Assembly: GCA_019239975.1 (NCBI GenBank)
Contig: JAFAZE010000070.1
Coordinates: forward strand, 62,001 to 126,000
Length of the DNA stretch: 64,000 bases
Direction: 5' to 3'
Origin: Streptosporangiaceae bacterium
GTDB lineage: Bacteria > Actinomycetota > Actinomycetes > Streptosporangiales > Streptosporangiaceae
In this document: in pieces, positions 1 to 64,000 of the stretch
How the letters are laid out: every line of letters begins with the position of its first letter
Position numbering within the stretch: position 1 is the first letter of the stretch
Program-made: the position numbers and the translations under genes
Notes under the pieces: generated by a model
What the model was told of the DNA's origin: nothing
The model's database searches: none
Seen by the model: the letters and a program-made list of their open reading frames with translations, nothing else

Positions 1-830
1 TCGGCATCGTCAACGGCACCACGAACTTCATCCTGGACCGGATGGACTCCTCGGGCGCGGACTTCGGCGAGTCCCTCGAGGAGGCGCAGGCGCTCGGCTA
101 CGCGGAGGCCGACCCGACCGCCGACGTCGAGGGGTTCGACGCCGCGGCGAAGGCCGCCATCCTGGCCGGCCTGGCCTTCCATACCCGGGTCACCGCGGCC
201 GGCGTGCACCGCGAGGGGATCACCGAGGTGACGGCGGCGGACATCGCGAGCGCGCGTGCCCTGGGCCGGATCGTCAAGCTGCTGGCGATCTGCGAGCGGA
301 GCGGCGCCGGGGTGTCGGTGCGCGTGCATCCGGCGATGATCCCGAGGTCGCACCCGCTCGCCGCGGTGGGCGGGGCGTACAACGCGGTCTTCGTCGAGGC
401 GGAGTCGGCGGGGCAGCTGATGTTCTACGGCGCCGGGGCCGGCGGCACGCCGACGGCGAGCGCGGTGCTCGGCGACATCGTCGCGGTCGCCCGCAACCGG
501 CTCGCCGGGACGCGCGGGCCGGAGCTGTCCACCTACGCTGCGCTTCCGGTGCTGCCCATGGGCGATACGCTGACCAGGTACCACGTGTCACTGGACGTGG
601 ACGACCGGCCCGGCGTGCTCGCCGCCATCGCGGAGGCGGTCGCCCGGCACGACGTGTCCATCAGGGCGGTGCGGCAGGAGGGCCGGGGCGACGACGCCCA
701 GCTCGTGATCGTCACGCACGAGGCACGCGACGCCGCGCTCGCGGCGACCATAAGGGAACTCGAAGCGCTCGCCGTCGTGCGGGCGGTCGTGAGCGTGATG
801 CGGGTTGAAGGGGAGGAGGCCCTGTTATGA
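1..830 (+). CDS. hom: Homoserine dehydrogenase, C-terminal part (5' end outside window)
   Basis: NAD(P)H-dependent reduction of aspartate semialdehyde to homoserine, the branch point to threonine and methionine. The frame is already open at base 3 with the family motif [11 protein letters not shown], so the nucleotide-binding domain lies upstream of the window. The catalytic/dimerisation part follows, with the conserved [18 protein letters not shown] segment. An ACT domain ([20 protein letters not shown] onward) forms the last third; in this family it binds threonine for feedback inhibition. The stop overlaps the thrC start as ATGA at 827-830, so hom and thrC are probably translationally coupled. 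The internal ATG at 42 is not the real start. Confidence 0.97.
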
Positions 831-1924
831 CAGGCCTGCGGCATGCCACGGCGACCGGTGCCCGGTCCGGCCATTCCTGGCGCGGCGTCATCGCCGAATA
901 CCGGGACCGGCTGCCGGTGACGGCGGACGCCCCCGTCGTGACCCTGCGCGAGGGCGGCACGCCGCTGCTTCCCGCCCCCGTCCTTTCCGCGCGTACCGGG
1001 TGCGAGGTCCACCTCAAGGTGGAGGGCGCGAACCCGACCGGGTCGTTCAAGGACCGCGGCATGACCGTCGCGATCACCGTGGCCGCCGCGGCCGGCGCCA
1101 AGGCGGTGATCTGCGCGTCGACCGGGAACACCAGCGCGAGCGCCGCCGCGTACGCCGCCCGCGCGGGGCTCACCTGTGTCGTGCTCGTGCCCAGGGGCAA
1201 GATAGCGATCGGCAAGCTCGCCCAGGCGCTGGTGCACGGCGCCCGGCTGCTGCAGGTCGACGGGTCCTTCGACGACTGCCTGGAGGTGGCGCGCAAGCTG
1301 TCCGCCGCCCACCCGGTGGCGCTGGTGAACTCGGTGAACCCGGACCGGCTGCAGGGGCAGAAGACCGCGGCGTTCGAGATCGTCGACGAGCTCGGCGATG
1401 CCCCGGACGTGCACTGCCTGCCGGTCGGCAACGCGGGCAACATCACCGCGTACTGGATGGGGTACACCGAGTACGCGGCGGCGGGGGTCGCCGCGCGCAA
1501 ACCGCGGATGTTCGGCTTTCAGGCCAGCGGCGCCGCGCCCATCGTGACCGGCGAGCCGGTGCTGCACCCGCAGACGATCGCGACCGCGATCAGGATCGGC
1601 AACCCCGCGTCCTGGCGGCTCGCCGAGGCCGCGCGCGACGAGTCCGGCGGCCGGATCACCTCGGTCACCGACCGTGAAATTCTCGCCGCCTACCGGATCC
1701 TGGCCAGGGAGGAGGCGGTCTTCGGCGAGCTCGCGTCCGCGGCGAGCGTCGCCGGCCTGCTGGGGGCTTGTGCGAAGGGCGAGATCACGGTAGGTTCCCG
1801 GGTCGTCTGCACGATCACCGGCAACGGGCTGAAGGATCCGGACTGGGCGCTGTCCGGTGCCCCCGCCCCGGTGACGATCCCCGCCGACGCTGCCGCCGCG
1901 GCGGCAGCGCTCGGGCTCGGCTAG
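827..1924 (+). CDS. thrC: Threonine synthase
   Basis: PLP enzyme converting O-phosphohomoserine to threonine, the last step of the pathway. The 365-residue length is normal for the short actinobacterial class. The PLP lysine is K75 in [12 protein letters not shown]; the serine/asparagine-rich loop [14 protein letters not shown] and the phosphate loop [11 protein letters not shown] follow. The start is ATG overlapping the hom stop. It lies directly upstream of thrB, which makes its substrate. Confidence 0.98.
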
Positions 1925-1953
1925 CAGCGTATGCCGCAGGAATAGGCGGTTTC

Positions 1954-3162
1954 ATGTCGTGGCCTGATGAACCGGTCAGGGTGCGGGTTCCCGCGACCAG
2001 CGCGAACCTGGGTCCCGGCTTCGACGCGCTCGGGCTCGCGCTGGCCCTGCACGACGAGGTCGAGGCGCGGATCACGCAGGCCGGCGTCTCCATCGAGGTG
2101 ACCGGCGAGGGGCAGGAGCTCGCGGGCGCCGGCGAGAAGCACCTGGTCCTGCGCGCGATGCGCGCGGCCTTCGGCGCGCTGGGCGGCGGCCAGCCGCCCG
2201 GCATCGCGCTGCGCTGCGTGAACCGCATCCCGCACGGGCGGGGCCTGGGCTCTTCCGCGGCGGCGATCGTCTCGGGCATCCTCGCCGCGCGCGCCCTCGC
2301 GGGCCGGCGGGGGGTCACCGGGGAGGCGTCCCCCGGGGGCCGGCCGGGCGCGGACGGCGATGAGGCCGTGCTGGCGCTCGCCACGGAGCTGGAAGGCCAT
2401 CCGGACAACGTGGCCGCCTGCATCCACGGCGGGCTCACGATCGCCTGGCTCGCGGACGGCGCGCCGCGCGCGGTGCGCCTGTCACCGCTGCCGGGCATCG
2501 TGCCCGTCGCCGTGATCGCCCCGGCGCCGGTGAGCACCAAGATGGCGCGCGGGCTGCTGCCGCCGGCGGTTCCGCACCGCGACGCGGCGCTGAGCGCGGG
2601 CCGCAGCGCGCTGCTCGTCGCCGCGCTGACCGCGGAGCCCGGCGCGCTGCTCGACGCCACGGAGGACCGGCTCCACCAGGATTACCGGGCGCCGGCGATG
2701 CCCGCCACGAGCGATCTGGTCCGCCGGCTGCGCAAGGCGGGCATCCCCGCCGTCGTGTCCGGCGCGGGCCCGTCGGTGCTCGCGCTGTTCGCCACCGGGG
2801 GACGCCCCCCCGGTGACCCCGCCCCGTCTCACGCCCTGGGGGACCCTCCCCCCGGACGCCCCCGCGAGGGGACCTTCCCCTCCGGCCTCCCTTTGCCAGA
2901 GGGGACCTTCCCCTCCGGCCTCCCCTCCCCAGAGGGGACCTATCCCTCTGGCCTCCCCTTGCCACTAGACAGGCTGGATTCAATCGTGAGAGAAACGGGT
3001 ATTGAATGGCTCATAAGCCCGCTCGACGTCGAGCGACATGGCGCCAGCATCCAGCCCGCATCGCCACCCGGACCGGTGGCGGGCGGCAGGCCACGCCACA
3101 GTACATGGAACCGCGCGTCCCCGGCGCGCGGTGATGCTGCCCAGTCCTCGCCGGGCCGCTAA
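1954..3162 (+). CDS. thrB: Homoserine kinase with two in-frame repeat insertions
   Basis: GHMP kinase that phosphorylates homoserine. The start at ATG 1954 gives MSWPDEPVRVRVPATSANLG, the usual family N-terminus; the open frame extends upstream to 1768 without homology. Motif 1 (PATSANLGPGFDALGLAL), the ATP loop PHGRGLGSSAAAIVSGI and the C-terminal motif PAVVSGAGPSVLALF are intact. At 402 residues it is about 100 longer than usual. The excess is an insertion after ARALAG (about 2308-2345), a proline/glycine-rich insertion after LALFATG (about 2795-2966) and a C-terminal tail after HGASI. The normal C-terminal strand resumes as LDSIVRETGIEWLISPLDVE, so both insertions keep the frame. Activity is probable because no core motif is broken, but this is inference. 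Confidence 0.93.
   Translation: MSWPDEPVRVRVPATSANLGPGFDALGLALALHDEVEARITQAGVSIEVTGEGQELAGAGEKHLVLRAMRAAFGALGGGQPPGIALRCVNRIPHGRGLGSSAAAIVSGILAARALAGRRGVTGEASPGGRPGADGDEAVLALATELEGHPDNVAACIHGGLTIAWLADGAPRAVRLSPLPGIVPVAVIAPAPVSTKMARGLLPPAVPHRDAALSAGRSALLVAALTAEPGALLDATEDRLHQDYRAPAMPATSDLVRRLRKAGIPAVVSGAGPSVLALFATGGRPPGDPAPSHALGDPPPGRPREGTFPSGLPLPEGTFPSGLPSPEGTYPSGLPLPLDRLDSIVRETGIEWLISPLDVERHGASIQPASPPGPVAGGRPRHSTWNRASPARGDAAQSSPGR
2311..2336 (+). repeat. GC-palindrome family element, copy inside thrB
   Basis: A 26-nt element of the form GGGGTCACC-GGGG-(A/G)-GGCGTCCCCCGG. It matches the inverted copy at 2795-2820 at 25 of 26 positions. It codes for part of a short extra loop (GVTGEASPGG) in homoserine kinase. 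Longer relatives lie at 21912, 37270 and 43270. Confidence 0.75.
2795..2820 (-). repeat. GC-palindrome family element, inverted copy inside thrB
   Basis: Reverse complement of the 2311-2336 element with one mismatch. It starts the long proline/glycine insertion after FATG. Together the two copies are a 26-bp inverted repeat inside one gene. Confidence 0.75.
2866..2964 (+). repeat. Three tandem 33-bp units inside thrB
   Basis: Three consecutive 33-bp units (2866-2898, 2899-2931, 2932-2964) begin GAGGGGACC and encode EGTFPSGLPLP, EGTFPSGLPSP and EGTYPSGLPLP. The period is a multiple of three, so changes in copy number would keep the reading frame. Confidence 0.9.
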
Positions 3163-3523
3163 CCTTCTTCCTGCGACACGGATGGCTGCAAAGGAATGCC
3201 GTGGGCTCTTCGGGTGTTAGGCTGGATGCAGCATCGAGTGCCCCGCTGCGGGGCGCGTGCTGGTCAGCCACCTCCCGCCCAGGCGGTAACGTGGCGGGAT
3301 CCGGGGAACCAGGCGAGCGGCCACCGTGGTCTGAACGCTACCCGTTTCATACCTCCACGCTGCGGACTCGAGACAACCCGCACAGGAAGACGCGAGGTGC
3401 CGGGGCAATCGTGGAAATTGGCGGATATCGCGGGCAACGCGAATCGGGCCTGCCCGCGAGGGGCCGCGGAACCAGGGCGAGACAACGCCCAGGCGGCCGA
3501 GGATCATAATGGAAGGACCATTA
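3163..3523 (+). other. rho leader / intergenic region
   Basis: This 361-bp gap between thrB and rho shows no convincing gene: short frames here lack ribosome-binding sites and family resemblance. Long rho leaders with autoregulation are known in bacteria, so a regulatory leader is possible. I see no defined hairpin or riboswitch fold. Confidence 0.4.
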
Positions 3524-5509
3524 GTGAGCGACACCACCGAACTCCTCAGCGACGCGGCCCCCGCGTCCGAGGGCTCCCCCATCGGTCAAGCGGCGTCCGG
3601 TCCGGCCGCCGGCTCCGTGGGGTCCGCGTCCAGGTCGCGCGGTCGCGCCAACGCTGGCTTGTCGTCGCTGCTCGTTCCTGAACTGCAGCGCATTGCGCAG
3701 ACACTGGGCATCTCCGGTGCCGGGCGGATGCGGAAGGGGCAGCTTGTCGCCGCGATCGAGGAGCGGCAGGGCGGGGGAAGCAGCCAGTCAGGTCGCTCCC
3801 AGGCCGCCACGCCCGGAACCGGCAGCAAAGAGTCAGCCCCGCGGGGCGCGTCCGCGGGAGCCGGCGCACCTCGCCCCCTGAAGCAGGATGCCATGGAAGC
3901 AGACACATCCGTCCGATCAGGTATCGGGGACAGTGCGCGAACCGGCATAGGCGATGGAACGCGCGCCGGCGGCCTTGGCGAGGTGACGGGCGCACCAGCG
4001 GCGTCCGCGGCCGCGGCCCGGCAGGCCGACGGCGGCGCGCAGCAGCTCAGCTTTGATCAGGCAGGCCCGGGCGACCACTCCGGCCAGCGGGGCGGCCGGG
4101 ACGACGCGGCCGGCGACCGCCGCGGCGACAACCGCCGCCGCAACGGCCGCCGCGACGACCAGTCGGCGAACGGCCGGGACCAGCGCCGTGATCAGGGCCG
4201 CGACCAGGGGCGGGATCAGTCCAGGGAGCCCGCCGCGGCGAACCGCGGACCGGGCGGGGGCAGCCAGGCCGGCGACGAAGACGACGGCCAGGGGCGGCGG
4301 CGCAGCCGCGACCGGTTCCGCAACCGGAACCGGCGCCGCGACCGGCAGGGCGGCGAGCCGGAGACGGTGATCTCCGAAGACGACGTGCTGATCCCGATCG
4401 CCGGCATTCTCGACGTCCTGGAGAACTACGCGTTCGTGCGGACGACCGGGTACCTGGCCGGCCCGAACGACGTGTACGTCTCGCTGTCCCAGGTGCGCAA
4501 GCACGGGCTGCGCAAGGGCGATGTCATCGAGGGCGCGGTGCGCCAGCCACGCGAGGGCGAGCGCAGGGAGAAGTTCAACGCCCTGGTCCGGCTCGACAAG
4601 GTCAACGGCCTCGACCCGGAGCAGTCGGTGGTCCGGCCGGAGTTCTCCAAGCTGGTCCCGCTGTACCCGCAGGACCGGCTGCGCCTGGAGACCGACCCAA
4701 CCAACCTGACCACCAGGCTCATCGACCTCATCGCCCCGATCGGCAAGGGCCAGCGCGGCCTGATCGTGTCGCCGTCGAAGGCCGGCAAAACGCTGATCAT
4801 GCAGGCGATTGCGAACGCCATCACCAAGAACAACCCGGAGTGCCACCTCATGGTCGTCCTCGTCGACGAGCGCCCCGAGGAGGTCACCGACATGCAGCGC
4901 GCGGTGAAGGGCGAGGTGATCCACTCCACCTTCGACCACCCGGCGGACGACCACACCACGGTCGCGGAGCTCGGGATCGAGCGAGCCAAGCGCCTCGTCG
5001 AGATGGGCCACGACGTCGTGGTGCTGCTCGACTCGATCACCAGGCTTGGCCGTGCCTACAACCAGGCCGCGCCGGCCAGCGGGCGTATCCTCTCCGGCGG
5101 CGTCGACTCCACCGCCCTGTACCCGCCGAAGCGGTTCTTCGGCGCGGCGCGCAACATCGAGAACGGCGGCTCGCTGACGATCCTGGCGACCGCTCTGATC
5201 GAGACCGGGTCCCGGATGGACGAGGTGATCTTCGAGGAGTTCAAGGGCACCGGCAACATGGAGCTCAGGCTCCGCCGCGACCTCGCCGACAAGCGCCTGT
5301 TCCCCGCGGTGGACGTGGATGCGTCCGGTACCCGCAAGGAAGAGATCCTGCTTTCACCGGAGGAGCTCAAGATCATCTGGCAGCTGCGCCGGGTGCTGCA
5401 CGCGCTGGAGCCGCAGCAGGCCCTCGAGCTGCTCATGGAGCAGATGCGCAAGACCAGGAGCAACGCCGAGTTCCTGCTCCAGGTCCAGAAGACCACCCTC
5501 GGATCCTGA
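3524..5509 (+). CDS. rho: Transcription termination factor Rho
   Basis: Hexameric RNA-dependent ATPase/translocase that ends transcription. I chose GTG 3524 (VSDTTELLS) because GGAAGGA lies six bases upstream; the in-frame ATG at 3509 overlaps that site. Domains: the N-terminal Rho_N helical region (LLVPELQRIAQTLGISG); an acidic/arginine-glycine-rich insert at about residues 75-285; the cold-shock-like RNA-binding domain (ENYAFVRTTGYLAGPNDVYV); and the RecA-like ATPase with Walker A SPSKAGKT (residues 416-423), the HLMVVLVDERPEEVTDM segment and Walker B HDVVVLLDSITRLGRAYN. At 661 residues it fits actinobacterial Rho, whose N-terminal insert is typically long and disordered. Confidence 0.98.
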   Translation: MSDTTELLSDAAPASEGSPIGQAASGPAAGSVGSASRSRGRANAGLSSLLVPELQRIAQTLGISGAGRMRKGQLVAAIEERQGGGSSQSGRSQAATPGTGSKESAPRGASAGAGAPRPLKQDAMEADTSVRSGIGDSARTGIGDGTRAGGLGEVTGAPAASAAAARQADGGAQQLSFDQAGPGDHSGQRGGRDDAAGDRRGDNRRRNGRRDDQSANGRDQRRDQGRDQGRDQSREPAAANRGPGGGSQAGDEDDGQGRRRSRDRFRNRNRRRDRQGGEPETVISEDDVLIPIAGILDVLENYAFVRTTGYLAGPNDVYVSLSQVRKHGLRKGDVIEGAVRQPREGERREKFNALVRLDKVNGLDPEQSVVRPEFSKLVPLYPQDRLRLETDPTNLTTRLIDLIAPIGKGQRGLIVSPSKAGKTLIMQAIANAITKNNPECHLMVVLVDERPEEVTDMQRAVKGEVIHSTFDHPADDHTTVAELGIERAKRLVEMGHDVVVLLDSITRLGRAYNQAAPASGRILSGGVDSTALYPPKRFFGAARNIENGGSLTILATALIETGSRMDEVIFEEFKGTGNMELRLRRDLADKRLFPAVDVDASGTRKEEILLSPEELKIIWQLRRVLHALEPQQALELLMEQMRKTRSNAEFLLQVQKTTLGS

Positions 5510-5511
5510 CG

Positions 5512-5557
5512 CGCTGTGTTCGCCCGGGGGGCGTCGCCCCCCCGGGCGAACACAGCG
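5512..5557 (+). terminator. Perfect 20-bp hairpin after rho
   Basis: Arms 5512-5531 and 5538-5557 are perfectly complementary over 20 bp with a 6-nt loop. The hairpin starts 3 nt after the rho stop codon and has no U-tract, as is common for actinobacterial hairpin terminators. The loop-proximal part (CCCGGGGGG) resembles the G-run palindromes found elsewhere in the window. Confidence 0.8.
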
Positions 5558-5675
5558 GGAATTCGCGCCGGGCGCAGGTTGTTACCGCGTCTGGCAGACT
5601 ATGAAGCCGTAATCCGTGGTACCGGTTCACGCCGAACGATGGCGACCCGGCGACCACATGAGGCAGGAGCCAATC

Positions 5676-5924
5676 ATGAAGCCTGAGATCCACCCCGAGT
5701 ACAAGGTCACCACCGTGACCTGCAGCTGCGGGAACACGTTCGTCACCCGGTCCACCGCGTCCAACGGCGTGATCCACGCCGACGTGTGCTCGAACTGCCA
5801 CCCGTTCTACACGGGCAAGCAGAAGATCCTCGACACCGGAGGCCGGGTAGCCCGCTTCGAGAAGCGGTTCGGCAAGGCCGGCCAGGGCAGGCAGGCCGCG
5901 CAGGGCGGCGGGCCGAAGCGGTAA
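5676..5924 (+). CDS. rpmE: 50S ribosomal protein L31, zinc-binding type
   Basis: Small protein of the large ribosomal subunit. The start at ATG 5676 ([19 protein letters not shown]) has AGGCAGGAG upstream. Four cysteines in a CxC...CxxC pattern (TCSCGNTF and [15 protein letters not shown]) identify the zinc-containing form, as opposed to the zinc-free paralogue made under zinc limitation. Its 82 residues fit the family, with a short basic tail. The order rho-rpmE-prfA is widely conserved. Confidence 0.97.
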
Positions 5925-6111
5925 CGCGCCGCGGCCGCCCGATCAGCACGCGTCCAGCCGGATGCCGCGCGAGCAGGCCAGATACCGCGAGTAAGCCAGA
6001 CAGCAGTTACGCCCGGGTACGCGGTGCCGCCGCGGCCCGGGCTTGCCTGTGGTGGAGAAGACGGTAGGACGGGTCGAGCCACCTTCCGTTCTGTCAGAAA
6101 GGGTTTTGACC

Positions 6112-7173
6112 GTGTTCGACCGGCTCGGTGACCTGGCGAGTGAGCACGCGGAGCTCGAGCGCGCGCTCGCCGATCCCGGCGTGCACGCGGACCCTGAGCA
6201 GGCCCGCAACCTCGGCAGGAGGTACGCGGAGCTCACGCCCATCGTGGCCGTTTACCGGGAGTGGCAGCAGGCGGGCGACGACGAGACCGCGGCGCGCGAG
6301 CTCGCGGAGGACCCCGCGTTCGCCGCGGAGGCCGGCGAGCTCGCCAAAAAGCAGCATGAGCTGGAGGAAAAGCTCCGGAGGCTGCTCGTGCCCAAGGACC
6401 CCAACGACTCGCGGGACACGATCCTCGAGGTCAAGGCGGGAGAGGGCGGCGAGGAGTCCGCGCTGTTCGCCGGCGACCTGCTGCGGATGTACCTCAGGTA
6501 CGCCGAGCGGCGCGGCTGGAAGACCGAGATCCTGGACTCCACCGCGACCGGTCTCGGCGGCGTCAAGGACGCCACCGTCGCCGTCAAGGCCGGCAAGGGG
6601 GGCGAGGGCGCCTGGTCCCGGCTCAAGTACGAGGGCGGTGTGCACCGGGTGCAGCGCGTCCCGGTCACCGAGTCGCAGGGCCGGATCCACACCTCGGCGG
6701 CGGGCGTGCTGGTCATGCCGGAGGCCGAGCCGGTCGACGTGCAGATCGGCGAGAACGACATCCGGGTCGACGTCTTCCGCTCCTCCGGGCCCGGCGGCCA
6801 GTCGGTGAACACGACGGACTCCGCGGTGCGCATCACCCACCTGCCGACCGGGATCGTGGTGTCCTGCCAGAACGAGAAGAGCCAGCTCCAGAACAAGGAG
6901 CAGGCGCTGCGCATCCTGCGCGCCCGGCTGCTGGCCCAGGCCGAGGCGGACGCCGGCGCGAAGGCGTCCGCCGAGCGCAAGGCGCAGGTACGCACCGTCG
7001 ACAGGTCCGAGCGGGTCCGCACCTACAACTTCCCGGAGAACCGCATCGCCGACCACCGGGTCGGCTACAAGGCGTACAACCTGGACCAGGTCATCGACGG
7101 CGACCTGGACGCGGTGATCGACGCGCTCGCGGCGGCGGACCTGGAAGCGAAGCTGGACGAACACGCAGGGTGA
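6112..7173 (+). CDS. prfA: Peptide chain release factor 1
   Basis: Class I release factor decoding UAA and UAG. GTG 6112 ([22 protein letters not shown]) has AGAAAGGG seven bases upstream and matches the family N-terminus; the upstream TTG at 6043 does not. The PVT anticodon-like tripeptide lies in [15 protein letters not shown]. The catalytic GGQ loop is at residues 228-230 in [13 protein letters not shown]. Length 353. prmC, which methylates the GGQ glutamine, follows immediately. Confidence 0.97.
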
Positions 7174-7180
7174 GCCGGTG

Positions 7181-8092
7181 ATGAGCCTGCTGCTTGACGA
7201 GATCGCGCTGGCGACGGCGCGGCTGGCCGAGGCGGGCGTGGAGTCCCCGCGCACCGACGCGGAGCTCATCGCGGCGAACGTCCACAACGTCCGGCGCGGC
7301 GAGCTGCACGCGGTGCCGGACAGCGCGTTCGACGCCCGGTTCTGGGAGGACATCGGCCGCCGCGCGGCGCGCGAGCCGCTGCAGCACATCACGGGGCGCG
7401 CGCACTTCCGCTACCTCGAGCTGGAGGTGGGCCCCGGGGTCTTCGCGCCGCGGCCGGAGACCGAGGTGCTGGCCGGCTGGGCGATCGACCGGCTGCGCGA
7501 GATGGACGTCGCCGAGCCGGTCGCCGTCGACCTGGGCACCGGGTCGGGCGCTATCGCGCTGGCCATCGCGCAGGAGGTGCCGCGCGCCCGGGTGCACGCG
7601 GTCGAGGCGGACCCGCTCGCCCGCGCGTGGGCCGAGCGCAACATCACCCGCTACGTCGACTCGTACACCGCCGGCCGGGTGCTGCTGCACGGCGGCGATT
7701 TCACCGGCGACCTGGCGGAGCTCGGCGCCCTGGCGGGGACCGTCGACCTCGTGGTCAGCAACCCGCCGTACATTCCGCTGGGCTCGGTCGTCCCGCCGGA
7801 GGTGGCGGAGTACGACCCGCCGGCCGCGCTGTGGAGCGGCGAGGACGGCCTGTCCGCGATCCGCGCCGTGCAGCGTGCCGCACGGCGGCTGCTGCGCCCC
7901 GGCGGCCTGGTGGCGGTGGAGCACGGTGCGCCGCAGGGGGCGGCCGTGTACTGGATTTTCGCCGAGGAAGCCGGGTGGCGGGACACCCGGAACCACAAGG
8001 ACCTCGCGCGCCGCGACCGGTTCGTTACGGCGGTCTGGCCCGGTCCACTGACCGGCACGTGGCAGGATGGGACCGATGAGCGCACGATATGA
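7181..8092 (+). CDS. prmC: Release factor glutamine methyltransferase
   Basis: SAM-dependent N5-methylation of the GGQ glutamine of release factors. An N-terminal helical domain (residues 1-75) precedes a Rossmann methyltransferase with the SAM loop VDLGTGSGAIALAIA and the substrate-glutamine motif NPPY at 194-197. GTG 7178 directly precedes ATG 7181 and either could start translation. The 3' end overlaps tsaC by 17 nt. It sits directly after its substrate gene prfA. Confidence 0.96.
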   Translation: MSLLLDEIALATARLAEAGVESPRTDAELIAANVHNVRRGELHAVPDSAFDARFWEDIGRRAAREPLQHITGRAHFRYLELEVGPGVFAPRPETEVLAGWAIDRLREMDVAEPVAVDLGTGSGAIALAIAQEVPRARVHAVEADPLARAWAERNITRYVDSYTAGRVLLHGGDFTGDLAELGALAGTVDLVVSNPPYIPLGSVVPPEVAEYDPPAALWSGEDGLSAIRAVQRAARRLLRPGGLVAVEHGAPQGAAVYWIFAEEAGWRDTRNHKDLARRDRFVTAVWPGPLTGTWQDGTDERTI

Positions 8093-8873
8093 CTGCGCCG
8101 ACGCGCAGCAGCGGGAAGCCGGTATCGAGGCGGCCGTCGCCGCGGTACGCGGCGGCGGGCTGGTCGTGCTGCCCACCGACACCGTGTACGGGATCGGGGC
8201 GGACGCGTTCACGCCGCGCGCCGTGGCGATGCTGCTCGCGGCGAAGGGCAGGGGCCGGAACATGCCGCCGCCCGTCCTCGTCGGCACCGTGCGGGCCGCG
8301 GCGGCGCTGGTGGAGTCGCTCGGCGCGTTCGGCCAGGACCTGATCGACGAGTTCTGGCCGGGACCGCTGACGCTGGTGTTCCGCGCGAGCCCGACGCTGC
8401 ACTGGGACCTGGGCGAAACGATGGGCACGGTCGCGCTCCGGATGCCGCTGCACCCGGTGGCGCTCGAGCTGCTCAAGCAGGCCGGCCCGATGGCGGTGAG
8501 CAGCGCGAACCTGACCGGCCAGCCGTCCGCCACGACCGCAGCCGACGCCGAGCGGCAGCTTGGCGCGTCCGTTTCCGTCTACCTCGACGGCGGCCCGTGC
8601 GCGGACAGCGTGCCGTCGACCATCCTGGACCTGACCGGGACGCTGCCGAGGCTGCTGCGGGCCGGGGCGATCAGCGCGGACCGGCTGCGCAAGGTGGCCG
8701 CCGTGATCGAGGATTCCGGCCCGGATTTCAAGCCGTCCGCCCCGCACCCGCTCGCCGGCGGCGGCGGTCCCGCCGACCCCCCTTCCGTCTCCCGCGATAC
8801 CGAACGGACAGTGGCTGACCCGCAGGCTGTCTCAGACGGGGTGGCGGGGGAGGACGCCGAGGATGGCTCCTGA
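8076..8873 (+). CDS. tsaC: L-threonylcarbamoyladenylate synthase (Sua5/TsaC family)
   Basis: Makes threonylcarbamoyl-AMP from threonine, bicarbonate and ATP for the tRNA t6A37 modification. The YrdC-like fold is recognisable from LPTDTVYGIGADAF near the N-terminus, FWPGPLTLVF, and SSANLTGQPS with the associated LDGG segment. I prefer ATG 8076 over 8067 because GGCAGG lies about 10 bases upstream. The last 45 or so residues (after VAAVIEDSG) are a low-complexity tail without the Sua5 domain. Confidence 0.94.
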   Translation: MSARYDCADAQQREAGIEAAVAAVRGGGLVVLPTDTVYGIGADAFTPRAVAMLLAAKGRGRNMPPPVLVGTVRAAAALVESLGAFGQDLIDEFWPGPLTLVFRASPTLHWDLGETMGTVALRMPLHPVALELLKQAGPMAVSSANLTGQPSATTAADAERQLGASVSVYLDGGPCADSVPSTILDLTGTLPRLLRAGAISADRLRKVAAVIEDSGPDFKPSAPHPLAGGGGPADPPSVSRDTERTVADPQAVSDGVAGEDAEDGS

Positions 8874-8988
8874 ACGAGCCGTAACCGTGACGTCACCGCC
8901 TCCGGTGCCGCCGCGAACCCCTTGCGGGCGTCCGTGCCATAAAGTGGCCATGATGCCCAATCGTTCGGTGCGACTGCGGTAGCCGGCA

Positions 8989-10719
8989 ATGCGCGAGTAC
9001 ATCCTCGTCCTGCTCGTCGGCGCGGCGGTGACCTATGTGCTCACCCCGCTGGTGCGGCGAGGCTCGATCGCCGCCGGCGCGCTGCACGCTGCGCGCAGCC
9101 GTGACGTGCACGTGAAGCCGACTCCGCTGCTGGGCGGTATCGCCATGTACGGCGGCCTGGCGGCCGGCCTGCTCGTCGCCGAGCGCCTCACGTTCCTGCA
9201 GTCGTCGTTCCCGTCCTCCCGCACGGTTCCCGGGCTGCTGCTCTCGGGCGGCGTGCTGGTGCTCGTCGGGTTCATCGACGACCGCTGGGGGCTCGGCGCG
9301 ATCACCAAGCTGGCGGGACAGGTCGCGGCCGGCGGCATCCTGGTGTGGAGCGGCGTGCAGCTTCCGTGGATGCCGGAACCCAACGGCCAGCTCCTGTCCT
9401 TCGACCCGCTGCAGAGCATCACGCTGACGATCCTGATCGTCGTCGTGACGATCAACGCGGTGAACTTCATCGACGGCCTCGACGGGCTGGCGGCCGGCAT
9501 CGTGGCGGTGGCCGCGCTGTCGTTCCTCGCGTACTCGTACACGCTGGCGAAGTCGCTGCAGATCCCGGAGCAGTCGCTGCCGGCCCTGGCCTCGGCGCTG
9601 CTGGCGGGCCTGTGCATCGGGTTCCTGCCGCACAATTTCTTCCCCGCGCGCATCTTCATGGGCGACACCGGCTCGATGCTGCTCGGCCTGCTGCTCGCCT
9701 ACGGCCCGATATCGAGCACGGCGTCGCTCGACCCGGCGATCCTCACCAACTACGCGCACGCGCACACCGTCAACCGGTACGTCGTGATCCTTCCGCTGCT
9801 GCTGCCGGTGATGATCCTGATCATCCCCTACACGGACTTCGTGTTCGCGGTGATCCGCCGCCTCAAGGCCGGCAAGTCGCCGTTCGCCGCCGACAAGCTG
9901 CACCTGCAGCACCGGCTGCTCAACATCGGGCACTCGCACCGGCAGAGCGTGCTCCTCATGTACCTGTGGGCGACGCTGTTCGCCGGCACCGTGGTAGCCC
10001 TGTCGATCCTCCGCACCGGCCTGATCTGGCTCGCGGTCGCCACCGTGGCGGCGACGCTGGTGCTGCTTCCCGCCACGATGCCCCGGCTGCGCCCCTGGCG
10101 CACCGCCGAGGGCAGGCCCGCTGGCGCCCCGCATGGTGCCCGCGCCCCGCACGGTGCCCGCGTCACGCGCGGTGCCCGCGTCTCGCATGGTGTCCGTGTC
10201 TCGCGTGGTGCCCGCGTCACGCGGGCCGTCGGTGGCCCGCGCCGCTCCCGCGCGCCGCTCCCGCGCGAGATGCCTGTGCCCACGCCCGCCTCCGCATCCC
10301 CCGCCTCTCCTTCGCCGCCCGCCCCGAACGGCGCGGTATCCCCGAACGGCGCGGTATCCCCGAACGGCGCATCACCTGTGAACCGGGCAGCCCCGCAGAA
10401 CGGGGCGCTCCGTAGGAACAGACCGCTTTCCCCGGAGCGGTCGCTTCCCCCGGAGCGGTCGCTTCCCCCGGACAGGCCGCTACCCAGGAGCGGGGCATCC
10501 GCGAACGGGGCGCTCCCCGTCAACGGGGCGTTGCCCGCGAACGGGGCGTTGCCCGCGAACGCGGCGCCTCCGTGGAGCGCGGCACTCCCTCCGAACGGGG
10601 CATTCCCCGGCGAAGGCGCGTCGCTCCCGGGCCCGGCCGCCGCGGAAGAATTCCCTGCTTCCGGCCCAGGAATCCCCGCCGCCGGCCCACAAGCCCGTCA
10701 CGCCCCACCCTGGACTTAG
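8989..10719 (+). CDS. wecA: Polyprenyl-phosphate GlcNAc-1-phosphate transferase (WecA/Rfe/MraY family) with a long repeat tail
   Basis: Membrane transferase moving GlcNAc-1-P (or a similar sugar-P) from UDP to a polyprenyl phosphate to start cell-wall linker or polysaccharide synthesis. About ten membrane segments fill residues 1-360. Family motifs include the HVKPTPLLGGIAMYGG loop, the DD motif in GFIDDRWGLGA, NFIDGLDGLAAGIV, and FMGDTGSMLLGLLLAY. Its position just before the ATP synthase genes matches Rv1302 of Mycobacterium. Residues from about 370 to 576 are an unusual soluble tail: HGAR-type repeats, then PNGAVS, SLPPER and LPANGA repeats. The tail probably faces the cytoplasm or cell wall, depending on helix number. 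Confidence 0.93.
   Translation: MREYILVLLVGAAVTYVLTPLVRRGSIAAGALHAARSRDVHVKPTPLLGGIAMYGGLAAGLLVAERLTFLQSSFPSSRTVPGLLLSGGVLVLVGFIDDRWGLGAITKLAGQVAAGGILVWSGVQLPWMPEPNGQLLSFDPLQSITLTILIVVVTINAVNFIDGLDGLAAGIVAVAALSFLAYSYTLAKSLQIPEQSLPALASALLAGLCIGFLPHNFFPARIFMGDTGSMLLGLLLAYGPISSTASLDPAILTNYAHAHTVNRYVVILPLLLPVMILIIPYTDFVFAVIRRLKAGKSPFAADKLHLQHRLLNIGHSHRQSVLLMYLWATLFAGTVVALSILRTGLIWLAVATVAATLVLLPATMPRLRPWRTAEGRPAGAPHGARAPHGARVTRGARVSHGVRVSRGARVTRAVGGPRRSRAPLPREMPVPTPASASPASPSPPAPNGAVSPNGAVSPNGASPVNRAAPQNGALRRNRPLSPERSLPPERSLPPDRPLPRSGASANGALPVNGALPANGALPANAAPPWSAALPPNGAFPGEGASLPGPAAAEEFPASGPGIPAAGPQARHAPPWT
10324..10560 (+). repeat. Tandem 18-bp repeat arrays in the wecA tail
   Basis: Three different 18-bp tandem arrays follow one another: from 10324 (core CGAACGGCGCGGTATCC), from 10431 (core CGGAGCGGTCGCTT) and from about 10506 (core GGGGCGTTGCCCGCGAA). 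All periods are multiples of three, giving six-residue protein repeats. Confidence 0.85.
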
Positions 10720-11059
10720 GCCCCGCACGCCCGGGGGTGCGGCAGCCCCGTCCGCCTCATCGGCACCGCGTTCCATGATCCCGGAATCGTAGGTGCCGTA
10801 TTCGGCCCGCCGTTTCCGCGATCACGACGGCCGCCCGTTTTGTCCGGTTAGCAGGGAGTGGGCGGGGTGCGCTGACGCCGTCAGGAACAGGGTGGAAAGG
10901 GACAATTCGTCGCCGGGATGGCACCGTGCGTCCCGCGCGGCCGCCGGAGCACGGCACACTGCCCGGCGACCTCCCCTCGCGGCGCTCGGGGCACCGCGCC
11001 GGGACCCCCGCTTGGTCATGTAAAGTCAGCGATAAGGTAAAGTCAGAGTCAAGAAGTTT

Positions 11060-11075
11060 GTGATACGCTTCACAA
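11060..11075. promoter_or_regulatory. Candidate CRP/GlxR-type operator upstream of the atp operon
   Basis: TGTGATACGCTTCACA matches the TGTGA-N6-TCACA consensus of CRP-family regulators exactly in both half sites, and the symmetry extends one more base each way (TTGTGA...TCACAA). It lies about 170 bp before the first gene of the ATP synthase block. That a cAMP-binding CRP homologue uses it is inference. Confidence 0.6.
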
Positions 11076-11135
11076 GCACCTCCCATCATGGCAAGCGAGA
11101 GGCACGTGATACGGTTCGTGGACCTGCCCGGGTAT

Positions 11136-11185
11136 CCGGGCCGCGAAAGCGGCCCGGCGGCCTCCCCTGCCACGCCCGGGGAGGC
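11136..11185 (+). promoter_or_regulatory. Consecutive GC hairpins in the atp leader
   Basis: Hairpin 1 (11136-11157) has a perfect 9-bp stem CCGGGCCGC/GCGGCCCGG closed by a GAAA tetraloop. Hairpin 2 (11160-11185) has 8-bp arms GCCTCCCC/GGGGAGGC. A shorter CCCC-T-GGGG stem follows. They would be in the 5' untranslated region if transcription starts near the CRP-type site. Confidence 0.5.
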
Positions 11186-11243
11186 TCCCCTGGGGCGTCC
11201 CCACCAAAGCAATGTCGCTGCCGAACCCTCAGGAGCCCGGTAG

Positions 11244-11648
11244 ATGATGGCATATTACGCCCGCGTCGTACGGCGCTCGGCCGCGCTGACGGCCGTGGTC
11301 GCCGCGGTCATGGTCGCCCTGAGCGCCGCGCTCGGCGGCGGCAAGGGCGTGATCGGCGCCCTTGTCGGCATAGCGATCGTCACCGCGTTCTTCGGGATCA
11401 GCGTGCTCGTCGTCGGCCGGGCGGCGCGGGTGAACCCGCAGGTCATGATGGCCACCGCGATGATCACCTACGTGGTCAAGATCATCGCTTTCATGGTGGT
11501 GCTGATCGCGCTGGGCAAGTCGACGGCCTTCAACGGCAAGCTGCTCGGCTTCACCGCGCTCGCCTGCATCCTCGCGTGGAGCGCCTCTCAGGTCGTCACC
11601 ACGATGAAGCTCAAGGTGCCGTACGTGGAACCGAACGGGGACCGGTGA
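11244..11648 (+). CDS. ATP synthase-associated four-helix membrane protein (subunit I-like)
   Basis: A 134-residue protein with four predicted membrane helices (SAALTAVVAAVMVALSAAL, GALVGIAIVTAFFGISVLV, a third with ATAMITYVVKIIAFMVVLIAL, a fourth with LGFTALACILAWSASQV). Size, topology and position first in the atp block fit the ATP synthase I family, thought to assist c-ring assembly or ion entry. I rely mainly on context. The gene ends 3 nt before the next start. Confidence 0.75.
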   Translation: MMAYYARVVRRSAALTAVVAAVMVALSAALGGGKGVIGALVGIAIVTAFFGISVLVVGRAARVNPQVMMATAMITYVVKIIAFMVVLIALGKSTAFNGKLLGFTALACILAWSASQVVTTMKLKVPYVEPNGDR

Positions 11649-11651
11649 GGC

Positions 11652-11891
11652 GTGGCTGACGTGCGCACCAAGAACGAAACGAACGTGAGCGACCCGGCGG
11701 AGGGCCGCGCACTCGGCCTGAGCATCGGCTGGACCGTCTTCAGCTACCTGATCGGCGGCATGGTCGCCTACGGCGCCATCGGCTGGCTGATCGGCCGGGC
11801 GGTTCACGTCCCGATGCTGTTCCCGGCCGGCATGCTGACCGGGCTGGCGATCTCGCTCGGCTTTATCATCTATCGCTACGGCAGGCCATGA
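11652..11891 (+). CDS. AtpZ/AtpI-like small membrane protein
   Basis: A 79-residue protein starting at GTG 11652. A charged N-terminus is followed by two membrane helices (LGLSIGWTVFSYLIGGMVAY, then LFPAGMLTGLAISLGFIIY) separated by the GWLIGRAV loop, a pattern typical of the AtpZ/ATPase_gene1 family encoded before atpB. Two such accessory genes in this order precede the structural genes here. Confidence 0.75.
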   Translation: MADVRTKNETNVSDPAEGRALGLSIGWTVFSYLIGGMVAYGAIGWLIGRAVHVPMLFPAGMLTGLAISLGFIIYRYGRP

Positions 11892-11982
11892 CCGGTGACA
11901 TGGGAAACGCCCCCGGCATGCGCTCCGCAACGGCCTCGCTCGTACGCCGCCGGAAAGAAACCCCCCGAGAGGAGAAGAACCG

Positions 11983-12795
11983 GTGACCGGTGACGTCCAT
12001 GCGGTCGCGGCCCCCGCGGGAGGCTGCCACATTCTCCACGGCTGCGGATTTCCCGCGCCCGGCCTGGAGAACTTCGAGTTCAAGCCGCTCTTCACCATCG
12101 GCTCGTTCAACTTCACGAAGCCGATGCTGCTCGCGGTGATCTGCACGGTCTTCATCATCGCCTTCTTCTGGGCGGCCTTCGCCAAGCCCAAGATCGTGCC
12201 GCGTGGCGTACAGAACCTCGGCGAGATGGGCATCCTTGCCGTGCGCGACCAGATACTGCGGCCGTCGCTCGGCAAGAAGGGCGACACGTACATGCCGTTC
12301 CTGGTGTCGCTGTTCTTCTTCATCTTCCTGATGAACCTGATGGAGCTGATCCCGGTCTTTCAGTTCCCGGTCCCGTCCAGGATCGGGTTCGTGTGGCCGC
12401 TGGTGGCGATGGTTTACCTGCTCTACCTGTACCTGGGCTTCAGGGCGCAGGGGTTCCCCGGCTACTTCAGGAACATGATTCCCTCGGGCGTGCCGTCTTT
12501 CGTCCTGATCATCCTGATCCCGGTCGAGCTGGCCAGGTACTTGATCATCCAGCCGTTCACGCTGGGAATCCGGCTCTTCGCGAACATGTTCGCAGGCCAC
12601 CTGCTGCTCACGATCTTCGCGCTCGCGAGCTGGTACATGCTGGTCCTGTCCTACCCGCTGATCTTCGCCGTGGGCTCGTTCGCGATGACGCTGTTCGTCT
12701 TCGTCCTCGAATTGCTGGTGGACCTGCTGCAGGCCTTCATCTTCACCACGCTGACCGCCACCTACATAGCGGACTCGCTGGAGCCCGCTCACTGA
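11983..12795 (+). CDS. atpB: F0 ATP synthase subunit a
   Basis: Membrane subunit forming the two proton half-channels against the c-ring. GTG 11983 follows GAGAGGAGAAG. The 270 residues contain five or six helices; the essential channel arginine lies in helix 4 in TLGIRLFANMFAGHLLL, with the preceding ELARYLIIQPF segment. Second in the assembly block after the accessory genes and upstream of atpE. Confidence 0.97.
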   Translation: MTGDVHAVAAPAGGCHILHGCGFPAPGLENFEFKPLFTIGSFNFTKPMLLAVICTVFIIAFFWAAFAKPKIVPRGVQNLGEMGILAVRDQILRPSLGKKGDTYMPFLVSLFFFIFLMNLMELIPVFQFPVPSRIGFVWPLVAMVYLLYLYLGFRAQGFPGYFRNMIPSGVPSFVLIILIPVELARYLIIQPFTLGIRLFANMFAGHLLLTIFALASWYMLVLSYPLIFAVGSFAMTLFVFVLELLVDLLQAFIFTTLTATYIADSLEPAH

Positions 12796-12808
12796 CCCCG
12801 TTATCCGC

Positions 12809-13149
<341 letters not shown>

Positions 13150-13174
13150 TCGGCTCCAGGGAAGTGAACGCACG

Positions 13175-13729
13175 ATGACGCACCTAGCCCAAGCCGCGAC
13201 ACAGCAGAACCCGCTGCTTCCCACGTGGCCCGAGTTCATCGTGGGGACGATCTGCTTCGTCATCGTCTTCGGGGTGCTCGGCAAGATGCTGCTGCCGAGG
13301 ATCCAGCAGACGCTGACCGAGCGGACCGATCAGATCGAGGGCGGCCTGGCCCGCGCCGAGGAGGCCCAGCAAGAGGCGCAGCGTCTCCTCGATCAGTACC
13401 GGGAGCAGCTCCAGGGCGCCAGGCACGAGGCCGCTCGGCTGCGCGAGGAGGCCAGGGAGCAGGGCGCGCAGATCATCGCGGAGATGCGGGAGCAGGCGCA
13501 GGCAGAGGCGCGCCGGATAACCGAGGCCGCGGAGGCGCAGCTCCAGGCCGAGCGGCAGCAGGCGCTCGCGTCGCTGCGGGCCGAGGTCGGCTCGCTCGCC
13601 ACCGAGCTGGCCGGCCGGATCGTCGGTGAATCGCTGGCCGACACCGCCAGGCAGGGCCGTATGGTCGACAGGTTCCTCGACGAGATCGAGCAGCGCAGCG
13701 CCGATGTGCGCGCGGGAGCCGGCCAGTAA
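13175..13729 (+). CDS. atpF: F0 ATP synthase subunit b
   Basis: Peripheral stalk subunit: one N-terminal membrane helix (EFIVGTICFVIVFGVLGKML) followed by a long charged coiled coil (QTLTERTDQIEGGLARAEEA and onward) that reaches the top of F1. 184 residues. Its stop overlaps the atpH start (TAATG). Confidence 0.96.
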   Translation: MTHLAQAATQQNPLLPTWPEFIVGTICFVIVFGVLGKMLLPRIQQTLTERTDQIEGGLARAEEAQQEAQRLLDQYREQLQGARHEAARLREEAREQGAQIIAEMREQAQAEARRITEAAEAQLQAERQQALASLRAEVGSLATELAGRIVGESLADTARQGRMVDRFLDEIEQRSADVRAGAGQ

Positions 13730-14538
13730 TGCGCGGCGTCAGCAGGGCCTCCCACGCCGAGCTCAGGGAACAGCTGACGGACTCGGTGCCCGACCGTGAC
13801 GGCGCGGACCTGACCGGAAACGAGCTGTTCGCCGTCGTCCGGCTGCTCGATTCCGAGCACGGCCTGCGCCGCGCGCTCGCCGATCCCGCCAAGCCGGGCG
13901 AGGAGAAGGCGGCCGTGGCGCGCCGGCTGCTGCACGGAAGGGTCGCGCCCGCGACCGAGGACCTCGTCGCCGCGGCGGTCGCGGCGCACTGGGCAAGCCC
14001 CGGCGACATGGCGGACGCGACAGAGCAGCTCGCGATCGAGGCGTTCGTGATGGCCGCCCAGTTCGAGGGAAAGCTCGACGACCTGGAGGACGACCTGTTC
14101 CGGTTCGCCCGCGTGGTCGCCGGGCAGCCGTCCCTGCGGGCCGCGCTGACCGGGCCGGTGGACGACGATCCCAAGCGCGACCTGCTGAACACGCTGCTCG
14201 GCGGCAAGGTCAGTGAGCCCGCGATGAGCCTGATCACCCAGGTGGTGACCCACCCCCGGGGACGCTCGCCGCAGGCGGCTCTGGACCTGTGCGCGACGAT
14301 CGCGGCGCGGCGGCGGGAGCAGCTCATCGCCGTGGTGCGGGTCGCCGCCGAGCTGTCGGCCGGCCAGCGGCGCAGGCTGTCCGCCGCGCTCAAGGACGCC
14401 TACGGTCAGGGAGTTCACCTGAATGTCGTACTCGATCCGGCCGTCATGGGTGGCATGTCCGTCCGGATCGGGGATGAGCTGATAGACGGGACCGCGGCCA
14501 GCCGCCTGGCCGAGGTCCGCCGCAGGCTTACAGGCTGA
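13729..14538 (+). CDS. atpH: F1 ATP synthase delta subunit
   Basis: Stalk cap linking b subunits to the alpha3beta3 head. At 269 residues it has the longer actinobacterial form: an N-terminal extension (about 90 residues) before the OSCP-like helical domain, ending in the conserved [20 protein letters not shown] and [15 protein letters not shown] segment. Coupled to atpF by one base. Confidence 0.95.
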
Positions 14539-14605
14539 GACGCCGGCCACCATCCGGCAGCACGGGCCGGCAGCACGGCCCGGCACACGAACAGGAATGA
14601 GGAAG

Positions 14606-16267
14606 ATGGCGGAGCTGACAATCCGGCCGGAGGAGATTCGCGACGCGCTGGCGCGCTTCGTCGAGGAGTACGAGCCCGAGGGTGCCGCGCGGGAAGAGGT
14701 CGGCACGGTCGTCGAGGCCGGCGACGGTATCGCACGGGTCGAGGGACTGCCCTCGGCGATGGCCAACGAGCTGCTGGAGTTCGAGGACGGCACCCGCGGC
14801 CTGGCGCTCAACCTGGATCCGCGCGAGATCGGCGTGGTCATCCTCGGCGAGTTCCAGGGCATCGAGGAAGGGCAGCGTGTCCGGCGCACCGGCGAGGTCC
14901 TGTCCGTCCCGGTCGGCGACGGCTTCCTCGGCCGGATGGTGGGGCCGCTCGGCGAGCCGCTCGACGGCCTCGGCGAGATCACCGGGACCGTGCCCCGGCA
15001 GCTGGAGACCCAGGCGCCCTCGGTGGTGCAGCGCCAGCCGGTGAAGGAGCCCCTGCAGACCGGCATCAAGGCGATCGACGCGATGACCGCCATCGGCCGG
15101 GGGCAGCGGCAGCTGATCATCGGCGACCGGCAGACCGGCAAGACCGCCATCGCCATCGACGCGATCATCAACCAGCGGGCCAACTGGGAGTCCGGCGACC
15201 CGAAGCGCCAGGTGCGCTGCGTGTACGTCGCGATCGGCCAGAAGGGCTCGACGATCGCCGCCATCCGGCAGTCGCTGGAGGACGCGGGCGCGCTGCAGTA
15301 CACCACGATCGTGGCCGCGCCGGCCTCGGACCCGGCCGGCTACAAGTACATCGCACCGTACACCGGGTCGGCGATCGGCCAGCACTGGATGTACGACGGC
15401 AAGCACGCCCTGATCGTCTTCGACGACCTGTCCAAGCAGGCCGAGGCGTACCGCGCCATCTCGCTGCTGCTGCGCCGGCCGCCGGGCCGCGAGGCGTACC
15501 CGGGCGACGTCTTCTACCTGCACTCCCGGCTGCTGGAGCGGTGCGCGAAGCTGTCCGACGACATGGGCGGCGGCTCGCTGACCGGCCTTCCGATCGTGGA
15601 GACGAAGGCCAACGACATCTCGGCGTACATCCCGACCAACGTCATCTCGATCACCGACGGCCAGATCTTCCTCGAGACCGACCTGTTCAACTCCGGCATC
15701 CGGCCGGCCATCAACGTCGGCCAGTCGGTGTCCCGGGTCGGCGGGAACGCTCAGGTGCGGGCGATGAAGAAGGTCGCGGGCAACCTGCGGCTCTCGCTGT
15801 CCCAGTACCGTGACCTGGAGGCGTTCGCCGCCTTCGCCTCGGACCTGGACGCGGCGTCTCGCGCCCAGCTGGACCGCGGCGCGCGCCTGGTGGAGCTGCT
15901 CAAGCAGCCGCAGTACTCCCCGTTCCCGGTGGAGGAGCAGGTCGTGTCGATCTGGGCCGGGAGCACCGGCGAGCTCGATGACGTACCCGTCGACGACATC
16001 CGCCGGTTCGAGTCGGAGTTCCTCGATTACCTGCGGCGGGAGAACGAGGGCATCCTCGGCGCGATCAGGGAGACCAACGACCTGTCCGACGACACGGTCA
16101 CCGCGCTGAAGGACGCCGCCGCCGCGTTCAAGCGCACCTTCGAGACCTCCTCCGGTGAGCTGCTGGACACGGGCGACGAGGAACCAGCTGAGGCGCTTGG
16201 CGAGAACGAGGCCGGGCAGGAGAAGGTCGGCAGGTACACCGAGCCGGCACCGGCGACGAACGAGTAG
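14606..16267 (+). CDS. atpA: F1 ATP synthase alpha subunit
   Basis: Regulatory nucleotide-binding subunit of the F1 head. ATG 14606 gives [19 protein letters not shown], the standard N-terminus; the in-frame ATG 14597 overlaps the likely Shine-Dalgarno AGGAATGAGG. Walker A is GDRQTGKT in [20 protein letters not shown]. The arginine finger region [19 protein letters not shown] is intact. Residues after LLDTGDEEP form an acidic tail of about 35 residues, common in actinobacteria. Confidence 0.98.
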
Positions 16268-16272
16268 GGACG

Positions 16273-19051
<2,779 letters not shown>

Positions 19052-19063
19052 CCAGGGGGGGCG

Positions 19064-19594
19064 GTGGGCGGGGCGCTGGCGCTGGACGCGGCCTGGCTCT
19101 TCGCCGCCTTCCTCCTCATCGTGGTGCTCTTCGCCGTCACGCTGGCCGCGCGCAGGTTCTGGCTCGAGCGGGGCGGCGGGACCGTGGAGTGCGGCCTGCG
19201 GCGGCCCGCCGGAACCGGTACCTGGCGCCTCGGCGTGGCGTCCTACCAGCCCGACGACCTGTTCTGGTACGGCGCGCTGGGGGTGCTGCTGCGGCCAGAG
19301 GAGATCTTCCCGAGGCGCACGCTGACCGTCGTCTCCCGGCGGCCGCCGGGAGACGACGAGGCGGCGACGCTCGGCCCGAACCGGATCGTGATCGAGACGC
19401 GCACCGCCCCGGGCGGCGGGGACGTCGAACTCGCCATGACGGAGCAGGCGCTCACCGGCTTCCTGGCCTGGCTCGAGGCCGCCCCCCCAGGCTCCCACCT
19501 GGACGGGATCGGTTTAACGTTCCCCGCCGGGGCGCCACAGGACGTCGCCGTGGCCGGTGCTGGCCTGGCGGGCGAGGATGAACAGCAGGTCTGA
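19064..19594 (+). CDS. DUF2550 family membrane-anchored protein
   Basis: Function unknown; the family regularly follows atpC in actinobacteria (Rv1312 in Mycobacterium). GTG 19064 has a GGGGGG-rich site upstream. One N-terminal membrane helix (WLFAAFLLIVVLFAVTLAA) is followed by a basic linker and a beta-rich domain (VECGLRRPAGTGTWRLGVAS, then YQPDDLFWYGALGVLLRPEE). The last 27 residues are read through the 3' end of the convergent pduO gene, an 81-nt overlap, so the natural stop may have been lost. Confidence 0.85.
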   Translation: MGGALALDAAWLFAAFLLIVVLFAVTLAARRFWLERGGGTVECGLRRPAGTGTWRLGVASYQPDDLFWYGALGVLLRPEEIFPRRTLTVVSRRPPGDDEAATLGPNRIVIETRTAPGGGDVELAMTEQALTGFLAWLEAAPPGSHLDGIGLTFPAGAPQDVAVAGAGLAGEDEQQV

Positions 19595-20131
19595 CAGCCG
19601 GTTCAGGTACTTCGCCGGAAGGGTGCTGACCGTTTCCCCGTGGTCGCGCAGCGCGGCCCACGCGCTCCGCTCGGCCCGCCGGGTCACGGTGCGCGCCGTG
19701 TGCAGCAGCGCCGCTCCCGGCGTACCGCCCGGCAGCACGAAGCTGCGCAGCACCGCCAATCCGGCGTTGTACGTGTCGCAGGCAGCCTCCAGCGCGCTGA
19801 CGTAGCTCTCGTCGACGCGGATCGGCGGGTACGGCGGCGTCGCATCGGTGACCGGGTTCGCCAGGTCCGCGCCGACGTCGAAGAGCTCGTTCTGGATCCG
19901 CCCCAGCAGTGCCGCCATCTCCTCCGGAAGCTGACCGAACGTCACGGCCATCCCGATCGCGCAGTTCGCCTCCTCCACGTCGGCGTACGCCGCGAGCCGG
20001 CTGTCGGTCTTCGGCGTCCGGCTGCCGTCGGCGAGCGCGGTGCTGCCGTCATCGCCGGTGCGCGTGTAGATACGGGACAGCACCACGGGGTTGTTCCGGC
20101 GGTCGTCCGGGCGGTCGGTCGGCGTCGGCAT
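19514..20131 (-). CDS. pduO: Cob(I)yrinic acid a,c-diamide adenosyltransferase, PduO type
   Basis: Transfers the 5'-deoxyadenosyl group from ATP to cob(I)alamin, making coenzyme B12. The PduO-type N-terminus YTRTGDDGSTALADG (ATP loop), the helical bundle around EANCAIGMAV and QNELFDVGADLA, and the C-terminal motif RRAERSAWAALRDH with YLNRLSDLLFILAR are all present. 205 residues. The isobutyryl-CoA mutase encoded at 40.6 kb needs this cofactor. Confidence 0.93.
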   Translation of the reverse strand: MPTPTDRPDDRRNNPVVLSRIYTRTGDDGSTALADGSRTPKTDSRLAAYADVEEANCAIGMAVTFGQLPEEMAALLGRIQNELFDVGADLANPVTDATPPYPPIRVDESYVSALEAACDTYNAGLAVLRSFVLPGGTPGAALLHTARTVTRRAERSAWAALRDHGETVSTLPAKYLNRLSDLLFILARQASTGHGDVLWRPGGER

Positions 20132-20237
20132 GCATCCACAGTAGCGGGCCGGGATTCGCGGCTTTGGCCCGGCGGGCGCGCGGGGTCACGGTTAGGGTGT
20201 CACCCAGAACCTGGACCGTGACCGCGCTGGAGGTTGG

Positions 20238-22658
20238 GTGTTCGACTACGTGATCGTGGGCGGCGGCAGCGCGGGGTGCGTGCTGGCCGCCCGGCTCAGC
20301 GAGGATCCGGGCGTCAAGGTGCTGCTCCTGGAGGCGGGGCCGGCCGCAGGCGCCGATGAGATAAAGATCCCCGCCGCGATGAGCCGCCTGTACCAGAGCG
20401 GTTACGACTGGAACTACCGCACGGTCCCGCAGCGGCACGCGGACAACCGCCCGGTCTACTGGCCGCGCGGCCGGGTCCTCGGCGGCTCCTCGGCGATCAA
20501 CGCGATGATCTACATCAGGGGAAACCGGTCGGACTATGACGGGTGGCGCGACGAGTTCGGCTGCGCGGGATGGGGATACCGGGACCTGCTGCCGTACTTC
20601 CGCCGCGCCGAGGACAACAGCCGCGGGGCGAGCGTCTATCACGGACAGGGTGGGCCACTGTCCGTTCGGGATCCCCGGTACAGATCCGAGCACAGCAGAA
20701 GCTTCGTCGCGGCCGCGGCCAGATGCGGCGCTCCCGAAAACCACGATTTCAACGGGCCGAAGCAGGACGGCGTCGGGTTCTATCAGGTCACGCAGCGCGA
20801 CGGCCAGCGGTGGAGCGCGGCGGACGCCTACCTGGCAAAGCCCAGGGAGAACCTGACGATACGTACCGGCGCGCTGGTGACCGGCCTGGTCATCGAGGGC
20901 GGCCGTGCCGCGGGCGTCACCTACACCTGCCGCGGCGCCGAGGAGACCGCCCGCGCCGGGGCCGAGGTCATCCTCGCCGCGGGAGCGATCAACACCCCGC
21001 AGCTGCTGATGCTGTCCGGCATCGGCCCCGCGGACGAGTTGCGCGAGGCCGGCATCTTCGTGATCGTCGACAACCCGGCGGTCGGCGCGAACCTGATCGA
21101 TCATCCGGTGGTTCCCGTCATCTGGTCCACGCCCGGCGCGCGCGGCCTGTGGGAGAAGACGGGCATGGCCGGGCTCGCGCGCTGGCGGCTGACCCACCGC
21201 GGCCCGCTGACCTCCAACGTCGCCGAAGCCGGCGGGTTCGCCAGGTCCGGCTCCGGCCTGCACGCGCCGGACCTGCAATGGCACGTGCTCCCCGTCGCCT
21301 ACGAGAACCAGGGCCTCGTCGACCCGGCGCGGCGCGCCATGTCGGTGCTCGTCACGCTGGTCGACGTGGGCAGCAGGGGCAGGATCCGGCTCAGCTCGCG
21401 GGATCCGCGGCACCAGCCGCTGATCGACCCCGCGTACCTTTCGGACTCGCGCGACCTGGACCGGCTGGCCATCGGCGTGCGGATGGCCAGGGAGTTCGCG
21501 GCCGCGGCGCCGCTGTCCAAGCTGTGCGCGGGCGAGATCCAGCCGGGTGACGCGGTGCGCACCGACAGCGAGCTGCGCGATTTCATCAGGGCCAGCGTGG
21601 TCACCCTCTACCACCCCGTGGGCACCTGCGCGATGGGCGGAAACTCGCGGGTGGCGGCCAGCCGGCAGGCCAGCGTCGTCGATCCCGAGCTCCGGGTGCG
21701 CGGCATCGACGGGCTGCGGGTGGCCGACGCGTCCGTCATGCCGACCGTGCCCCGAGGCAACACCAACGCGCCGGTGATCGCGATCGCCGAGCGAGCCGCG
21801 GACCTAATCATCGGCCGCGCCCCGCTCGCCCCCGCGGACCCCGCCGACCCCGCCGACGCCCTGGCCATCGCCGCCAACGCTGTGTTATCCGGGGGGTCGC
21901 CCCGTTGTTATCCGGGGGGACACCCCCCGGAACCCCCCGCCCGCCGCGGTCCTCGCCGTATCATCGCGCGGCCGGAGGGCCGTCGGCCCTCGCGGACCGC
22001 GCGATCGCGGAATGTGAGCCGCGATCGCGGCTCACTCCGCGCCACCCGCCGTAGTCCGCCGCGGTCTCGCCGTCAAGCGGCTCAGCGCTTATACAATCTT
22101 CCGTGCCGGACGGTGATCAGGCGGACCAGGCGGTCCATGTCGCGGTCGGTGCGCTGGAACGACGTGGTGACGATCAGCGGCTTCATCCGCTGCCGCGTGA
22201 TCGACTTGGCCCGCGCGAACGCGCGCAGCCCGTCCGCGCCGTGGATCCGGCCGAACCCCGACTCGCCCGACCCGCCGAACGGCAGCGCGGGCACCGCGGC
22301 GAACGCGATCACCGAGTTCACCGACGTCATCCCCGCGCGCAGCGCCCGGGCGGCGCGCAGCGCGGCGCCGCGCCGCTTGCCGGTGAACAGGGCGGATCCC
22401 AGGGCGTACGGCGAGGCGTTGGCCAGCCGCACGCCCTCGTCGAGCGACCGCACCGGGGTGACCGCCACCACCGGGCCGAACGTCTCCTCCTGGATCGCCG
22501 CGCTCTCCTCCGGCACGTCCACGAGGACGACCGGGTCGACGTACGGCGCGCGCACCGAGTCCAGCCCCCCGACGGCGGCGCGCCCGCCGCGGGCCACCGC
22601 GTCGGCCAGGTGCCGCTCGACCACGTCGATCTGCCGGGGCAGGGTCATGGGCCCGTAG
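20238..22658 (+). CDS. GMC-family FAD oxidoreductase with lost stop codon
   Basis: FAD-dependent alcohol/choline dehydrogenase-like enzyme; substrate unknown. GTG 20238 follows GGAGG. The dinucleotide-binding motif VIVGGGSAGCVLAARLSE, GMC signature GRVLGGSSAINAMIYIRG, catalytic histidine in LYHPVGTCAMGG and the final RGNTNAPVIAIAERAADLII make a complete domain of about 532 residues ending near 21835. No stop follows. The frame stays open through a composite repeat (21884-22085) and then 577 nt antisense across the aldehyde dehydrogenase gene to a TAG at 22656. The extra 270 or so residues are arginine-rich and look non-native. Confidence 0.88.
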   Translation: MFDYVIVGGGSAGCVLAARLSEDPGVKVLLLEAGPAAGADEIKIPAAMSRLYQSGYDWNYRTVPQRHADNRPVYWPRGRVLGGSSAINAMIYIRGNRSDYDGWRDEFGCAGWGYRDLLPYFRRAEDNSRGASVYHGQGGPLSVRDPRYRSEHSRSFVAAAARCGAPENHDFNGPKQDGVGFYQVTQRDGQRWSAADAYLAKPRENLTIRTGALVTGLVIEGGRAAGVTYTCRGAEETARAGAEVILAAGAINTPQLLMLSGIGPADELREAGIFVIVDNPAVGANLIDHPVVPVIWSTPGARGLWEKTGMAGLARWRLTHRGPLTSNVAEAGGFARSGSGLHAPDLQWHVLPVAYENQGLVDPARRAMSVLVTLVDVGSRGRIRLSSRDPRHQPLIDPAYLSDSRDLDRLAIGVRMAREFAAAAPLSKLCAGEIQPGDAVRTDSELRDFIRASVVTLYHPVGTCAMGGNSRVAASRQASVVDPELRVRGIDGLRVADASVMPTVPRGNTNAPVIAIAERAADLIIGRAPLAPADPADPADALAIAANAVLSGGSPRCYPGGHPPEPPARRGPRRIIARPEGRRPSRTARSRNVSRDRGSLRATRRSPPRSRRQAAQRLYNLPCRTVIRRTRRSMSRSVRWNDVVTISGFIRCRVIDLARANARSPSAPWIRPNPDSPDPPNGSAGTAANAITEFTDVIPARSARAARSAAPRRLPVNRADPRAYGEALASRTPSSSDRTGVTATTGPNVSSWIAALSSGTSTRTTGSTYGARTESSPPTAARPPRATASARCRSTTSICRGRVMGP
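21884..22085 (+). repeat. Composite dispersed repeat at the GMC/ALDH junction
   Basis: Consists of two GTTATCCGGGGGG blocks, a G-run palindrome (21912-21940), a 43-nt palindromic core (21963-22005) starting ATCGCGCGGCCGGAGGGCC, and a perfect 22-bp palindrome at 22014-22035 centred on CGCGATCGCG. The region from the G-run palindrome to about 22075 is matched, inverted, at 43141-43300. Confidence 0.85.
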
Positions 22659-23653
22659 GAGGCGCCGGAATCGTCGCCTGGGCGCAACGCCGCGACCCGT
22701 TCGGTAAGTTTCTCCATGAACTTCTGGTAGGCCGGTTCACAGACGTAAACCCGCTCCACGCCGACGCACGTCTGGCCCGCGTTGGACAGCGCGCCCCAGG
22801 CGGCGGCTTCGGCGGCCGCGTCCAGGTCCGCGTCGGCGTCGACGAGCATGGCGTCCTTGCCGCCGCATTCGGCGAGGACGGGCGTGAGCGTGTCCGCCGC
22901 CGCGGCCATCACCTTGCGGCCCGTCGCCGCCGAGCCGGTGAACGCGAGCTTGTCCACGCCGATGCGGGCCAGCGCCTCGCCGGTCGACCCGTCGCCGGTG
23001 ACGAGCTGCAGCACGTCGCGCGCGGCCGTGTCGCCGAACACTTCGCCCAGCACCTCGCCGAACGACCGCACCAGCCACTGGCCGGTGGCCGGCGTCAGCT
23101 CGCTGGGCTTGAACACCACGGCGTTGCCCGCCGCCAGCGCGTACGCGATCGACCCCATCGGGGTGAACACCGGGTAGTTCCACGGCCCGATCACGCCGAC
23201 CACGCCCAGCGGCACGTACCCGACCGTGGCGGCCTGGTTGATCATCGCGAGCCCGCTGGGCACCGAGCGCGGCCGCAGCACCCGGTGCGCGTGCTTCGCC
23301 GCCCAGTCGATGTGCAGCACGGTGATGACGACCTCGAGCGTCGCGTCATCCAGCGGCTTGCCGGTCTCGTCGTGCACGAGCCGCGCGAGCCGGCCCATGT
23401 AGCGGGTCAGGTGGGACTTCCAGGCGAGCAGCCGCAGCCGCCGGTCCCGCCAGCTCAGACCCGCCCACCAGGCGGCCGCCTCGCGGGCGCGGGCGACGGC
23501 GGCGGCCACGTCCCGCTCGCCCTGTACCGGGAAGGTGGCGATGACCTCGCCGGTCGCCGGGTTCACCGTGTCGAATGTCTCCGCGCCCGGGGAAGACGGC
23601 CACTGCGGCCAGGGGTCCGCGACCCCGTCCCGGGCAGATGCGCGACCTGCCAT
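22082..23653 (-). CDS. Aldehyde dehydrogenase, succinate-semialdehyde dehydrogenase-like
   Basis: NAD(P)-dependent oxidation of an aldehyde to an acid. ATG 23653 (MAGRASARDGVADPWPQWP) is a reasonable start; the open frame upstream has shadow composition. Motifs: the cofactor loop FTGSAATGRKV, the general-base region LAECGGKDAM (the usual ELGGK becomes ECGGK), and catalytic cysteine in NAGQTCVGVERVYV. The 523-residue length and the VADPWPQW...DTVNPATGEVIATFPV start resemble GabD2-type enzymes; substrate is not proven. Convergent with, and overlapped by, the GMC frame. Confidence 0.9.
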   Translation of the reverse strand: MAGRASARDGVADPWPQWPSSPGAETFDTVNPATGEVIATFPVQGERDVAAAVARAREAAAWWAGLSWRDRRLRLLAWKSHLTRYMGRLARLVHDETGKPLDDATLEVVITVLHIDWAAKHAHRVLRPRSVPSGLAMINQAATVGYVPLGVVGVIGPWNYPVFTPMGSIAYALAAGNAVVFKPSELTPATGQWLVRSFGEVLGEVFGDTAARDVLQLVTGDGSTGEALARIGVDKLAFTGSAATGRKVMAAAADTLTPVLAECGGKDAMLVDADADLDAAAEAAAWGALSNAGQTCVGVERVYVCEPAYQKFMEKLTERVAALRPGDDSGASYGPMTLPRQIDVVERHLADAVARGGRAAVGGLDSVRAPYVDPVVLVDVPEESAAIQEETFGPVVAVTPVRSLDEGVRLANASPYALGSALFTGKRRGAALRAARALRAGMTSVNSVIAFAAVPALPFGGSGESGFGRIHGADGLRAFARAKSITRQRMKPLIVTTSFQRTDRDMDRLVRLITVRHGRLYKR

Positions 23654-23728
23654 GGGGTCAGTAAACCATCGCGCGCCCCCCGAAGCTACTGTGTGGTAAA
23701 CATCCCCGCTTCCGAGGGAGTGCTGCCC

Positions 23729-24946
23729 GTGTCCCGGCGCCCGTACACGCTGCTGAGCTGCGCCGTTTCCGCCGACGGCTGCCTGGACGACGCGTCCGGT
23801 GAGCGCCTGGTCCTGTCCGGCGCCGAGGACCTGGACCGGGTGGACGAGCTGCGCGCCGGGTGTGACGCGATCCTGGTCGGCGCGGGCACGATCCGCGCGG
23901 ACGACCCGCGGCTGCTGATCCGGTCGCCCGGCCGCCGCGACCGCCGGGCGGCCCGCGGCCTCCCGCCGCACCCGCTGCGCGTCACGCTGACCGCCAGCGG
24001 CGGCCTCGACCCCGCCGCGCGCTTCTTCACCGGGCCCGGCGGCCCACCGCTGGTGTACTGCGCCACCCCCGCGGCCGGCGCCCTGCGGGCACGGCTGGGG
24101 GAGGCCGCCGTAGTCATGGACGCGGGTGACCCGGCATCGCTCCGTGCCGTTCTTTCAGATTTGACCGAACGGGGCGTGGCCCGACTTCTCGTCGAAGGCG
24201 GCTCCCAGGTGCTGCGTGAGGCGCTCACCGGGGATCTCGCCGACGAGCTGCACCTCGCGGTCGCGCCGTTCTTCGTCGGGGACGCGGCGGCACCCCGCTT
24301 CGGCCTGCCCGGGGCGTATCCGCACACCGTCGCGGACCCGATGACGCCGGCCGAAGTCCGGCGGGCCGGCCCGGTGGCGCTGCTGCACTACCTGCTCGGC
24401 CCCGGCGGCGCGGACCGCCGGTTCCTGCGCTGGGCGGTCGAGCTGTCCCGGCTGTGCCCGCCGTCCGCCACGGCGTTCTCCGTCGGCGCTGTCGTCGTGA
24501 GCTCCTCCGGTGAGGTCCTGTCCACCGGCTACTCCCGCGAGCAGCAGGACCACGATCACGCGGAGGAGGTGGCGCTCCGCAAGCTGGGCTCGGCTCTCCC
24601 GCAACGCGCGCTGCCCCCCGCCGCCGCGCCGCTGCCCGCCGCCGCGCCGCCTGGTGCGGTGTCGCCTGGTGCCGCGTCGCACCCCCCCGACCCGCGCCTT
24701 CGCGGCGCGACCCTCTACAGCTCGCTGGTCCCCTGCGGCGCGCGGGCGTCACGCCCGGTCACCTGCGTCCAGCACATCCTCGCGGCCGGCATCCCCCGCG
24801 TGGTCTTCGCCTGGCGCGAGCCCGAGCTGTTCACCGCCGGCGAAGGCGCCGGCCAGCTCCGCGCCGCCGGCGTCGAGGTGATCGAGATCCCCGCCCTGGC
24901 CCCCGAGGCCGCCGCCGTCAACGCCCACCTGGTGGCCCAGGACTGA
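23729..24946 (+). CDS. Fusion of RibD-type reductase domain and RibD-type deaminase domain, in reversed order
   Basis: Residues 1 to about 215 form a RibD C-terminal-like pyrimidine reductase (RPYTLLSCAVSADGCLDD, ILVGAGTIRADDPRLL, LVEGGSQVLREALTG). Residues about 225-405 form a cytidine-deaminase-fold domain with zinc ligands HAE at 277-279, Cys336 in VPCGA and Cys346, the long PC-x9-C spacing typical of RibD deaminases. In canonical RibD the deaminase comes first; here it is second. An alanine/proline insert (about 295-322) separates the two zinc motifs. GTG 23729 has GAGGGAG upstream. A riboflavin or related pyrimidine role is likely; the exact substrate is unknown. Confidence 0.85.
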   Translation: MSRRPYTLLSCAVSADGCLDDASGERLVLSGAEDLDRVDELRAGCDAILVGAGTIRADDPRLLIRSPGRRDRRAARGLPPHPLRVTLTASGGLDPAARFFTGPGGPPLVYCATPAAGALRARLGEAAVVMDAGDPASLRAVLSDLTERGVARLLVEGGSQVLREALTGDLADELHLAVAPFFVGDAAAPRFGLPGAYPHTVADPMTPAEVRRAGPVALLHYLLGPGGADRRFLRWAVELSRLCPPSATAFSVGAVVVSSSGEVLSTGYSREQQDHDHAEEVALRKLGSALPQRALPPAAAPLPAAAPPGAVSPGAASHPPDPRLRGATLYSSLVPCGARASRPVTCVQHILAAGIPRVVFAWREPELFTAGEGAGQLRAAGVEVIEIPALAPEAAAVNAHLVAQD

Positions 24947-25217
24947 CGCGGTCCCCCTCGCTCCGCCCCCGTTCGGCACCCTCCGCGCCCCACCCTCTCC
25001 GCGCCCCACCCCCTCGCGCCCCGCCCGCTCCACGCCGTGCCCGCTCCGCTCCCGCCCCGCTCCGCGCCGTGCCCGCTCCGCTCCCCACCCCCTTCGCGCC
25101 GTGTCCGCTTCGCGCTGACGCGGGCCACGCGCCCCTCTGCAGCGCGGCGCTCCCGCGCGCCTCGCCTCGCGTCCCGCGTTGCCTTGGCCCCCGCCTCCCT
25201 CCGGGCGGCTCGTTGCC
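24947..25217 (+). other. C-rich, G-poor stretch after the reductase-deaminase gene (possible Rho site)
   Basis: Downstream of the + strand gene the RNA-like strand is strikingly rich in C and T runs (CCCGCTCCGCTCC-type text, about 24952-25115) with few G. Such C>G bias is what Rho loading sites need. No gene is credible here. Confidence 0.4.
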
Positions 25218-25247
25218 AATCTGAGCCGGTCATAACCGGCTCAGATT
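25218..25247. terminator. Perfect 13-bp hairpin between convergent genes
   Basis: Arms AATCTGAGCCGGT (25218-25230) and its complement (25235-25247) flank a 4-nt CATA loop. It lies between the convergent reductase-deaminase and LuxR genes and can serve both strands. CTGAGCCGGT is repeated once more just after the hairpin. Confidence 0.75.
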
Positions 25248-25337
25248 TCCACTGAGCCGGTTGCCTCTTCGCGCCCGGCCTCCGCGCGGCCCTCGCCCCG
25301 GCCGCTCCTGAGCCACCGGCGCGGGCCCGTACATCAC

Positions 25338-28157
25338 TCACGGGCGGCGGGCGCTCAGGGCTGCGGCGAGCCCCGGGCGTGAGCTGATGCCGAGCTTTCC
25401 GTATGTGCTCGTCAGGTGGGTTTCCACGGTCCGCTGGGTGATGAAGAGGGCCTGCGCGATCTGCCGGTTCGTCCGCCCGTTCGCCGCCATCTCGGCGACC
25501 CGCAGCTCGCTCGGCGTAAGCGCGTCACGCCCCCGCATGGCGGCGCGGCGCGGCCTGCTGCCGGCCGCCACGAGTTCCTGCCGGGCCCGGTCCGCGATGG
25601 CAAGGCCGCCCAGTGCGTAGGCGAGGTCCAGGCTCTCGCGGAGGTACTCGCGGGCTGTGGTGCGCGCACCGGCCCTCCGCTGCGCCGCCCCCAGGTCCAG
25701 CAGGGCCCGCGCAAGCTCAAGCCGCCCGGAGGAGTCGCGCAGCACACGCACGGCCTCGGTCAGCGACTCGATGCCGCGATCGCCGTCGGCGACCAGACCG
25801 GCGGCACGCAGCGCGACGCCGATCGCGCGGGCAGCGCCCCAGTGGCGGGCGAGGCTGATCTCTTCGGCGCACAGGCGGCCGGCTTCCTTCCGGTCACCGA
25901 GGGCGCCAAGCGACAGCGCCGCCTGCGAGCGCCACGGCATCAGCGCGGGGTTGTGGATTCCCCAGCGCTCCGCGAGCTCCCCGGCCGTCAGCATGTCGGC
26001 AACTGCCGCGTCGTGTTCCCCGGTCGCGGCGAGCAGGCATCCGCGGGCGAACCGGGCGACGTTGTACGGCCAGGTCGCCTCCAATTGCCCGGTCAGGTTG
26101 CGGGCGGCGAGCATCGCGCGCGCCTCTTCGATCGCACCCCGGTCAGCGAGCGCGGGGATCATGAACGCCGTGGCGATCACCGAGATCCATTCGTCGCCGC
26201 CCGCCGTCGCCTGGTGCCCGTACGCGAGAACCTCGCCGGTGTCGCCGCCGTACTGGGCGATCACCGCTGCAGCCGAGGCGGCGACCGCGGACGCCAGCTC
26301 CCATCCCCGCTGCTGCGCCAGCCGCAGCCAGGCCTGCGCCGCCTCCCACGCCTCCGCGGTCAGGTCGGCGAACACCAGGACGGAGACCGCCTCGGGCAGC
26401 GCGCTCGACGTCAGCGACATCAGCCGCGGCGTTGCCCGGACCGCCTCGCGCGCGTGCCGGACCGCCAGCTCGCGCTCCTCGCCGGCGGCGGTGAGCTCGA
26501 TCGCCAGGTTGGCATGCAGCTGGGGATCAAGCTCCTCGCCGGCCGCAGCCCGCGCCTGGAGCCGGTGCAGTATCGGCCCGGTGACCGGGCGGGTGCTGAG
26601 GTCCCAGCGCGCGACGTTGAGCAGCGCGGCCTGCAGCGACATGGCGATCGCCGAGTGCTCGTCGCCGTGTTCACCGGTCTGCGCCCGCAACACCTTGACG
26701 GCCTCGGCGAAGCGCCCGCACAGCGCGAGCGCCTGACTGAGCGCGAGCGCTATCTCGGCGCGGCGCGGCCACTCCGCGCTCCGCGCCAGCGCGTCGGCCA
26801 GGTGCCCCGCGGCCGCCGCCGGCGCATAGAAGGTCTCGGACTTTCCCAGCTCGAACAGCACGTCGCGGCGGGCGTCCGGTGGCGGCGGCTCGGCGAGCGC
26901 GCGTTCCAGGCATTGCGTCGCGATGTCCGGCGCGCCGCGGCTGCGCGCGTCCGCGGCGGCCCGGCGCAGCCTGTCCACCATCCATGGGTCCCCGGCCGCG
27001 GCGGCGGCCAGCAGGTGGACGGCCATCACCTCCGACGGCGCGTCCTCGTCATCCAGCATGCGCGCCGCGCGCTTGTGCCAGCCCTGCCGCAGCGGAGGCG
27101 CCAGGTCCTCGTACACGGCGGAGCGGACCAGCGGGTGCACGAAACCCAGCTCCCGTTCCCCTTCGATGAGCCGCTCCGCCATCAGCATGCTGACCGCCTC
27201 GGCACACGTGTCGGCGTCGAGCCGGGCGAGCTTGGCGGCCCGCTCGGTCGTGGCGGCGGTGCCGAGCACGGCGATGGCGCGCGCCGCGGCCAGCGCCGCG
27301 GGCGGCATCCGCCCGAGCTGCAGCAGGACACTTCGGGAGACCGTGCCGGGGGTCAGCCGGCGCAGGTGCGGGACCTCGGCGTCCGTTCCCCGCACGCCCT
27401 CGGCCGCCAGGCTGGCGACCAGGCCCTGGACCAGCAGCGGGTTGCCGCCGGTCAGTTCCCGGCAGGCCTCCTGGAAGGAGAGCGAGGGGTCGGCGGCCAG
27501 CGTCGTGCCGAGCAAGCTCGCGCAGCCAGCCGCGCTCAGCGCGGCGGGGCGCAGCACCGTCACGTTCGTCTCGGCCGCCAGGCTCGCGGTGAGCGCCTTG
27601 TCATGCGCGCTCCCCGACCGGGGTTCGCGCACGGTGAGCACGAGCAGGACGCGCAGGCCCGCGACCCGGCGCGCCAGGTGCACGACGAACCGCAGCGACG
27701 GCTGATCCGCCCAGTGCACGTCGTCGACCGCGATCACCAGCGGCGCCCGCCGTGCGATGCCGACGGCCAGCCAGTAAAGGCCGTGCAGGACAGCGAACGA
27801 ATCCTCCTCCGCCGACGCCGCGCCCCGGGCCAGCACGGGAGCCGCCAGCCGCACGGCGTCATCCGCCGGCCCGGCCGTGTCGCCGGCGCGGACCTGCGCC
27901 TCGAACAGCTGCCGTACCACTCCCCATGCGTAGCCGTCTTCGAACTCCGCGGCGCGCGCGGTCAGCACCGTCATTCCCGCCCGGGCCGCCTGCTCGCACG
28001 CGTGGCCGAGCAGCCTGGTCTTGCCGATTCCGGCCGGCCCTTCGACCAGCAGCGCGGTCCCCGAGCCGGAACACGCCGACCGGATCGCCGCCGCTATTGC
28101 CCCGAGTTCCGCCGTCCGCTCGAGCAGCAGGCCCGTCGGCGCTCCCCCACCCTCCAT
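25338..28157 (-). CDS. Large ATP-binding LuxR-family regulator (LAL type)
   Basis: A 939-residue transcription regulator. An N-terminal AAA/NACHT-like ATPase has Walker A GPAGIGKT (residues 40-47) and Walker B-like LVIAVDDVHWADQPSLRFV. A long alpha-helical repeat region (about residues 350-850) follows. The C-terminal LuxR helix-turn-helix starts LTPSELRVAEMAANGRTNRQ and contains TQRTVETHLTSTYGKLGI. LAL regulators are usually pathway activators; no obvious target cluster is adjacent. Confidence 0.93.
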   Translation of the reverse strand: MEGGGAPTGLLLERTAELGAIAAAIRSACSGSGTALLVEGPAGIGKTRLLGHACEQAARAGMTVLTARAAEFEDGYAWGVVRQLFEAQVRAGDTAGPADDAVRLAAPVLARGAASAEEDSFAVLHGLYWLAVGIARRAPLVIAVDDVHWADQPSLRFVVHLARRVAGLRVLLVLTVREPRSGSAHDKALTASLAAETNVTVLRPAALSAAGCASLLGTTLAADPSLSFQEACRELTGGNPLLVQGLVASLAAEGVRGTDAEVPHLRRLTPGTVSRSVLLQLGRMPPAALAAARAIAVLGTAATTERAAKLARLDADTCAEAVSMLMAERLIEGERELGFVHPLVRSAVYEDLAPPLRQGWHKRAARMLDDEDAPSEVMAVHLLAAAAAGDPWMVDRLRRAAADARSRGAPDIATQCLERALAEPPPPDARRDVLFELGKSETFYAPAAAAGHLADALARSAEWPRRAEIALALSQALALCGRFAEAVKVLRAQTGEHGDEHSAIAMSLQAALLNVARWDLSTRPVTGPILHRLQARAAAGEELDPQLHANLAIELTAAGEERELAVRHAREAVRATPRLMSLTSSALPEAVSVLVFADLTAEAWEAAQAWLRLAQQRGWELASAVAASAAAVIAQYGGDTGEVLAYGHQATAGGDEWISVIATAFMIPALADRGAIEEARAMLAARNLTGQLEATWPYNVARFARGCLLAATGEHDAAVADMLTAGELAERWGIHNPALMPWRSQAALSLGALGDRKEAGRLCAEEISLARHWGAARAIGVALRAAGLVADGDRGIESLTEAVRVLRDSSGRLELARALLDLGAAQRRAGARTTAREYLRESLDLAYALGGLAIADRARQELVAAGSRPRRAAMRGRDALTPSELRVAEMAANGRTNRQIAQALFITQRTVETHLTSTYGKLGISSRPGLAAALSARRP

Positions 28158-28228
28158 GCCGGTGATCGTAAGCCGCGATGATCAACCATGCCATGGCCTG
28201 CGGGCCAAATAACCGCGGGCAGCGAGCC

Positions 28229-28255
28229 GCGGGCGCCTCCGAAGGAGACGCCCGC
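28229..28255 (-). terminator. Hairpin after the secreted-protein gene
   Basis: Stem GCGGGCG/CGCCCGC continued by CTCC/GGAG with one C-A mismatch and a GAA loop. It is 32 nt downstream of the stop of the 28287-28862 gene and upstream of the LuxR gene on the same strand, so it probably separates the two units. Confidence 0.6.
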
Positions 28256-28286
28256 ACCCCCTGCTCTGGCTGGCTCGCTGCTTCGG

Positions 28287-28862
28287 CTACAGCCTGACGC
28301 TCGCCTTCCCGGTGATGGTCTCCTGGTTCGCCACCGGCGTCGCGTTCACGTTGCACGTGCCCTTCGTCCGCGGCGCGAGGAAGAGGTCGCTGATCGTGGC
28401 CTTGCCGGAGCCGCTGATCCCCTTGTACTTCCCGGTCCCGCCGCCCACCGTGAAGCCGCCCGTCGCCTCGAACACGCCCACGCAGGTCTTCGGGTTGAGG
28501 CTCTCCTTGATGATGTGGAACGGCCCGCCGTGGTTGATCTTGAAACTGCCCCCGGGCAGCCGGACCGTATCGGTCGTGTTGCCGGAGATGTCGATCCCCG
28601 CGGCGGTGAACAGCCCGGTCGCGATCACCTGGTACCTGCTCCCACCGGGAAGCGTGGTCATCAGGTAGAACTGCTCGGTGCCCGAGCTCGCCGTGTCGGC
28701 CGGCCGTACCGCGCCGGCCAACCGTACCGCACCGGCCGGCCGGGCCGGGCTGGCGTTCGCGGCGGCGAGTCCCGCTCCGCTCATGACCGCCGCGATCGAG
28801 ATCACCCCGGCCGCCCCGGCCAGCCCCCCGCGTACACTTCTTCCTGCCCCCGTGTGCTTCAC
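28287..28862 (-). CDS. Secreted protein of unknown function, possible allene-oxide-cyclase/dirigent-like barrel
   Basis: 191 residues starting at GTG 28862 with GGAGG seven bases upstream. Residues 1-38 are a signal peptide (GGLAGAAGVISIAAVMSGAG and ALAxA-type end). The mature part is rich in beta strands and has GGFTVGGGTGKYKGISGSG, a loop reminiscent of small eight-stranded barrels of the allene oxide cyclase/dirigent type. Two cysteines (PKTCVG and KGTCNV) may form a disulfide. Function not recognised. Start overlaps the stop of the small upstream gene (GTGA). Confidence 0.8.
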   Translation of the reverse strand: MKHTGAGRSVRGGLAGAAGVISIAAVMSGAGLAAANASPARPAGAVRLAGAVRPADTASSGTEQFYLMTTLPGGSRYQVIATGLFTAAGIDISGNTTDTVRLPGGSFKINHGGPFHIIKESLNPKTCVGVFEATGGFTVGGGTGKYKGISGSGKATISDLFLAPRTKGTCNVNATPVANQETITGKASVRL

Positions 28863-29047
28863 CTATGTTCCTCCGTTCCGTTGTCCCCGCCAGGCACGCT
28901 TGTCACCGCCTGCAGCACCGCGAACAGCTCCGACCAGCCGCTGAAGGCGCGTGCGAGGCCGTCGCGGGACCGCATCACGCCCGCGATCGGCCGCTGATCG
29001 CTGATGATCACCTCGAGCTGCAGGACAACCCGGCGGTGTGTACCCAT
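28859..29047 (-). CDS. Small protein coupled to the secreted protein
   Basis: A 62-residue protein (ATG 29047) with text EVIISDQRPIAGVMRSRDGL then FSGWSELFAVLQAV. The pattern P-I-x-G ... F-x-G-W-x-E-L-F-x-x-L-Q recurs in short actinobacterial proteins that I cannot name. Its TGA overlaps the GTG of the next gene, a typical operon coupling, which is the main evidence that it is real. No signal peptide. Confidence 0.65.
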   Translation of the reverse strand: MGTHRRVVLQLEVIISDQRPIAGVMRSRDGLARAFSGWSELFAVLQAVTSVPGGDNGTEEHR

Positions 29048-29114
29048 ACACCGAATCGTCCGCCCATGGCGCCATACGCCGCATCACGGTACCCACCACG
29101 GCAATTTGCCCCGC

Positions 29115-29310
29115 CCCACCACGGCACCGTCGGCCGCCTCACCCGCAAGCGCCGTCGGCCGCCTCACGACGGCACTGTCGGCCGCCTCACCACGGCACCG
29201 TCGGCCGCCCCACCACGGCACCGTCGGCCGCCCCACCCGCAAGCGCCGTCGGCCGCCCCACCACGGCACCGTCGGCCGCCCCACCCGCAAGCGCCGTCGG
29301 CCCGCCGCCT
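29115..29310 (+). repeat. Minisatellite of eight 23-25 bp units in two alternating types
   Basis: Type A has core CACCACGGCACCGTCGG (23 bp); type B has core CACCCGCAAGCGCCGTCGG (25 bp). The order is A B A' A A B A B, which suggests duplication of A-B blocks. Confidence 0.9.
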
Positions 29311-29543
29311 CACCACAACGCTCACGGCCACGTCCACCACATCCACCACGGCATTCACCAGCCTGCGCCCCCTACTTTCCACCAAAATTTCCCGGTTGAG
29401 CATGTCGTGGAAATCCCGGGTCGTATATGGCACCGTAATATCCACAACGACAAATGTGCCCCTACTATCGTGGAAATTACGGGCCTGTATGCGGCTCTGG
29501 CATGTATTTCTGGGTGGTCACGGTCCGGGCTCACGATGGCGGC

Positions 29544-29598
29544 GGGGCCGCTGGCGCATTTGGCCCCGCCCAGTGGGGCCGCTGGCGCATTTGGCCCC
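29544..29598 (+). repeat. Two copies of the 24-nt GGGGCC...GGCCCC element
   Basis: Identical copies at 29544-29567 and 29575-29598, separated by GCCCAGT. The arms GGGGCC/GGCCCC enclose a 12-nt centre (GCTGGCGCATTT). Further copies are at 33063 and 49226-49280. Confidence 0.9.
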
Positions 29599-29754
29599 GC
29601 GCAGGGGCCGGCTGTCGGCAGCGGGGGTGTTACCCGTGGGCATGGAGGGCGGGTAGCGATCGATGAGGTTAGTTACCAGCCCGAGATTTTAAGCCAGAGC
29701 CTGTACGCGGTCCTGAAATCTCCGTGATCATGGCACCGCGGCCCGCGCTAGCCA

Positions 29755-29845
29755 CGCAGCGGCGGCCCTGGGGGAGGCAGCGGCGGCCTGGGGAGGGGGT
29801 GGCGGCCCAGGGAGGCAGCGGCGGCCTGGGGAGGCAGCGGTTACC
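29755..29845 (+). repeat. Degenerate tandem array, unit about 19 bp
   Basis: Units built on GGCAGCGGCGGCCTGGGGA recur about four times with small variations. Confidence 0.75.
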
Positions 29846-29876
29846 AAAGGTGCGATGGACCGGAAGGCCGCCACGA

Positions 29877-29933
29877 GCTGCAAAGGCGGCGGTGGGCTGC
29901 GAAGGCGGCGGTGGGCTGCAAAGGCGGCGCATG
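29877..29933 (+). repeat. Tandem array of three 19-bp units
   Basis: GCTGCAAAGGCGGCGGTGG is repeated almost exactly three times just upstream of the 29960 gene. Confidence 0.85.
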
Positions 29934-29959
29934 GCGCCGAGTGATAAAGGAGCGACTTT

Positions 29960-30313
29960 ATGACGGAGTACCTCCCCGAATTATCTCCGAGCCGATACCG
30001 GATCCGCCGGCCGACAGCGCGCTGCCGATGCTCCTCCCGGCCAGGAGGCGGACCTGGCCGTCGTTCCTGGAAATTCGTTGGAGTTGCCGGCAACGGGACC
30101 AGGCTGATCCTCGCGGTTTTCAGCACATCGGAAGGCTGGCCGGCCGTGGGAGCCCAGGTCACGGAGACGGCGAGTGATGTCACTGTGGCGGTGTACGGTC
30201 GGCGCATACCGCCCGGGCCAGGCACTATGCAGCACATCACCCGGGTCGTGGCTGTGCACATTGCCCAGCCGCTCGGTTCGCGGCGGCTCCGGGCGATACG
30301 AGCGCGCACCTAG
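29960..30313 (+). CDS. Hypothetical protein, possibly frame-damaged
   Basis: A 117-residue frame from ATG 29960 with a strong site (AAAGGAG) eight bases upstream. The second half (LILAVFSTSEGWPAVGAQVT, then VTVAVYGRR and HIAQPLGSRRL) looks like a genuine small beta-rich domain known from actinobacterial hypothetical proteins. Between about 29993 and 30065 the third-position GC is higher in the +1 frame (reading EPIPDPPADSALPMLLPARR), so two compensating shifts may have altered this segment. Either a variable N-terminus or a decaying gene. Confidence 0.45.
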   Translation: MTEYLPELSPSRYRIRRPTARCRCSSRPGGGPGRRSWKFVGVAGNGTRLILAVFSTSEGWPAVGAQVTETASDVTVAVYGRRIPPGPGTMQHITRVVAVHIAQPLGSRRLRAIRART

Positions 30314-30344
30314 TGCCGCGGAACGGACGGCCCCGCGAACCGGG

Positions 30345-31136
30345 TCAGAACAGGGTGTCGTCGCGTTCGATACCGCGCATCCGGTCATAGTCCAGCACCA
30401 CGCAGCGGATACCGCGGTCCTCGGCCAGCGTCCGCGCCTGGGGCCTGATCGACTGTGCGGCCAGGATACCTTTCACCGGGCGCAGAAGCGGGTCCCGGTT
30501 CAGCAGGTCCAGGTAGCGGGTCAGCTGCTCTACCGCGTCGATTCCGGCGACCCGCTTGACCTCCACCGCCACGTGGCCCCCTCCCCCCGAAACGGGGGCT
30601 TCCACGTGGCCTCCCCCCGAAACGACGGCTTCGCCGGAAACTGCCCCGCCGGAAACTGCCCCGCCGGAAACTGCCCCGCCGGTCTCGCCGCGGCGCTTGA
30701 CCTCGATGGCGACGTTCGCGGCGTCGCGGCACATGATGTCCACCGGGCCGATCGGGGTCGGGTACTCGCGGCGAACCAGCCGCCAGCAGTCGCCGAGCAG
30801 GTGGAGCTGGACGGCGAGCAGCTCCTGCAGGTGCGCCTCCACGCCGTCCTTGACCAGCCCGGGATCGGTGCCCAGGTCGACGGAGGTGTCGCTGACGGTC
30901 TCCTCGATGGTGATCGTGAGCGTCTCGCCGGACTTGTTGGTCACCGTCCACCTGCCGGGCTGCTCGGTCAGCCTGCACGGCGGCGACATCCAGTTCAGCG
31001 GCTTGTACGACCCACCGTCCGAGTGGACGAGGACCGAGCCGTCGGCCTTGACGATCAGCAGCCGGAGGGCAGCGGGAAGGTGGGCGGTGAGCCTGCCGTC
31101 GTAGTCAACGCTGCAGCGGGCGATAACGAGACGCAC
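30345..31136 (-). CDS. nucS: Endonuclease NucS (EndoMS) with repeat insertion in the catalytic motif
   Basis: Mismatch-specific endonuclease of actinobacterial non-MutSL mismatch repair. The N-terminal DNA-binding/dimer half (1-115) and C-terminal RecB-like nuclease half are recognisable: Asp133 in [11 protein letters not shown], then EVK at 145-147, and downstream [15 protein letters not shown] and [20 protein letters not shown]. Between them, residues 151-188 are a Gly/Ala/Val/Ser repeat insertion, after which a second EVK (192-194) leads into the normal [10 protein letters not shown]. The family is about 220-225 residues; this one is 263. The C-terminus DDTLF resembles the clamp-binding end of relatives. 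GTG start. Activity is uncertain. Confidence 0.93.
30569..30685 (-). repeat. Two tandem arrays inside nucS
   Basis: Three 15-bp units (core CTGCCCCGCCGGAAA on the + strand; 30641-30685) and two 30-33 bp units starting CCACGTGGC (30569-30601 and 30602-30631). The latter contain a CCCCCGAAACGGGGG hairpin. All periods are multiples of three. Confidence 0.9.
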
Positions 31137-31193
31137 GGAACGTAACTGTAGCCCGCCAGGTCAGGTACGGGCGCCCGGATAGGGTTGACGCCT

Positions 31194-31469
31194 GTGAGCC
31201 CGCGCAAAGTCCGCCGTCCCCGGTCTGCGGCGCGTGCCGCGCCGCTCGGGCCTGAGCGGATCGAGTCGGGGCCCGACGGCGACTGGATGGTGCGGCCGGT
31301 GCCCGGCGCGGCGGCGCTCAAGGCGTATCGCTGCCCCGGTTGCGACCAGGAAGTTCATCCGGGCACGGCGCATCTCGTGGTGTGGCCGTCGCGGACGCCG
31401 GGCGTGGCCGAACGGCGGCACTGGCACACGGCGTGCTGGCAGCGAAGGCTGAACCGGCGCCCGGGCTGA
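31194..31469 (+). CDS. Conserved small protein with Cys/His metal-binding pattern
   Basis: A 91-residue actinobacterial protein of unknown function. GTG 31194 (VSPRKVRRPRSAARAAPLG) is preferred over TTG 31185. The core AYRCPGCDQEVHPGTAHLVV supplies a CxxC knuckle; RRHWHTACWQRR supplies further His/Cys ligands, together a likely zinc site. It is divergent from nucS, an arrangement seen in other actinobacteria. Confidence 0.8.
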   Translation: MSPRKVRRPRSAARAAPLGPERIESGPDGDWMVRPVPGAAALKAYRCPGCDQEVHPGTAHLVVWPSRTPGVAERRHWHTACWQRRLNRRPG

Positions 31470-31486
31470 GCGGCTGGGCTGCGGCG

Positions 31487-31520
31487 GCTGAGCTGGAGTG
31501 GCTGAGCTGGAGTGGCTGAG
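31487..31520 (+). repeat. 14-bp tandem duplication
   Basis: GCTGAGCTGGAGTG occurs twice (31487-31500, 31501-31514) and a third partial copy follows, in the spacer before the hydrolase gene. Confidence 0.9.
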
Positions 31521-31555
31521 CCGAACGACCCAGGCTGAAGGGAACGGACGACATC

Positions 31556-32269
31556 ATGAGCGAGATCAGGGCGGCCACCGTCCTGCCGGCCAGGCGCACG
31601 CCGGTCACCCTCCGCACCTCCGACGGGCTTCGGCTGATCGGCGAGCTGGCGGCGCCGCCGCACGCCGCCCCGGTCGCGACACTGGTCTGCCTGCACCCGC
31701 TGCCCACCCACGGCGGGATGATGGACAGCCACATCCTCCGCAAGGCGTCCTACCGGCTGCCGGCCCTGGCCGGGCTCGCCGTGCTGCGGTTCAACACCCG
31801 GGGCACGTCGTCGGAGCAGGGGACGAGCGAGGGCGCGTTCGGCGGCGGCGAGGACGAGAGGCACGACGTGGCGGCGGCCGTCGATTACGCCGTCGCGGCC
31901 GGTCTGCCCAGGCTCTGGCTGGTGGGCTGGTCGTTCGGCACCGAGCTGGCGCTGAAGTGGGGCGATCTGCCCGCGGTGGAGGGCGCGATCCTGCTGTCCC
32001 CGCCGCTGCGGAGGGCCACCGATGCCGATCTGGACCGCTGGGCCGCCTCCGGGAAGCCGCTGACCGCGCTCGTCCCCGAGCTGGACGACTATCTGCGGCC
32101 CGACGAGGCCAGGCAGCGGTTCGCGAGGGTGCCGAAGGCGCACGTGACCGGCGTCGATGGTGCTAAGCACCTGTGGGTTGGCGAGCCGTATGTTCGTATT
32201 GTGCTCAACGAGATCGTGCGGGCCGTCAACCCCGGCGCGGCGCCGCTGCCGACCGAGTGGGAGGGATGA
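31556..32269 (+). CDS. Alpha/beta hydrolase
   Basis: 237 residues. The nucleophile elbow is GWSFGTE (G-x-S-x-G), with LHPLPTHGGMMDSH as the oxyanion strand and a late histidine in VDGAKHLWVGEP. The strand FNTRGTSSEQGTSEGAF is typical of the COG2945-like serine hydrolases. Substrate unknown. The stop overlaps the next start as ATGA at 32266. Confidence 0.88.
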   Translation: MSEIRAATVLPARRTPVTLRTSDGLRLIGELAAPPHAAPVATLVCLHPLPTHGGMMDSHILRKASYRLPALAGLAVLRFNTRGTSSEQGTSEGAFGGGEDERHDVAAAVDYAVAAGLPRLWLVGWSFGTELALKWGDLPAVEGAILLSPPLRRATDADLDRWAASGKPLTALVPELDDYLRPDEARQRFARVPKAHVTGVDGAKHLWVGEPYVRIVLNEIVRAVNPGAAPLPTEWEG

Positions 32270-33051
32270 CCGTGGCTTCCGAGGCATGGCGGCTTTTCTC
32301 GCTGGAGGGCAGGAAAGCGCTGGTGACCGGCGCCTCCCGCGGCATCGGCCAGGTCATCGCGGCGGCGCTCGCCACGGCCGGCGCCGACGTGGCGGTCACC
32401 GCGCGCAACGAGGAAGGGCTGGCGCAGACCGCGCAGGTGGTCACCGAACAAGGACGGGAGGCGGTCGTCATCCCGGCCGACATCTCCCGGGAGGAGACGG
32501 CCACGGCCGTCGTGAAAGAGGCGATCAAGCGGCTGGGGCAGCTCGACATCGTGGTGAACAACGCCGGCGGGCAGAACTTCGTGGTGCCCTTCCTGGACAT
32601 GCGGGCATCGGGCTGGGACAAGGTCATGCGGCTGAACCTCGACGCCACCATGTACGTCTGCCAGGCGGCCGGCGCTCACCTGGCGGAGCGCCGCACCGGC
32701 TCGGTCATCAACCTCGCCTCGGTCGCCGGCCTGACCGCGTCGCCCTTCCTCGCCCCGTACGGCGCCGCCAAGGCCGGCGTCATCTCGCTCACCAGGACGC
32801 TCGCCAGCGAGTGGGGGAGTACGGGGATACGGGTCAACGCGCTGTGCCCGGGCTGGACCGCCACCGACCTGAACCGCAATCTGTGGGATACCGAGGACGG
32901 CGGGCGGGCGACGATCATGAACGTGCCGATGGGCCGCTGGGGCAAGGCCGAGGAGATGGCCGGCCCGGCCGTGTTCCTGGCCAGCGACGCGTCGTCCTAC
33001 ATGACCGGGCAGGTCCTCGTCGTGGACGGCGGCCTGTCGGTGGCCCCGTAA
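32266..33051 (+). CDS. Short-chain dehydrogenase/reductase (FabG-like)
   Basis: NAD(P)-dependent oxidoreductase of 261 residues. Cofactor loop TGASRGIG, NNAG segment (IVVNNAGGQNF), catalytic Ser in NLASVAGL and the YxxxK pair as YGAAK, and the C-terminal VFLASDASSYMTGQVLVVDG. Translationally coupled to the hydrolase. Substrate cannot be assigned. Confidence 0.9.
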   Translation: MTVASEAWRLFSLEGRKALVTGASRGIGQVIAAALATAGADVAVTARNEEGLAQTAQVVTEQGREAVVIPADISREETATAVVKEAIKRLGQLDIVVNNAGGQNFVVPFLDMRASGWDKVMRLNLDATMYVCQAAGAHLAERRTGSVINLASVAGLTASPFLAPYGAAKAGVISLTRTLASEWGSTGIRVNALCPGWTATDLNRNLWDTEDGGRATIMNVPMGRWGKAEEMAGPAVFLASDASSYMTGQVLVVDGGLSVAP

Positions 33052-33062
33052 CGACGCGCCGC

Positions 33063-33086
33063 GGGGCCCGATGCGCCAGCGGCCCC
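33063..33086 (-). repeat. 24-nt GGGGCC...GGCCCC element
   Basis: Inverted relative to the 29544 copies (centre CGATGCGCCAGC, two differences). It lies 12 nt after the SDR stop and before the convergent coiled-coil gene, so it may also act as a hairpin at transcript ends. Confidence 0.8.
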
Positions 33087-33160
33087 AGGGGCGGCGGCCC
33101 GCCAGCAAACGACGGTGCCGGGATCGAGTGGCCCGATCCCGGCACCGGCCGTACTGAGAG

Positions 33161-34606
33161 CTACTTGGTCCACCAGTCGTCGTCGCTGTCGGCCTTGGCC
33201 TGGCCGGCGGGCTGCTTCGCGCCCGAGCCCGGCGCGGGCTGTCCCGGGACCGCGGTGGGCGGCCGCTGCACGGTTCCCTGGACGGTCGCCGGGCCGGCGG
33301 AGCCGGCGGAGCCGGGGGCGGGCTGGCCGTTCCCGCCCTGCCGGGCGGCCTGCGGCGGCGCGGCCGCGGGCGGCGTGACCGCGCCGCCGTTGCCGGCGGG
33401 CGGGCCCGCGCTTTCGGCGATGGCCCCCTTAGCGGGCGCCGAAGTCACGGCCGGCTCCGCCACCATCGGCATCTGGCCACCGAGCAGCTGGCGCACCTGA
33501 GCGAGGTGGCTCGCGATGCTCTCCTTCTGCCTGGTCAGCTCGTCGACCTCGCGCTGCGAGGTAACCCGGCGCCGTTCGGCGTCGGTCTTGGCGTCGCTGA
33601 GCAGCTGCTCGGCCTGCGCCTTGGCCTGCGACACGATCTGGTCGGCGTTCTTCTTGGCGTTGCTGACCAGCTGCCTCGCGTGCTGGTCGGCGTCGCGCCG
33701 GGTCTGGTCGGCCTGTGCGGACGCCTTCGCCGCGCGCTGCTCGGCCGTGGAGGCCCGCTGCTCCGCCTCGGAGACCAGCTTCTGGGTGGCCGCCTGCGCG
33801 GCCGAGAGCCGTTCGGCCTCCTGCCGCTCGGCCTCCTCGCGGCGGGCGGCGAGCTGGATCTCGAACTCCGCCTCCGCCTGCGCGCGCTGCGCCTCGCTCT
33901 CCTCCAGGATGCGCTGCGCCTGGCTGCGCATCTCGTCGGCCTGGCGCTTGGACGTGGTGAGGATCTCGTCGCGTTCCCGCTTCGCGGAGGCCTTCAGCTG
34001 GGCGACCTCGCGCTCGGTCGTGGTACGCAGCTTGGCGATGTCCCGCTCGGCCGCGGCGCGCTTCTCGGCGACCTCGTGGTCGGCGGTAGCCCGCAGCTTC
34101 GCGACCTCGCGCTCGGTCGTGGAGGTCAGCTCGTCGGCCTCGCGCCGCGCGGTGGTCCTGATCGAGTCGGCCTCGCGCTCCGCCGCGCCCCGCATGTCGT
34201 CGGATTCCCGCTTGGCGTTCGCGCGCAGCTCGGCGGCCTCGTTCTCGGCGGCGGCGCGCAGCTCCGCGCCGTCGACCTTCGCCGCGGCCTTGATCTCGTT
34301 GGCCTCGGACCTGGCTGCCTGCACGAGTTCGGTGGCCTGCTCCTCGGCGAGCCTGAGCAGCTGCTCGATGCGCGCGCCGAGGCCGGAGTAGGTGGGCCGT
34401 TCCTGCTCCTGGATCTGCCGGTGCGCCTCACTGAGCTCGCGCTTCGCGGCCAGAGACTCCTCCTGGTGCCGGCGCAGCTCATTGCTGAGCTGCCGTATGT
34501 GCTCGTCCACCTGGTGCGGGTCATAACCGCGCATGACCTTGGCGAAATCGCGCGGCGGGGTGTCTTCGAAGAAACTGGTGAGTTGAGCGTCAATGTCCGA
34601 TTGCAT
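33161..34606 (-). CDS. DivIVA-domain long coiled-coil protein (FilP/Scy-like)
   Basis: 481 residues. A DivIVA-type N-terminus (FAKVMRGYDPHQVDEHIRQL) is followed by about 330 residues of almost uninterrupted coiled coil with repeated AxREADxxR-like phrases (AAEREADSIRTTARREAD), then a Pro/Gly/Ala tail ending DDDWWTK. In Streptomyces, FilP and Scy are encoded at the corresponding place beside methylmalonyl-CoA epimerase and organise the polar growth zone. Its composition and position make a cytoskeletal role at hyphal tips likely. Confidence 0.85.
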   Translation of the reverse strand: MQSDIDAQLTSFFEDTPPRDFAKVMRGYDPHQVDEHIRQLSNELRRHQEESLAAKRELSEAHRQIQEQERPTYSGLGARIEQLLRLAEEQATELVQAARSEANEIKAAAKVDGAELRAAAENEAAELRANAKRESDDMRGAAEREADSIRTTARREADELTSTTEREVAKLRATADHEVAEKRAAAERDIAKLRTTTEREVAQLKASAKRERDEILTTSKRQADEMRSQAQRILEESEAQRAQAEAEFEIQLAARREEAERQEAERLSAAQAATQKLVSEAEQRASTAEQRAAKASAQADQTRRDADQHARQLVSNAKKNADQIVSQAKAQAEQLLSDAKTDAERRRVTSQREVDELTRQKESIASHLAQVRQLLGGQMPMVAEPAVTSAPAKGAIAESAGPPAGNGGAVTPPAAAPPQAARQGGNGQPAPGSAGSAGPATVQGTVQRPPTAVPGQPAPGSGAKQPAGQAKADSDDDWWTK

Positions 34607-34818
34607 ATGGCCTAATCCTGGCTAGACGGGGGACGGCAGGCGGGGACAGCGGCCGGGTTATCGCCTTCGTTGCGGGACATGCTGCGCCACCCTCGTCAGC
34701 GTGAGACTGTGGCGCGGCATCGCGAACTCCGGCGAGTATCTCGCCCAGTGACAGGCACACTACTCCGCCTCCGCGGGATTGGTGGGCTCTTCGGAGTTCT
34801 CTGTAGCTGTGAATCCCA

Positions 34819-35271
34819 TTAGATGGCTTTTGTCTCACAAGGCTGGAGCGCACGGCCCCCGCGCGCCTGGACCAGTTCGGTGAGCACACCGCCGAGGTCC
34901 GATGGATGCAGGAAGGCGATCGAGGCACCCATGGAGCCGTGGCGAGGCCGCTCGTCCACCAAGCGTACGCCGGATTCGCCGATGGCGGCCAGCGCCGCGG
35001 TGATGTCGGGCACCGCGTATCCGATGTGGTGAATGCCCTCGCCGCGCCGGGCCAGGAACCTGCCGACCGGCGTGTCCGGGTGCAGCGGCTCGAGCAGCTG
35101 CACGTACGACGCGGCGGGAGCCGCGGACACGGCCAGCATCGCCTCCCGCACGCCCTGCTCGGAGTTGGTCTCCCGGCTCACCACCGTGAGCCCGAACACG
35201 GACTCGTAGCGGGCGATGGCCGCCTCCAGGTCGGGGCAGGCGATCCCCACATGATCGATCCGGGTCAGCAC
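34819..35271 (-). CDS. mce: Methylmalonyl-CoA epimerase
   Basis: Interconverts (R)- and (S)-methylmalonyl-CoA. GTG 35271 (VLTRIDHVGIACPDLEAAI) follows GGAGG by five bases and gives the normal 150 residues; the frame is open further upstream but that part lies under the thiolase gene. Vicinal-oxygen-chelate metal ligands are visible: His in RIDHVG, His in GEGIHHIGYAV and Glu in GVLTELVQA. Divergent from the thiolase. Confidence 0.93.
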   Translation of the reverse strand: MLTRIDHVGIACPDLEAAIARYESVFGLTVVSRETNSEQGVREAMLAVSAAPAASYVQLLEPLHPDTPVGRFLARRGEGIHHIGYAVPDITAALAAIGESGVRLVDERPRHGSMGASIAFLHPSDLGGVLTELVQARGGRALQPCETKAI

Positions 35272-35355
35272 GGTACCTCCAGCCACGAGTCCTGCGGGCA
35301 TTTCCTGCTGGGTATCGTTGCAAACAGGGCGCGATAGGCGAACACGGAGGCCGGC

Positions 35356-36549
35356 ATGCGCGAGACAATGCCCGAACCTGTCATCATCGGCGGCGCGCGG
35401 ACGGCGATCGGCCGGCTGCTCGGCTCGCTGGCCGGCTACACCGCCGCCGAACTCGGCGGCTTCGCCATCAAGGCGGCGCTGATGCGCGCGGGCGTGGCGC
35501 CGGACCAGGTGGAGTACGTGATCATGGGCCAGGTGCTGCAGGCCGGCGCCGGGCAGATCCCGTCCCGGCAGGCGGCGGTGCGCGCGGGTATCCCGATGAC
35601 CGTGCCCTCGATCACGATCAACAAGGTGTGCCTGTCCGGGCTCGACGCGATCGCCCAGGCGGCGCGGCTGATCCGGCTCGGTGAGTACGACATCGTGGTG
35701 GCGGGCGGCATGGAGTCGATGACCGGCGCGCCGCACCTGCTGCCGAAGTCACGTAAGGGCTTCAGGTACGGCCCGGTCGAGATGCTGGACTCGATGGCGC
35801 TGGACGGGCTGACCGACCCGTTCGACCACGTCTCGATGGGTGAGTCGACCGAGCGTCTCGGCGCGAGGCTGGGCATCACGCGGGCCGAGCAGGACGAGTT
35901 CGCGGCCCGCTCGCAGCAGCGCGCCGCGATCGCGACCAAGAACGGGATCCTGGCCGAGGAGATCACCCCGGTCCCGGTGCCCAGGCGGGGCAGGGAGCCG
36001 CTGACGTTCGCCGAGGACGAGGGCGTGCGCGGCGACACCACCGTGGAGTCGCTCGCCGCGCTGCCCCCCGCGTTCGCCAAAGACGGCACGATCACCGCGG
36101 GATCGGCGTCTCAGATCTCCGACGGCGCGTGCGCGGTCGTCGTGGCGTCCCGGGACACCGCGCTCGCGCTCGGCGCGGACGTGCTGGCGGAGGTCGGCGC
36201 GTTCGGCACGGTGGCGGGCCCGGACAACTCGCTGCACTCCCAGCCGTCGAACGCGATCAGGCGGGCGCTGGCCAAGGCCGGGCAGGTGGCGGCCGACCTG
36301 GACCTGATCGAGATCAACGAGGCGTTCGCGGCCGTCGCCGTGCAGTCCATGCGCGAGCTGGGCGCCGGCCCGGAACGGGTGAACGTGAACGGCGGCGCGA
36401 TCGCGCTCGGCCACCCGCTCGGCGCCTCGGGCGCGCGCATCGCGCTGACGCTCGCCTACGAGCTGCGCAGGCGCGGCGGCGGCCTCGGCGCGGCCGGGCT
36501 CTGCGGCGGCGGCGGCCAGGGCTCGGCGCTGCTGCTGCGCGTGCCATAG
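35356..36549 (+). CDS. Acetyl-CoA C-acetyltransferase (thiolase)
   Basis: Condenses or cleaves acetoacetyl-CoA-type thioesters. Active-site cysteine in [13 protein letters not shown], histidine in [16 protein letters not shown] and the C-terminal [13 protein letters not shown] motif. (The second cysteine is the one just before GGGGQG.) 397 residues, normal. ATG 35356 with GGAGG upstream. Neighbours in propionyl/methylmalonyl metabolism suggest a catabolic role. Confidence 0.94.
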
Positions 36550-36615
36550 CGGGAGAGACACAGCGTGAGCGAGCCGCAGGGGCGCGGCGCCGTGGAGGCG
36601 AGCGGGAGACACAGC

Positions 36616-37659
36616 ATGGGCGCCGGCCCGCCGGCGCTCGTGGAAAGGGCGCGCGGCGGCGATCTGCGGGCGCTCGCGCGGGTGATCTCGCTCATCGAGA
36701 ACGGGGGACCGCACCTTCGTTCGGTGATCAAGGAGCTGGCGCCGCTGGCCTCCGGCGCGCGGACGATCGGGCTGACCGGCGCGCCCGGCGCGGGCAAGTC
36801 CACCGTGACCGGGGCGCTGGTGGCGGCGTTCCGGGACCGGGGTGAGCGGGTCGGCGTGCTCGCGGTGGACCCCACGTCGCCGTTCTCCGGGGGCGCGCTG
36901 CTCGGCGACCGGGTGCGTATGCAGGACCACGCGACCGACCCCGGGGTGTTCATCAGGTCGATGGCCAGCCGCGGCCACCTGGGCGGGCTGGCCGCCGCCG
37001 CGCCGCAGGCGATCCGGGCGCTGGACGCCGCCGGCTTCGGCGTGATCCTGGTCGAGACCGTCGGCGTGGGGCAGGCGGAGGTCGAGGTCGCGTCGATGGC
37101 GGACTCGACGGCGGTCCTCGTCGTGCCCGGCATGGGCGACTCCGTGCAGGCGGCCAAGGCCGGCCTGCTGGAGGTGGCCGACGTGCTCGTGGTGAACAAG
37201 GCGGACCGGCCGGAGACCCAGCAGGCCGTCCGCGACCTGCGGTCCATGGTGGCGCTGGCCGATCTTGATCCGGGGGGACGATCCCCCGGAGCCCCCCGGC
37301 CAGCGTGGAAGCCGCCGATCGTGACGACGGTGGCGACGGCCGGCGATGGCATCGGCGAGCTCGTCCGGCAGCTTGACCGGCACTGGGACTGGCTGGCCGC
37401 TTCCGGCGAGCGGGACCGCCGCCGCGCCGGGCGGGCGCGGGACGAGGTGCTGGCGCTGGCGTCCGGCGCGGTGGAAGCCCGGCTGGCGGCCGCGCCTGGC
37501 CTCGGCGAGCTCGCGGCCAGGGTGGCGGACGGCAGGCTCGGACCCTATGAGGCCGCGGATGAGCTGCTGGCCGGCGTCGGCTTGCCTCCTTTGTTATGCC
37601 GAACGAGCGGTGGCTGCTCCGGTGCCGCCCGCCTCGGGCCCCGGGGCGCGGCGAAGTGA
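36616..37659 (+). CDS. meaB: MeaB-type GTPase, acyl-CoA mutase chaperone
   Basis: G3E GTPase that loads and protects B12 in methylmalonyl-CoA-type mutases. Walker A GAPGAGKST, Walker B-like VETVGVGQAEVEVA and NKAD specificity motif (VVNKADRPETQQ). ATG 36616 gives the usual helix start (ALVERARGGDLRALARVISL); GTG 36565 is also preceded by a good site and would add 17 residues. The GC-palindrome element at 37270-37299 is inserted in frame (DPGGRSPGAPRPAW) between ALADL and KPPIVTTVATAGDGI. The 3' end runs into an inverted repeat and may be altered after AGVGL. Confidence 0.93.
   Translation: MGAGPPALVERARGGDLRALARVISLIENGGPHLRSVIKELAPLASGARTIGLTGAPGAGKSTVTGALVAAFRDRGERVGVLAVDPTSPFSGGALLGDRVRMQDHATDPGVFIRSMASRGHLGGLAAAAPQAIRALDAAGFGVILVETVGVGQAEVEVASMADSTAVLVVPGMGDSVQAAKAGLLEVADVLVVNKADRPETQQAVRDLRSMVALADLDPGGRSPGAPRPAWKPPIVTTVATAGDGIGELVRQLDRHWDWLAASGERDRRRAGRARDEVLALASGAVEARLAAAPGLGELAARVADGRLGPYEAADELLAGVGLPPLLCRTSGGCSGAARLGPRGAAK
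37270..37299 (+). repeat. GC-palindrome family element inside meaB
   Basis: 30 nt of the form CCGGGGGGACGATCCCCC-GGAGCCCCCCGG, nearly identical to the inverted copy at 43270-43300 and related to 21912-21940 and the thrB copies. Confidence 0.85.
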
Positions 37660-37678
37660 TGCCAGCGCTCGTTCGGCA
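37597..37678 (+). terminator. 18-bp inverted repeat over the meaB 3' end
   Basis: Arms 37597-37614 (TGCCGAACGAGCGGTGGC) and 37661-37678 match at 17 of 18 positions and flank 46 bp, including the meaB stop. A long-armed terminator or a small inserted element are both possible. The arm is followed by AAAAT. Confidence 0.55.
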
Positions 37679-37741
37679 AAATGTCTTACACCGAACACGG
37701 TGGTGAGCGATCCGTGCGGGGCCGGCCCTAGGGTGTTAGAT

Positions 37742-38290
37742 GTGCGTAAGGCGCTTGAGCTGCCCTTTGACCCGATCGACCGGGCAGCGCGAATCTGGGA
37801 GCACAGGTTCGGGCCGTCGCGGTCGATGGCGGCGGTCACCTCGATCATGCGCGCCCAGCAGATCCTGCTCGCCGAGCTGGACGCGATCCTGCGGCCCTAT
37901 GGGCTGACCTTCGCACGGTACGAGGCGCTGGTCCTGCTGTCGTTCAGCCGGGCGGGCGCGCTGCCGCTGCGGGTGATCGGCGAGCGGCTGATGGTGCACC
38001 CGACCAGCGTCACGAACACGATCGACCGGCTCGCGCTGCAGGGCATGGTGGTCCGCCGGCCGAACCCCGAGGACGGCCGGGGCCGGCTGGCGGAGATCAC
38101 CGAGCGGGGCCGGGACGCGGTGCGGGTCGCGACGCGGGACCTGATGGCGGCGGACTTCGGGCTCGCCGGGTACTCCGACGAGGACCTCGAGGAGCTGTTC
38201 GGCCTGCTGCGCGGGCTGCGCCTGTCCGCGGGCGACTTCATACCCGCGGACCAGCCGGCGCTGGGGGATCAGCGCCCCGCGAACGCCTGA
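37742..38290 (+). CDS. MarR-family transcription regulator
   Basis: 182 residues from GTG 37742, with AGGGTG upstream. The winged-helix core is clear: MRAQQILLAELDAILRPYGL, LPLRVIGERLMVHPTSVTNT (recognition helix) and the wing VRRPNPEDGRGRLAEITERG. Lies between meaB and the ECF sigma operon; the acyl-CoA genes are plausible targets but this is inference. Confidence 0.9.
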   Translation: MRKALELPFDPIDRAARIWEHRFGPSRSMAAVTSIMRAQQILLAELDAILRPYGLTFARYEALVLLSFSRAGALPLRVIGERLMVHPTSVTNTIDRLALQGMVVRRPNPEDGRGRLAEITERGRDAVRVATRDLMAADFGLAGYSDEDLEELFGLLRGLRLSAGDFIPADQPALGDQRPANA

Positions 38291-38293
38291 CCG

Positions 38294-39754
38294 CTACCCG
38301 CGGACCGGGGAGGGCTGCCAGGTGAGGCCGCCGTCGAAGGTGAGCCAGATCTCGTGCAGCGCGGTGTCGGCGGGCAGCGCGATGCCCTGCGAGTCGGTGG
38401 TCATCCCCAGGTAGCTGAAGCCGCCGGGCGGCGCTCCGCCGGTGAGCGTCGCCTGCCGCCATCCGGTGGTTCCCGTGGGCAGCACGGTGATGCCCGCACT
38501 GGTCGCCTCGAGGACCGTTCCATCTGGAGCCTCGGCCAGCGACGTAGCGGTTGCCGCCGCGGGAGCGCCGATGGCCGCCCACGCCCGCGCGCCGGCGGTG
38601 GCACTGGCGGACGCCGCCGGCGAGGCGCCGGCGCTTGACGGGGGACCGCCGCCCGTGCTCAGGTACAGCTCGCCCGCCGGCGGCTGCGCGCAGAGCAGGG
38701 CGAGGCTGGTCGTCGTCGCCGCGGCGAGCATCTCGGCGGACGGCTGGCCGTCCTGCTGGGCGTGGCCCGGCGCGCATGACGCTCCTCCCGTGGCGGGCAG
38801 CGCCTGCCACGGGGCGCTCGCGTCGGCCGGCCCGGCGAACAGCGTTCCGTCCGGAGCGAGCAGGAAGCCGCGGGTCCCGGCCAGCACGAGCGCGGCCGAC
38901 GTGGCGTTGCCGCCCGCGCCGAGACCGGTGGTGGACGTGCCGACCGGCGCCCAGTCGTCGCCGGAAGCGGGGGCCGAGTACAGCGTGAAGCTCGTGCAGC
39001 CCCCGGCGAAGTCAGCGCCGGTGCCGGTGCAGGTGGCGAACAGCGCGAACGCCCGGTCGCCGGCGGTCTCCAGGCCGGTCACGCGCTGCCCGTTGGTCGG
39101 GATCCGCGTCCACGTCGTCCCCCCGTCGTGCGTCGCCCACAGCTCCGGGCCGAACGCCCAGCCGTCGGACGCGTTGAGGAACCTGATGCCGCTGACGCCG
39201 TCCGGGCCATTCGGCGCGCCGGCCAGCGGGGCGGGCACGCCGGACCAGCTCTTGCCGGCGTCGTCCGTGCGCGCGATCGACGTGCAGTACCGCGTGGCGC
39301 AGTGGCCGGGCGTCCCCGCCTGGCCGATCACCCAGCCGGTGCCCAGGCCGATGAACGTGACGGACTCCGGCGCGAAGTTGGGCGGCACCGGGGGAACCTG
39401 TGCCGATACGCCGGCCGGCGGCCCCGCGAGGCTCGGAGCGGGTGATGCGGCCGGGGCGCCGCTCCCGTCGCTCATGGGGACGTTCTGCTGGCGGGCGGGC
39501 GTGGAGCCGCTGGCCGCCTGATTGCCCGTCAGCGAGGGCGGGCCGGTGATGTGCAGCGACACGACCTGCGGTATCGTGACCCCGGCCGCGATGACCGCCG
39601 CCGCCGAGGCGGCGGTGACCGCGAGCTTGCGGAGCTTGCGGTGGCGCGCCCTGCGCCTGATCAGCTCGAACGTGCCGGGCGGCGGCGGTAGCGGCTGGAC
39701 CTGCTCGCTCAGCCAGTCCGCCAGCTCGTCGCGGCCGTCGCGGTTATCTGGCAT
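38294..39754 (-). CDS. Membrane-anchored beta-propeller-like protein, probable partner of the ECF sigma factor
   Basis: 486 residues: a cytosolic N-terminus (DELADWLSEQVQPLPPPP), one membrane helix (KLAVTAASAAAVIAAGVTI) and an extracytoplasmic domain with repeated BNR/sialidase-like phrases (TDDAGKSWSG, THDGGTTWTRI, FDGGLTWQPSP). The start overlaps the sigma gene by 11 nt. Position and topology are those of an anti-sigma factor, but no zinc-binding anti-sigma motif is visible, so the role is inferred. Confidence 0.8.
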   Translation of the reverse strand: MPDNRDGRDELADWLSEQVQPLPPPPGTFELIRRRARHRKLRKLAVTAASAAAVIAAGVTIPQVVSLHITGPPSLTGNQAASGSTPARQQNVPMSDGSGAPAASPAPSLAGPPAGVSAQVPPVPPNFAPESVTFIGLGTGWVIGQAGTPGHCATRYCTSIARTDDAGKSWSGVPAPLAGAPNGPDGVSGIRFLNASDGWAFGPELWATHDGGTTWTRIPTNGQRVTGLETAGDRAFALFATCTGTGADFAGGCTSFTLYSAPASGDDWAPVGTSTTGLGAGGNATSAALVLAGTRGFLLAPDGTLFAGPADASAPWQALPATGGASCAPGHAQQDGQPSAEMLAAATTTSLALLCAQPPAGELYLSTGGGPPSSAGASPAASASATAGARAWAAIGAPAAATATSLAEAPDGTVLEATSAGITVLPTGTTGWRQATLTGGAPPGGFSYLGMTTDSQGIALPADTALHEIWLTFDGGLTWQPSPVRG

Positions 39755-40241
39755 CGCTGGCTCCTAGCGCCTCCCGCAAACGTGACCTGGCATGATACAG
39801 GTCGGCCTTGATGGTTCCCTCAGGCCGCCTGAGCAGCACGGCGATTTCCCGCACCCCGAACCCCGCGTAGTAGTGGAGCAGGAACGCGCTGCGCAGCCGC
39901 GGCGGCAGCGACTGGATGAGGTGGCGCACGTCCACGTCCTGCGCGGGATCGGACACCGGCTCGCGTTCCGCTCCCGCCGTGACGGTGCGCATCGCGCGGC
40001 GCTCCCGCTCGGCCTTCCGCCAGTGGTCGCGCACCAGGTTCGTCGCGATCATGTACAGGTAGCTCTGCGGGCTTTCCAGCCTGGCCCACCGCGCCAGCAG
40101 CCGGACGAACGCCTCGGACGCGATCTCGTGCGCCGTGTCGTCGTCGTCGACGAGCCGCCGGACCCAGCCCGCGAGCTTCGGGTACGCCGCGGCGAACAAA
40201 TCCTCCGCTGACGCTCGCTCGGCGCTGGCCTGCGCACCCAC
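39744..40241 (-). CDS. ECF RNA polymerase sigma factor (SigE-like family)
   Basis: 165 residues from GTG 40241, preceded by GGAGG; the frame is open to 40394 without sigma homology. Region 2 is AAYPKLAGWVRRLV through SYLYMIATNLVRDHWRKAER; region 4 is LPPRLRSAFLLHYYAGFGVR with the recognition helix EIAVLLRRPEGTIKADLYHA. Directly upstream of, and overlapping, the membrane propeller-like gene. Confidence 0.9.
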   Translation of the reverse strand: MGAQASAERASAEDLFAAAYPKLAGWVRRLVDDDDTAHEIASEAFVRLLARWARLESPQSYLYMIATNLVRDHWRKAERERRAMRTVTAGAEREPVSDPAQDVDVRHLIQSLPPRLRSAFLLHYYAGFGVREIAVLLRRPEGTIKADLYHARSRLREALGASDAR

Positions 40242-40563
40242 CGGGCCTCCATTGCTGACTGCCCGCGCGGGAACTGATGGCCTGAGGACCTTGGTGGGCA
40301 GCGTCGCGCACGCGCCGCCACCGAACACGACGACATCACTCAGCGGTGGTGCGTTCCCGAGGGTATTCGCGGGGTATGTCACTGGTTCTACCACACATTC
40401 GGACGTAGGCAGCGGCGCTGGCCGCTGGTCCGGGCGTGTCCCCGTGCCGCCCGGACGCCTTTAAGACGCGGGCCCCGCGCCGGTGGTTGTGAGAATTTTT
40501 CCCGCAATTCCGCCCCGCGTCGCCCGTTAACCGGAGCCGGGCCGGCGGCTGGACCGGGCTAAG

Positions 40564-40583
40564 ATAGTAGGACGTCCTACTAT
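40564..40583. promoter_or_regulatory. Perfect 20-bp palindrome upstream of icmA
   Basis: atagtaggacgtcctactat is a perfect palindrome 34 bp before the icmA start and in an otherwise AT-poor region. Size and symmetry fit an operator for a dimeric regulator (TetR or GntR type). It is also within reach of the divergent sigma gene. Confidence 0.65.
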
Positions 40584-40617
40584 TTGGCTCGAAGGCGAGC
40601 CTCAGACGGGAGAGCGC

Positions 40618-42285
<1,668 letters not shown>

Positions 42286-42305
42286 CCGCGGCCGGCCGCC
42301 GGGCC

Positions 42306-42698
42306 TCAGGACGGGCTGGCGACCGGAAGGCCGGCGGCCTTGGCGGCGTCGAGCAGGACCGTGTCGTAGCTGACGAAGGCGGTGAGGTCCTGCCGGATCG
42401 TCAGCGCGGAGGCGAGGTGAATGGCGTCCAGCGAGAGCAGCCCCATGGGCCGCATTCCTGCCGCGCGGTTGAGTACGGCGTCGGTCATCCGGATGGCCCT
42501 CGTCCGCCGCACCAGCGAGTAGCTCTGCGGCAGCGAGCCGGGATCCGCGCGCCAGACCGCTCTCGGTACCTCCACCCGGATCAGGGAACTCGACACCCGG
42601 ACCAGATTCGGGCTGGCAGCGAGCCACTCCGTCAGCGCCGCGGTCTCGGCCTCGGTGATGACGAGCTTCACGAGAGCGGAGGAGTCGACGTAAATCAA
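42306..42698 (-). CDS. vapC: VapC-like PIN-domain toxin
   Basis: 130-residue PIN ribonuclease. Acidic metal ligands: Asp5 in MIYVDSSALVKLV, Glu in IRVEVPRAVWR, Asp in LLSLDAIHLASAL and Asp in FVSYDTVLLDAA. The start overlaps the antitoxin stop by four bases (ATGA on the minus strand). RNA target unknown. Confidence 0.9.
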   Translation of the reverse strand: MIYVDSSALVKLVITEAETAALTEWLAASPNLVRVSSSLIRVEVPRAVWRADPGSLPQSYSLVRRTRAIRMTDAVLNRAAGMRPMGLLSLDAIHLASALTIRQDLTAFVSYDTVLLDAAKAAGLPVASPS

Positions 42699-43114
42699 TA
42701 TCGTTCCTTGTCCCGCGTCCGCCGGAGAGTCTCCGACGCGCCCGGCTGGCCCGGGGGAACCGGCGGCGCGGGCTCTATGTCCAGGATGTCGCCCGGCTCA
42801 TCGGCCTCCTGGATCACCCCGGCGGCTATCCACCGTTCCAGCGGGCTGTCCGGCTGCCTGGCGGGCACCAGCTGCGCCACCAGGCGCCCCCGGTTGGTGA
42901 TGTCCACCGTGTATCCCCTCTCCGCGAGATCGACGTAGACGCTCGCGTGCTGGCGCAGCTCCCGGATGCCGATGCGGTGGTTCTCACCAGGTGCGGGCGG
43001 CTCGGCGATCGCCGCACGGCCCGCGGGCCTGCCCGCCCGCCCCCGGGAGCCGCCGCGCCCCGTGCTGGCCGGCAGCCGGGCCGTGTCATCCTCGGTACCG
43101 CGCCCCTCGTCCAT
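42695..43114 (-). CDS. vapB: Phd/VapB-type antitoxin with N-terminal extension
   Basis: 139 residues from ATG 43114. The Phd/YefM DNA-binding core is IGIRELRQHASVYVDLAERG followed by YTVDITNRGRLVAQLVPA; the acidic C-terminal part (EADEPGDILDIEPAPP) would wrap the toxin. A Gly/Arg/Ala-rich stretch of about 50 residues precedes the core, where the family normally begins. A later start is possible. Overlaps vapC, the usual arrangement. Confidence 0.85.
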   Translation of the reverse strand: MDEGRGTEDDTARLPASTGRGGSRGRAGRPAGRAAIAEPPAPGENHRIGIRELRQHASVYVDLAERGYTVDITNRGRLVAQLVPARQPDSPLERWIAAGVIQEADEPGDILDIEPAPPVPPGQPGASETLRRTRDKERY

Positions 43115-43140
43115 ACCCGGACTGTAGCACAACACATGCT

Positions 43141-43300
43141 ACAACGCGGCCATTCAGCGTACGGCGAGCACCGCAGCGGGCTACGGCGGCTCACACAGCG
43201 ATCGCGCGGCTCGCGAGGGCCTACGGCCCTCCGGCCGCGCGATTCTACGGCGGGAACCGCAGCGGGCAACCGGGGGGCTCCGGGGGGTCGTCCCCCCCGG
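43141..43300 (-). repeat. Inverted copy of the composite dispersed repeat
   Basis: Matches 21912-22075 in reverse: palindromic core 43201-43243, flanked by GGCTCACACAGCG and GCCGTAG-like text on one side and by the G-run palindrome (43270-43300) on the other. It sits in the spacer between the divergent vapB and thioredoxin genes. Two CCCCCCCGGGCTAGCA-type units follow at 43292-43328. Confidence 0.85.
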
Positions 43301-43333
43301 GCTAGCACTCTCCCCCCGGGCTAGCATTGAGCT

Positions 43334-44356
43334 ATGCAGCAGCCGCGGGATTTCTCCCTTTACGGTGCCGTCGACCTGGGCGCGCGGCAGGCCGCCGCGC
43401 AGCGAAGGCAGCAGGCGGCCCAAGCGGCCCAGGCGGGCGAGTCGCACGCTGGGTCCGCCGCGGGCGACGGGACGGTCGTCGACGTCACCGAGGAAACGTT
43501 CAACACCGACGTGGTGGAGCGCTCACGAACCACGCCGGTGATCGTCGATCTGTGGGCGGACTGGTGCGGACCGTGTAAGCAGCTCAGCCCCGTGCTGGAG
43601 AAGCTGGCCGCCGATGCGGCGGGCGCCTGGGTCCTCGCCAAGGTGGACGTGGACGCCAACCCGCAGCTCGCCGCGCTGTTCCAGGCGCAGAGCATCCCCA
43701 TGGTGGTGGCGGTGATCGGCGGCCAGCTCGTGGACGGGTTCCTCGGGGCGCTGCCGGAGGCGCAGGTCCGGCAGTGGCTGACCCAGGTGCTCGCGGTGGC
43801 GGAGAAGCTCGGCGCCGGCTCGGGCCAGCCGGGTGGCGCCGCCGGCCAGGGCGCGGTGGACCAGGACGGCCAGGCCGAGGGCGCGGCGACCGCGCCAGGC
43901 GGCGCGCCGGGCGCCGGGGCCGCGGGCCCGGGCGGCGAGCAGCTGCCGCCGGCCTACGCCGAGGCGCGGCAGGCGATGGAGCGCGGCGACTTCGAGCGGG
44001 CCGCGAGCGTCCTCGAGAAGGCGCTCGCCGAGACTCCGGCGGACCCGGTCGTGAAGAGCTGGCTGGCTCAGGTGAACCTGCTGCGCCGGGTGGAATCCTG
44101 CGATCAGGCGGCCGCGCGCCGGGAGGCCGCCGAGCATCCCGAAGACGTCGGCGCGCAGCTCCGTGTCGCCGACATCGAGCTGGCGACGGGACGGCCCGAG
44201 GACGCGTTCGACCGCCTGCTCGGCGTGATCAGGCGGACCTCGGGCGAGGACAGGGAGCGGGCCCGGGCCCACCTTGTCGGCCTGTTCGACATCTTCCCGC
44301 CGCGCGATCCACAGGTCACCAGGGCGCGGTCGGCCCTCACCAGCCTCCTGTTCTGA
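43334..44356 (+). CDS. Thioredoxin-TPR protein (CnoX/YbbN type)
   Basis: 340 residues. A thioredoxin domain (about 45-155) carries the active site WADWCGPCKQLSPVL and the cis-proline in SIPMVVAV. After an Ala/Gly-rich linker (about 160-210), two or three TPR-like helix pairs follow (YAEARQAMERGDFERAASVL and beyond). In Escherichia coli the related CnoX combines holdase and thiol protection; the CGPC site here suggests active redox chemistry. Confidence 0.9.
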   Translation: MQQPRDFSLYGAVDLGARQAAAQRRQQAAQAAQAGESHAGSAAGDGTVVDVTEETFNTDVVERSRTTPVIVDLWADWCGPCKQLSPVLEKLAADAAGAWVLAKVDVDANPQLAALFQAQSIPMVVAVIGGQLVDGFLGALPEAQVRQWLTQVLAVAEKLGAGSGQPGGAAGQGAVDQDGQAEGAATAPGGAPGAGAAGPGGEQLPPAYAEARQAMERGDFERAASVLEKALAETPADPVVKSWLAQVNLLRRVESCDQAAARREAAEHPEDVGAQLRVADIELATGRPEDAFDRLLGVIRRTSGEDRERARAHLVGLFDIFPPRDPQVTRARSALTSLLF

Positions 44357-44382
44357 CATCGCTGCCTGTTCTGACATCGCTG
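44347..44382 (+). repeat. Perfect 18-bp tandem duplication over the thioredoxin stop codon
   Basis: CCTGTTCTGACATCGCTG occurs at 44347-44364 and 44365-44382. The first copy contains the TGA of the thioredoxin-TPR gene. Confidence 0.95.
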
Positions 44383-44476
44383 CCTGCGGCTGTAACGCTC
44401 CCCGCCGCCGCGCCCAAGTACGGGTGAACGGACGACGGCGAAGGGAGCCCACCCTGCCGCGTTCCTGAGCGGGCGC

Positions 44477-44953
44477 TCAGCGGCCGCGCGGGTCGCCCGG
44501 GTCCGCCTCGGCGAGTAGCTCCAGAGCGGGAAGCGCCGCCGCGAGCACCGAGCGCTGCTCCTCGGTGAGCCGCAGCAGGCTCTTCGTGAGGAGGGCGGTG
44601 CCCTCCTCACGAAGCCGCTCGAGCACCTCGTGTCCCTTGGCCGTGATCGCCAGCGTCGAGGCCCGCGCGTCCGTCGGGTCGGCACACCGCTGCACGTACC
44701 CGAACTCTTCGAGCGCGGTGACGAGCCGGGTGAGCGTCGACGGTGCGATCCCCTCCGCGGCGGCGAGGTCGCCGAGCCGCAGCGGGCCGGCCCGCTCGAC
44801 GGTGGCCAGCGCGGCGAGCTGGGTCGGCGTCAGGCCGGCCAGCTCGTGCCTGCGCAGCCGGCGGGACAGCCGCGCGATGGCGACGCGCAGCCGCGTGACA
44901 TCGACGGTGCCGGATTTCCCGGCCGGTGCGCTCATGGTGGATTCCCGCGCCAT
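44477..44953 (-). CDS. MarR-family transcription regulator
   Basis: 158 residues. Winged helix: LTPTQLAALATVERAGPLRL, GDLAAAEGIAPSTLTRLVTA (recognition helix) and a wing ADPTDARASTLAITAKG. ATG 44953 and ATG 44935 are both possible starts. Convergent with the thioredoxin-TPR gene; a short CTGAGC/GCTCAG hairpin (44465-44480) lies at its 3' end. Confidence 0.9.
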   Translation of the reverse strand: MARESTMSAPAGKSGTVDVTRLRVAIARLSRRLRRHELAGLTPTQLAALATVERAGPLRLGDLAAAEGIAPSTLTRLVTALEEFGYVQRCADPTDARASTLAITAKGHEVLERLREEGTALLTKSLLRLTEEQRSVLAAALPALELLAEADPGDPRGR

Positions 44954-45073
44954 GACTGAAGGTTACGCGGTGCCGCGCGGACCCAATACCCTTGGCAGAT
45001 GGCGTGTCGGGCGAGGCGGCCCGTGCTGCCCGGCGAGGCGGACCCGTGATGCCCGGAGAGGCGGAAGACTGAC

Positions 45074-46465
<1,392 letters not shown>

Positions 46466-46507
46466 CGGGCGTCCACGGGACCCGGCAACCTGGCCGATGA
46501 TGGAGAC

Positions 46508-47092
46508 ATGGAGGAAATCGGTTCGGAAGGGCTGGCCGGCCGCCTGCTTGTCGCCACGCCGCTGCTGGGTGACCCTAACTTCCGGCGCGCCGTAGTCCTC
46601 ATCGTCGAGCACGAGGTGGCGGAGGGGACTCTCGGGGTGGTGCTGAACCGGCCGACCAAGATCCCGGTCGGTCAGGTGCTCGAGCCGTGGACGGAGCTCG
46701 TCACCGGGCCTTCGGTGGTTTTCAAGGGCGGTCCCGTCGCGCCGAACAGCGCGCTCGCCCTCGCGCTGGTACCGGGCAAGGACGAGCCGCTCGGCTGGCG
46801 GGCGCTGGACGGGGCGCCCGCGCTGGCCCGGCTCGGGCTCGTCGACCTGGACGCGCCGCCGCGGCTTCTCGCGCCCGCCATCCAGTCGCTGCGGGTGTAC
46901 GCCGGGTACGCCGGCTGGGGGCCCGGTCAGCTGCGCTCGGAGATCGATGAGGGCGCCTGGTACGTGCTGAACGCGGAGCCCGCGGACGTGTTCTTCACGG
47001 AGCCCGAACGGCAGTGGCGCGACGTGCTCCGCCGCCAGGGCGGCGACATGGCGCTGGTCGCCACCTATCCCGACGACCCGGGACTCAACTGA
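46508..47092 (+). CDS. YqgE/AlgH family protein (DUF179)
   Basis: 194 residues; biochemical role unknown. Family features: the start LAGRLLVATPLLGDPNFRRA, the central VVFKGGPVAPNSALALAL and the aromatic AGYAGWGPGQLRSEIDEGAW motif. ATG 46508. Confidence 0.9.
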   Translation: MEEIGSEGLAGRLLVATPLLGDPNFRRAVVLIVEHEVAEGTLGVVLNRPTKIPVGQVLEPWTELVTGPSVVFKGGPVAPNSALALALVPGKDEPLGWRALDGAPALARLGLVDLDAPPRLLAPAIQSLRVYAGYAGWGPGQLRSEIDEGAWYVLNAEPADVFFTEPERQWRDVLRRQGGDMALVATYPDDPGLN

Positions 47093-47168
47093 CGGGAAGC
47101 CTCGCGGGCGGGACTCCCTGACCGGCGGGAGCCCTCGCGGGCCCGCGGAGCCGGTAAGCTAGGCAACC

Positions 47169-47420
47169 GTGAGCACCGAGGTTCTGCCCGACAGCGGCAC
47201 GCGCGTCCACGAGGACATCAGGCCGGATACGTCGAATGGCGATCACGAGCGGTTCGCGCACTACGTCGACAAGAACGAGATCATGGAAAGCGCCGTGAAC
47301 GGGACCCCCGTGGTCGCGCTGTGCGGCAAGGTATGGGTGCCGAGCCGCGACCCGAAGCGGTTCCCCGTCTGCCCTGAGTGCAAAGAGATCTACGAGTCGC
47401 TACCCTCCGGCGACGAGTGA
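47169..47420 (+). CDS. DUF3039 family protein
   Basis: 83 residues, GTG 47169. The signature is FAHYVDKNEIMESAVNGTPV, then VALCGKVWVPSRDPKRFPVC with PECKEIY, giving three cysteines that could bind zinc. Function unknown. The stop overlaps the helicase start (GTGA, 47417-47420), a partnership conserved in actinobacteria. Confidence 0.9.
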   Translation: MSTEVLPDSGTRVHEDIRPDTSNGDHERFAHYVDKNEIMESAVNGTPVVALCGKVWVPSRDPKRFPVCPECKEIYESLPSGDE

Positions 47421-49183
47421 GCGCCGGAGACGGCTACGACGATCCCGTTCGGCTGAGTGTTCCTCCTGGACTTCGCGGCTGGCAAAAGGCCGCCTACGAA
47501 GAGTATTTCCGGGTTCCTCACCGTGACTTCCTGCTCGTAGCCACCCCTGGCGCGGGAAAGACGACGTACGCGCTCACCGTGGCGAGGGAGCTGCTCACCC
47601 GGCGCGAGGCCGCCACCGTGACGATCGTCACGCCCACCGAGCACCTCAAGCATCAGTGGGCGCAGGCCGCGGCGCGTTTCGGGATCGCGATCGATTCCGC
47701 GTACCGCAACGCGCAGGGCCGCGCAGCCGCGGATTTCGCCGGCGTGGCCGTGACGTACGCGCAGGTCGCAGCGCACCCGGCGCTGCACCGCCAGCGCACG
47801 GAAAACCGCCGCACGCTGGTCGTCTTCGACGAGATCCATCATGCCGGCGACGCCCTGTCCTGGGGCGACGCGGTGCGGGAGGCGTTCGAGCCCGCGCGCC
47901 GGCGGCTCGCGCTGACCGGGACGCCGTTCCGCAGCGACACCAACCCGATCCCGTTCATCAGGTACGAACCCGAGGCGGACGGCTCCAAGCGCAGCGCCTC
48001 GGATTACGTGTACGGCTACGGCCCGGCCCTCGCCGACGGGGTGGTCCGCCCGGTGATCTTCCTCGCCTACTCGGGCGAGATGCACTGGCGCACCCGCGCG
48101 GGAGACGAGATCACCGCCACCCTCGGCACGCCGATGACCAAGGACCAGACCGCGCAGGCGTGGCGCACCGCGCTGGACCCGGCGGGGGAGTGGATCACCA
48201 GGGTGCTCGATGCCGCCGACCGCCGGCTCACCGAGGTGCGCCGCGGTATGCCGGACGCGGGCGGGCTGGTGATCGCGGGGGATCACGCCGACGCCCGGGC
48301 CTACGCGGCGCTGCTGCGCGGGGTCAGCGGCGAGCGGCCGGTCGTCGTGCTGTCCGACGACCCGACGGCGAGCCGCAAGATCGCCGCCTTCGCCGCGTCG
48401 CGCGACCGGTGGATGGTGGCGGTTCGCATGGTGTCCGAGGGGGTGGACATTCCCCGGCTGGCCGTCGGGGTCTACGCGACCAGCGTGTCCACGCCGCTGT
48501 TCTTCGCCCAGGCGGTCGGCCGTTTCGTCCGCGCGAGGCAGCGCGGGGAGACCGCCTCCGTGTTCGTGCCCTCGGTACCGGTCCTGCTCGGGTTTGCCGC
48601 CGAATTGGAGGCCGAACGGGACCACGTGGTACGCCACGCCGCCCTTACTCCTGAAGAGGAGCTGGCCGAGGCGCGGCGCACCCGCGACACCCCGGATTCC
48701 GGTCTCGACGGCCCGGCGTTCGAGGCGCTCAACGCCTCCGCGACGTTCGACCGCGTCCTGTACGACGGCGGCGAGTTCGGCACCGCGACCGCGCCGGGAT
48801 CTCCCGAGGAAGAAGACTTCCTCGGCCTGCCCGGCCTGCTCGATCCCGACCAGGTCGCCCTGCTGCTCCGCAAGCGCCAGGCCGCCCAGCTCGCGACCCG
48901 CTCCGCCTCGGCGACAACTGTCTCTACAGCACCATCGGCAACAACAGTAGCGTCGGCCACATCGGCCACAGCCCCGCCGGTCACGCGCGAATCGCTCGCC
49001 GCGCTGCGCAAGGAACTCAACGGCCTCGTCGGCGCGTGGAGCCACCGCACCGGGCAGCCGCACGGCGTCATCCACGCCGAGCTGCGCCGCACCTGCGGCG
49101 GCCCGCCGCTGCCCCAGGCATCGGCGGACCAGATCCGCGCCCGCGTCGCGATGATCCGCCGCTGGGCCGCGTCCGGCCGCTAA
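47417..49183 (+). CDS. DEAD/DEAH-box superfamily 2 helicase
   Basis: 588 residues from GTG 47417. Motif I is VATPGAGKTTYAL, motif II DEIHHAGDALSW, motif III ALTGTPFRSDTNP, and motif VI QAVGRFVRARQRGE. The first domain starts with a Q-motif-like LRGWQKAAYEEYF. A Ser/Thr/Ala-rich low-complexity stretch (about residues 495-520) separates the helicase core from a C-terminal helical segment SLAALRKELNGLVGAWSHRT that may contact DNA or RNA. Substrate unknown. Confidence 0.92.
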   Translation: MSAGDGYDDPVRLSVPPGLRGWQKAAYEEYFRVPHRDFLLVATPGAGKTTYALTVARELLTRREAATVTIVTPTEHLKHQWAQAAARFGIAIDSAYRNAQGRAAADFAGVAVTYAQVAAHPALHRQRTENRRTLVVFDEIHHAGDALSWGDAVREAFEPARRRLALTGTPFRSDTNPIPFIRYEPEADGSKRSASDYVYGYGPALADGVVRPVIFLAYSGEMHWRTRAGDEITATLGTPMTKDQTAQAWRTALDPAGEWITRVLDAADRRLTEVRRGMPDAGGLVIAGDHADARAYAALLRGVSGERPVVVLSDDPTASRKIAAFAASRDRWMVAVRMVSEGVDIPRLAVGVYATSVSTPLFFAQAVGRFVRARQRGETASVFVPSVPVLLGFAAELEAERDHVVRHAALTPEEELAEARRTRDTPDSGLDGPAFEALNASATFDRVLYDGGEFGTATAPGSPEEEDFLGLPGLLDPDQVALLLRKRQAAQLATRSASATTVSTAPSATTVASATSATAPPVTRESLAALRKELNGLVGAWSHRTGQPHGVIHAELRRTCGGPPLPQASADQIRARVAMIRRWAASGR

Positions 49184-49225
49184 ACCGCAACGGCCACCCG
49201 GCCCCCGCCCGGCGCCGCCCCCAAT

Positions 49226-49280
49226 GGGGCCAAATGCGCCAGCGGCCCCGTCCAGTGGGGCCATTGGCGCCAGCGGCCCC
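49226..49280 (-). repeat. Two copies of the 24-nt GGGGCC...GGCCCC element
   Basis: Copies at 49226-49249 and 49257-49280, separated by GTCCAGT, inverted relative to the 29544 pair but with a similar 7-nt spacer in the same orientation (GCCCAGT there). Between the convergent helicase and pncA genes. Confidence 0.9.
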
Positions 49281-49296
49281 GTGCAAGGGCGCGGGT

Positions 49297-49896
49297 TCAG
49301 GCCTGAGTTTCGGGGGTCACGCCGGCGGCGCCGCCGGAAACGTCGATGCCCAGGGCGCGCATGGCGGCTATGGCCTGGACGGTGGTGCCGGCGTTCACGC
49401 CGGCGGTCAGGTCGAGCAGCACCCGGGTACCGAACCCGGCCCGAGCCGCGTCGATCGCCGTCGCGCGCACGCAGTAGTCGGTGGCGATGCCCACCACGTC
49501 GACCGAATCCACGCCGTGCCGCCTGAGCCAGTCGGCCAGCGATGTCCCCGAGGCGTCGCTTCCCTCGAACCCGCTGTACGCGGCCGCATAGGCGCCCTTG
49601 CGGAACACGGCCTCGACCGGGCCGGTGTCCAGGTCCGGGTGAAAGTCCGCCCCCGTGGTCCCGGCGGCGCAGTGCGGCGGCCAGCTGTCGATGTAGTCCG
49701 GGTGGCTCGAGAAATGGCCGTCCGGGTCGACGTGATAGTCCTGGGTCGCCACCACGTGCGCGTAGTCGTGGTCCCCGGCGGCCAGCAGCGAGCTGATCCG
49801 GCCGGCGACGGCGGTACCGCCGAGTACGGCGAGTGAACCGCCTTCGCAGAAGTCGTTCTGCACGTCGGTGATGATCAGCGCGCGCACGGTACCCAC
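49297..49896 (-). CDS. pncA: Nicotinamidase / isochorismatase-family hydrolase
   Basis: Hydrolyses nicotinamide to nicotinate in NAD salvage. The catalytic triad is visible: Asp11 in ITDVQNDFCEGGSLAV, Lys in FRKGAYAAAY and Cys in GIATDYCVRATAID; the metal histidines lie in TQDYHVDPDGHFSSH. 199 residues. GTG at 49896 or 49887 could be the start. pncB, the next enzyme of the pathway, is adjacent on the same strand. Confidence 0.94.
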   Translation of the reverse strand: MGTVRALIITDVQNDFCEGGSLAVLGGTAVAGRISSLLAAGDHDYAHVVATQDYHVDPDGHFSSHPDYIDSWPPHCAAGTTGADFHPDLDTGPVEAVFRKGAYAAAYSGFEGSDASGTSLADWLRRHGVDSVDVVGIATDYCVRATAIDAARAGFGTRVLLDLTAGVNAGTTVQAIAAMRALGIDVSGGAAGVTPETQA

Positions 49897-49941
49897 CGTA
49901 TCGCGCGGACGGGAGCACTCACCCCACGCCCGCGGCGGCGC

Positions 49942-51285
49942 TCAGTCCTCCTCCCCGTCGGGCTCGAACACGGTCGGTATGGCCGGGTAGCCGCGGGAGA
50001 GCTGCAGCGCGTACGACGGAAGCTCGGCGAGCGCCTCCTCATGGCGCGACCGCGCGGCGCCGGCCGGCTCACGCCCGACGATCTCCCCGTCGCGCACGAG
50101 CTCCCGCAGCAGCACCCGGTCCCGTGGCCCGGGCGACGGGGGGATCAGGCTGATCCGCTCGGCCACCGCGGTCCCGCGGTCGTCGCGGTGCCGGATCGCC
50201 CACTTCCGGCCGCCGCGCCCGGGCTTGCCCACCGAGCGCTTGGCCACCGGGCGCAGCTCACCGGAATCGTCCGACCTGGCCACCAGCTTGTAGACCATCG
50301 CCGCGGTCGGCGCGCCGGACCCGGTGACCAGCGACGTGCCCACGCCGTACCCGTCGACCGGCGCCGCGGCGAGCGCGGCGATCGAGTACTCGTCCAGGTC
50401 CCCGGTGAGCACGATGCGGGTGTTCGGCGCGCCGAGCGAGTCGAGCAGCGCGCGCACCTGGCCGGCCACCTCGGGCAGGTCGCCGCTGTCGACCCGCACC
50501 GCGCCGAGTTCCGGCCCGGCCACGTCGACGGCCGTGCGCACCGCCCGCGCGACGTCGTACGTGTCCACCAGCAGGGTGGTGTCCTTGCCGAGCGCCTCGA
50601 GCTGGGACACGAAGGCGTGCCGCTCGCTGTCGTGCACCAGCGTGAACGCGTGCGCGCTGGTGCCGCCGGACGGCACGCCGTACTCGAACCGCGCGCGCAG
50701 GTTCGACGTGGAGGCGAACCCGGCGATGTAGGCCGCCCGCGCGCTGGCGACCGCCGCCCGCTCGTGGGTACGGCGGGAGCCCATCTCGATCAGCGGCCGC
50801 CCGCAGGCCGCCGACACCATGCGGGAGGCCGCCGAGGCGATCGCGCTGTCGTGGTTGAGTATCGACAGCGTCACGGTCTCCAGGATCACCGCCTCGGCGA
50901 AGGTTCCCTCCACCACCAGGATCGGCGAGCCCGGGAAATAGCAGTCGCCCTCGGCGTAGCCCCAGACGTTTCCGCCGAAACGGTATGCTTCGAGGTAACG
51001 GAGCGTGGCCTCGTCCACGATGCCGGCGTCTTGCAGGAACTCCAGGTCCGCCGGGCCGAACCGGAACCGCTCGATGGCATCGAGCAGCCGCCCGGTACCG
51101 GCGACCACGCCGTAGCGGCGGCCGTGCGGCAGGTGCCGGGCGAATACCTCGAATACCGCCTTCCGGTGCGCCGCGCCGCTGTGCAGCGCGGCCTGGAGCA
51201 TGGTCAGTTCATAATGGTCGGTCAGCAACGCGGTTCCCTGGGCGGCGCCGCCGTCCGGAGGTTCACTGTTCACCGGATTCGTCAC
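49942..51285 (-). CDS. pncB: Nicotinate phosphoribosyltransferase
   Basis: Joins nicotinate to PRPP to form nicotinate mononucleotide. GTG 51285 ([13 protein letters not shown]) is chosen because it avoids the divergent clpS gene; the frame is open to 51348. Recognisable: [57 protein letters not shown] and [16 protein letters not shown]. 447 residues. Ends 45 nt before pncA. Confidence 0.95.
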
Positions 51286-51319
51286 AGGTGGAAGACTACG
51301 TACAGGGAGGTGCGTACGA

Positions 51320-51610
51320 GTGAGCGTGGCGCCCGCTGAGGTAGACATGCCGCGTTCCGCGGATCACACGGTGCCTGACAAGCCATGGGTGACGATCGTG
51401 TGGAACGATCCCATAAACCTGATGCCGTACGTTACCTATGTGTTTGAGCACGTATTCGGGTACCCGAAAGCAAAGGCGGAGCGGCTGATGCTGGAGGTAC
51501 ACCACAAGGGCAAGGCCGTCGTCGCGGCCGGCGCCCGCGAGGCGATGGAACATAACGTCGAGGTGCTGCACGGGTACGGACTGTGGGCAACCGTCCGGCA
51601 GGACAGGTAG
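51320..51610 (+). CDS. clpS: ATP-dependent Clp protease adaptor
   Basis: N-end rule adaptor delivering substrates to ClpC/ClpA. 96 residues; GTG 51320. The family pattern [40 protein letters not shown] and the [16 protein letters not shown] end are all present; Asn and Asp in WNDP and the helix with HHKGK form the known N-degron pocket. First gene of the block shared with Mycobacterium Rv1331-Rv1336. Confidence 0.96.
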
Positions 51611-52184
51611 GTGGACATGTTCCGGCCGACAAGGGACGGGGGCGCCAGCGTCCGGTTCGGCGCGGGCGAGGCGTCGCTGCTGCGCAGCCTCATCGGCCAG
51701 GTCATGGACCTGATTGGCGCCGCGCGGCCGGAGGCTGACCTGGCAGGCGGCCGTCGTGCCGGCGGCGAAACCGCCGATGACCTGGAACTCCTCCTCACAC
51801 AGGACCGGCCGGCGGAATCACCGGAAGACCCCGTCCTCGCCCGGCTGCTGCCCGACGGCTACCGCGACGATCCCGGCGCGGCCAGCGAATTCCGCAGGTA
51901 CACCGAGCAGTCCCTGCGCGAGGCGAAGCAGGCCTCGGCTCAGACGCTGCTGGACACGCTGCCCCCCGGCGGCGGCCGGATCCGGCTGTCCGGCGACGAG
52001 GCGCGGGCGTGGCTGCGCGCGATCAACGATGTGCGGCTGGCATTCGGCGTCCGCCTCGATGTGTCCGAGGACTTCGAGGAGCAGCTCTCGGCGCTCGACC
52101 CGGAGGACCCGAAGGTCGCGGCCTTCGAGGTGTACGGCTGGCTCGGCGCGGTCCAGGCGTCGCTCGTCGACGCGCTGGCCTTAG
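51611..52184 (+). CDS. DUF2017 family protein, stop codon out of frame
   Basis: Function unknown; always between clpS and the mec-cysO-cysM genes. GTG 51611 (alternative ATG 51617) starts at the clpS stop. The conserved end AFEVYGWLGAVQASLVDALA is reached at 52178, giving the usual 190 residues, but no stop follows in frame. A TAG at 52182-52184 is one frame away, as if one base had been gained or lost near the end. As written, the frame stays open through mec and joins cysO in frame, stopping only at 52978. A sequencing error or a real frameshift are both possible; the end given is where the domain ends. Confidence 0.75.
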
Positions 52185-52214
52185 ACCGCGGACCGCACGG
52201 TACGCTCAGCCATC

Positions 52215-52619
52215 ATGCTGACGATCCCCCGCGAGCTCTACGACAAGGTCGTGGAGCACGCCCGGAAAGACCATCCGGACGAGGCGTGCGGCGTGCTGGC
52301 CGGCCCGGCGGGCAGCGACCGTCCCGAGCGGTTCATCCCCATGCAGAACGCCGAGCGCTCGCCGACCTTCTACCGGTTCGACTCCATGGAGCAGTTCCGC
52401 GTGTGGCGCGACATGGACGACCGCGACGAGGAGCCGGTGGTGATCTACCACTCGCACACCGCGACGGAGGCGTACCCGTCGCGCACGGACATCTCCTACG
52501 CCAGCGAGCCGAACGCGCACTACGTCCTGGTGTCGACCCGCGACGAGCGCGACGCCGAGTTCCGCTCGTTCCGCATCACCGGCGGAGAGGTGTCCGAGGA
52601 GCCCGTCCAGGTCATCTGA
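52215..52619 (+). CDS. mec: JAMM/M67 metallopeptidase (Mec-type)
   Basis: Zinc peptidase that in Mycobacterium releases cysteine from the CysO-cysteine adduct. 134 residues. The JAMM signature is complete: Glu in HPDEACGVLAG, HSH followed by S and D in YHSHTATEAYPSRTD. ATG 52215. The order mec-cysO-cysM matches Rv1334-Rv1336, so the same role in sulfide-carrier-based cysteine synthesis is likely. Confidence 0.93.
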   Translation: MLTIPRELYDKVVEHARKDHPDEACGVLAGPAGSDRPERFIPMQNAERSPTFYRFDSMEQFRVWRDMDDRDEEPVVIYHSHTATEAYPSRTDISYASEPNAHYVLVSTRDERDAEFRSFRITGGEVSEEPVQVI

Positions 52620-52687
52620 AAGGAATGATCCCGCCCCCCGCCGGGTTTCCATCCAAGGCATGCCGAGTTCACCGAGGAGCGTTGTCC

Positions 52688-52978
52688 ATGGCCATCGAGG
52701 TCCGCATCCCGACGATCCTGCGCAGCTATACCGGCGGCGCGAAGCTGGTGCAGGGTTCCGGATCCACCCTGAGCGAGCTGATCGCCGATCTGGACAGCCA
52801 GCACGGCGGCCTGCGCGGCCGGCTCGTCGACGACGGCGGTACCCTGCGGCGTTTCGTCAACGTTTACCTCAATGACGAGGATGTGCGTTTCCTGGGCGGA
52901 CTGGAGACGCCGGTCAAGGACGGCGACACCGTCACAGTGCTTCCCGCCGTGGCCGGCGGAGCCGCCGTGGCCGGCTGA
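52688..52978 (+). CDS. cysO: Sulfur-carrier protein CysO (ThiS/MoaD family) with extended C-terminus
   Basis: Ubiquitin-like carrier whose C-terminal glycine becomes a thiocarboxylate for CysM. ATG 52688 with GAGGAG seven bases upstream; 96 residues. The fold shows AIEVRIPTILRSYTGGAKLV, RFVNVYLNDEDVRF and DGDTVTVLPAVAGG. In Mycobacterium the protein ends with this GG; here five residues (AAVAG) follow, from a small duplication of GCCGTGGCCGGC. They must be removed before thiocarboxylation, as in carrier/JAMM pairs such as QbsE/QbsD. Confidence 0.92.
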   Translation: MAIEVRIPTILRSYTGGAKLVQGSGSTLSELIADLDSQHGGLRGRLVDDGGTLRRFVNVYLNDEDVRFLGGLETPVKDGDTVTVLPAVAGGAAVAG

Positions 52979-52990
52979 CCATCCGATTGA

Positions 52991-53967
<977 letters not shown>

Positions 53968-53983
53968 CACCACGTATCCGCTC

Positions 53984-56308
53984 TCAGGAGACGGCGTACG
54001 CCCGGGTGATCGTCTCGGCGATCTGCCCGCCCGCCGCGTCGGCCGCGGTCACCCGCAGCGTGACGAGGCTTCCCGCCGGGGCGCCGAACGTCGCGCGGTA
54101 GGCTCCGCCGGAGCCCGTCACCGTGGCGGGAACCCAGGTCTTCCCGTCGTTCAGCGACACCTGCGCCGTGACATGCGTGACCTTCGCCGCCTTCGCGAGC
54201 TGCAGGTGCCCGGCGGAGATGTCCACGGTCTGCGGCCCCGGCCCCGCCCGGCCCGTCAAAGTCAGCCCCGGCACCGCGTACTCCAGCGTCAGCAGCGGCT
54301 GCGGCGCGCAGTCCCGCCCGGTCAGCCTCGTCCTCGGCGAGAATACGCACGCCCAGCCCGGCGGCACCGTGGCGCCCGGCTGGGCCACCGAGTGCCACGT
54401 CCACACCGTCTGGCTGGCCGTGGACAGCGGGTAAGGCTGCCCGGTCCGCGACGCGTTCAGCACGAACCTGATCGTGGACGGCCCTGGCCGCACGGGCACC
54501 TGCTTGTAGAAGTCGCCTCCGGACCAGCCCGGTGAGGTCAGCGCGCTGCCCGACGCGATCTTCGTCCCGTTCTGGTCGATCTCGTACGTGCCGCCGAACG
54601 TGCCCACGCTGCCGGCCTCGCCGGGCAGGTAACCCGACCCGGTGTGGCCGGGTGTGCCGTCGCTGAACGGCGTCATGTCGAGGGTCAGCGTGTCGCCGGA
54701 GCGGCTCGCCGACACCAGCGCCGGAGCCGCGCTGGCCGCGCCGAGCACGTTCACGCTGGGCGCCGTGTGCAGCGGGTACGCGTTCCAGTAGGCCGCTGTC
54801 ACCTGGCCCGCGCGGAACGTCCGCCAGGTGTCCTGCTGGCCCCCGGACAGCGCCCCCCACCCCTGGAAGTACTGGGTGTACCACTGCACCGCCGGGCTGC
54901 CCGCGGTCAGGTACTCGGTCCGCTGCTCCGGAACCGGCATCGAGAACGCGTAGCCGCCTCCGGGGCCGCCCTCCCGGATCTGGAGCGGGAACAGGCCGCC
55001 CTGCAGCACGCCGCCGGTGCCTGCCACGTCGGCGTAGTACCGCGCGCCGGCCGTCGCGAGGCTCCGCGGGTCCACGGTGATCTGCTGCGAGTGCACGAGG
55101 CCGCTGAGATCCTGGTAGGTGACGTTGTACTCGTACGGGTTCGCCGCGCCGGCGGGGGAGAACAGCTGGCCGAAGGTGAATATCCGCAGACCGCCCACGG
55201 TGGGCCGCCGGCTGGTCGGGCTGACCCACATCGGGAACCCTTCGACCTCGCTGCCCCAGATGTTAACGATCGGGCCGGCCGCCCCCAGGCGCATCAGCTG
55301 GAAGTTGACGTCACCGGGAACCGACGGCCGCGGCGTGCGAAAGCCGGCCTCGCTGCCGGCCGACCTCTCGGCGACAGCCACCGAGGTGTTCGCGGTCACG
55401 GTGAACTGCGGCAGGATCGCGAACCGCTGGGCGACCGGCGCTCCCGCCCGGTTCATGTCGGTGAAGACCGCTATCGCCCAGTAGTGCCCGGCCGGCACGC
55501 TGAACTTCGCGGTGCCGCGGTAGAAGTCGTTTACCGACCCGAGGAAGGGCGGCTCGGCGAGGCGGGAGGCGTCGTCGGCGTTGAACACCATCACCACGTC
55601 ACCCGTGTCGGGCTTGCCGGCCAGGTTGGTGCCGTCGACGGTGAGCGTGTGCATCGGGAACCGCGGCGCGGGGCGCTGGGCCGGGCGGGTCCCCGCGAGG
55701 CTGACCGTGACGCCGCCGGCGAAGATACCGTCCGTTCCGTAACTTCCTTGTGCATGATCGGCCTGGAACTGCCGCAGCAGGGCCGCGCCGAACACCTGCG
55801 CCGACGACGCGGTCAGATAGCCGGCCGCCACGCCGGCGCCCGCACTGGTGATCCTCACGCCGGGCAGGGACGGCTCCGCGCCCGTGTAGCTCACCCGGAC
55901 GGGCAGCATGCCGCCCCGCGCGCGGGCGGCGAGGGCGCTGACGTCGAAGAGGCTGGGATCGAGGCCCCGGCCCAGGTAGGGCAGCGCCACGGCGGGAATC
56001 TCATAGCTCGTCCCGCCCGCGCTGAGCCGCAGCAGCGACCCGGCGAAACCGCGCGCTGACGGTATCACCGTCACGGCGCTGCGCCCGCCCGGCCCGCTGG
56101 TGATCGCGATCCGGTCGCCGTTGACGAGCAGCGCGTCCCGCTGCGCGGCCACGGCCTGGGCCGGGGCGGCGCCGGTACGGACGGCCGCCGGTTTCGCGGC
56201 CGTGCTTGCCGCGGACGGTCCCATCCCGATCGTGAGCGCCGCGGCGATGGCGAGCCCCGCCGCGGCGACCACGGGCAGCCGGGACGCAGCGGGCGGACGG
56301 TGGTTCAC
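53984..56308 (-). CDS. Large secreted protein resembling S8 peptidase flanking domains, without a protease domain
   Basis: 774 residues from GTG 56308, chosen because AGGAGG lies five bases upstream. Signal peptide: SRLPVVAAAGLAIAAALTIG. The N-terminal third (ALLVNGDRIAITSGPGGRSA, LGRGLDPSLFDVSALAARAR) matches the pro-region of large actinobacterial subtilisins. The C-terminal third (LLTLEYAVPGLTLTGRAGPG, VTAQVSLNDGKTWVPATVTG) matches their C-terminal Ig-like domains. No Asp-His-Ser subtilisin motifs (DTG, HGT, GTSMA types) occur between. It occupies the place where Mycobacterium has rhomboid and murI genes. Function unknown. Confidence 0.85.
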   Translation of the reverse strand: MNHRPPAASRLPVVAAAGLAIAAALTIGMGPSAASTAAKPAAVRTGAAPAQAVAAQRDALLVNGDRIAITSGPGGRSAVTVIPSARGFAGSLLRLSAGGTSYEIPAVALPYLGRGLDPSLFDVSALAARARGGMLPVRVSYTGAEPSLPGVRITSAGAGVAAGYLTASSAQVFGAALLRQFQADHAQGSYGTDGIFAGGVTVSLAGTRPAQRPAPRFPMHTLTVDGTNLAGKPDTGDVVMVFNADDASRLAEPPFLGSVNDFYRGTAKFSVPAGHYWAIAVFTDMNRAGAPVAQRFAILPQFTVTANTSVAVAERSAGSEAGFRTPRPSVPGDVNFQLMRLGAAGPIVNIWGSEVEGFPMWVSPTSRRPTVGGLRIFTFGQLFSPAGAANPYEYNVTYQDLSGLVHSQQITVDPRSLATAGARYYADVAGTGGVLQGGLFPLQIREGGPGGGYAFSMPVPEQRTEYLTAGSPAVQWYTQYFQGWGALSGGQQDTWRTFRAGQVTAAYWNAYPLHTAPSVNVLGAASAAPALVSASRSGDTLTLDMTPFSDGTPGHTGSGYLPGEAGSVGTFGGTYEIDQNGTKIASGSALTSPGWSGGDFYKQVPVRPGPSTIRFVLNASRTGQPYPLSTASQTVWTWHSVAQPGATVPPGWACVFSPRTRLTGRDCAPQPLLTLEYAVPGLTLTGRAGPGPQTVDISAGHLQLAKAAKVTHVTAQVSLNDGKTWVPATVTGSGGAYRATFGAPAGSLVTLRVTAADAAGGQIAETITRAYAVS

Positions 56309-56429
56309 GCGAGCCTCCTGGAGGGTCATCCTTGCCGGGCTTGCTTCGGGGCCGCTTGCCGGGACGCCGGCTTCCCCGATATACCACGCCGTGAAGAGGC
56401 CCTGGGCGTTGACACTCGTTGCACGAATC

Positions 56430-56481
56430 ATGCGGCAACTTCGGTCCCCCCGGGCATGCGGCAACCTCGGTCCCCCCGGGC
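56430..56481 (+). repeat. 26-bp tandem duplication upstream of the metallo-hydrolase gene
   Basis: Units 56430-56455 and 56456-56481 (both starting ATGCGGCAAC) differ at one position. They end 11 nt before the start codon of the next gene, where ATGCGGC appears once more, so one copy boundary lies at the start codon. Confidence 0.9.
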
Positions 56482-56492
56482 ACAATGTGTGC

Positions 56493-57242
56493 ATGCGGCT
56501 GACCGTCGTGGGCTGCGCGGGGAGCTTTCCCGGCCCGGAGAGCCCCGCGTCCTGTTACCTGCTGGAGGCAGACGGGTTCCGTCTCGTCATCGATCTCGGC
56601 AACGGAGCGCTCGGCGCTCTGCAGCGATACGCGGGCCTGTTCGACGTCGACGCGATCTGCCTGAGTCACCTGCACACGGACCACTGCGTCGACCTGTACT
56701 CCTACCGGGTGGCGCGGGAGATCGCGCAGGGCGGCCCGCTGCCGCCGATCCCGGTGTTCGGCCCGGCGGGAACCGCAGAGCGGATCGCGCTGGTGCACGG
56801 CCCGGGCGGGGACGACGGCCTGGCCAAGCGGTTCACGTTCTCCACGCTCGCCCCCGGAACGTTCGAGGCCGGCCCGTTCCGCATCACCGCGGATCACGTG
56901 AACCACCCGGTGGAGACGTTCGGTTTCCGGGTCGACCACGGCGGCCGGCGGCTCGCCTACTCCGCCGACACGGGGAAGTGTGACGCGCTGACGCGGCTCG
57001 CGGCGGGCGCGGACCTGCTGCTCTGCGAGGCCTCGTTCCTGGAGGGCCCCGGCCTGCCGGGGGACGTCCACCTCACGGGCCGCCAGGCCGGGGAGCACGC
57101 GGCGCGGGCGGGCGCCGGGGAGCTCGTGCTCACGCACCTGGTCGTGTGGAACGACCCGGCCGCCTCGCTCGCCGAGGCGGCCGGCGCCTTCGGCGGCACG
57201 GTGTCGCTGGCGGCCGCGGGCCGCGTGATCGACCTGGTGTGA
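56493..57242 (+). CDS. Metallo-beta-lactamase-fold hydrolase (Rv1339-like)
   Basis: 249 residues from ATG 56493 ([20 protein letters not shown]). Zinc ligands: [11 protein letters not shown], His in [11 protein letters not shown], Asp in [11 protein letters not shown] and the late His in [11 protein letters not shown]. The ribonuclease Z-like family member in Mycobacterium (Rv1339) lies at the same place before rphA and has been described as a cyclic nucleotide phosphodiesterase; that activity is plausible here but unproven. Confidence 0.92.
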
Positions 57243-57339
57243 TCGACCTGGAACGCGCCCCGTGAATCTCCGTCCCGCCGCGCCCCCCGGTCACCGCCCG
57301 GTAGCCGGGCGGCGACCGCCCCGCTATAGGCTGGCCACC

Positions 57340-58059
57340 ATGTCACGGCCAGATGGACGATCGGATGATGCGCTGCGCCCGGTGCGGTTCACCAGGCGCT
57401 GGCTCGACCATGCCGAGGGGTCGGTGCTCGTCGAGTTCGGCGCGACCCGGGTGCTGTGCGCCGCCAGTGTCGCCGAGGAGGTGCCGCGCTGGCGGCGCGG
57501 CAGCGGGCTCGGCTGGGTGACCGCCGAGTACGCGATGCTCCCGAGGGCGACGAACACCCGGGGTGACCGCGAATCGGTCAAGGGCCGCCTCGGCGGGCGC
57601 ACGCAGGAGATCTCGCGCCTGGTCGGGCGCTCGCTGCGGGCCTGCGTGGACCTCAAGGCGCTCGGCGAGAACACGATCATCATCGACTGCGACGTGCTGC
57701 AGGCGGACGGCGGCACCCGCACCGCCGCGGTCACCGGCGGCTACGTGGCGCTGGCCGACGCGGTCGCGTGGCTGCGCGGTCGCGGGCGGTGCAAGGGCGA
57801 GCCGCTGGTGACGTCGGTGTCCGCGGTCAGCGTGGGCATCGTGGGCGGCCGGCCGCGCCTCGACCTGTGCTACGAGGAGGACGTCGCGGCGGAGACCGAC
57901 ATGAACGTGGTCTGCACGGCGCCCGGTGACTTCGTGGAGATCCAGGGCACGGCGGAGCGCGAGCCGTTCGGCCGGCAGCTGCTCGGCCAGTTGCTCGATC
58001 TCGCGGTCGCCGGCTGCGGCGAGCTGAGCAGGCTGCAGGGTGAGGCCCTTGCCGGCTGA
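57340..58059 (+). CDS. rph: Ribonuclease PH
   Basis: Phosphorolytic 3' exonuclease trimming tRNA 3' ends. ATG 57340 gives 239 residues; the frame is open to 57262. Family motifs: [58 protein letters not shown]. Overlaps rdgB by 20 nt. Confidence 0.97.
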
Positions 58060-58699
58060 GCCGCGCCTGGTCCTGGCGACGCGCAACGCGCACAAGGTGG
58101 CGGAACTGTCCAGAATCCTCGCGGCGGCGGGGGCCGGCGACGGCCTGGCCGGACTGGACGCGTTCCCCGGAGCGCCGGAGGTGCCCGAAACGGGGCTGAC
58201 CTTCGCGGACAACGCCCTGCTGAAGGCCCGCGCCATCGCCGCGTACACCGGCCTGCCCGCCGTCGCGGACGACTCGGGGCTGTGCGTCGACGCGCTGAAC
58301 GGCATGCCCGGCGTGTTCTCCGCGCGCTGGTCCGGCCGCCACGGCGACGACCGCGCCAACCTCGACCTCGTCCTGGGCCAGATCGCTGACGTCGGCGACT
58401 CCCGCCGCGGCGCCCAGTTCGTCTGCGTAGCCGCCCTCGCGCTCCCCTCCTCACCTCCGCCCGGCACAGACCCGCACCCGCAGCCGGGCCGGGAGTGGGC
58501 GGTGGTCGGCGTGCTGGACGGGTCGCTGACCCGTGAGCCGCGCGGCTCGGGAGGCTTCGGCTACGACCCGGTGTTCGTACCCGCCGGCGCCGGGCTCACC
58601 ACCGCGCAGCTCGCCCCCGCGGACAAGGACGCGATCAGCCACCGCGGCCGCGCGTTCCGTGCCCTCGCCCCGAGCATCGCCCAGCACGCGTACACCTAG
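58040..58699 (+). CDS. rdgB: XTP/dITP diphosphatase (Ham1/RdgB)
   Basis: Removes non-canonical purine nucleotides (ITP, XTP). 219 residues from GTG 58040. Motifs: [53 protein letters not shown] and [15 protein letters not shown] short Pro-rich insert ([16 protein letters not shown]) lies before WAVVGVLDG. Coupled with rph. Confidence 0.96.
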
Positions 58700-59034
58700 A
58701 TCGCCCGGTCAGGTAGCCGCCACGGCGGGAGGTCTTCCGCAATGCCCGAATGACAAGCCACACCCCGACCCAGCCCAGCCATTTCCCGCCGCACCGGGGT
58801 TTTGGGTGCGATCCGCGCTGCCATCACAGCACGGATCGCACCCAAACCGGCCAGCCACTCCTCCGCACTCTGACCGCCACCCTGGCCACGCGCCGCCACC
58901 CCCACGCCGCCCTAGTCGCGCCGCCAGCTCCGAGCCGCGCTAGCCCGCGTGAGCCGCCCCGGGCCGCCCCGCGCGAGCCACTCACCACACGCGAGCACTC
59001 ACCACACGCGAGCCACTTCACCCGCCCGGGGGCG
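58700..59034. other. Intergenic region with hairpin and C-rich tract
   Basis: 335 bp between convergent rdgB and the lipoprotein gene, without a credible gene. It contains the hairpin at 58801-58846, a C-rich, G-poor tract (about 58855-58925) and an imperfect 17-18 bp tandem repeat CACTCACCACACGCGAG (58977-59012). Confidence 0.6.
58801..58846 (-). terminator. 20-bp hairpin between convergent genes
   Basis: Arms 58801-58820 (TTTGGGTGCGATCCGCGCTG) and 58827-58846 with a 6-nt loop. There is one mismatch as DNA; on the minus-strand transcript it becomes a U-G wobble, so the RNA stem is continuous only for the leftward transcript. Confidence 0.7.
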
Positions 59035-59892
59035 TCACCCCTTGAGAGCGCTTGCCGGGATGGTGGCGGTCTCGGACGCGGGCGGAAGCTGGACGGTGAC
59101 GGGCTGGTTGACGCTCGTGACCACCATGGTGATGGTCTCGGTCATCGTGCTGCCGTCCTCGGTCACGACGACCTTCCGCGCCTGGTGCTGGTCGTCAAGC
59201 CAGACCTTGAAGTCGGCCGAGCCGATGCCGGCCCGCTCGATCGCCTGCCCGAACTTGGCCCGGAAGCTCGCCGGGAGCCTCGCCATCGCCGCGGCCATCG
59301 CGTAGCTGCCCGAGTACTCCGTGACCGGAACCCCGTCGATGACGCCGTGGCCCACGACCCGCACGTCGGTGGCGCCCGCGAGCATCTGCGTCTGCACGAG
59401 CGGGCTGCTGCTCTGCGCCTGCTGGACGAGCTGGCTCAGGTTGAGCCCGCCGGTGGCCCTGGAGATCTCGCTGTACGGCAGCTTGATCCACGTTTTGCCG
59501 GTCATCTGGGTGAACGCGCCCATCCGGATGTAGATGGCGCTGCTGGTCAGGATCTCCTCCATGCCGCCAGGAAGGGTGTGCCCGGCGGCGCTGAACGTCG
59601 GGAAGTTCGCGTCAGCCAGCAGCGACGGGGTGCTCGTCTCGCGCATCGTGCCCGACGCGTCCAGGGGGCTCGGGCCGTTGACGTGCATGCTGAAGGTGGC
59701 GCTGAAGGACTTCGCGAGCTGCGCGTTCTTCGCCGCGAGCTGGATCGCCTGCTGTGCGGTCTGCGCGCTGGTGCTGCCGCTGGGCCTGGGTGCCGCCCCG
59801 CTGTGCGAAGCGCCGCATCCGGCGGCGAGGACCGCCACGGCCCCCGCGGCGACGGCCATCTGCAGCGGGCGGCCAGTAAAACGTGAGAACAC
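59035..59892 (-). CDS. Lipoprotein, LppX/LprG-like fold
   Basis: 285 residues from GTG 59892 with AGGAGG six bases upstream. Lipobox VLAAGC gives lipid-modified Cys26. The mature half-barrel pattern (AKSFSATFSMHVNGPSPLDA, IRMGAFTQMTGKTWIKLPYS, KVWLDDQHQARKVVVTEDGS) resembles the LppX/LprAFG lipid-carrier family. Ligand unknown. Confidence 0.85.
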   Translation of the reverse strand: MFSRFTGRPLQMAVAAGAVAVLAAGCGASHSGAAPRPSGSTSAQTAQQAIQLAAKNAQLAKSFSATFSMHVNGPSPLDASGTMRETSTPSLLADANFPTFSAAGHTLPGGMEEILTSSAIYIRMGAFTQMTGKTWIKLPYSEISRATGGLNLSQLVQQAQSSSPLVQTQMLAGATDVRVVGHGVIDGVPVTEYSGSYAMAAAMARLPASFRAKFGQAIERAGIGSADFKVWLDDQHQARKVVVTEDGSTMTETITMVVTSVNQPVTVQLPPASETATIPASALKG

Positions 59893-60075
59893 GCCGAACC
59901 TCCTGCCCTGATCTCAACAGCTGATCTCGACATAGGCGGGCCGGATGAATCACGGCATTTCCCCCGTACCCGCAATTTCCGGCTCAACACTACCGCTCGT
60001 CCTCAGCTCCGTCCGCAAGTCGCCGGGAACCGCTGGTTGACGATAGCGTTGGGGCGATCAACGGAAGGAGTTCCC

Positions 60076-60546
60076 GTGACCGGAGAGCGGCTTGCGCCGG
60101 GGGACCCGGCGCCGGATTTCACCCTGCCGGACGCCGGCGGCAATCCCGTGGCGCTGTCGTCGTTCCGCGGCAGGCAGGTGATCGTCTACTTCTACCCGGC
60201 GGCCATGACTCCTGGCTGCACGAAGGAAGCCTGCGACTTCAGGGACAGTCTCCCGGGCCTGGCCGCGGCCGGCGTCGCGGTGCTCGGGATCTCCCCGGAT
60301 ACTCCCGCGAAGCTCGCGAAGTTCCGGGACAAGGAGGGCCTCACCTTCCCGCTGCTGTCCGACCCGGACCACGCGGCGCAGCGTGCCTACGGCGCGTACG
60401 GGGAGAAGACCCTCTACGGCAGGAAAAGCGTCGGCGTAATCCGCTCCACGTTCGTCATCGGCCCGGACGGGAAAATCGAGAAGGCATACTACGGCGTCAA
60501 GGCAACCGGGCACGTAGCGCGGCTGACCAAGGAGCTCGGGGTCTGA
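60076..60546 (+). CDS. bcp: Thioredoxin-dependent peroxiredoxin (Bcp/PrxQ)
   Basis: Reduces hydroperoxides. GTG 60076 follows GGAAGGAG by seven bases; the frame is open to 60037. 156 residues. The peroxidatic and resolving cysteines are five apart in MTPGCTKEACDFRD, as in the atypical 2-Cys PrxQ class. The thioredoxin fold shows GDPAPDFTLPDAGGNPVALS and VIVYFYPAAMTPGC. Confidence 0.95.
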   Translation: MTGERLAPGDPAPDFTLPDAGGNPVALSSFRGRQVIVYFYPAAMTPGCTKEACDFRDSLPGLAAAGVAVLGISPDTPAKLAKFRDKEGLTFPLLSDPDHAAQRAYGAYGEKTLYGRKSVGVIRSTFVIGPDGKIEKAYYGVKATGHVARLTKELGV

Positions 60547-60562
60547 CCCGGCTCCCCGTGAA

Positions 60563-60646
60563 GCGGGCGTGGCGAAATTGGCATACGCGGCAGGTTTAGG
60601 TCCTGTTGGTGGAAACACTGTGGGGGTTCGAGTCCCCCCGCCCGCA
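60563..60646 (+). tRNA. tRNA-Leu (UAG anticodon)
   Basis: 84 nt. The acceptor arms GCGGGCG (60563-60569) and CGCCCGC (60639-60645) pair perfectly, with discriminator A at 60646. The anticodon loop TTTAGGT (60595-60601) carries TAG at 60597-60599. The long variable arm and the T-loop GGTTCGAGTCC fit a class II leucine tRNA. The 3' CCA is not encoded. It follows bcp by 16 nt. Confidence 0.96.
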
Positions 60647-60661
60647 CTCTCAGATCACACC

Positions 60662-61669
60662 CTAGCCGCCGAGCATCTGGCTGACGTTGAACGCGTGCTT
60701 GAGCAGGCCGAACTGGAGCATCACGTCCGCGACGCGCTGCAGCCGCGGTTTGTCGACGCCCAGCGGGTAGGTGTCGAGCGCCATGACCGAAGCGATCGTC
60801 GGGGGCACCTGGCCGTTCTGCGGTCCCTTCAGGGACTCAAAGGCCTGTTCAACCGTTGGCCGGCTGGTGTCCGCGATCTGCTGTCCCTGCTCCAGCGCCT
60901 TGACGAAGGCGGCCAGCGTGCTGGGGTATCTCGCCGCCCAGGCCCTGGTGACGACGTAACCCTCGATCGGGAACTGCTGCGTCGCACCCTGGTTCAGGTC
61001 GGCCAGCGTGATGGCGCCGAGGTTCTCCTCCGCGAGGCTGGCGAACGGCTCGGGGAGGGTCACCGCGGCGATCTTGCCGGACGCGAGTTCCTGGCCCATG
61101 TCGGGGAACGGGATGGGCTTGACGGGGAACTTGACGGCCGACGGGCTGATGTCGTGCTCGGTGAGCACCGAGGCGCTCAGCAGGTACTCGATGTTGCTGG
61201 GCGCGTTGACCCCCAGCACATGGCCCTTCAGCTGCGCCAGCGACCTGATCGGCGACGTGGGCAGGGTGAAGATCACCTGGGCCCCCTGCTGCATCACCGA
61301 TCCCTCGGCGACGATCCGCAGGTCGTCGTGCCGCTGCGCCGCCGCCTGGATGTACGACACGTAGTTGCCGCCCGTGATGTCGTACTGGCCCCGCATCTGG
61401 CCGGCGATCACCGTGTCGCTGCTGGTGGCGGGCGTGTAATTGATCTTCAGCCCCGCCGCGGCGAACAGCCCCTGATGCAGGGCGACGAAGAAGCCCGCCG
61501 AGTCCATGGCCGGGACGACGGCCACGTTCAGTGTGGTTTTTTCCAGGGAGTCGGCCGGTGCCGGGCCGGCGCCCGTGCCGCTTCCGCCGCCGCTCGCGCA
61601 TCCCGCCGCGACCAGTGCCGCGATCGCCGGGACGAGCAGTGCCGGAACGCGCAACCTCTTACGAATCAT
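60662..61669 (-). CDS. ABC transporter substrate-binding lipoprotein (NMT1/SsuA-like)
   Basis: 335 residues; lipobox LVAAGC gives Cys24. Typical fold segments for nitrate/sulfonate/pyrimidine-precursor binding proteins: GFFVALHQGLFAAAGLKINY, DTVIAGQMRGQYDITGGNY, GKIAAVTLPEPFASLAEENL. The partner permease and ATPase genes are not adjacent, so it is an orphan here; the ligand is unknown. Its leader can hide the ribosome-binding site (61675-61749). Confidence 0.9.
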   Translation of the reverse strand: MIRKRLRVPALLVPAIAALVAAGCASGGGSGTGAGPAPADSLEKTTLNVAVVPAMDSAGFFVALHQGLFAAAGLKINYTPATSSDTVIAGQMRGQYDITGGNYVSYIQAAAQRHDDLRIVAEGSVMQQGAQVIFTLPTSPIRSLAQLKGHVLGVNAPSNIEYLLSASVLTEHDISPSAVKFPVKPIPFPDMGQELASGKIAAVTLPEPFASLAEENLGAITLADLNQGATQQFPIEGYVVTRAWAARYPSTLAAFVKALEQGQQIADTSRPTVEQAFESLKGPQNGQVPPTIASVMALDTYPLGVDKPRLQRVADVMLQFGLLKHAFNVSQMLGG

Positions 61670-61674
61670 CGGGT

Positions 61675-61749
61675 CCTCTCCCCTGGGCCCGGGAGAGGTC
61701 CTCCGCGTTCCGCGTCCGCATACCGCACCGCGCCAGCCGCCCTCTCCCC
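61675..61749 (-). promoter_or_regulatory. Leader with sequestered ribosome-binding site and a competing copy
   Basis: On the transcript of the binding-protein gene, GGGGAGAGG (61683-61675) is the Shine-Dalgarno, five bases before ATG 61669. CCTCTCCC (61698-61691) can pair with it in a hairpin with a short loop. A second GGGGAGAGG (61749-61741) upstream could pair with the same CCTCTCCC and free the start site. This has the logic of a translational switch; a ligand or factor is not known. Confidence 0.5.
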
Positions 61750-61886
61750 TGGTGTCCAGGCAGGATAAATCAGAATCAATTCAAGATTCATCGATTTGGG
61801 GGAAGAAGGGGTGTTAGCCCGGTCACCCAGCGCGATACACGCCGTCCGAAACCGGCCCGCGGCGCGGTGACCCGGCCGCGGCGGCG

Positions 61887-62939
61887 TTACGTCGCGGCGG
61901 CCGGCGGCGCGGGGCGGGCGGCCGGGGCGATCTCGCCGGAGCCGCGCACCACCAGGCGGGTCAGCAGCACGACCTCCCGGGGCGGTGAGGTGTCGCCGCC
62001 GATCCGGGCGAACAGGAGCTGCGCGCACGCGGCGCCGAGCGCCGCCGGGTCCTGGGCGACCACGGTCACCGGCGGGGACAGCTTGTCGGCCAGCGCGAAC
62101 TCGTCGAAGCCGACCAGCGCCACGTTCCCGTGCGCCGCGCCCGCGGCGCCGTGCAGGCCGTCGACGACGCCCATCGTGACCACGTCGTTGCTCGCGAACA
62201 GCGCCGTCGGCGGCGCGGGCTGGCGCATCATGGCCAGGGCCGCGTTCGCCGCCTCGGCCCGGCTGCGCAGGCCGTGCCGCGCCAGCGCCGGCTCCGGGAG
62301 AAGCCCCTCGGCGGCGAGGGCCTCCGTGAACCCGGCGTAGCGCTCCCGGACCGTCCAGATGTCGTCGCGGTCACCCAGGTACCCGATCCGGCGATGGCCC
62401 TGCCGCAGAAGGTGCGCCACCGCCTCCCGCGCCCCGCTGCGGTTGTCGACGAGCACGGTGTCGGTCTTCAGGTTGTCGGCGGGCCGGTCGGCGCACACCA
62501 CCTTGAGGCCCAGCGCCTGCTGATCCCGGAGAAACCGGTGGCTGCCCGCCACCGGTACCAGGATCAGCCCGTCCACGCGGCGCGCCAGGAACGCGGACAT
62601 GACCTCGCGCTCACGGCGCAGGCTGTCGTTGGAGCTCCCGATCAGCACGACGCAGGAGCGCAGCATCGCCGCGTCCTCCACCGCCCTCGCCAGGGTGGCG
62701 AAGAACGGGTTCGCCAGGTCGTCGACCAGCAGTCCGATGGTCTGCGTGAGCTGCTCCTTGCGGCGCAGCTGCCGGGCCATGTCGTTGCGCTGGTACCCGA
62801 GCCGCCGGATCGCCCGCTCCACGCGCGCGACCGTCTCGGGAAGGACGCCTGGTTCGCCGTTGACGACGCGAGAGACGGTCATCAGGCTGACCCCGGCCGC
62901 GTCGGCGACATCGCGCATGGTCGGGCGCTTCATCGCCAT
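61887..62939 (-). CDS. LacI-family transcription regulator
   Basis: 350 residues from ATG 62939. N-terminal HTH PTMRDVADAAGVSLMTVSRV followed by the hinge helix and a periplasmic-binding-like sensor domain (TIGLLVDDLANPFFATLARA, VVCADRPADNLKTDTVLVDN, RIGYLGDRDDIWTVRERYAG). Divergent from a sugar ABC operon with AACGTT sites between, so it very probably represses that operon and itself in response to the transported sugar. Confidence 0.95.
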   Translation of the reverse strand: MAMKRPTMRDVADAAGVSLMTVSRVVNGEPGVLPETVARVERAIRRLGYQRNDMARQLRRKEQLTQTIGLLVDDLANPFFATLARAVEDAAMLRSCVVLIGSSNDSLRREREVMSAFLARRVDGLILVPVAGSHRFLRDQQALGLKVVCADRPADNLKTDTVLVDNRSGAREAVAHLLRQGHRRIGYLGDRDDIWTVRERYAGFTEALAAEGLLPEPALARHGLRSRAEAANAALAMMRQPAPPTALFASNDVVTMGVVDGLHGAAGAAHGNVALVGFDEFALADKLSPPVTVVAQDPAALGAACAQLLFARIGGDTSPPREVVLLTRLVVRGSGEIAPAARPAPPAAAT

Positions 62940-62957
62940 GTGCACACCTGGCCTTGG

Positions 62958-62967
62958 GAACGTTAAC
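62958..62967. promoter_or_regulatory. Candidate LacI operator near the lacI-type gene
   Basis: GAACGTTAAC with the AACGTT core at 62959-62964, 20 bp upstream of the LacI-family start. Central CG palindromes of this kind are typical for LacI operators. Confidence 0.6.
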
Positions 62968-63033
62968 ACCAATGCGGGGGACGCCCTGATATTAAGGGTC
63001 GGTACCGATGTGCGCTACCTCTGGTATAGCCCC

Positions 63034-63062
63034 TTGACAGCGGGCCAGGGCGCCTAAAGAAT
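63034..63062 (+). promoter_or_regulatory. Candidate promoter of the sugar ABC operon
   Basis: TTGACA (63034-63039), 17-bp spacer, AAGAAT (63057-63062). Transcription would begin near 63069, just before the AACGTT pair at 63080-63099. Confidence 0.55.
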
Positions 63063-63078
63063 CATGCCACGTCAGGCC

Positions 63079-63102
63079 AAACGTTGTCATGTGAACGTTA
63101 CC
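63079..63102. promoter_or_regulatory. Candidate LacI operator pair before the ABC operon
   Basis: AACGTT cores at 63080-63085 and 63094-63099 (AAACGTTGTC and GAACGTTACC), 14 bp centre to centre, located directly downstream of the promoter, where a repressor would block elongation or polymerase binding. Confidence 0.6.
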
Positions 63103-63135
63103 AGCATTCCCACGGCGAACTGGAGGCGCGCATCC

Positions 63136-63900
63136 GTGGCGGAACCCTTGCTTGAAGCACGCAGCGTCACCAAACGCTACGGCCACGTGCAGGCGCTGGA
63201 CGGCGCTAGCTTCGCGGTCCTCCCCGGTGAAGTCGTGGCGCTGATCGGGGACAACGGCGCGGGCAAGAGCACACTCGTCAAGGTGCTCTCCGGCGCCATC
63301 CGGCCCGACGGAGGCGAGATACTCGTCGAGGGCGAGCCGGTGAGCCTCTCCAGCCCGGTCGACGCGCGCAGGCACGGCATCGAGACCGTCTACCAGGACC
63401 TCGCGCTGGCACCGGACCTCGACGCCGCCGCCAACCTGTACCTCGGCAGGGAGATCTACCTGGTCCCGCTGCTGCGGGTACTCAACCGCTCGGCGATGCG
63501 GCGCAGCGCGGTCAGCGCCTTCGCCGAGCTGGGGGTCGAGCTGCCCGACGTGTCCGCGCCCGTGGCCACGCTCTCCGGCGGCCAGCGGCAGTCGGTCGCG
63601 GTCGCCAGGGCCGTCGCCTTCGCGAGCAAGGTCATATTCATGGACGAGCCGACCGCGGCGCTCGGCGTGGTGCAGCGCGGGCGGGTCCTTGACAACATCC
63701 GCCGGGTCAGGGACCGCGGTATTTCGGTGGTGCTGATCAGTCACAACATGCCCGAGGTGCTCGCCGTGGCGGACCGGGTCGAGGTGCTCAGGCTGGGCCG
63801 CCGGGTGGCCAGGTTCACCGCCTCGGAAGCCAGCCTCGAGCAGCTCGTCGGCGCCATGACCGGCGCGCTCACCACCGAAGGCGAAGGGGGGGTCAAGTGA
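63136..63900 (+). CDS. Sugar ABC transporter ATP-binding protein
   Basis: 254 residues from GTG 63136 with GGAGG nine bases upstream. Walker A GDNGAGKST, signature LSGGQRQSVAVARAV, Walker B KVIFMDEPTAALGV. It is a single ATPase domain of the FrcA/carbohydrate-uptake type, not the duplicated RbsA form; STLVKVLSGAIRPDGGEILV and GIETVYQDLALAPDLD are typical of pentose/hexose importers. Stop overlaps the next gene (GTGA). Confidence 0.94.
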   Translation: MAEPLLEARSVTKRYGHVQALDGASFAVLPGEVVALIGDNGAGKSTLVKVLSGAIRPDGGEILVEGEPVSLSSPVDARRHGIETVYQDLALAPDLDAAANLYLGREIYLVPLLRVLNRSAMRRSAVSAFAELGVELPDVSAPVATLSGGQRQSVAVARAVAFASKVIFMDEPTAALGVVQRGRVLDNIRRVRDRGISVVLISHNMPEVLAVADRVEVLRLGRRVARFTASEASLEQLVGAMTGALTTEGEGGVK

Positions 63901-64000
63901 CCGGTGGAGTTCAGGCGGGCGCCGCGCCGGCCGGGGGCGCCACACCGCAGCCGCGCCCGCGTGAGCCGTGGCGCGGCCCAGCCGCCCGGCGGCTCGCGCG
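63897..64000 (+). CDS. N-terminus of the next gene, probably the ABC permease (cut by window end)
   Basis: GTG 63897 overlaps the ATPase stop. The 34 residues seen (VTGGVQAGAAPAGGATPQPR and onward) are a Pro/Ala/Arg-rich cytosolic leader without a membrane helix yet. Order and overlap make a sugar permease the most likely product. Confidence 0.6.
   Translation, partial: MTGGVQAGAAPAGGATPQPRPREPWRGPAARRLA

Follow-up and report, generated by a model that had tools for sequence, protein, structure and literature searches.

Palindromic repeats of about 39 nt, read in frame within genes of Streptosporangiaceae, as a probable dispersed REP/RPE-like family

Palindromic repeats that survive within coding genes represent a rare and little-explained route by which old proteins gain peptides, and they have been described so far chiefly in Rickettsia, Wolbachia and Proteobacteria and in a few other phyla. 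The closest described systems are the RPEs, palindromic repeats that occur both in intergenic regions and in frame within unrelated housekeeping genes (Ogata et al. 2000; PMC10969869, PMC3767692). As summarized in these two sources, RPEs are about 100-150 nt long, belong to obligate intracellular bacteria, carry a conserved peptide reported for each, are tolerated by their hosts and have no known autonomous copy. RPE positions are often common to several species (PMC3767692). The GTAG/CGTC REPs are shorter hairpins (20-40 bp) with an intergenic bias and some intragenic copies (PMC3733652, 2013); their intragenic hosts include a UvrD/REP helicase and DnaE2, and Actinobacteria go unmentioned in the text of that paper. 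MITEs are likewise small, non-autonomous and dispersed, and some form translational fusions (review PMC10969869).

Here we analyzed a window of 64,000 nt, part of a Streptosporangiaceae genome of about 6.4 Mb (176 contigs, 93% complete). All five palindrome copies that a first-pass annotation had located in the window are present where it placed them (Table 1), including an inverted pair in thrB in which the reverse complement of 2311-2336 is identical to 2795-2820 at 25 of 26 positions. A 19-nt core allowing up to 3 mismatches matched 6 times, with the copy at 21912 scored on both strands, against 0.44 matches expected from shuffled sequence, and no shuffle reached 6. The copies at 21912 and 43280 are real as well, but both turned out to be intergenic and to form part of a longer composite repeat. 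The GMC oxidoreductase ORF at 20238-22658 meets no stop codon where its domain ends (about 21788). It runs on across the composite element and into sequence antisense to an aldehyde dehydrogenase gene, so the protein may be extended at its C terminus. The window also contains a second dispersed repeat resembling GGGGCCGCTGGCGCATTTGGCCCC, in both orientations (29543-29601, 33060-33099 and 49226-49281), and tandem repeats with periods of 15 to 71 nt (29094-29329, 30625-30688, 10106-10249, 10499-10624 and 24984-25110), several with a period divisible by three.

Table 1. Palindrome copies and their host genes in the 64,000-nt window.
Feature	Position	Strand
thrB, homoserine kinase, host gene with two inserts	1954..3162	+
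Palindrome copy 1 in thrB, type II (CCCGGGGGACGCCTCCCCGG + TGACCCCCCG), read as GVTGEASPGG	2308..2337	-
Palindrome copy 2 in thrB (CCGGGGGACGCCCCCCCGG-TGACCCCGCC...), first unit of type II array, read as ATGGRPPGDPAPSHA	2787..2834	+
Second palindrome of the thrB array (CCTGGGGGACCCTCCCCCCGGACGCCCCCGCG), absent from the first-pass annotation	2835..2866	+
Three 33-nt tandem repeats (GAGGGGACCTTCCCCTCCGGCCTCCCYTTGCCA), 11 aa each, EGTFPSGLPLP	2866..2964	+
Related core within a longer palindrome (GCTGTGTTCGCCCGGGGGGGCGACGCCCCCCGGGCGAACACAGC), just downstream of rho	5525..5545	-
Partial core copy adjoining the composite element	21882..21907	-
Full composite type I element, intergenic (core + further hairpins)	21912..22073	+
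meaB, methylmalonyl-CoA mutase-associated GTPase, host gene	36565..37659	+
Palindrome copy in meaB (CCGGGGGGACGATCCCCCGG + AGCCCCCCGG), read as DPGGRSPGAPR	37270..37299	+
Composite type I element, intergenic, core 43280-43300, upstream of a thioredoxin-domain gene	43168..43300	-

Alignment of the copies separates them into two sub-types. The core unit of about 39 nt (GCTGTGCTGGC-CCGGGGGGRCGACCCCCCGG-AACCCCCC) has a GC content over 80% and consists of a G6/C6 hairpin, its loop being ACGA or GCGA, with a third C-run after it; the G-run extends to seven bases in some copies, and the unit is predicted to fold at about −20 kcal/mol. In type I the core is GCTGTGCTGGC-CCGGGGGG-RCGA-CCCCCCGG-AACCCCCC, which measures 39 nt as a tandem unit, with spacings of 38-45 nt also seen. 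Type II, CCGGGGGACGACCCCCCGG-TGACCCC followed by CCGGGGGGACCCTCCCCCCGGACCCCCC, occurs in tandem arrays in the C-terminal insert of thrB, in gltB, in an ABC transporter gene and at two intergenic sites; both thrB copies are of this sister type. In intergenic regions of the source genome the core usually runs on into a composite of 100-190 nt with further hairpins (CCCGCTGCGGTTCTCGCCGTAGCATCGCGCGGCCGG...), and intragenic copies are usually the core alone. From the alignment, read by eye, about 1 of 16 in-gene copies carries the composite tail versus 23 of 41 other copies (Fisher p = 0.0007), the sole in-gene case being a stretch of about 113 nt that is in frame in selB. The core is common to the relatives, and in one of them (G326) the tail differs (GCATGCGCTCCGCGCCCCGC). 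Short arrays of G6 runs spaced every ~18-20 nt, potential G-quadruplex formers, adjoin or lie near the element at three loci (L059:657-714, L089:7930-8030 and L094:8000-8060).

A genome-wide search showed that the copies form part of a dispersed family. When up to 3 mismatches are allowed, the 20-nt core has 103 matches in the 6.4-Mb genome (52 forward and 51 reverse, many sites being scored twice because the pattern is nearly self-complementary), compared to 5 (2 + 3) for the same pattern written backwards. Counting up to 3 mismatches over 26 nt in 60 genomes, most of the genomes compared being MAGs, we found 107 matches in G326, 34 in G313, 30 in the source genome, 27 in G307, 22 in G311, 21 in G320 and 20 in G308, with 1-5 matches per genome in thirteen other genera of the same taxonomic family. 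At this threshold no genome sampled from another family, order or class had a match, and the reversed-pattern control gave none in all 60 genomes. The repeat is present in 20 sampled genera of one family, the Streptosporangiaceae, and reaches 20 to 107 copies in seven genomes; the nearest relatives of the source genome among those compared are other genera of one family. A shorter pattern applied to a 296-genome sample of the phylum matched only 4 other genomes, one copy each, and the named loci with the exact 33-nt core belong to Streptosporangiaceae or unassigned actinomycete MAGs, plus one Actinoallomurus isolate. We consider that these segments represent a lineage-specific, dispersed, non-autonomous palindromic repeat of the REP/RPE kind, with a probability of roughly three in four. 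A literature search that covered few subscription papers returned no account of such repeats in Streptosporangiaceae, and they look like a separate family that has so far gone undescribed.

The distribution of copies relative to genes was assessed by a census of copies and flanks, with gene calls from a home-made codon-usage gene finder trained on the source genome. There, 16 of 57 copies lie within coding segments and have the same frame on both sides; since about 85% of the genome is coding sequence, genes are strongly avoided (binomial p about 1e-21). In the G326 sample, 5 of about 66 copies are intragenic. The source-genome hosts are gltB, selB, carB, pcrA/uvrD, an hpnD-like gene, zwf (with two tandem units), nuoL, an ABC transporter gene, selD, fdhB, thrB, meaB, the 3′ end of folK and one unknown ORF, and a non-exhaustive sample of the relatives adds kdpA, nuoM, a DnaE-type polymerase gene, whiA, an acyl-CoA synthetase, a class-III aminotransferase, an M20 peptidase and others. 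Every one of the 39 tabulated intragenic copies keeps the frame. A Pfam check of same-strand split cases recognized no broken gene: different Pfam families lie on either side of the copy at L095, L096, L061, L146, L147 and L160, L148 consists of two adjacent SufB/D-family genes, and at L132 and L159 one side only was identified. Three of the source-genome hosts, selB (L052), selD (L084) and fdhB (L091), are linked to selenocysteine use or to formate dehydrogenase.

The first-pass annotation had explained this tolerance by either selection or a mobile element that is open in the frames used. These alternatives are not exclusive, and both apply. The 39-nt type I unit contains no stop in any of its six frames, but 57% of its shuffles are likewise stop-free in all frames, so that the openness is mostly a matter of composition and cannot be used as proof of design. 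The frames are unequally used, with counts of 7/0/5/11/11/5 for the 39 intragenic copies (p = 0.019) and 7/0/3/10/11/3 for the 34 type I copies (chi-square p = 0.005), assignments being made by peptide matching and uncertain for five type II copies. The frame encoding LCWPGGTTPRNPP, with its Cys-Trp, is used by 0 of 39. This inequality suggests that insertions are filtered on the peptide they encode. The lean toward Gly/Ser/Pro-rich peptides would also be compatible with domesticated loops, in which the inserted peptide has a selected function in the host enzyme as a linker or recognition patch; however, five frames give five unrelated peptides in unrelated enzymes, and no insert is common to several genera in the genes compared, making such a function very unlikely.

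In thrB and meaB the inserts were originally described as members of a repeat family inserted in frame in housekeeping genes, and that description stands: the two thrB inserts and the meaB insert all keep the reading frame, and the segments are lacking in the orthologues compared. Had they been ancestral loops, orthologues of distant genera could have carried them at the same residues. Both inserts are missing from 29 of 29 ThrB orthologues and the palindrome from 29 of 29 MeaB orthologues, so the comparison does not refute in-frame insertion. The C-terminal segment of thrB does contain a palindrome as noted before, but it is not a single one: it belongs to a longer type II array (2787-2964), of which the three 33-nt repeats are likely degenerate units. 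At both ThrB sites and in the MeaB loop, length varies among orthologues, and the Mycobacterium homologue Rv1496 aligns to MeaB with no clear gap at the insert. One ThrB orthologue (L021, from G307) has an unrelated Gln-Ala repeat in the site 1 loop, marking this loop as an insertion hot spot. An AlphaFold2 model of ThrB built with 28 orthologues has a mean pLDDT of 78.8 and a fold mostly above 90, whereas the insert regions (residues ~121-135 and ~281-337) are predicted as coil with pLDDT 32-60, one between two helices and the other between a strand and a helix. The model fits, and does not prove, tolerated surface loops. The three inserts in these two genes are probably neutral decorations of functional enzymes.

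Since these loops vary in length anyway, the three sites in the window are weaker evidence for clean insertion than a class-III aminotransferase of G307. This protein is longer by exactly 13 residues (QRGVPGGRPPGPA, 39 nt) than six orthologues of constant length at the insert point, and in the DNA this corresponds to a single 39-nt unit in rotated form. No target-site duplication was found at this one clean site, with an ambiguity of at most 1 nt. Elsewhere, the PcrA site is a loop that varies among orthologues and is longer here, and solved homologues have no counterpart for the element-bearing segments of NuoL (~34 aa), CarB (~26), GltB (~34), PcrA (~30), G6PD (~33) and NuoM (~24). Several of these insert regions exceed one unit (26-34 aa), so most insertions are not clean single-unit events.

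Such loops raise the alternative that nothing moved, and that GC-rich low-complexity loops grew by slippage gene by gene with only an apparent likeness to one another. The host sites in thrB, meaB and pcrA are indeed variable loops, one of them with the Gln-Ala repeat just described, and the window has other in-gene tandem repeats. Slippage does not readily explain why an exact sequence of 33-39 nt recurs across unrelated genes, in both orientations and five frames, and intergenically as well, why the reversed-pattern control is 0, or why the six aminotransferase orthologues show no length variation at the site apart from the insert. On the sequences compared, this highly improbable account is already contradicted by the identity across loci. 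Local low-complexity expansion could nevertheless contribute at thrB and meaB, where the loops vary in length even without the element.

Another possibility is that the palindrome serves chiefly as a transcription terminator or mRNA processing hairpin reused between genes, with the in-gene copies as by-products. The majority of copies are intergenic, and the unit is predicted to fold, as given above. In the distant, few-copy genera, single copies sit just beyond the 3′ end of a tRNA or tmRNA gene, with a first, terminator-like hairpin in between; at L118, L119, L120 and L128 (in relatives G321, G310, G303 and G321) the core in this position is followed by a second GC hairpin. This site is perhaps the ancestral position of the element. 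A terminator deep within pcrA, carB, nuoL or gltB should, however, shut down their expression, many intergenic copies are on the 5′ side of genes, and the tandem arrays and genus-specific tails resemble the spread of a repeat. We regard a primarily terminator or processing role as unlikely.

A GC stem capped by an ACGA loop is also the signature of the Guanidine-II (mini-ykkC) riboswitch, whose hairpins could in principle have multiplied, with tandem copies acting as a two-hairpin aptamer. Tandem copies in two relatives score 37.1 (L154:2370-2424, minus strand) and 33.4 (L160:2344-2402, plus strand) against an Rfam gathering threshold of 32. Single copies fall under this cut-off, the source genome and the window have 0 matches, and the loops vary (GCGA, ACAC, CCAT, ACCCT). 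The matches examined sit in coding repeats or adjoin rbfA, a short-chain dehydrogenase gene or a lipoamide-dehydrogenase-like gene, and no guanidine gene was recognized beside them. On gene context and variable loops we reject a riboswitch origin, which is scarcely credible, and judge the matches to be mimicry. They call for caution when riboswitches are annotated in GC-rich genomes.

A profile search for Y1_Tnp (PF01797), the RAYT transposase, had no match in the source genome (G000); the domain is also absent from 9 of 10 element-bearing relatives, and the tenth (G326) has a 35-position partial match. RAYT/IS200 mobilization is rejected because the source genome is without Y1_Tnp, and no transposase or other mobilizer was found. 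Mobility is what we infer from the pattern of copies. Copying through a single-stranded hairpin would fit the insertion of a whole unit, the head-to-tail arrays, the hairpin itself and the missing duplication of the target. Single units would be copied to new sites without target-site duplication, either by an HUH-type enzyme acting in trans or by template switching. With a length divisible by three and no stop in six frames, the unit would add 13 residues to a gene product and leave the gene unbroken. Selection would then remove copies that fall in the protein core or in the Cys-Trp frame, leaving as survivors Gly/Ser/Pro-rich or acidic linkers in surface loops. In its fullest form, this reading describes a frame-neutral mobile palindrome of 39 nt that spreads independently of RAYT in uncultured Streptosporangiaceae, places 13-residue linkers in dozens of essential proteins and carries genus-own tails on a common core; we put this forward tentatively, as less likely than not.

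In essential genes, the palindrome adds ~13 amino acids to a loop and is apparently tolerated. This high-GC actinobacterial family, with its fixed unit length, its copies read in either orientation and in five frames, and at least one clean insertion set against six empty orthologues, allows a test of whether frame neutrality belongs to such an element itself or only reflects survivorship. It also offers a RAYT-less system for studying how such repeats spread.

Compared with the known systems, the Streptosporangiaceae palindrome resembles RPEs in occurring both intergenically and in frame in unrelated protein-coding genes. It differs from RPEs as described in the two sources above (100-150 nt, intracellular hosts) in its unit of ~39 nt, its GC content over 80% and its soil actinobacterial hosts. 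Rather than a single conserved peptide it uses five of six frames, unequally, and its inserts are not shared between genera in the genes compared, whereas RPE positions often are shared (PMC3767692). Homology to RPE families, judged on base composition alone, is unlikely. With REPs it has in common a short palindromic sequence, many copies, an intergenic bias and even kinds of host, here pcrA/uvrD and a DnaE-type polymerase gene. The end of the core hairpin does not, however, bear a GTAG/CGTC tag, its flanks being TGCTGGC and AACCCCCC; GTAG occurs only before the second hairpin of the longer composite (CGCCGTAGCATCGCGCGG), and the source genome lacks the RAYT (Y1_Tnp) of the GTAG REP/REPtron. 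With both tag and RAYT lacking, we class the palindrome with neither the GTAG/CGTC REPs nor the RPEs. The ACGR loop on GC stems and the covariance-model matches of tandem copies in relatives recall Guanidine-II (Rfam RF01068), from which it departs in having no recognized guanidine-gene context, in its variable loops and in its dispersal within genes. Finally, it is small, non-autonomous and dispersed like a MITE, and differs in having no terminal inverted repeats around a body, no parental transposon that could be found and, at the one clean site examined, no target-site duplication.

Follow-up and report, generated by a model that had tools for sequence, protein, structure and literature searches.

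A dispersed three-hairpin repeat at the stop codon of a GMC oxidoreductase gene and at other gene ends in a Streptosporangiaceae genome

Most descriptions of small bacterial repeats place them outside genes, and the literature on repeats that target stop codons was found to hold single cases or passing mentions alone. In Coxiella burnetii, QMITE2, a small stem-forming repeat of about 50 copies, lies in frame at the 3' end of enhC, where the 33 C-terminal amino acids come from the repeat and the stop codon follows just beyond it; the authors propose cleavage to a non-stop mRNA (PMC5896051). The repeat described here resembles QMITE2 in being a multi-copy, stem-forming repeat that supplies an in-frame C-terminal end. 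For QMITE2 one gene is described in the text consulted, whereas here the effect extends to most genes that face the repeat edge and to more than one genus. No direct repeats were found at the element here.

GTAG REPs are short GC palindromes present in many copies, and their termini often give flanking ORFs a TAG stop (PMC3733652). The element described here shares with them CGCCGTAG motifs and a CTAG-like edge. REPs are, however, single palindromes of 20-40 bp that lend stops, whereas the present element is a 160-nt composite that usually costs the gene its native stop. Rickettsia palindromic elements are translated in frame within conserved proteins (reviewed in PMC2229807). They lie inside genes, in contrast to the element here, which lies at the C-terminus and stop codon. 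Among small actinobacterial repeats tied to stop codons, the MIRUs of Mycobacterium tuberculosis were reportedly described by Supply and colleagues in 1997 as inserted at stop/start overlaps. MIRUs are tandem and less palindromic and reportedly keep the stops of the reading frames, whereas here native stops are lost.

The locus was found in a stretch of 64 kb (the window; G000:C175:62001-126000) of a draft MAG of 6.4 Mb in 176 contigs from a soil actinobacterium, in which a GMC oxidoreductase frame runs through a repeat and into the convergent aldehyde dehydrogenase gene. The GMC case is a known kind of event; what is new is a family-wide preference for gene ends, seen at most of the ends that the repeat faces. 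Our preferred reading, to which we assign a probability of about 0.8, is that a REP/MITE-like repeat lies across the GMC stop, that the edge of its family prefers gene stops, and that the long run-on is an accident of frame. If a repeat family has its edge on stop codons, it would generate new C-termini directly and would offer a case in which to study how cells handle the loss of stops, by way of tmRNA, RNase III cleavage or readthrough.

The end of the GMC oxidoreductase gene

The product of the frame contains the Pfam domains GMC_oxred_N (residues 2-291) and GMC_oxred_C (379-517, 517 being the last domain residue), and its H459 and N510 are invariant among eight orthologues; with both domains and the conserved C-terminal His and Asn it belongs to the GMC oxidoreductase class. 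The best match among named genomes was Trebonia kvetii, with 75% identity. Orthologues align as far as residue 532-533, which corresponds to position 21836 and bears out the claim of an earlier note on this DNA that the enzyme domain is complete by about 21835. Under a codon model trained on the 64-kb window the native part scored +0.30 per codon. Because the conserved C-terminal His and Asn are kept, the enzyme part may well work. An AlphaFold model of the 806-aa product, built from eight sequences, had a mean pLDDT of 32, too low for use.

Table 1. Positions of the features of the GMC-dehydrogenase locus and of the second repeat copy, numbered within the window
Feature	Positions	Strand	Remarks
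GMC frame, whole ORF	20238-22658	+	GTG start; 806 aa; stop TAG 22656-22658
GMC-family FAD oxidoreductase, native part	20238-21884	+	549 codons; conserved to residue 532-533
Run-on reading frame	21885-22655	+	257 codons, K/R-rich, not coding-like; then TAG 22656-22658
Three-hairpin repeat member	21884-22054	+	model match 21902-22054, preceded by an additional tandem 5' unit; BLASTN family; covariance model 152.6 bits
Hairpin 1 region	21884-21938	+	two tandem G-run units and the C-runs pairing with them
Hairpin 2	21962-22006	+	long GC stem; five pairs changed on both sides across the family
Hairpin 3	22006-22044	+	GTGAGCCGCGATCGCGGCTCAC palindrome inside a longer stem
Variable 3' tail	22045-22076	+	CGCCGTAG/CGCTGCGGT units; extends to within about 5 nt of the dehydrogenase stop; from the right-flank listing
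Antisense overlap, GMC frame with dehydrogenase gene	22082-22658	+	577 nt
Aldehyde dehydrogenase, convergent neighbour	22082-23654	-	Pfam Aldedh, E 3.5e-124; own stop intact, 22082-22084
Second repeat copy	43159-43311	-	covariance model 101.9 bits

The junction with the repeat lies at 21884/21885 (GCT GTG | TTA TCC GGG GGG), in agreement with the start at 21884 given previously. It falls 16 codons past the GMC domain, at the position of the native stop. The orthologues end 5-30 residues past the aligned domain, mostly 13-22, at a TAA, TAG or TGA of their own, and the long C-terminus is absent from all of them. The same convergent GMC-dehydrogenase pair was identified in ten relatives (eleven syntenic loci, equal to ten genomes at most, as L066 and L037 are apparently one locus in two collections), and there the dehydrogenase stop lies 21-170 nt, mostly 21-66 nt, beyond the GMC stop. 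In the window it lies about 200 nt from the start of the repeat. The short native ends of the relatives and this longer distance indicate that a repeat of about 150-190 nt has replaced the native 3' end of the GMC gene, as the earlier note had proposed, and the sequence from 21884 onwards belongs to a genome-wide family. Insertion, rather than another rearrangement, presumably placed it there. An exact empty site for this copy was not found, the nearest relatives being 75% identical in protein.

Structure and distribution of the repeat family

Members of the family consist of one or more G-run units, hairpins 1, 2 and 3, and a variable CGCCGTAG/CGCTGCGGT tail. The window copy, about 170 nt long, folded with -110.9 kcal/mol and a z-score of -5.4. 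Across 21 aligned copies, seven base pairs were changed on both sides, a number reached by none of 500 shuffles, and this compensatory signal was lost when the pairing partners were slid. The genome holds 69 BLASTN pieces of the repeat and 72 covariance-model matches, about 45 of them strong, and copies share near-identical stretches. No Rfam family matched the repeat above its gathering score, the only hit being a chance match with E 0.86. The left edge reads roughly GYTAxCCCGGGGGG and the right end is variable; no duplication was seen by eye, and a target rule exact to the base (T^GA or TA), sought across the copies, was not found, the edges being too variable.

Repeat matches with E below 1e-8 were present in four of 151 genomes sampled from the bacterial family, in three genera (G000; G012; G013 together with G089). 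With its many dispersed copies and conserved inverted repeats the family resembles REP/BIME elements. It differs from them in two respects. The Y1 transposase of RAYT type (Y1_Tnp, PF01797) that accompanies REPs was absent from G000, G012 and G013, genomes 90-93% complete, whereas control genomes were positive, and the search, which covered Y1 transposases, linked no transposase to the family. The repeat is also not confined to extragenic DNA, since its edge precedes any stop in 18 of 28 genes that face it.

Several minor features were observed among the copies. The second copy in the window has its hairpin-1 edge about 8 nt before the ATG that starts the plus-strand gene 43334-44356, and a short fragment resembling the hairpin-1 unit (BLASTN 88%) lies at 37268-37301. 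Tandem arrays of two to five short G-run units (GCTCTGCTGGCCCGGGGGG) precede hairpin 1 in L209, L216 and L219, which suggests local amplification of the unit.

Gene ends that face the repeat

Forty-eight copies in the same genome had a hairpin-1 (left) edge and called flanking genes. The neighbouring gene reads towards hairpin 1 in 28 of the 48, and away from it in 19 of the 47 with a called left neighbour. Eighteen of the 28 facing genes have no stop ahead of the repeat edge, and 21 either have a stop within 15 nt of the edge or enter the repeat in frame. The 18 genes run on for 0, 0, 0, 0, 4, 8, 19, 21, 32, 45, 45, 50, 51, 55, 61, 104, 257 and 272 codons; most find a stop within the repeat, 0-61 codons in. 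They include genes that, from general knowledge of such sequences, we take to be DnaJ, Crp, ArgR, Zur, HypE and FtsY, and the other names given below, beyond the two genes of the window, were assigned in the same way.

Comparison with orthologues placed several of these junctions at or near the native end. In three relatives DnaJ closes with FNGR-TGA, whereas this genome has FNGR|TTA at the repeat edge; Crp ends RAR-TGA or RAH-TGA in relatives and reads RAR|TTA here; and HypE keeps its native end PRIC, and the TAG that comes after it is the repeat edge itself. For ArgR, ABC-F and FtsY the junction lies within about one codon of the end of at least one orthologue, and the loss in HelD-like, Zur, NCS1 and nitroreductase-like genes ranges from a few residues to about a dozen or more. 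A CysRS-like gene (L168; G000:C14:14920-15077) is about 61 residues shorter than its relatives where the repeat begins and may have lost a C-terminal part.

On the hairpin-3 side, a gene without a stop before the element was found in 5 of 18 cases, two of which resemble gene-call errors. The asymmetry with the hairpin-1 side (18/28 vs 5/18; Fisher p = 0.03) is only moderate. In the diverged sister subfamily of G012 and G013 the edge is reached without a preceding stop by 11 of the 12 genes that face it; orthologues were compared for seven, and most of these lack about 2-16 native residues. The sister subfamily in G012 (L227-L244) has a T-rich edge (GCTGTGTTTTTCTGGGGGGTAGAAACCAACCCCCCAGACCCCCC) and at least 72 copies. 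Overwriting of gene ends is thus a habit of this repeat family, not a one-off, and ORF ends that adjoin such repeats should not be annotated as native.

Two explanations of the stop preference were weighed. Insertion may be random, with survivors confined to gaps and expendable last codons, so that selection alone creates the preference; this would replace only the targeting part of our reading, and we regard it as a serious contender that falls somewhat short of an even chance. The genes are densely packed, and other copies occupy wide gaps or sit near start codons. An insertion null was computed in which gaps, with lengths taken from one window, and the last 15-45 or 90 nt of genes were tolerated. 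At a tolerance of 90 nt the 18/28 of the genome itself is not significant alone (p = 0.10). At 15-45 nt, however, p was 3e-6 to 5e-3 for 18/28 and 7e-7 to 2e-4 for the 11/12 of the sister genomes, which were significant even at 90 nt (p = 0.003), and the DnaJ, Crp and HypE junctions lie exactly on the native stop. The exact junctions would favour some degree of targeting. It may be, though this is less likely than not, that the insertion mechanism itself seeks stops or 3' ends; in that event dozens of conserved genes, the named DnaJ, Crp, ArgR, Zur, FtsY, HypE and others, would have had their C-termini rewritten in at least two genera, giving extended proteins and possibly non-stop mRNAs.

It is less probable, and on balance doubtful, that the element is retained at gene ends as a working 3' end or transcription stop in place of the native one. 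Its three strong GC hairpins, their compensatory changes and its placement at 3' ends would suit such a role. No U-run follows the hairpins in the sequences inspected, however, the left neighbour often reads away from the copy, as counted above, and hairpins are equally expected of a mobile palindromic element.

An artefact, whether a base error that hides the native stop or a misjoin at the repeat, is very improbable: although the assembly is a draft, the family has near-identical stretches and a single substitution would turn the TTA at 21885 into TAA or TGA, the synteny in ten relatives shows that the join is right and rules out misassembly at this point, 18 of the 28 copies, and a second genome too, show the stop lost at this edge of the element, and a hidden stop would need to sit in unique sequence ahead of the hairpins. 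The earlier note had named such a base error near the edge as a refutation; an in-frame TTA at the element edge in four other genes makes this a weak objection.

The run-on tail and its overlap with the dehydrogenase gene

On the reading that we prefer, a non-autonomous, dispersed three-hairpin repeat would have come to lie across the GMC stop, with its hairpin-1 edge at the native stop position. The hairpin-1 edge of the family would preferentially coincide with the stop of whichever gene it meets or precede that stop by a few codons, and the repeat would provide the recipient with a different C-terminus and, in most frames, with a stop codon as well. Of the three frames of the consensus repeat two meet a stop, one at the very edge (CTAG) and one inside, and the third meets none. 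The GMC case is extreme because its frame crosses its own copy without a stop; the frame stays open across the 3' tail and, antisense, through the dehydrogenase gene to 22656. Messages that end or are cut in the hairpins would lack a stop and could be cleared by tmRNA, which is present in the genome. The GC hairpins presumably end or destabilise most transcripts, and the long protein would then be rare, or tmRNA would remove it as a non-stop product.

The frame is open up to the TAG and overlaps the dehydrogenase gene by 577 nt, both as first described. The same description credited the product with some 270 basic residues. The tail is indeed basic, but the count and wording needed correction: of about 257 residues past the repeat edge, 64 are K or R and 2 are D or E. 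The tail had a codon score of -0.80 per codon, compared with +0.30 in the enzyme part, and Pfam returned no match for 21840-22655. When the stops of the 56 called genes in the window were removed in simulation, 4 of them (7%) continued for at least 257 codons, as did 13% of arbitrary non-coding frames. With a chance of 7-15% for a run-on this long, its length is unremarkable at this GC content; what is notable is that the native stop is lost at the repeat edge. The equivalent antisense frame of the dehydrogenase gene is open for 151-195 codons in relatives (L067, L064, L066 and L037), where no gene enters it.

Given the non-coding score, the near-chance openness and the equally open frame in relatives, the predicted 257-residue tail is most likely accidental, a by-product of frame and GC content. 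The antisense overlap, likewise, presumably has no evolved role. Convergent genes can regulate each other through antisense RNA, and the frame is open and its predicted product strongly basic, but a selected C-terminal extension or antisense control of the dehydrogenase is scarcely credible given the codon score, the lack of any family match or orthologous counterpart, the unused open frame in relatives and a run-on length within chance. Long antisense run-ons in GC-rich genomes require no function, a point to be kept in mind in annotation.

The closest parallel to the GMC gene was an ABC-F-like gene (L164; G000:C141:22066-22221), which runs on for 272 codons into the next convergent gene.

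What the first reader, a model, noticed from the sequence alone, without database searches (positions are those of the whole stretch)
30573..30686. Mismatch-repair endonuclease NucS has a repeat insertion that splits and duplicates its catalytic EVK motif
Asp133 is followed by a first EVK (145-147), then 38 residues of GGAVSG-like repeats encoded by 15-bp and 30-33-bp tandem DNA units, then a second EVK (192-194) leading into the normal C-terminal half. In the family the catalytic residues are one Asp and one E-x-K about 14 residues later, so either EVK (or neither) may form the active site. NucS is the key mismatch endonuclease in actinobacteria lacking MutSL. A damaged or altered NucS in a genome full of short tandem duplications is suggestive, though causality is not shown.
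Basis: partly seen in the sequence, partly recalled or inferred. Interest (0 to 1): 0.8.

Follow-up and report, generated by a model that had tools for sequence, protein, structure and literature searches.

The report
Phage-swapped catalytic half in NucS
In this bacterium the gene for the DNA mismatch-repair enzyme NucS appears to be a fusion of a bacterial front half and a back half left by a virus that inserted itself into the gene, so the odd repeat between two active-site motifs looks like a scar of viral insertion rather than simple damage.

Summary
The insertion is real: one intact 263-aa NucS ORF holds E-x-K twice (145-147, 192-194) around a low-complexity linker. But the second block is not a copy of the first. 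Residues 1-138 are 96% identical to an ordinary nucS of a relative, the C-terminal half only 76%. In a tree of C-terminal halves the window, eight other interrupted nucS genes and two tailed-phage contigs fall in one supported 18-row set; in the N-terminal tree the nine hosts are scattered. Both phage contigs carry only the nucS 3' half, beside a large serine integrase. Two interrupted genomes also hold a displaced 3' half beginning at the same codons (DG|VEQL); in Leucobacter, prophage-like genes follow the gene.

Best reading: nucS is an attachment site of temperate phages that bring a replacement in-frame catalytic half; the window copy is an old relic whose linker later grew by tandem duplication. 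The second EVK is very likely the active one (kept in 9 of 9 interrupted genes; first ExK intact in 5 of 9; confident catalytic strand in the model). A link to the genome's tandem repeats is not supported. Not shown: enzyme activity, integrase action, and any phage relic in the window's own genome beside nucS.

The parts
30345..31136 (-). nucS ORF, 263 aa, host-phage chimera
30723..31136 (-). host-derived 5' half (residues 1-138): N-terminal domain and catalytic Asp133
   Evidence: 96% aa identity to G379, 91-92% to G376, G377, G378; N-half tree
30738..30740 (-). catalytic Asp133 (PVD), aligned with position 165 of 5gke
   Evidence: phmmer alignment
30684..30710 (-). first E-x-K block AIEVKRRGE (residues 143-151), remnant of the host attachment site; modelled as disordered
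30675..30683 (-). decayed crossover codons (TGG where relatives read IDG)
   Evidence: junction comparison; inference
30573..30674 (-). linker (residues 155-188), inferred to be read-through of the phage attP arm later expanded by tandem duplication
   Evidence: origin inferred
30632..30682 (.). 15-bp tandem array, 3.4 copies
30345..30572 (-). phage-type 3' half (residues 189-263)
   Evidence: C-half tree 18-row set 98*; alignment A3
30555..30563 (-). second E-V-K (192-194), the likely catalytic pair, aligned with positions 179 and 181 of 5gke
24938..30344 (.). 5.4 kb between the conserved deaminase gene and nucS (LuxR-type regulator, 191-aa secreted-like protein, tandem repeats), where an integrated element would have lain; no phage relic recognised

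Best explanation
The window's nucS is a chimera made by site-specific integration of a temperate actinophage (or an element derived from one). A phage-encoded large serine integrase recombines the phage attP with conserved codons of host nucS (..VAVEIKRRGEIDG|VEQL..). The phage carries, right next to attP, a replacement 3' half of nucS. After integration the host 5' half reads through a short attP-derived linker into that half, giving one ORF with two E-x-K motifs: the host one, stranded before the junction, and the phage one, which completes the active site with Asp133. The host's own 3' half is displaced to the far end of the element. In the window the element is gone or unrecognisable, the host motif has started to decay (RRGEIDG to RRGETGG), and the unconstrained linker has grown by 15-bp and 30-33-bp tandem duplications. 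Shown by sequence: chimerism, phage-borne 3' halves beside integrases, displaced halves, a shared junction, conservation of the second motif. Inferred: the integrase acts on nucS, the chimera is an active mismatch endonuclease, and the window passed through the same steps.
For: (a) Same-site insertions in 9 host genes: window, G040, G046, G114, G120, G121, G071, Leucobacter sp. G161 and a Propionibacteriaceae MAG. In the order-wide search 342 of 345 genomes match and 6 give one uninterrupted alignment to the interrupted-NucS model, E <= 2.7e-124, next best 6.8e-90. (b) Incongruent halves: in the N-half tree the 9 rows need 9 changes and one clade is rejected, p-AU 2.6e-9; in the C-half tree the 9 plus 2 phage rows lie in an 18-row set supported at 98, 0 of 500 shuffles are as clustered, and one clade is not rejected, p 0.51. 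Window vs G379: N 133/138 aa, C 56/74. G114 vs its genus-mate G049: N 90%, C 69%, while G114's C half is 89% identical to phage L127. (c) Two phage contigs carry only the 3' half, divergent from a Resolvase+Recombinase+Zn-ribbon integrase, and have portal, major head, tape-measure or head-protease genes; the same two came from three scans. (d) Displaced 3' halves in G071 (3.5 kb downstream, same contig and strand, E 1.9e-27) and G381, both beginning at the same codons. G381's two pieces lie on contigs holding homologues of genes from opposite flanks of the window's nucS. (e) Leucobacter: downstream of nucS a 738-aa homologue (38% and 41%) of the phage 746-aa protein, Lsr2-like, head-like and minor-tail-like genes. 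(f) G120: a serine integrase N-terminal fragment right after nucS. (g) Second motif in 9 of 9, first ExK in 5 of 9; model: residues 141-185 under pLDDT 50, strand 188-197 with block mean 93, 5gke Z 16.7. (h) dN/dS 0.12 between the two phage halves.
Against: No integrase relic or displaced half was found beside the window's nucS; the genome has three distant matches to the integrase model, all on other contigs. Displaced halves were found in 2 of the 9 interrupted genomes only. The two phage integrases have no close relative beside nucS in any of the nine; G120's fragment is 28-29% identical to one of them. No complete prophage with both junctions was seen. The C-half tree has only 75 columns; forcing the window with its N-half relatives is not rejected there (p 0.235), and two ordinary nucS C halves are as close to the window (81%) as the phage halves (81-82%). 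Two of the 9 interrupted genes (L054, L057) were found by a pattern that demands the second motif, so the unbiased count is 7 of 7 (first ExK 3 of 7). Full-length NucS exists in three short unannotated 'Bacteriophage sp.' records, so viral-labelled DNA does not always hold half genes. In the eight sibling cases other mobile elements may be involved: G071's 3.5-kb insert shows an SNF2 helicase and no integrase.
Confidence: 0.78

Rival explanations
1. Internal tandem duplication: slippage copied the ExK strand inside nucS and the repeat then expanded; no foreign DNA was involved.
For: The linker is made of 15-bp and longer tandem units, and G040's linker is repetitive too.
Against: The second block is not a copy of the first: it brings a different C half (window vs G379: N 96%, C 76%) that clusters with those of other families and phages. 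Phages carry exactly this half, and displaced halves exist.
Confidence: 0.06
2. Ordinary horizontal gene conversion: the 3' half was replaced by homologous recombination with nucS of another bacterium, and phages captured such halves secondarily.
For: Uninterrupted genes with the same type of C half exist (G059, G030, G004) and sit in the same 18-row set. No phage relic is visible in the window.
Against: Conversion would not leave a second ExK plus linker at one fixed codon in unrelated hosts, nor displaced 3' halves, nor phage genes or a serine integrase fragment next to the gene.
Confidence: 0.12
3. Damaged or hypomorphic NucS: the insertion impairs the enzyme, the cell is a mutator, and the tandem repeats are its consequence.
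For: The window genome has more tandem arrays per 10 kb (3.9) than 12 of 14 relatives sampled; catalytic Asp and ExK are separated by 59 instead of about 14 residues.
Against: ORF intact and second half conserved; interrupted relatives G046 and G120 are not repeat-rich; nucS deletions do not raise indels in M. smegmatis or C. glutamicum (PMC8228993 table). The insertion is modelled as a disordered loop at a hairpin.
Confidence: 0.08
4. Assembly or binning artefact.
For: The window's genome and several of the others are fragmented drafts (176 contigs here).
Against: Nine genomes including a Leucobacter isolate draft; G071 has chimera, insert and displaced half on one contig.
Confidence: 0.02

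Closest known systems
EndoMS/NucS mismatch endonuclease (PDB 5gke, 2vld)
   Same: Both Pfam domains, fold (Z 16.7), Asp and E-x-K aligned.
   Different: Asp and the working E-x-K lie 59 residues apart with a disordered linker and a stranded first E-x-K; the C half is of phage type.
SpyCIM1, a phage-like island in mutL of Streptococcus pyogenes (PMC4689407, abstract and outline seen)
   Same: A phage-like element uses a mismatch-repair gene as attachment site.
   Different: SpyCIM1 sits at the 5' end of mutL and silences it, giving a reversible mutator. Here the element sits inside nucS and supplies a new in-frame 3' half, so repair is expected to be kept.
Elements that integrate in a protein gene and restore its 3' end, such as e14 and phage 21 in icd of E. 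coli (recalled; listing only)
   Same: Element carries a substitute 3' end of the target gene.
   Different: Target is the mismatch-repair endonuclease, recombinase is a serine integrase, and the join duplicates the catalytic motif and inserts a linker.
Temperate actinophages with large serine integrases (PHROG 95)
   Same: Resolvase, Recombinase and Zn-ribbon domains, tailed-phage genes.
   Different: Integrase at best 27% identical over most of its length to the listed isolated-phage hits; a VirD4-like 746-aa ATPase with no match in actinophage records of the collection.

Membership tests
NucS/EndoMS family | NucS_N and NucS_C Pfam domains above cut-off | tested here: met
   92.5 and 127.2 bits against 23.9 and 24
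NucS/EndoMS family | Catalytic Asp and E-x-K in place | tested here: met
   D133, E192, K194 align with positions 165, 179, 181 of 5gke; residue roles recalled
NucS/EndoMS family | Fold of solved NucS | tested here: met
   5gke_A Z 16.7, 203 aligned, rmsd 5.7; 2vld_A Z 16.7
NucS/EndoMS family | Mismatch-specific cleavage with the sliding clamp | not testable with these tools
   needs biochemistry
Serine-integrase phage attachment site in nucS | Phage carrying nucS 3' half next to a large serine integrase | tested here: met
   2 phage contigs
Serine-integrase phage attachment site in nucS | Displaced host 3' half at the far junction | tested here: met
   G071 and G381, 2 of 9 interrupted genomes
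Serine-integrase phage attachment site in nucS | Displaced half or integrase relic beside nucS in the window's own genome | tested here: not met
   so the window is filed as an inferred relic, not as a lysogen
Serine-integrase phage attachment site in nucS | Integrase recombines attP with the nucS site | not testable with these tools
   needs a recombination assay
3'-end-restoring integrative elements (icd type) | In-frame replacement of the target gene's 3' end | tested here: met
   open chimeric ORFs; G114's copy runs off its contig end

The most novel reading that the evidence does not exclude
Temperate actinophages rebuild their host's only known mismatch-repair nuclease: on lysogeny the cell swaps the catalytic, C-terminal half of NucS for a phage-encoded one, and on excision it reverts. 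The phage half is maintained by selection although it is useless outside a lysogen, so phages may tune the mutation rate or recombination barrier of lysogens, and abandoned phage halves (as in the window) become the host's permanent enzyme.
Probability: 0.2. Interest if true: 0.92.

Novelty: new variant of a known kind. Interest (0 to 1): 0.78.

Why it matters
NucS is the non-canonical mismatch-repair enzyme of actinobacteria lacking MutS/MutL, and its loss makes strong mutators (PMC5290159, passages). If phages use it as an attachment site and hand back a rebuilt enzyme, then mismatch repair in lysogens depends on phage-encoded catalytic residues. That gives a testable case of phage influence on host mutation and homeologous recombination, a new serine-integrase target that is conserved across actinobacteria, and natural tolerance data for insertions between the catalytic Asp and E-x-K of a PD-(D/E)xK nuclease. 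My searches for this in the held papers listed nothing that reports nucS as an attachment site; most listed papers were not opened.

Tried and rejected
Tandem duplication as the source of the second motif: rejected because the two halves have different ancestry. Intein or intron: not pursued; the linkers are short and low-complexity. Relics of the phage in the window (28.1-30.4 kb, minus-strand translation and tblastn with phage proteins): nothing. Displaced half in G000, G040, G046, G114, G120, G121 and Leucobacter: none at E below 0.1. A tail-like peptide RPKRDELTLF* in G120 after the integrase fragment (L088:4058-4090) is only suggestive: it resembles the phage tail more than the genus-mates' own tail. 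Repeat density as a consequence of altered NucS: not supported; samples are small (7.9-129 kb per genome). NucS C-half searches in phages and plasmids gave full-length genes only. More phages: a third viral scan with an ordinary C half gave the same two contigs. A core longer than GG could not be fixed; aligning attP on CGGYGT would put a stop in frame, so I place the crossover at the GG of the Gly codon, by inference. One AU test (genus g55) did not finish. A second structure job (Leucobacter NucS, single sequence) was not finished and is not used. The tblastx synteny output was too noisy and was replaced. In N-versus-C comparisons the partners were chosen for high N identity; the five control pairs of ordinary genes give N/C of 93/85, 93/89, 91/89, 88/88, 82/92%, so part of a small gap is expected, but not 96/76 or 90/69. 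For the G120, G040 and G046 pairs the contrast is weaker (p 0.11 to 0.015).

Full report
What is there. The ORF at 30345-31136 (-) encodes a 263-aa NucS with both Pfam domains and is the only copy found in the genome. MutS_V has no match in this 93%-complete genome (control rings in 11 of 14 genomes). A 15-bp array covers 30632-30682.

Relatives. In 100 genomes (G000 included), 93 have a nucS match. Ordinary genes read ..VAVEIKRRGEIDGVEQL.. with no insertion. G071 and, from a pattern scan of genome contigs that gave 9 stretches, Leucobacter sp. G161 and a Propionibacteriaceae MAG make nine interrupted genes. The other four novel stretches are Solirubrobacterales genes without insertion; the remaining three are G040, G046 and G071 again. 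Within genera the state varies: G120 and G121 are interrupted, G118 and G054 are not; G114 is, G049 is not.

Two ancestries in one gene. I cut each protein at the hairpin and built trees of the N and C parts (89 and 91 rows; quick method, few columns). N part: the nine interrupted rows need nine changes, at least four forced by starred branches; one clade is rejected at p 2.6e-9. C part: the nine plus two phage rows need five changes, 0 of 500 shuffles do as well, one clade is not rejected (p 0.51), and all lie in an 18-row set supported at 98 with seven others: three uninterrupted genes (G059, G030, G004) and four Solirubrobacterales. The window's N part is 133/138 identical to G379, its C part 56/74. 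Its nearest C halves are G040 (88%) and G046 (86%), then G030 (84%), the phages (82 and 81%) and also two ordinary genes at 81%. Forcing the window's C half with G379, G376 and G378 is not rejected (p 0.235), while forcing G114 with G049 is (p 0.019).

The phages. A viral-contig search with the Leucobacter C half returned two contigs of 39 and 44 kb. Each encodes only the nucS 3' half, starting some 10-20 codons before AVEVKRRAG and ending in ..LF, divergent from a serine integrase of 469 or 554 aa with Resolvase, Recombinase and zinc-ribbon domains (PHROG 95). The contigs have portal, major head and tape-measure genes (first) or head protease, tape-measure and minor tail genes (second). Two further scans found the same two contigs only. 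Because integrase and 3' half are adjacent, these look like unintegrated genomes. Their integrases are 38-41% identical to each other and at best 27% to the isolated-phage hits listed. The two 3' halves differ with dN/dS 0.12, which suggests selection on a protein product.

Junctions and displaced halves. In the five interrupted genes with a readable junction (Leucobacter, Propionibacteriaceae, G071, G120, G114) host codons run to GA[CT]GG and then diverge. G071 has the chimera, a 1106-aa SNF2 helicase gene and then a displaced ordinary 3' half on one contig. G381 has a displaced half on another contig; its two nucS pieces lie next to homologues of genes that flank the window's nucS on opposite sides. 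Genome G452 has an ordinary nucS plus, about 590 bp downstream, a fragment that begins at DGVEQL, so the same spot was hit there too. Leucobacter has a 738-aa homologue of the phages' 746-aa protein and Lsr2-like, head-like and tail-like genes after nucS. G120 has a serine integrase fragment right after nucS, in the orientation expected at the far junction.

Which EVK works. All nine keep the second; the first E-x-K is intact in five (window, G071, G114, Leucobacter, Propionibacteriaceae) and changed in four (G040, G046, G120, G121). Excluding the two found by a pattern that requires the second motif, it is 7 of 7 against 3 of 7. The model (10 sequences, mean pLDDT 76, pTM 0.49) has the first motif inside 141-185 at pLDDT under 50 and the second on strand 188-197 following strand 132-138 with Asp133; 5gke matches at Z 16.7. 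Sequence alone aligns both motifs with the same E-x-K of 5gke.

The window as a relic. No displaced half, integrase or phage gene was recognised next to its nucS. Between nucS and the conserved deaminase gene lie 5.4 kb with a LuxR-type gene and repeats, whereas G376 and G377 have RibD close to nucS; other relatives vary, so this is not diagnostic. The RRGETGG at the old junction and the repetitive linker fit decay and expansion of an unconstrained loop; this is inference.

Tandem repeats. TRF arrays (period 9 or more, 80% matches) per 10 kb: window genome 3.9 in 129 kb, 14 other genomes 0-4.0; interrupted G046 1.6, G120 1.1, G040 2.4. A review table gives no rise of indels in nucS deletions of M. 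smegmatis and C. glutamicum (PMC8228993, passages). The causal hint is therefore not supported.

Known kin. SpyCIM1 in mutL is the nearest precedent for a phage-like element in a mismatch-repair gene, but silences it (PMC4689407). A Mycobacterium prophage paper with 29 attB sites of M. abscessus does not contain the word nucS (PMC10654092, passages). Searches showed no report of nucS as attachment site among the listings; of the eight papers I looked into one (PMC5290159).

Noticed in passing
L093 (G071 contig C239) 2037-5357: SNF2 helicase with SWIM finger is the only gene recognised in a 3.5-kb insert between the chimeric nucS and the displaced 3' half; no integrase seen, so this may be a remnant or another kind of element.
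   Followed up: partly
L126 8344-10584, L127 7538-9100, L124 6367-8583: VirD4/TrwB-like ATPase (746/738 aa) shared by the two nucS phages and the Leucobacter region; in the phage collection only weak matches, none in actinophage records.
   Followed up: partly
L031, L033, L034 (G059, G030, G004): nucS genes with phage-type C half but no insertion (KRRAT/KRRAG..DAVEQL); possibly collapsed chimeras.
   Followed up: partly
L164 (G452) 2148-2429: Ordinary nucS followed by a fragment that begins at DGVEQL, identical at protein level to the host 3' end but internally deleted: a second kind of insertion at the same site.
   Followed up: partly
G089:C1:1431492-1431608: Short second match to the NucS C half 0.5 kb downstream of nucS; possible displaced remnant.
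   Followed up: no
window 28865-30300: Tandem-repeat-rich stretch (units of 19, 23, 31 and 48 bp) just downstream of nucS with no convincing gene.
   Followed up: no
L046 (G064) and L054: Low-complexity insertions in the N-terminal domain of NucS after the SPPC motif.
   Followed up: no
NZ_CP064357.1 (hit H5), plasmid of Miltoncostaea oceani: A NucS-domain protein whose match overlaps an annotated site-specific integrase.
   Followed up: no
G000 contigs C171, C35, C98: Three other serine-integrase matches in the window's genome, not near nucS.
   Followed up: no
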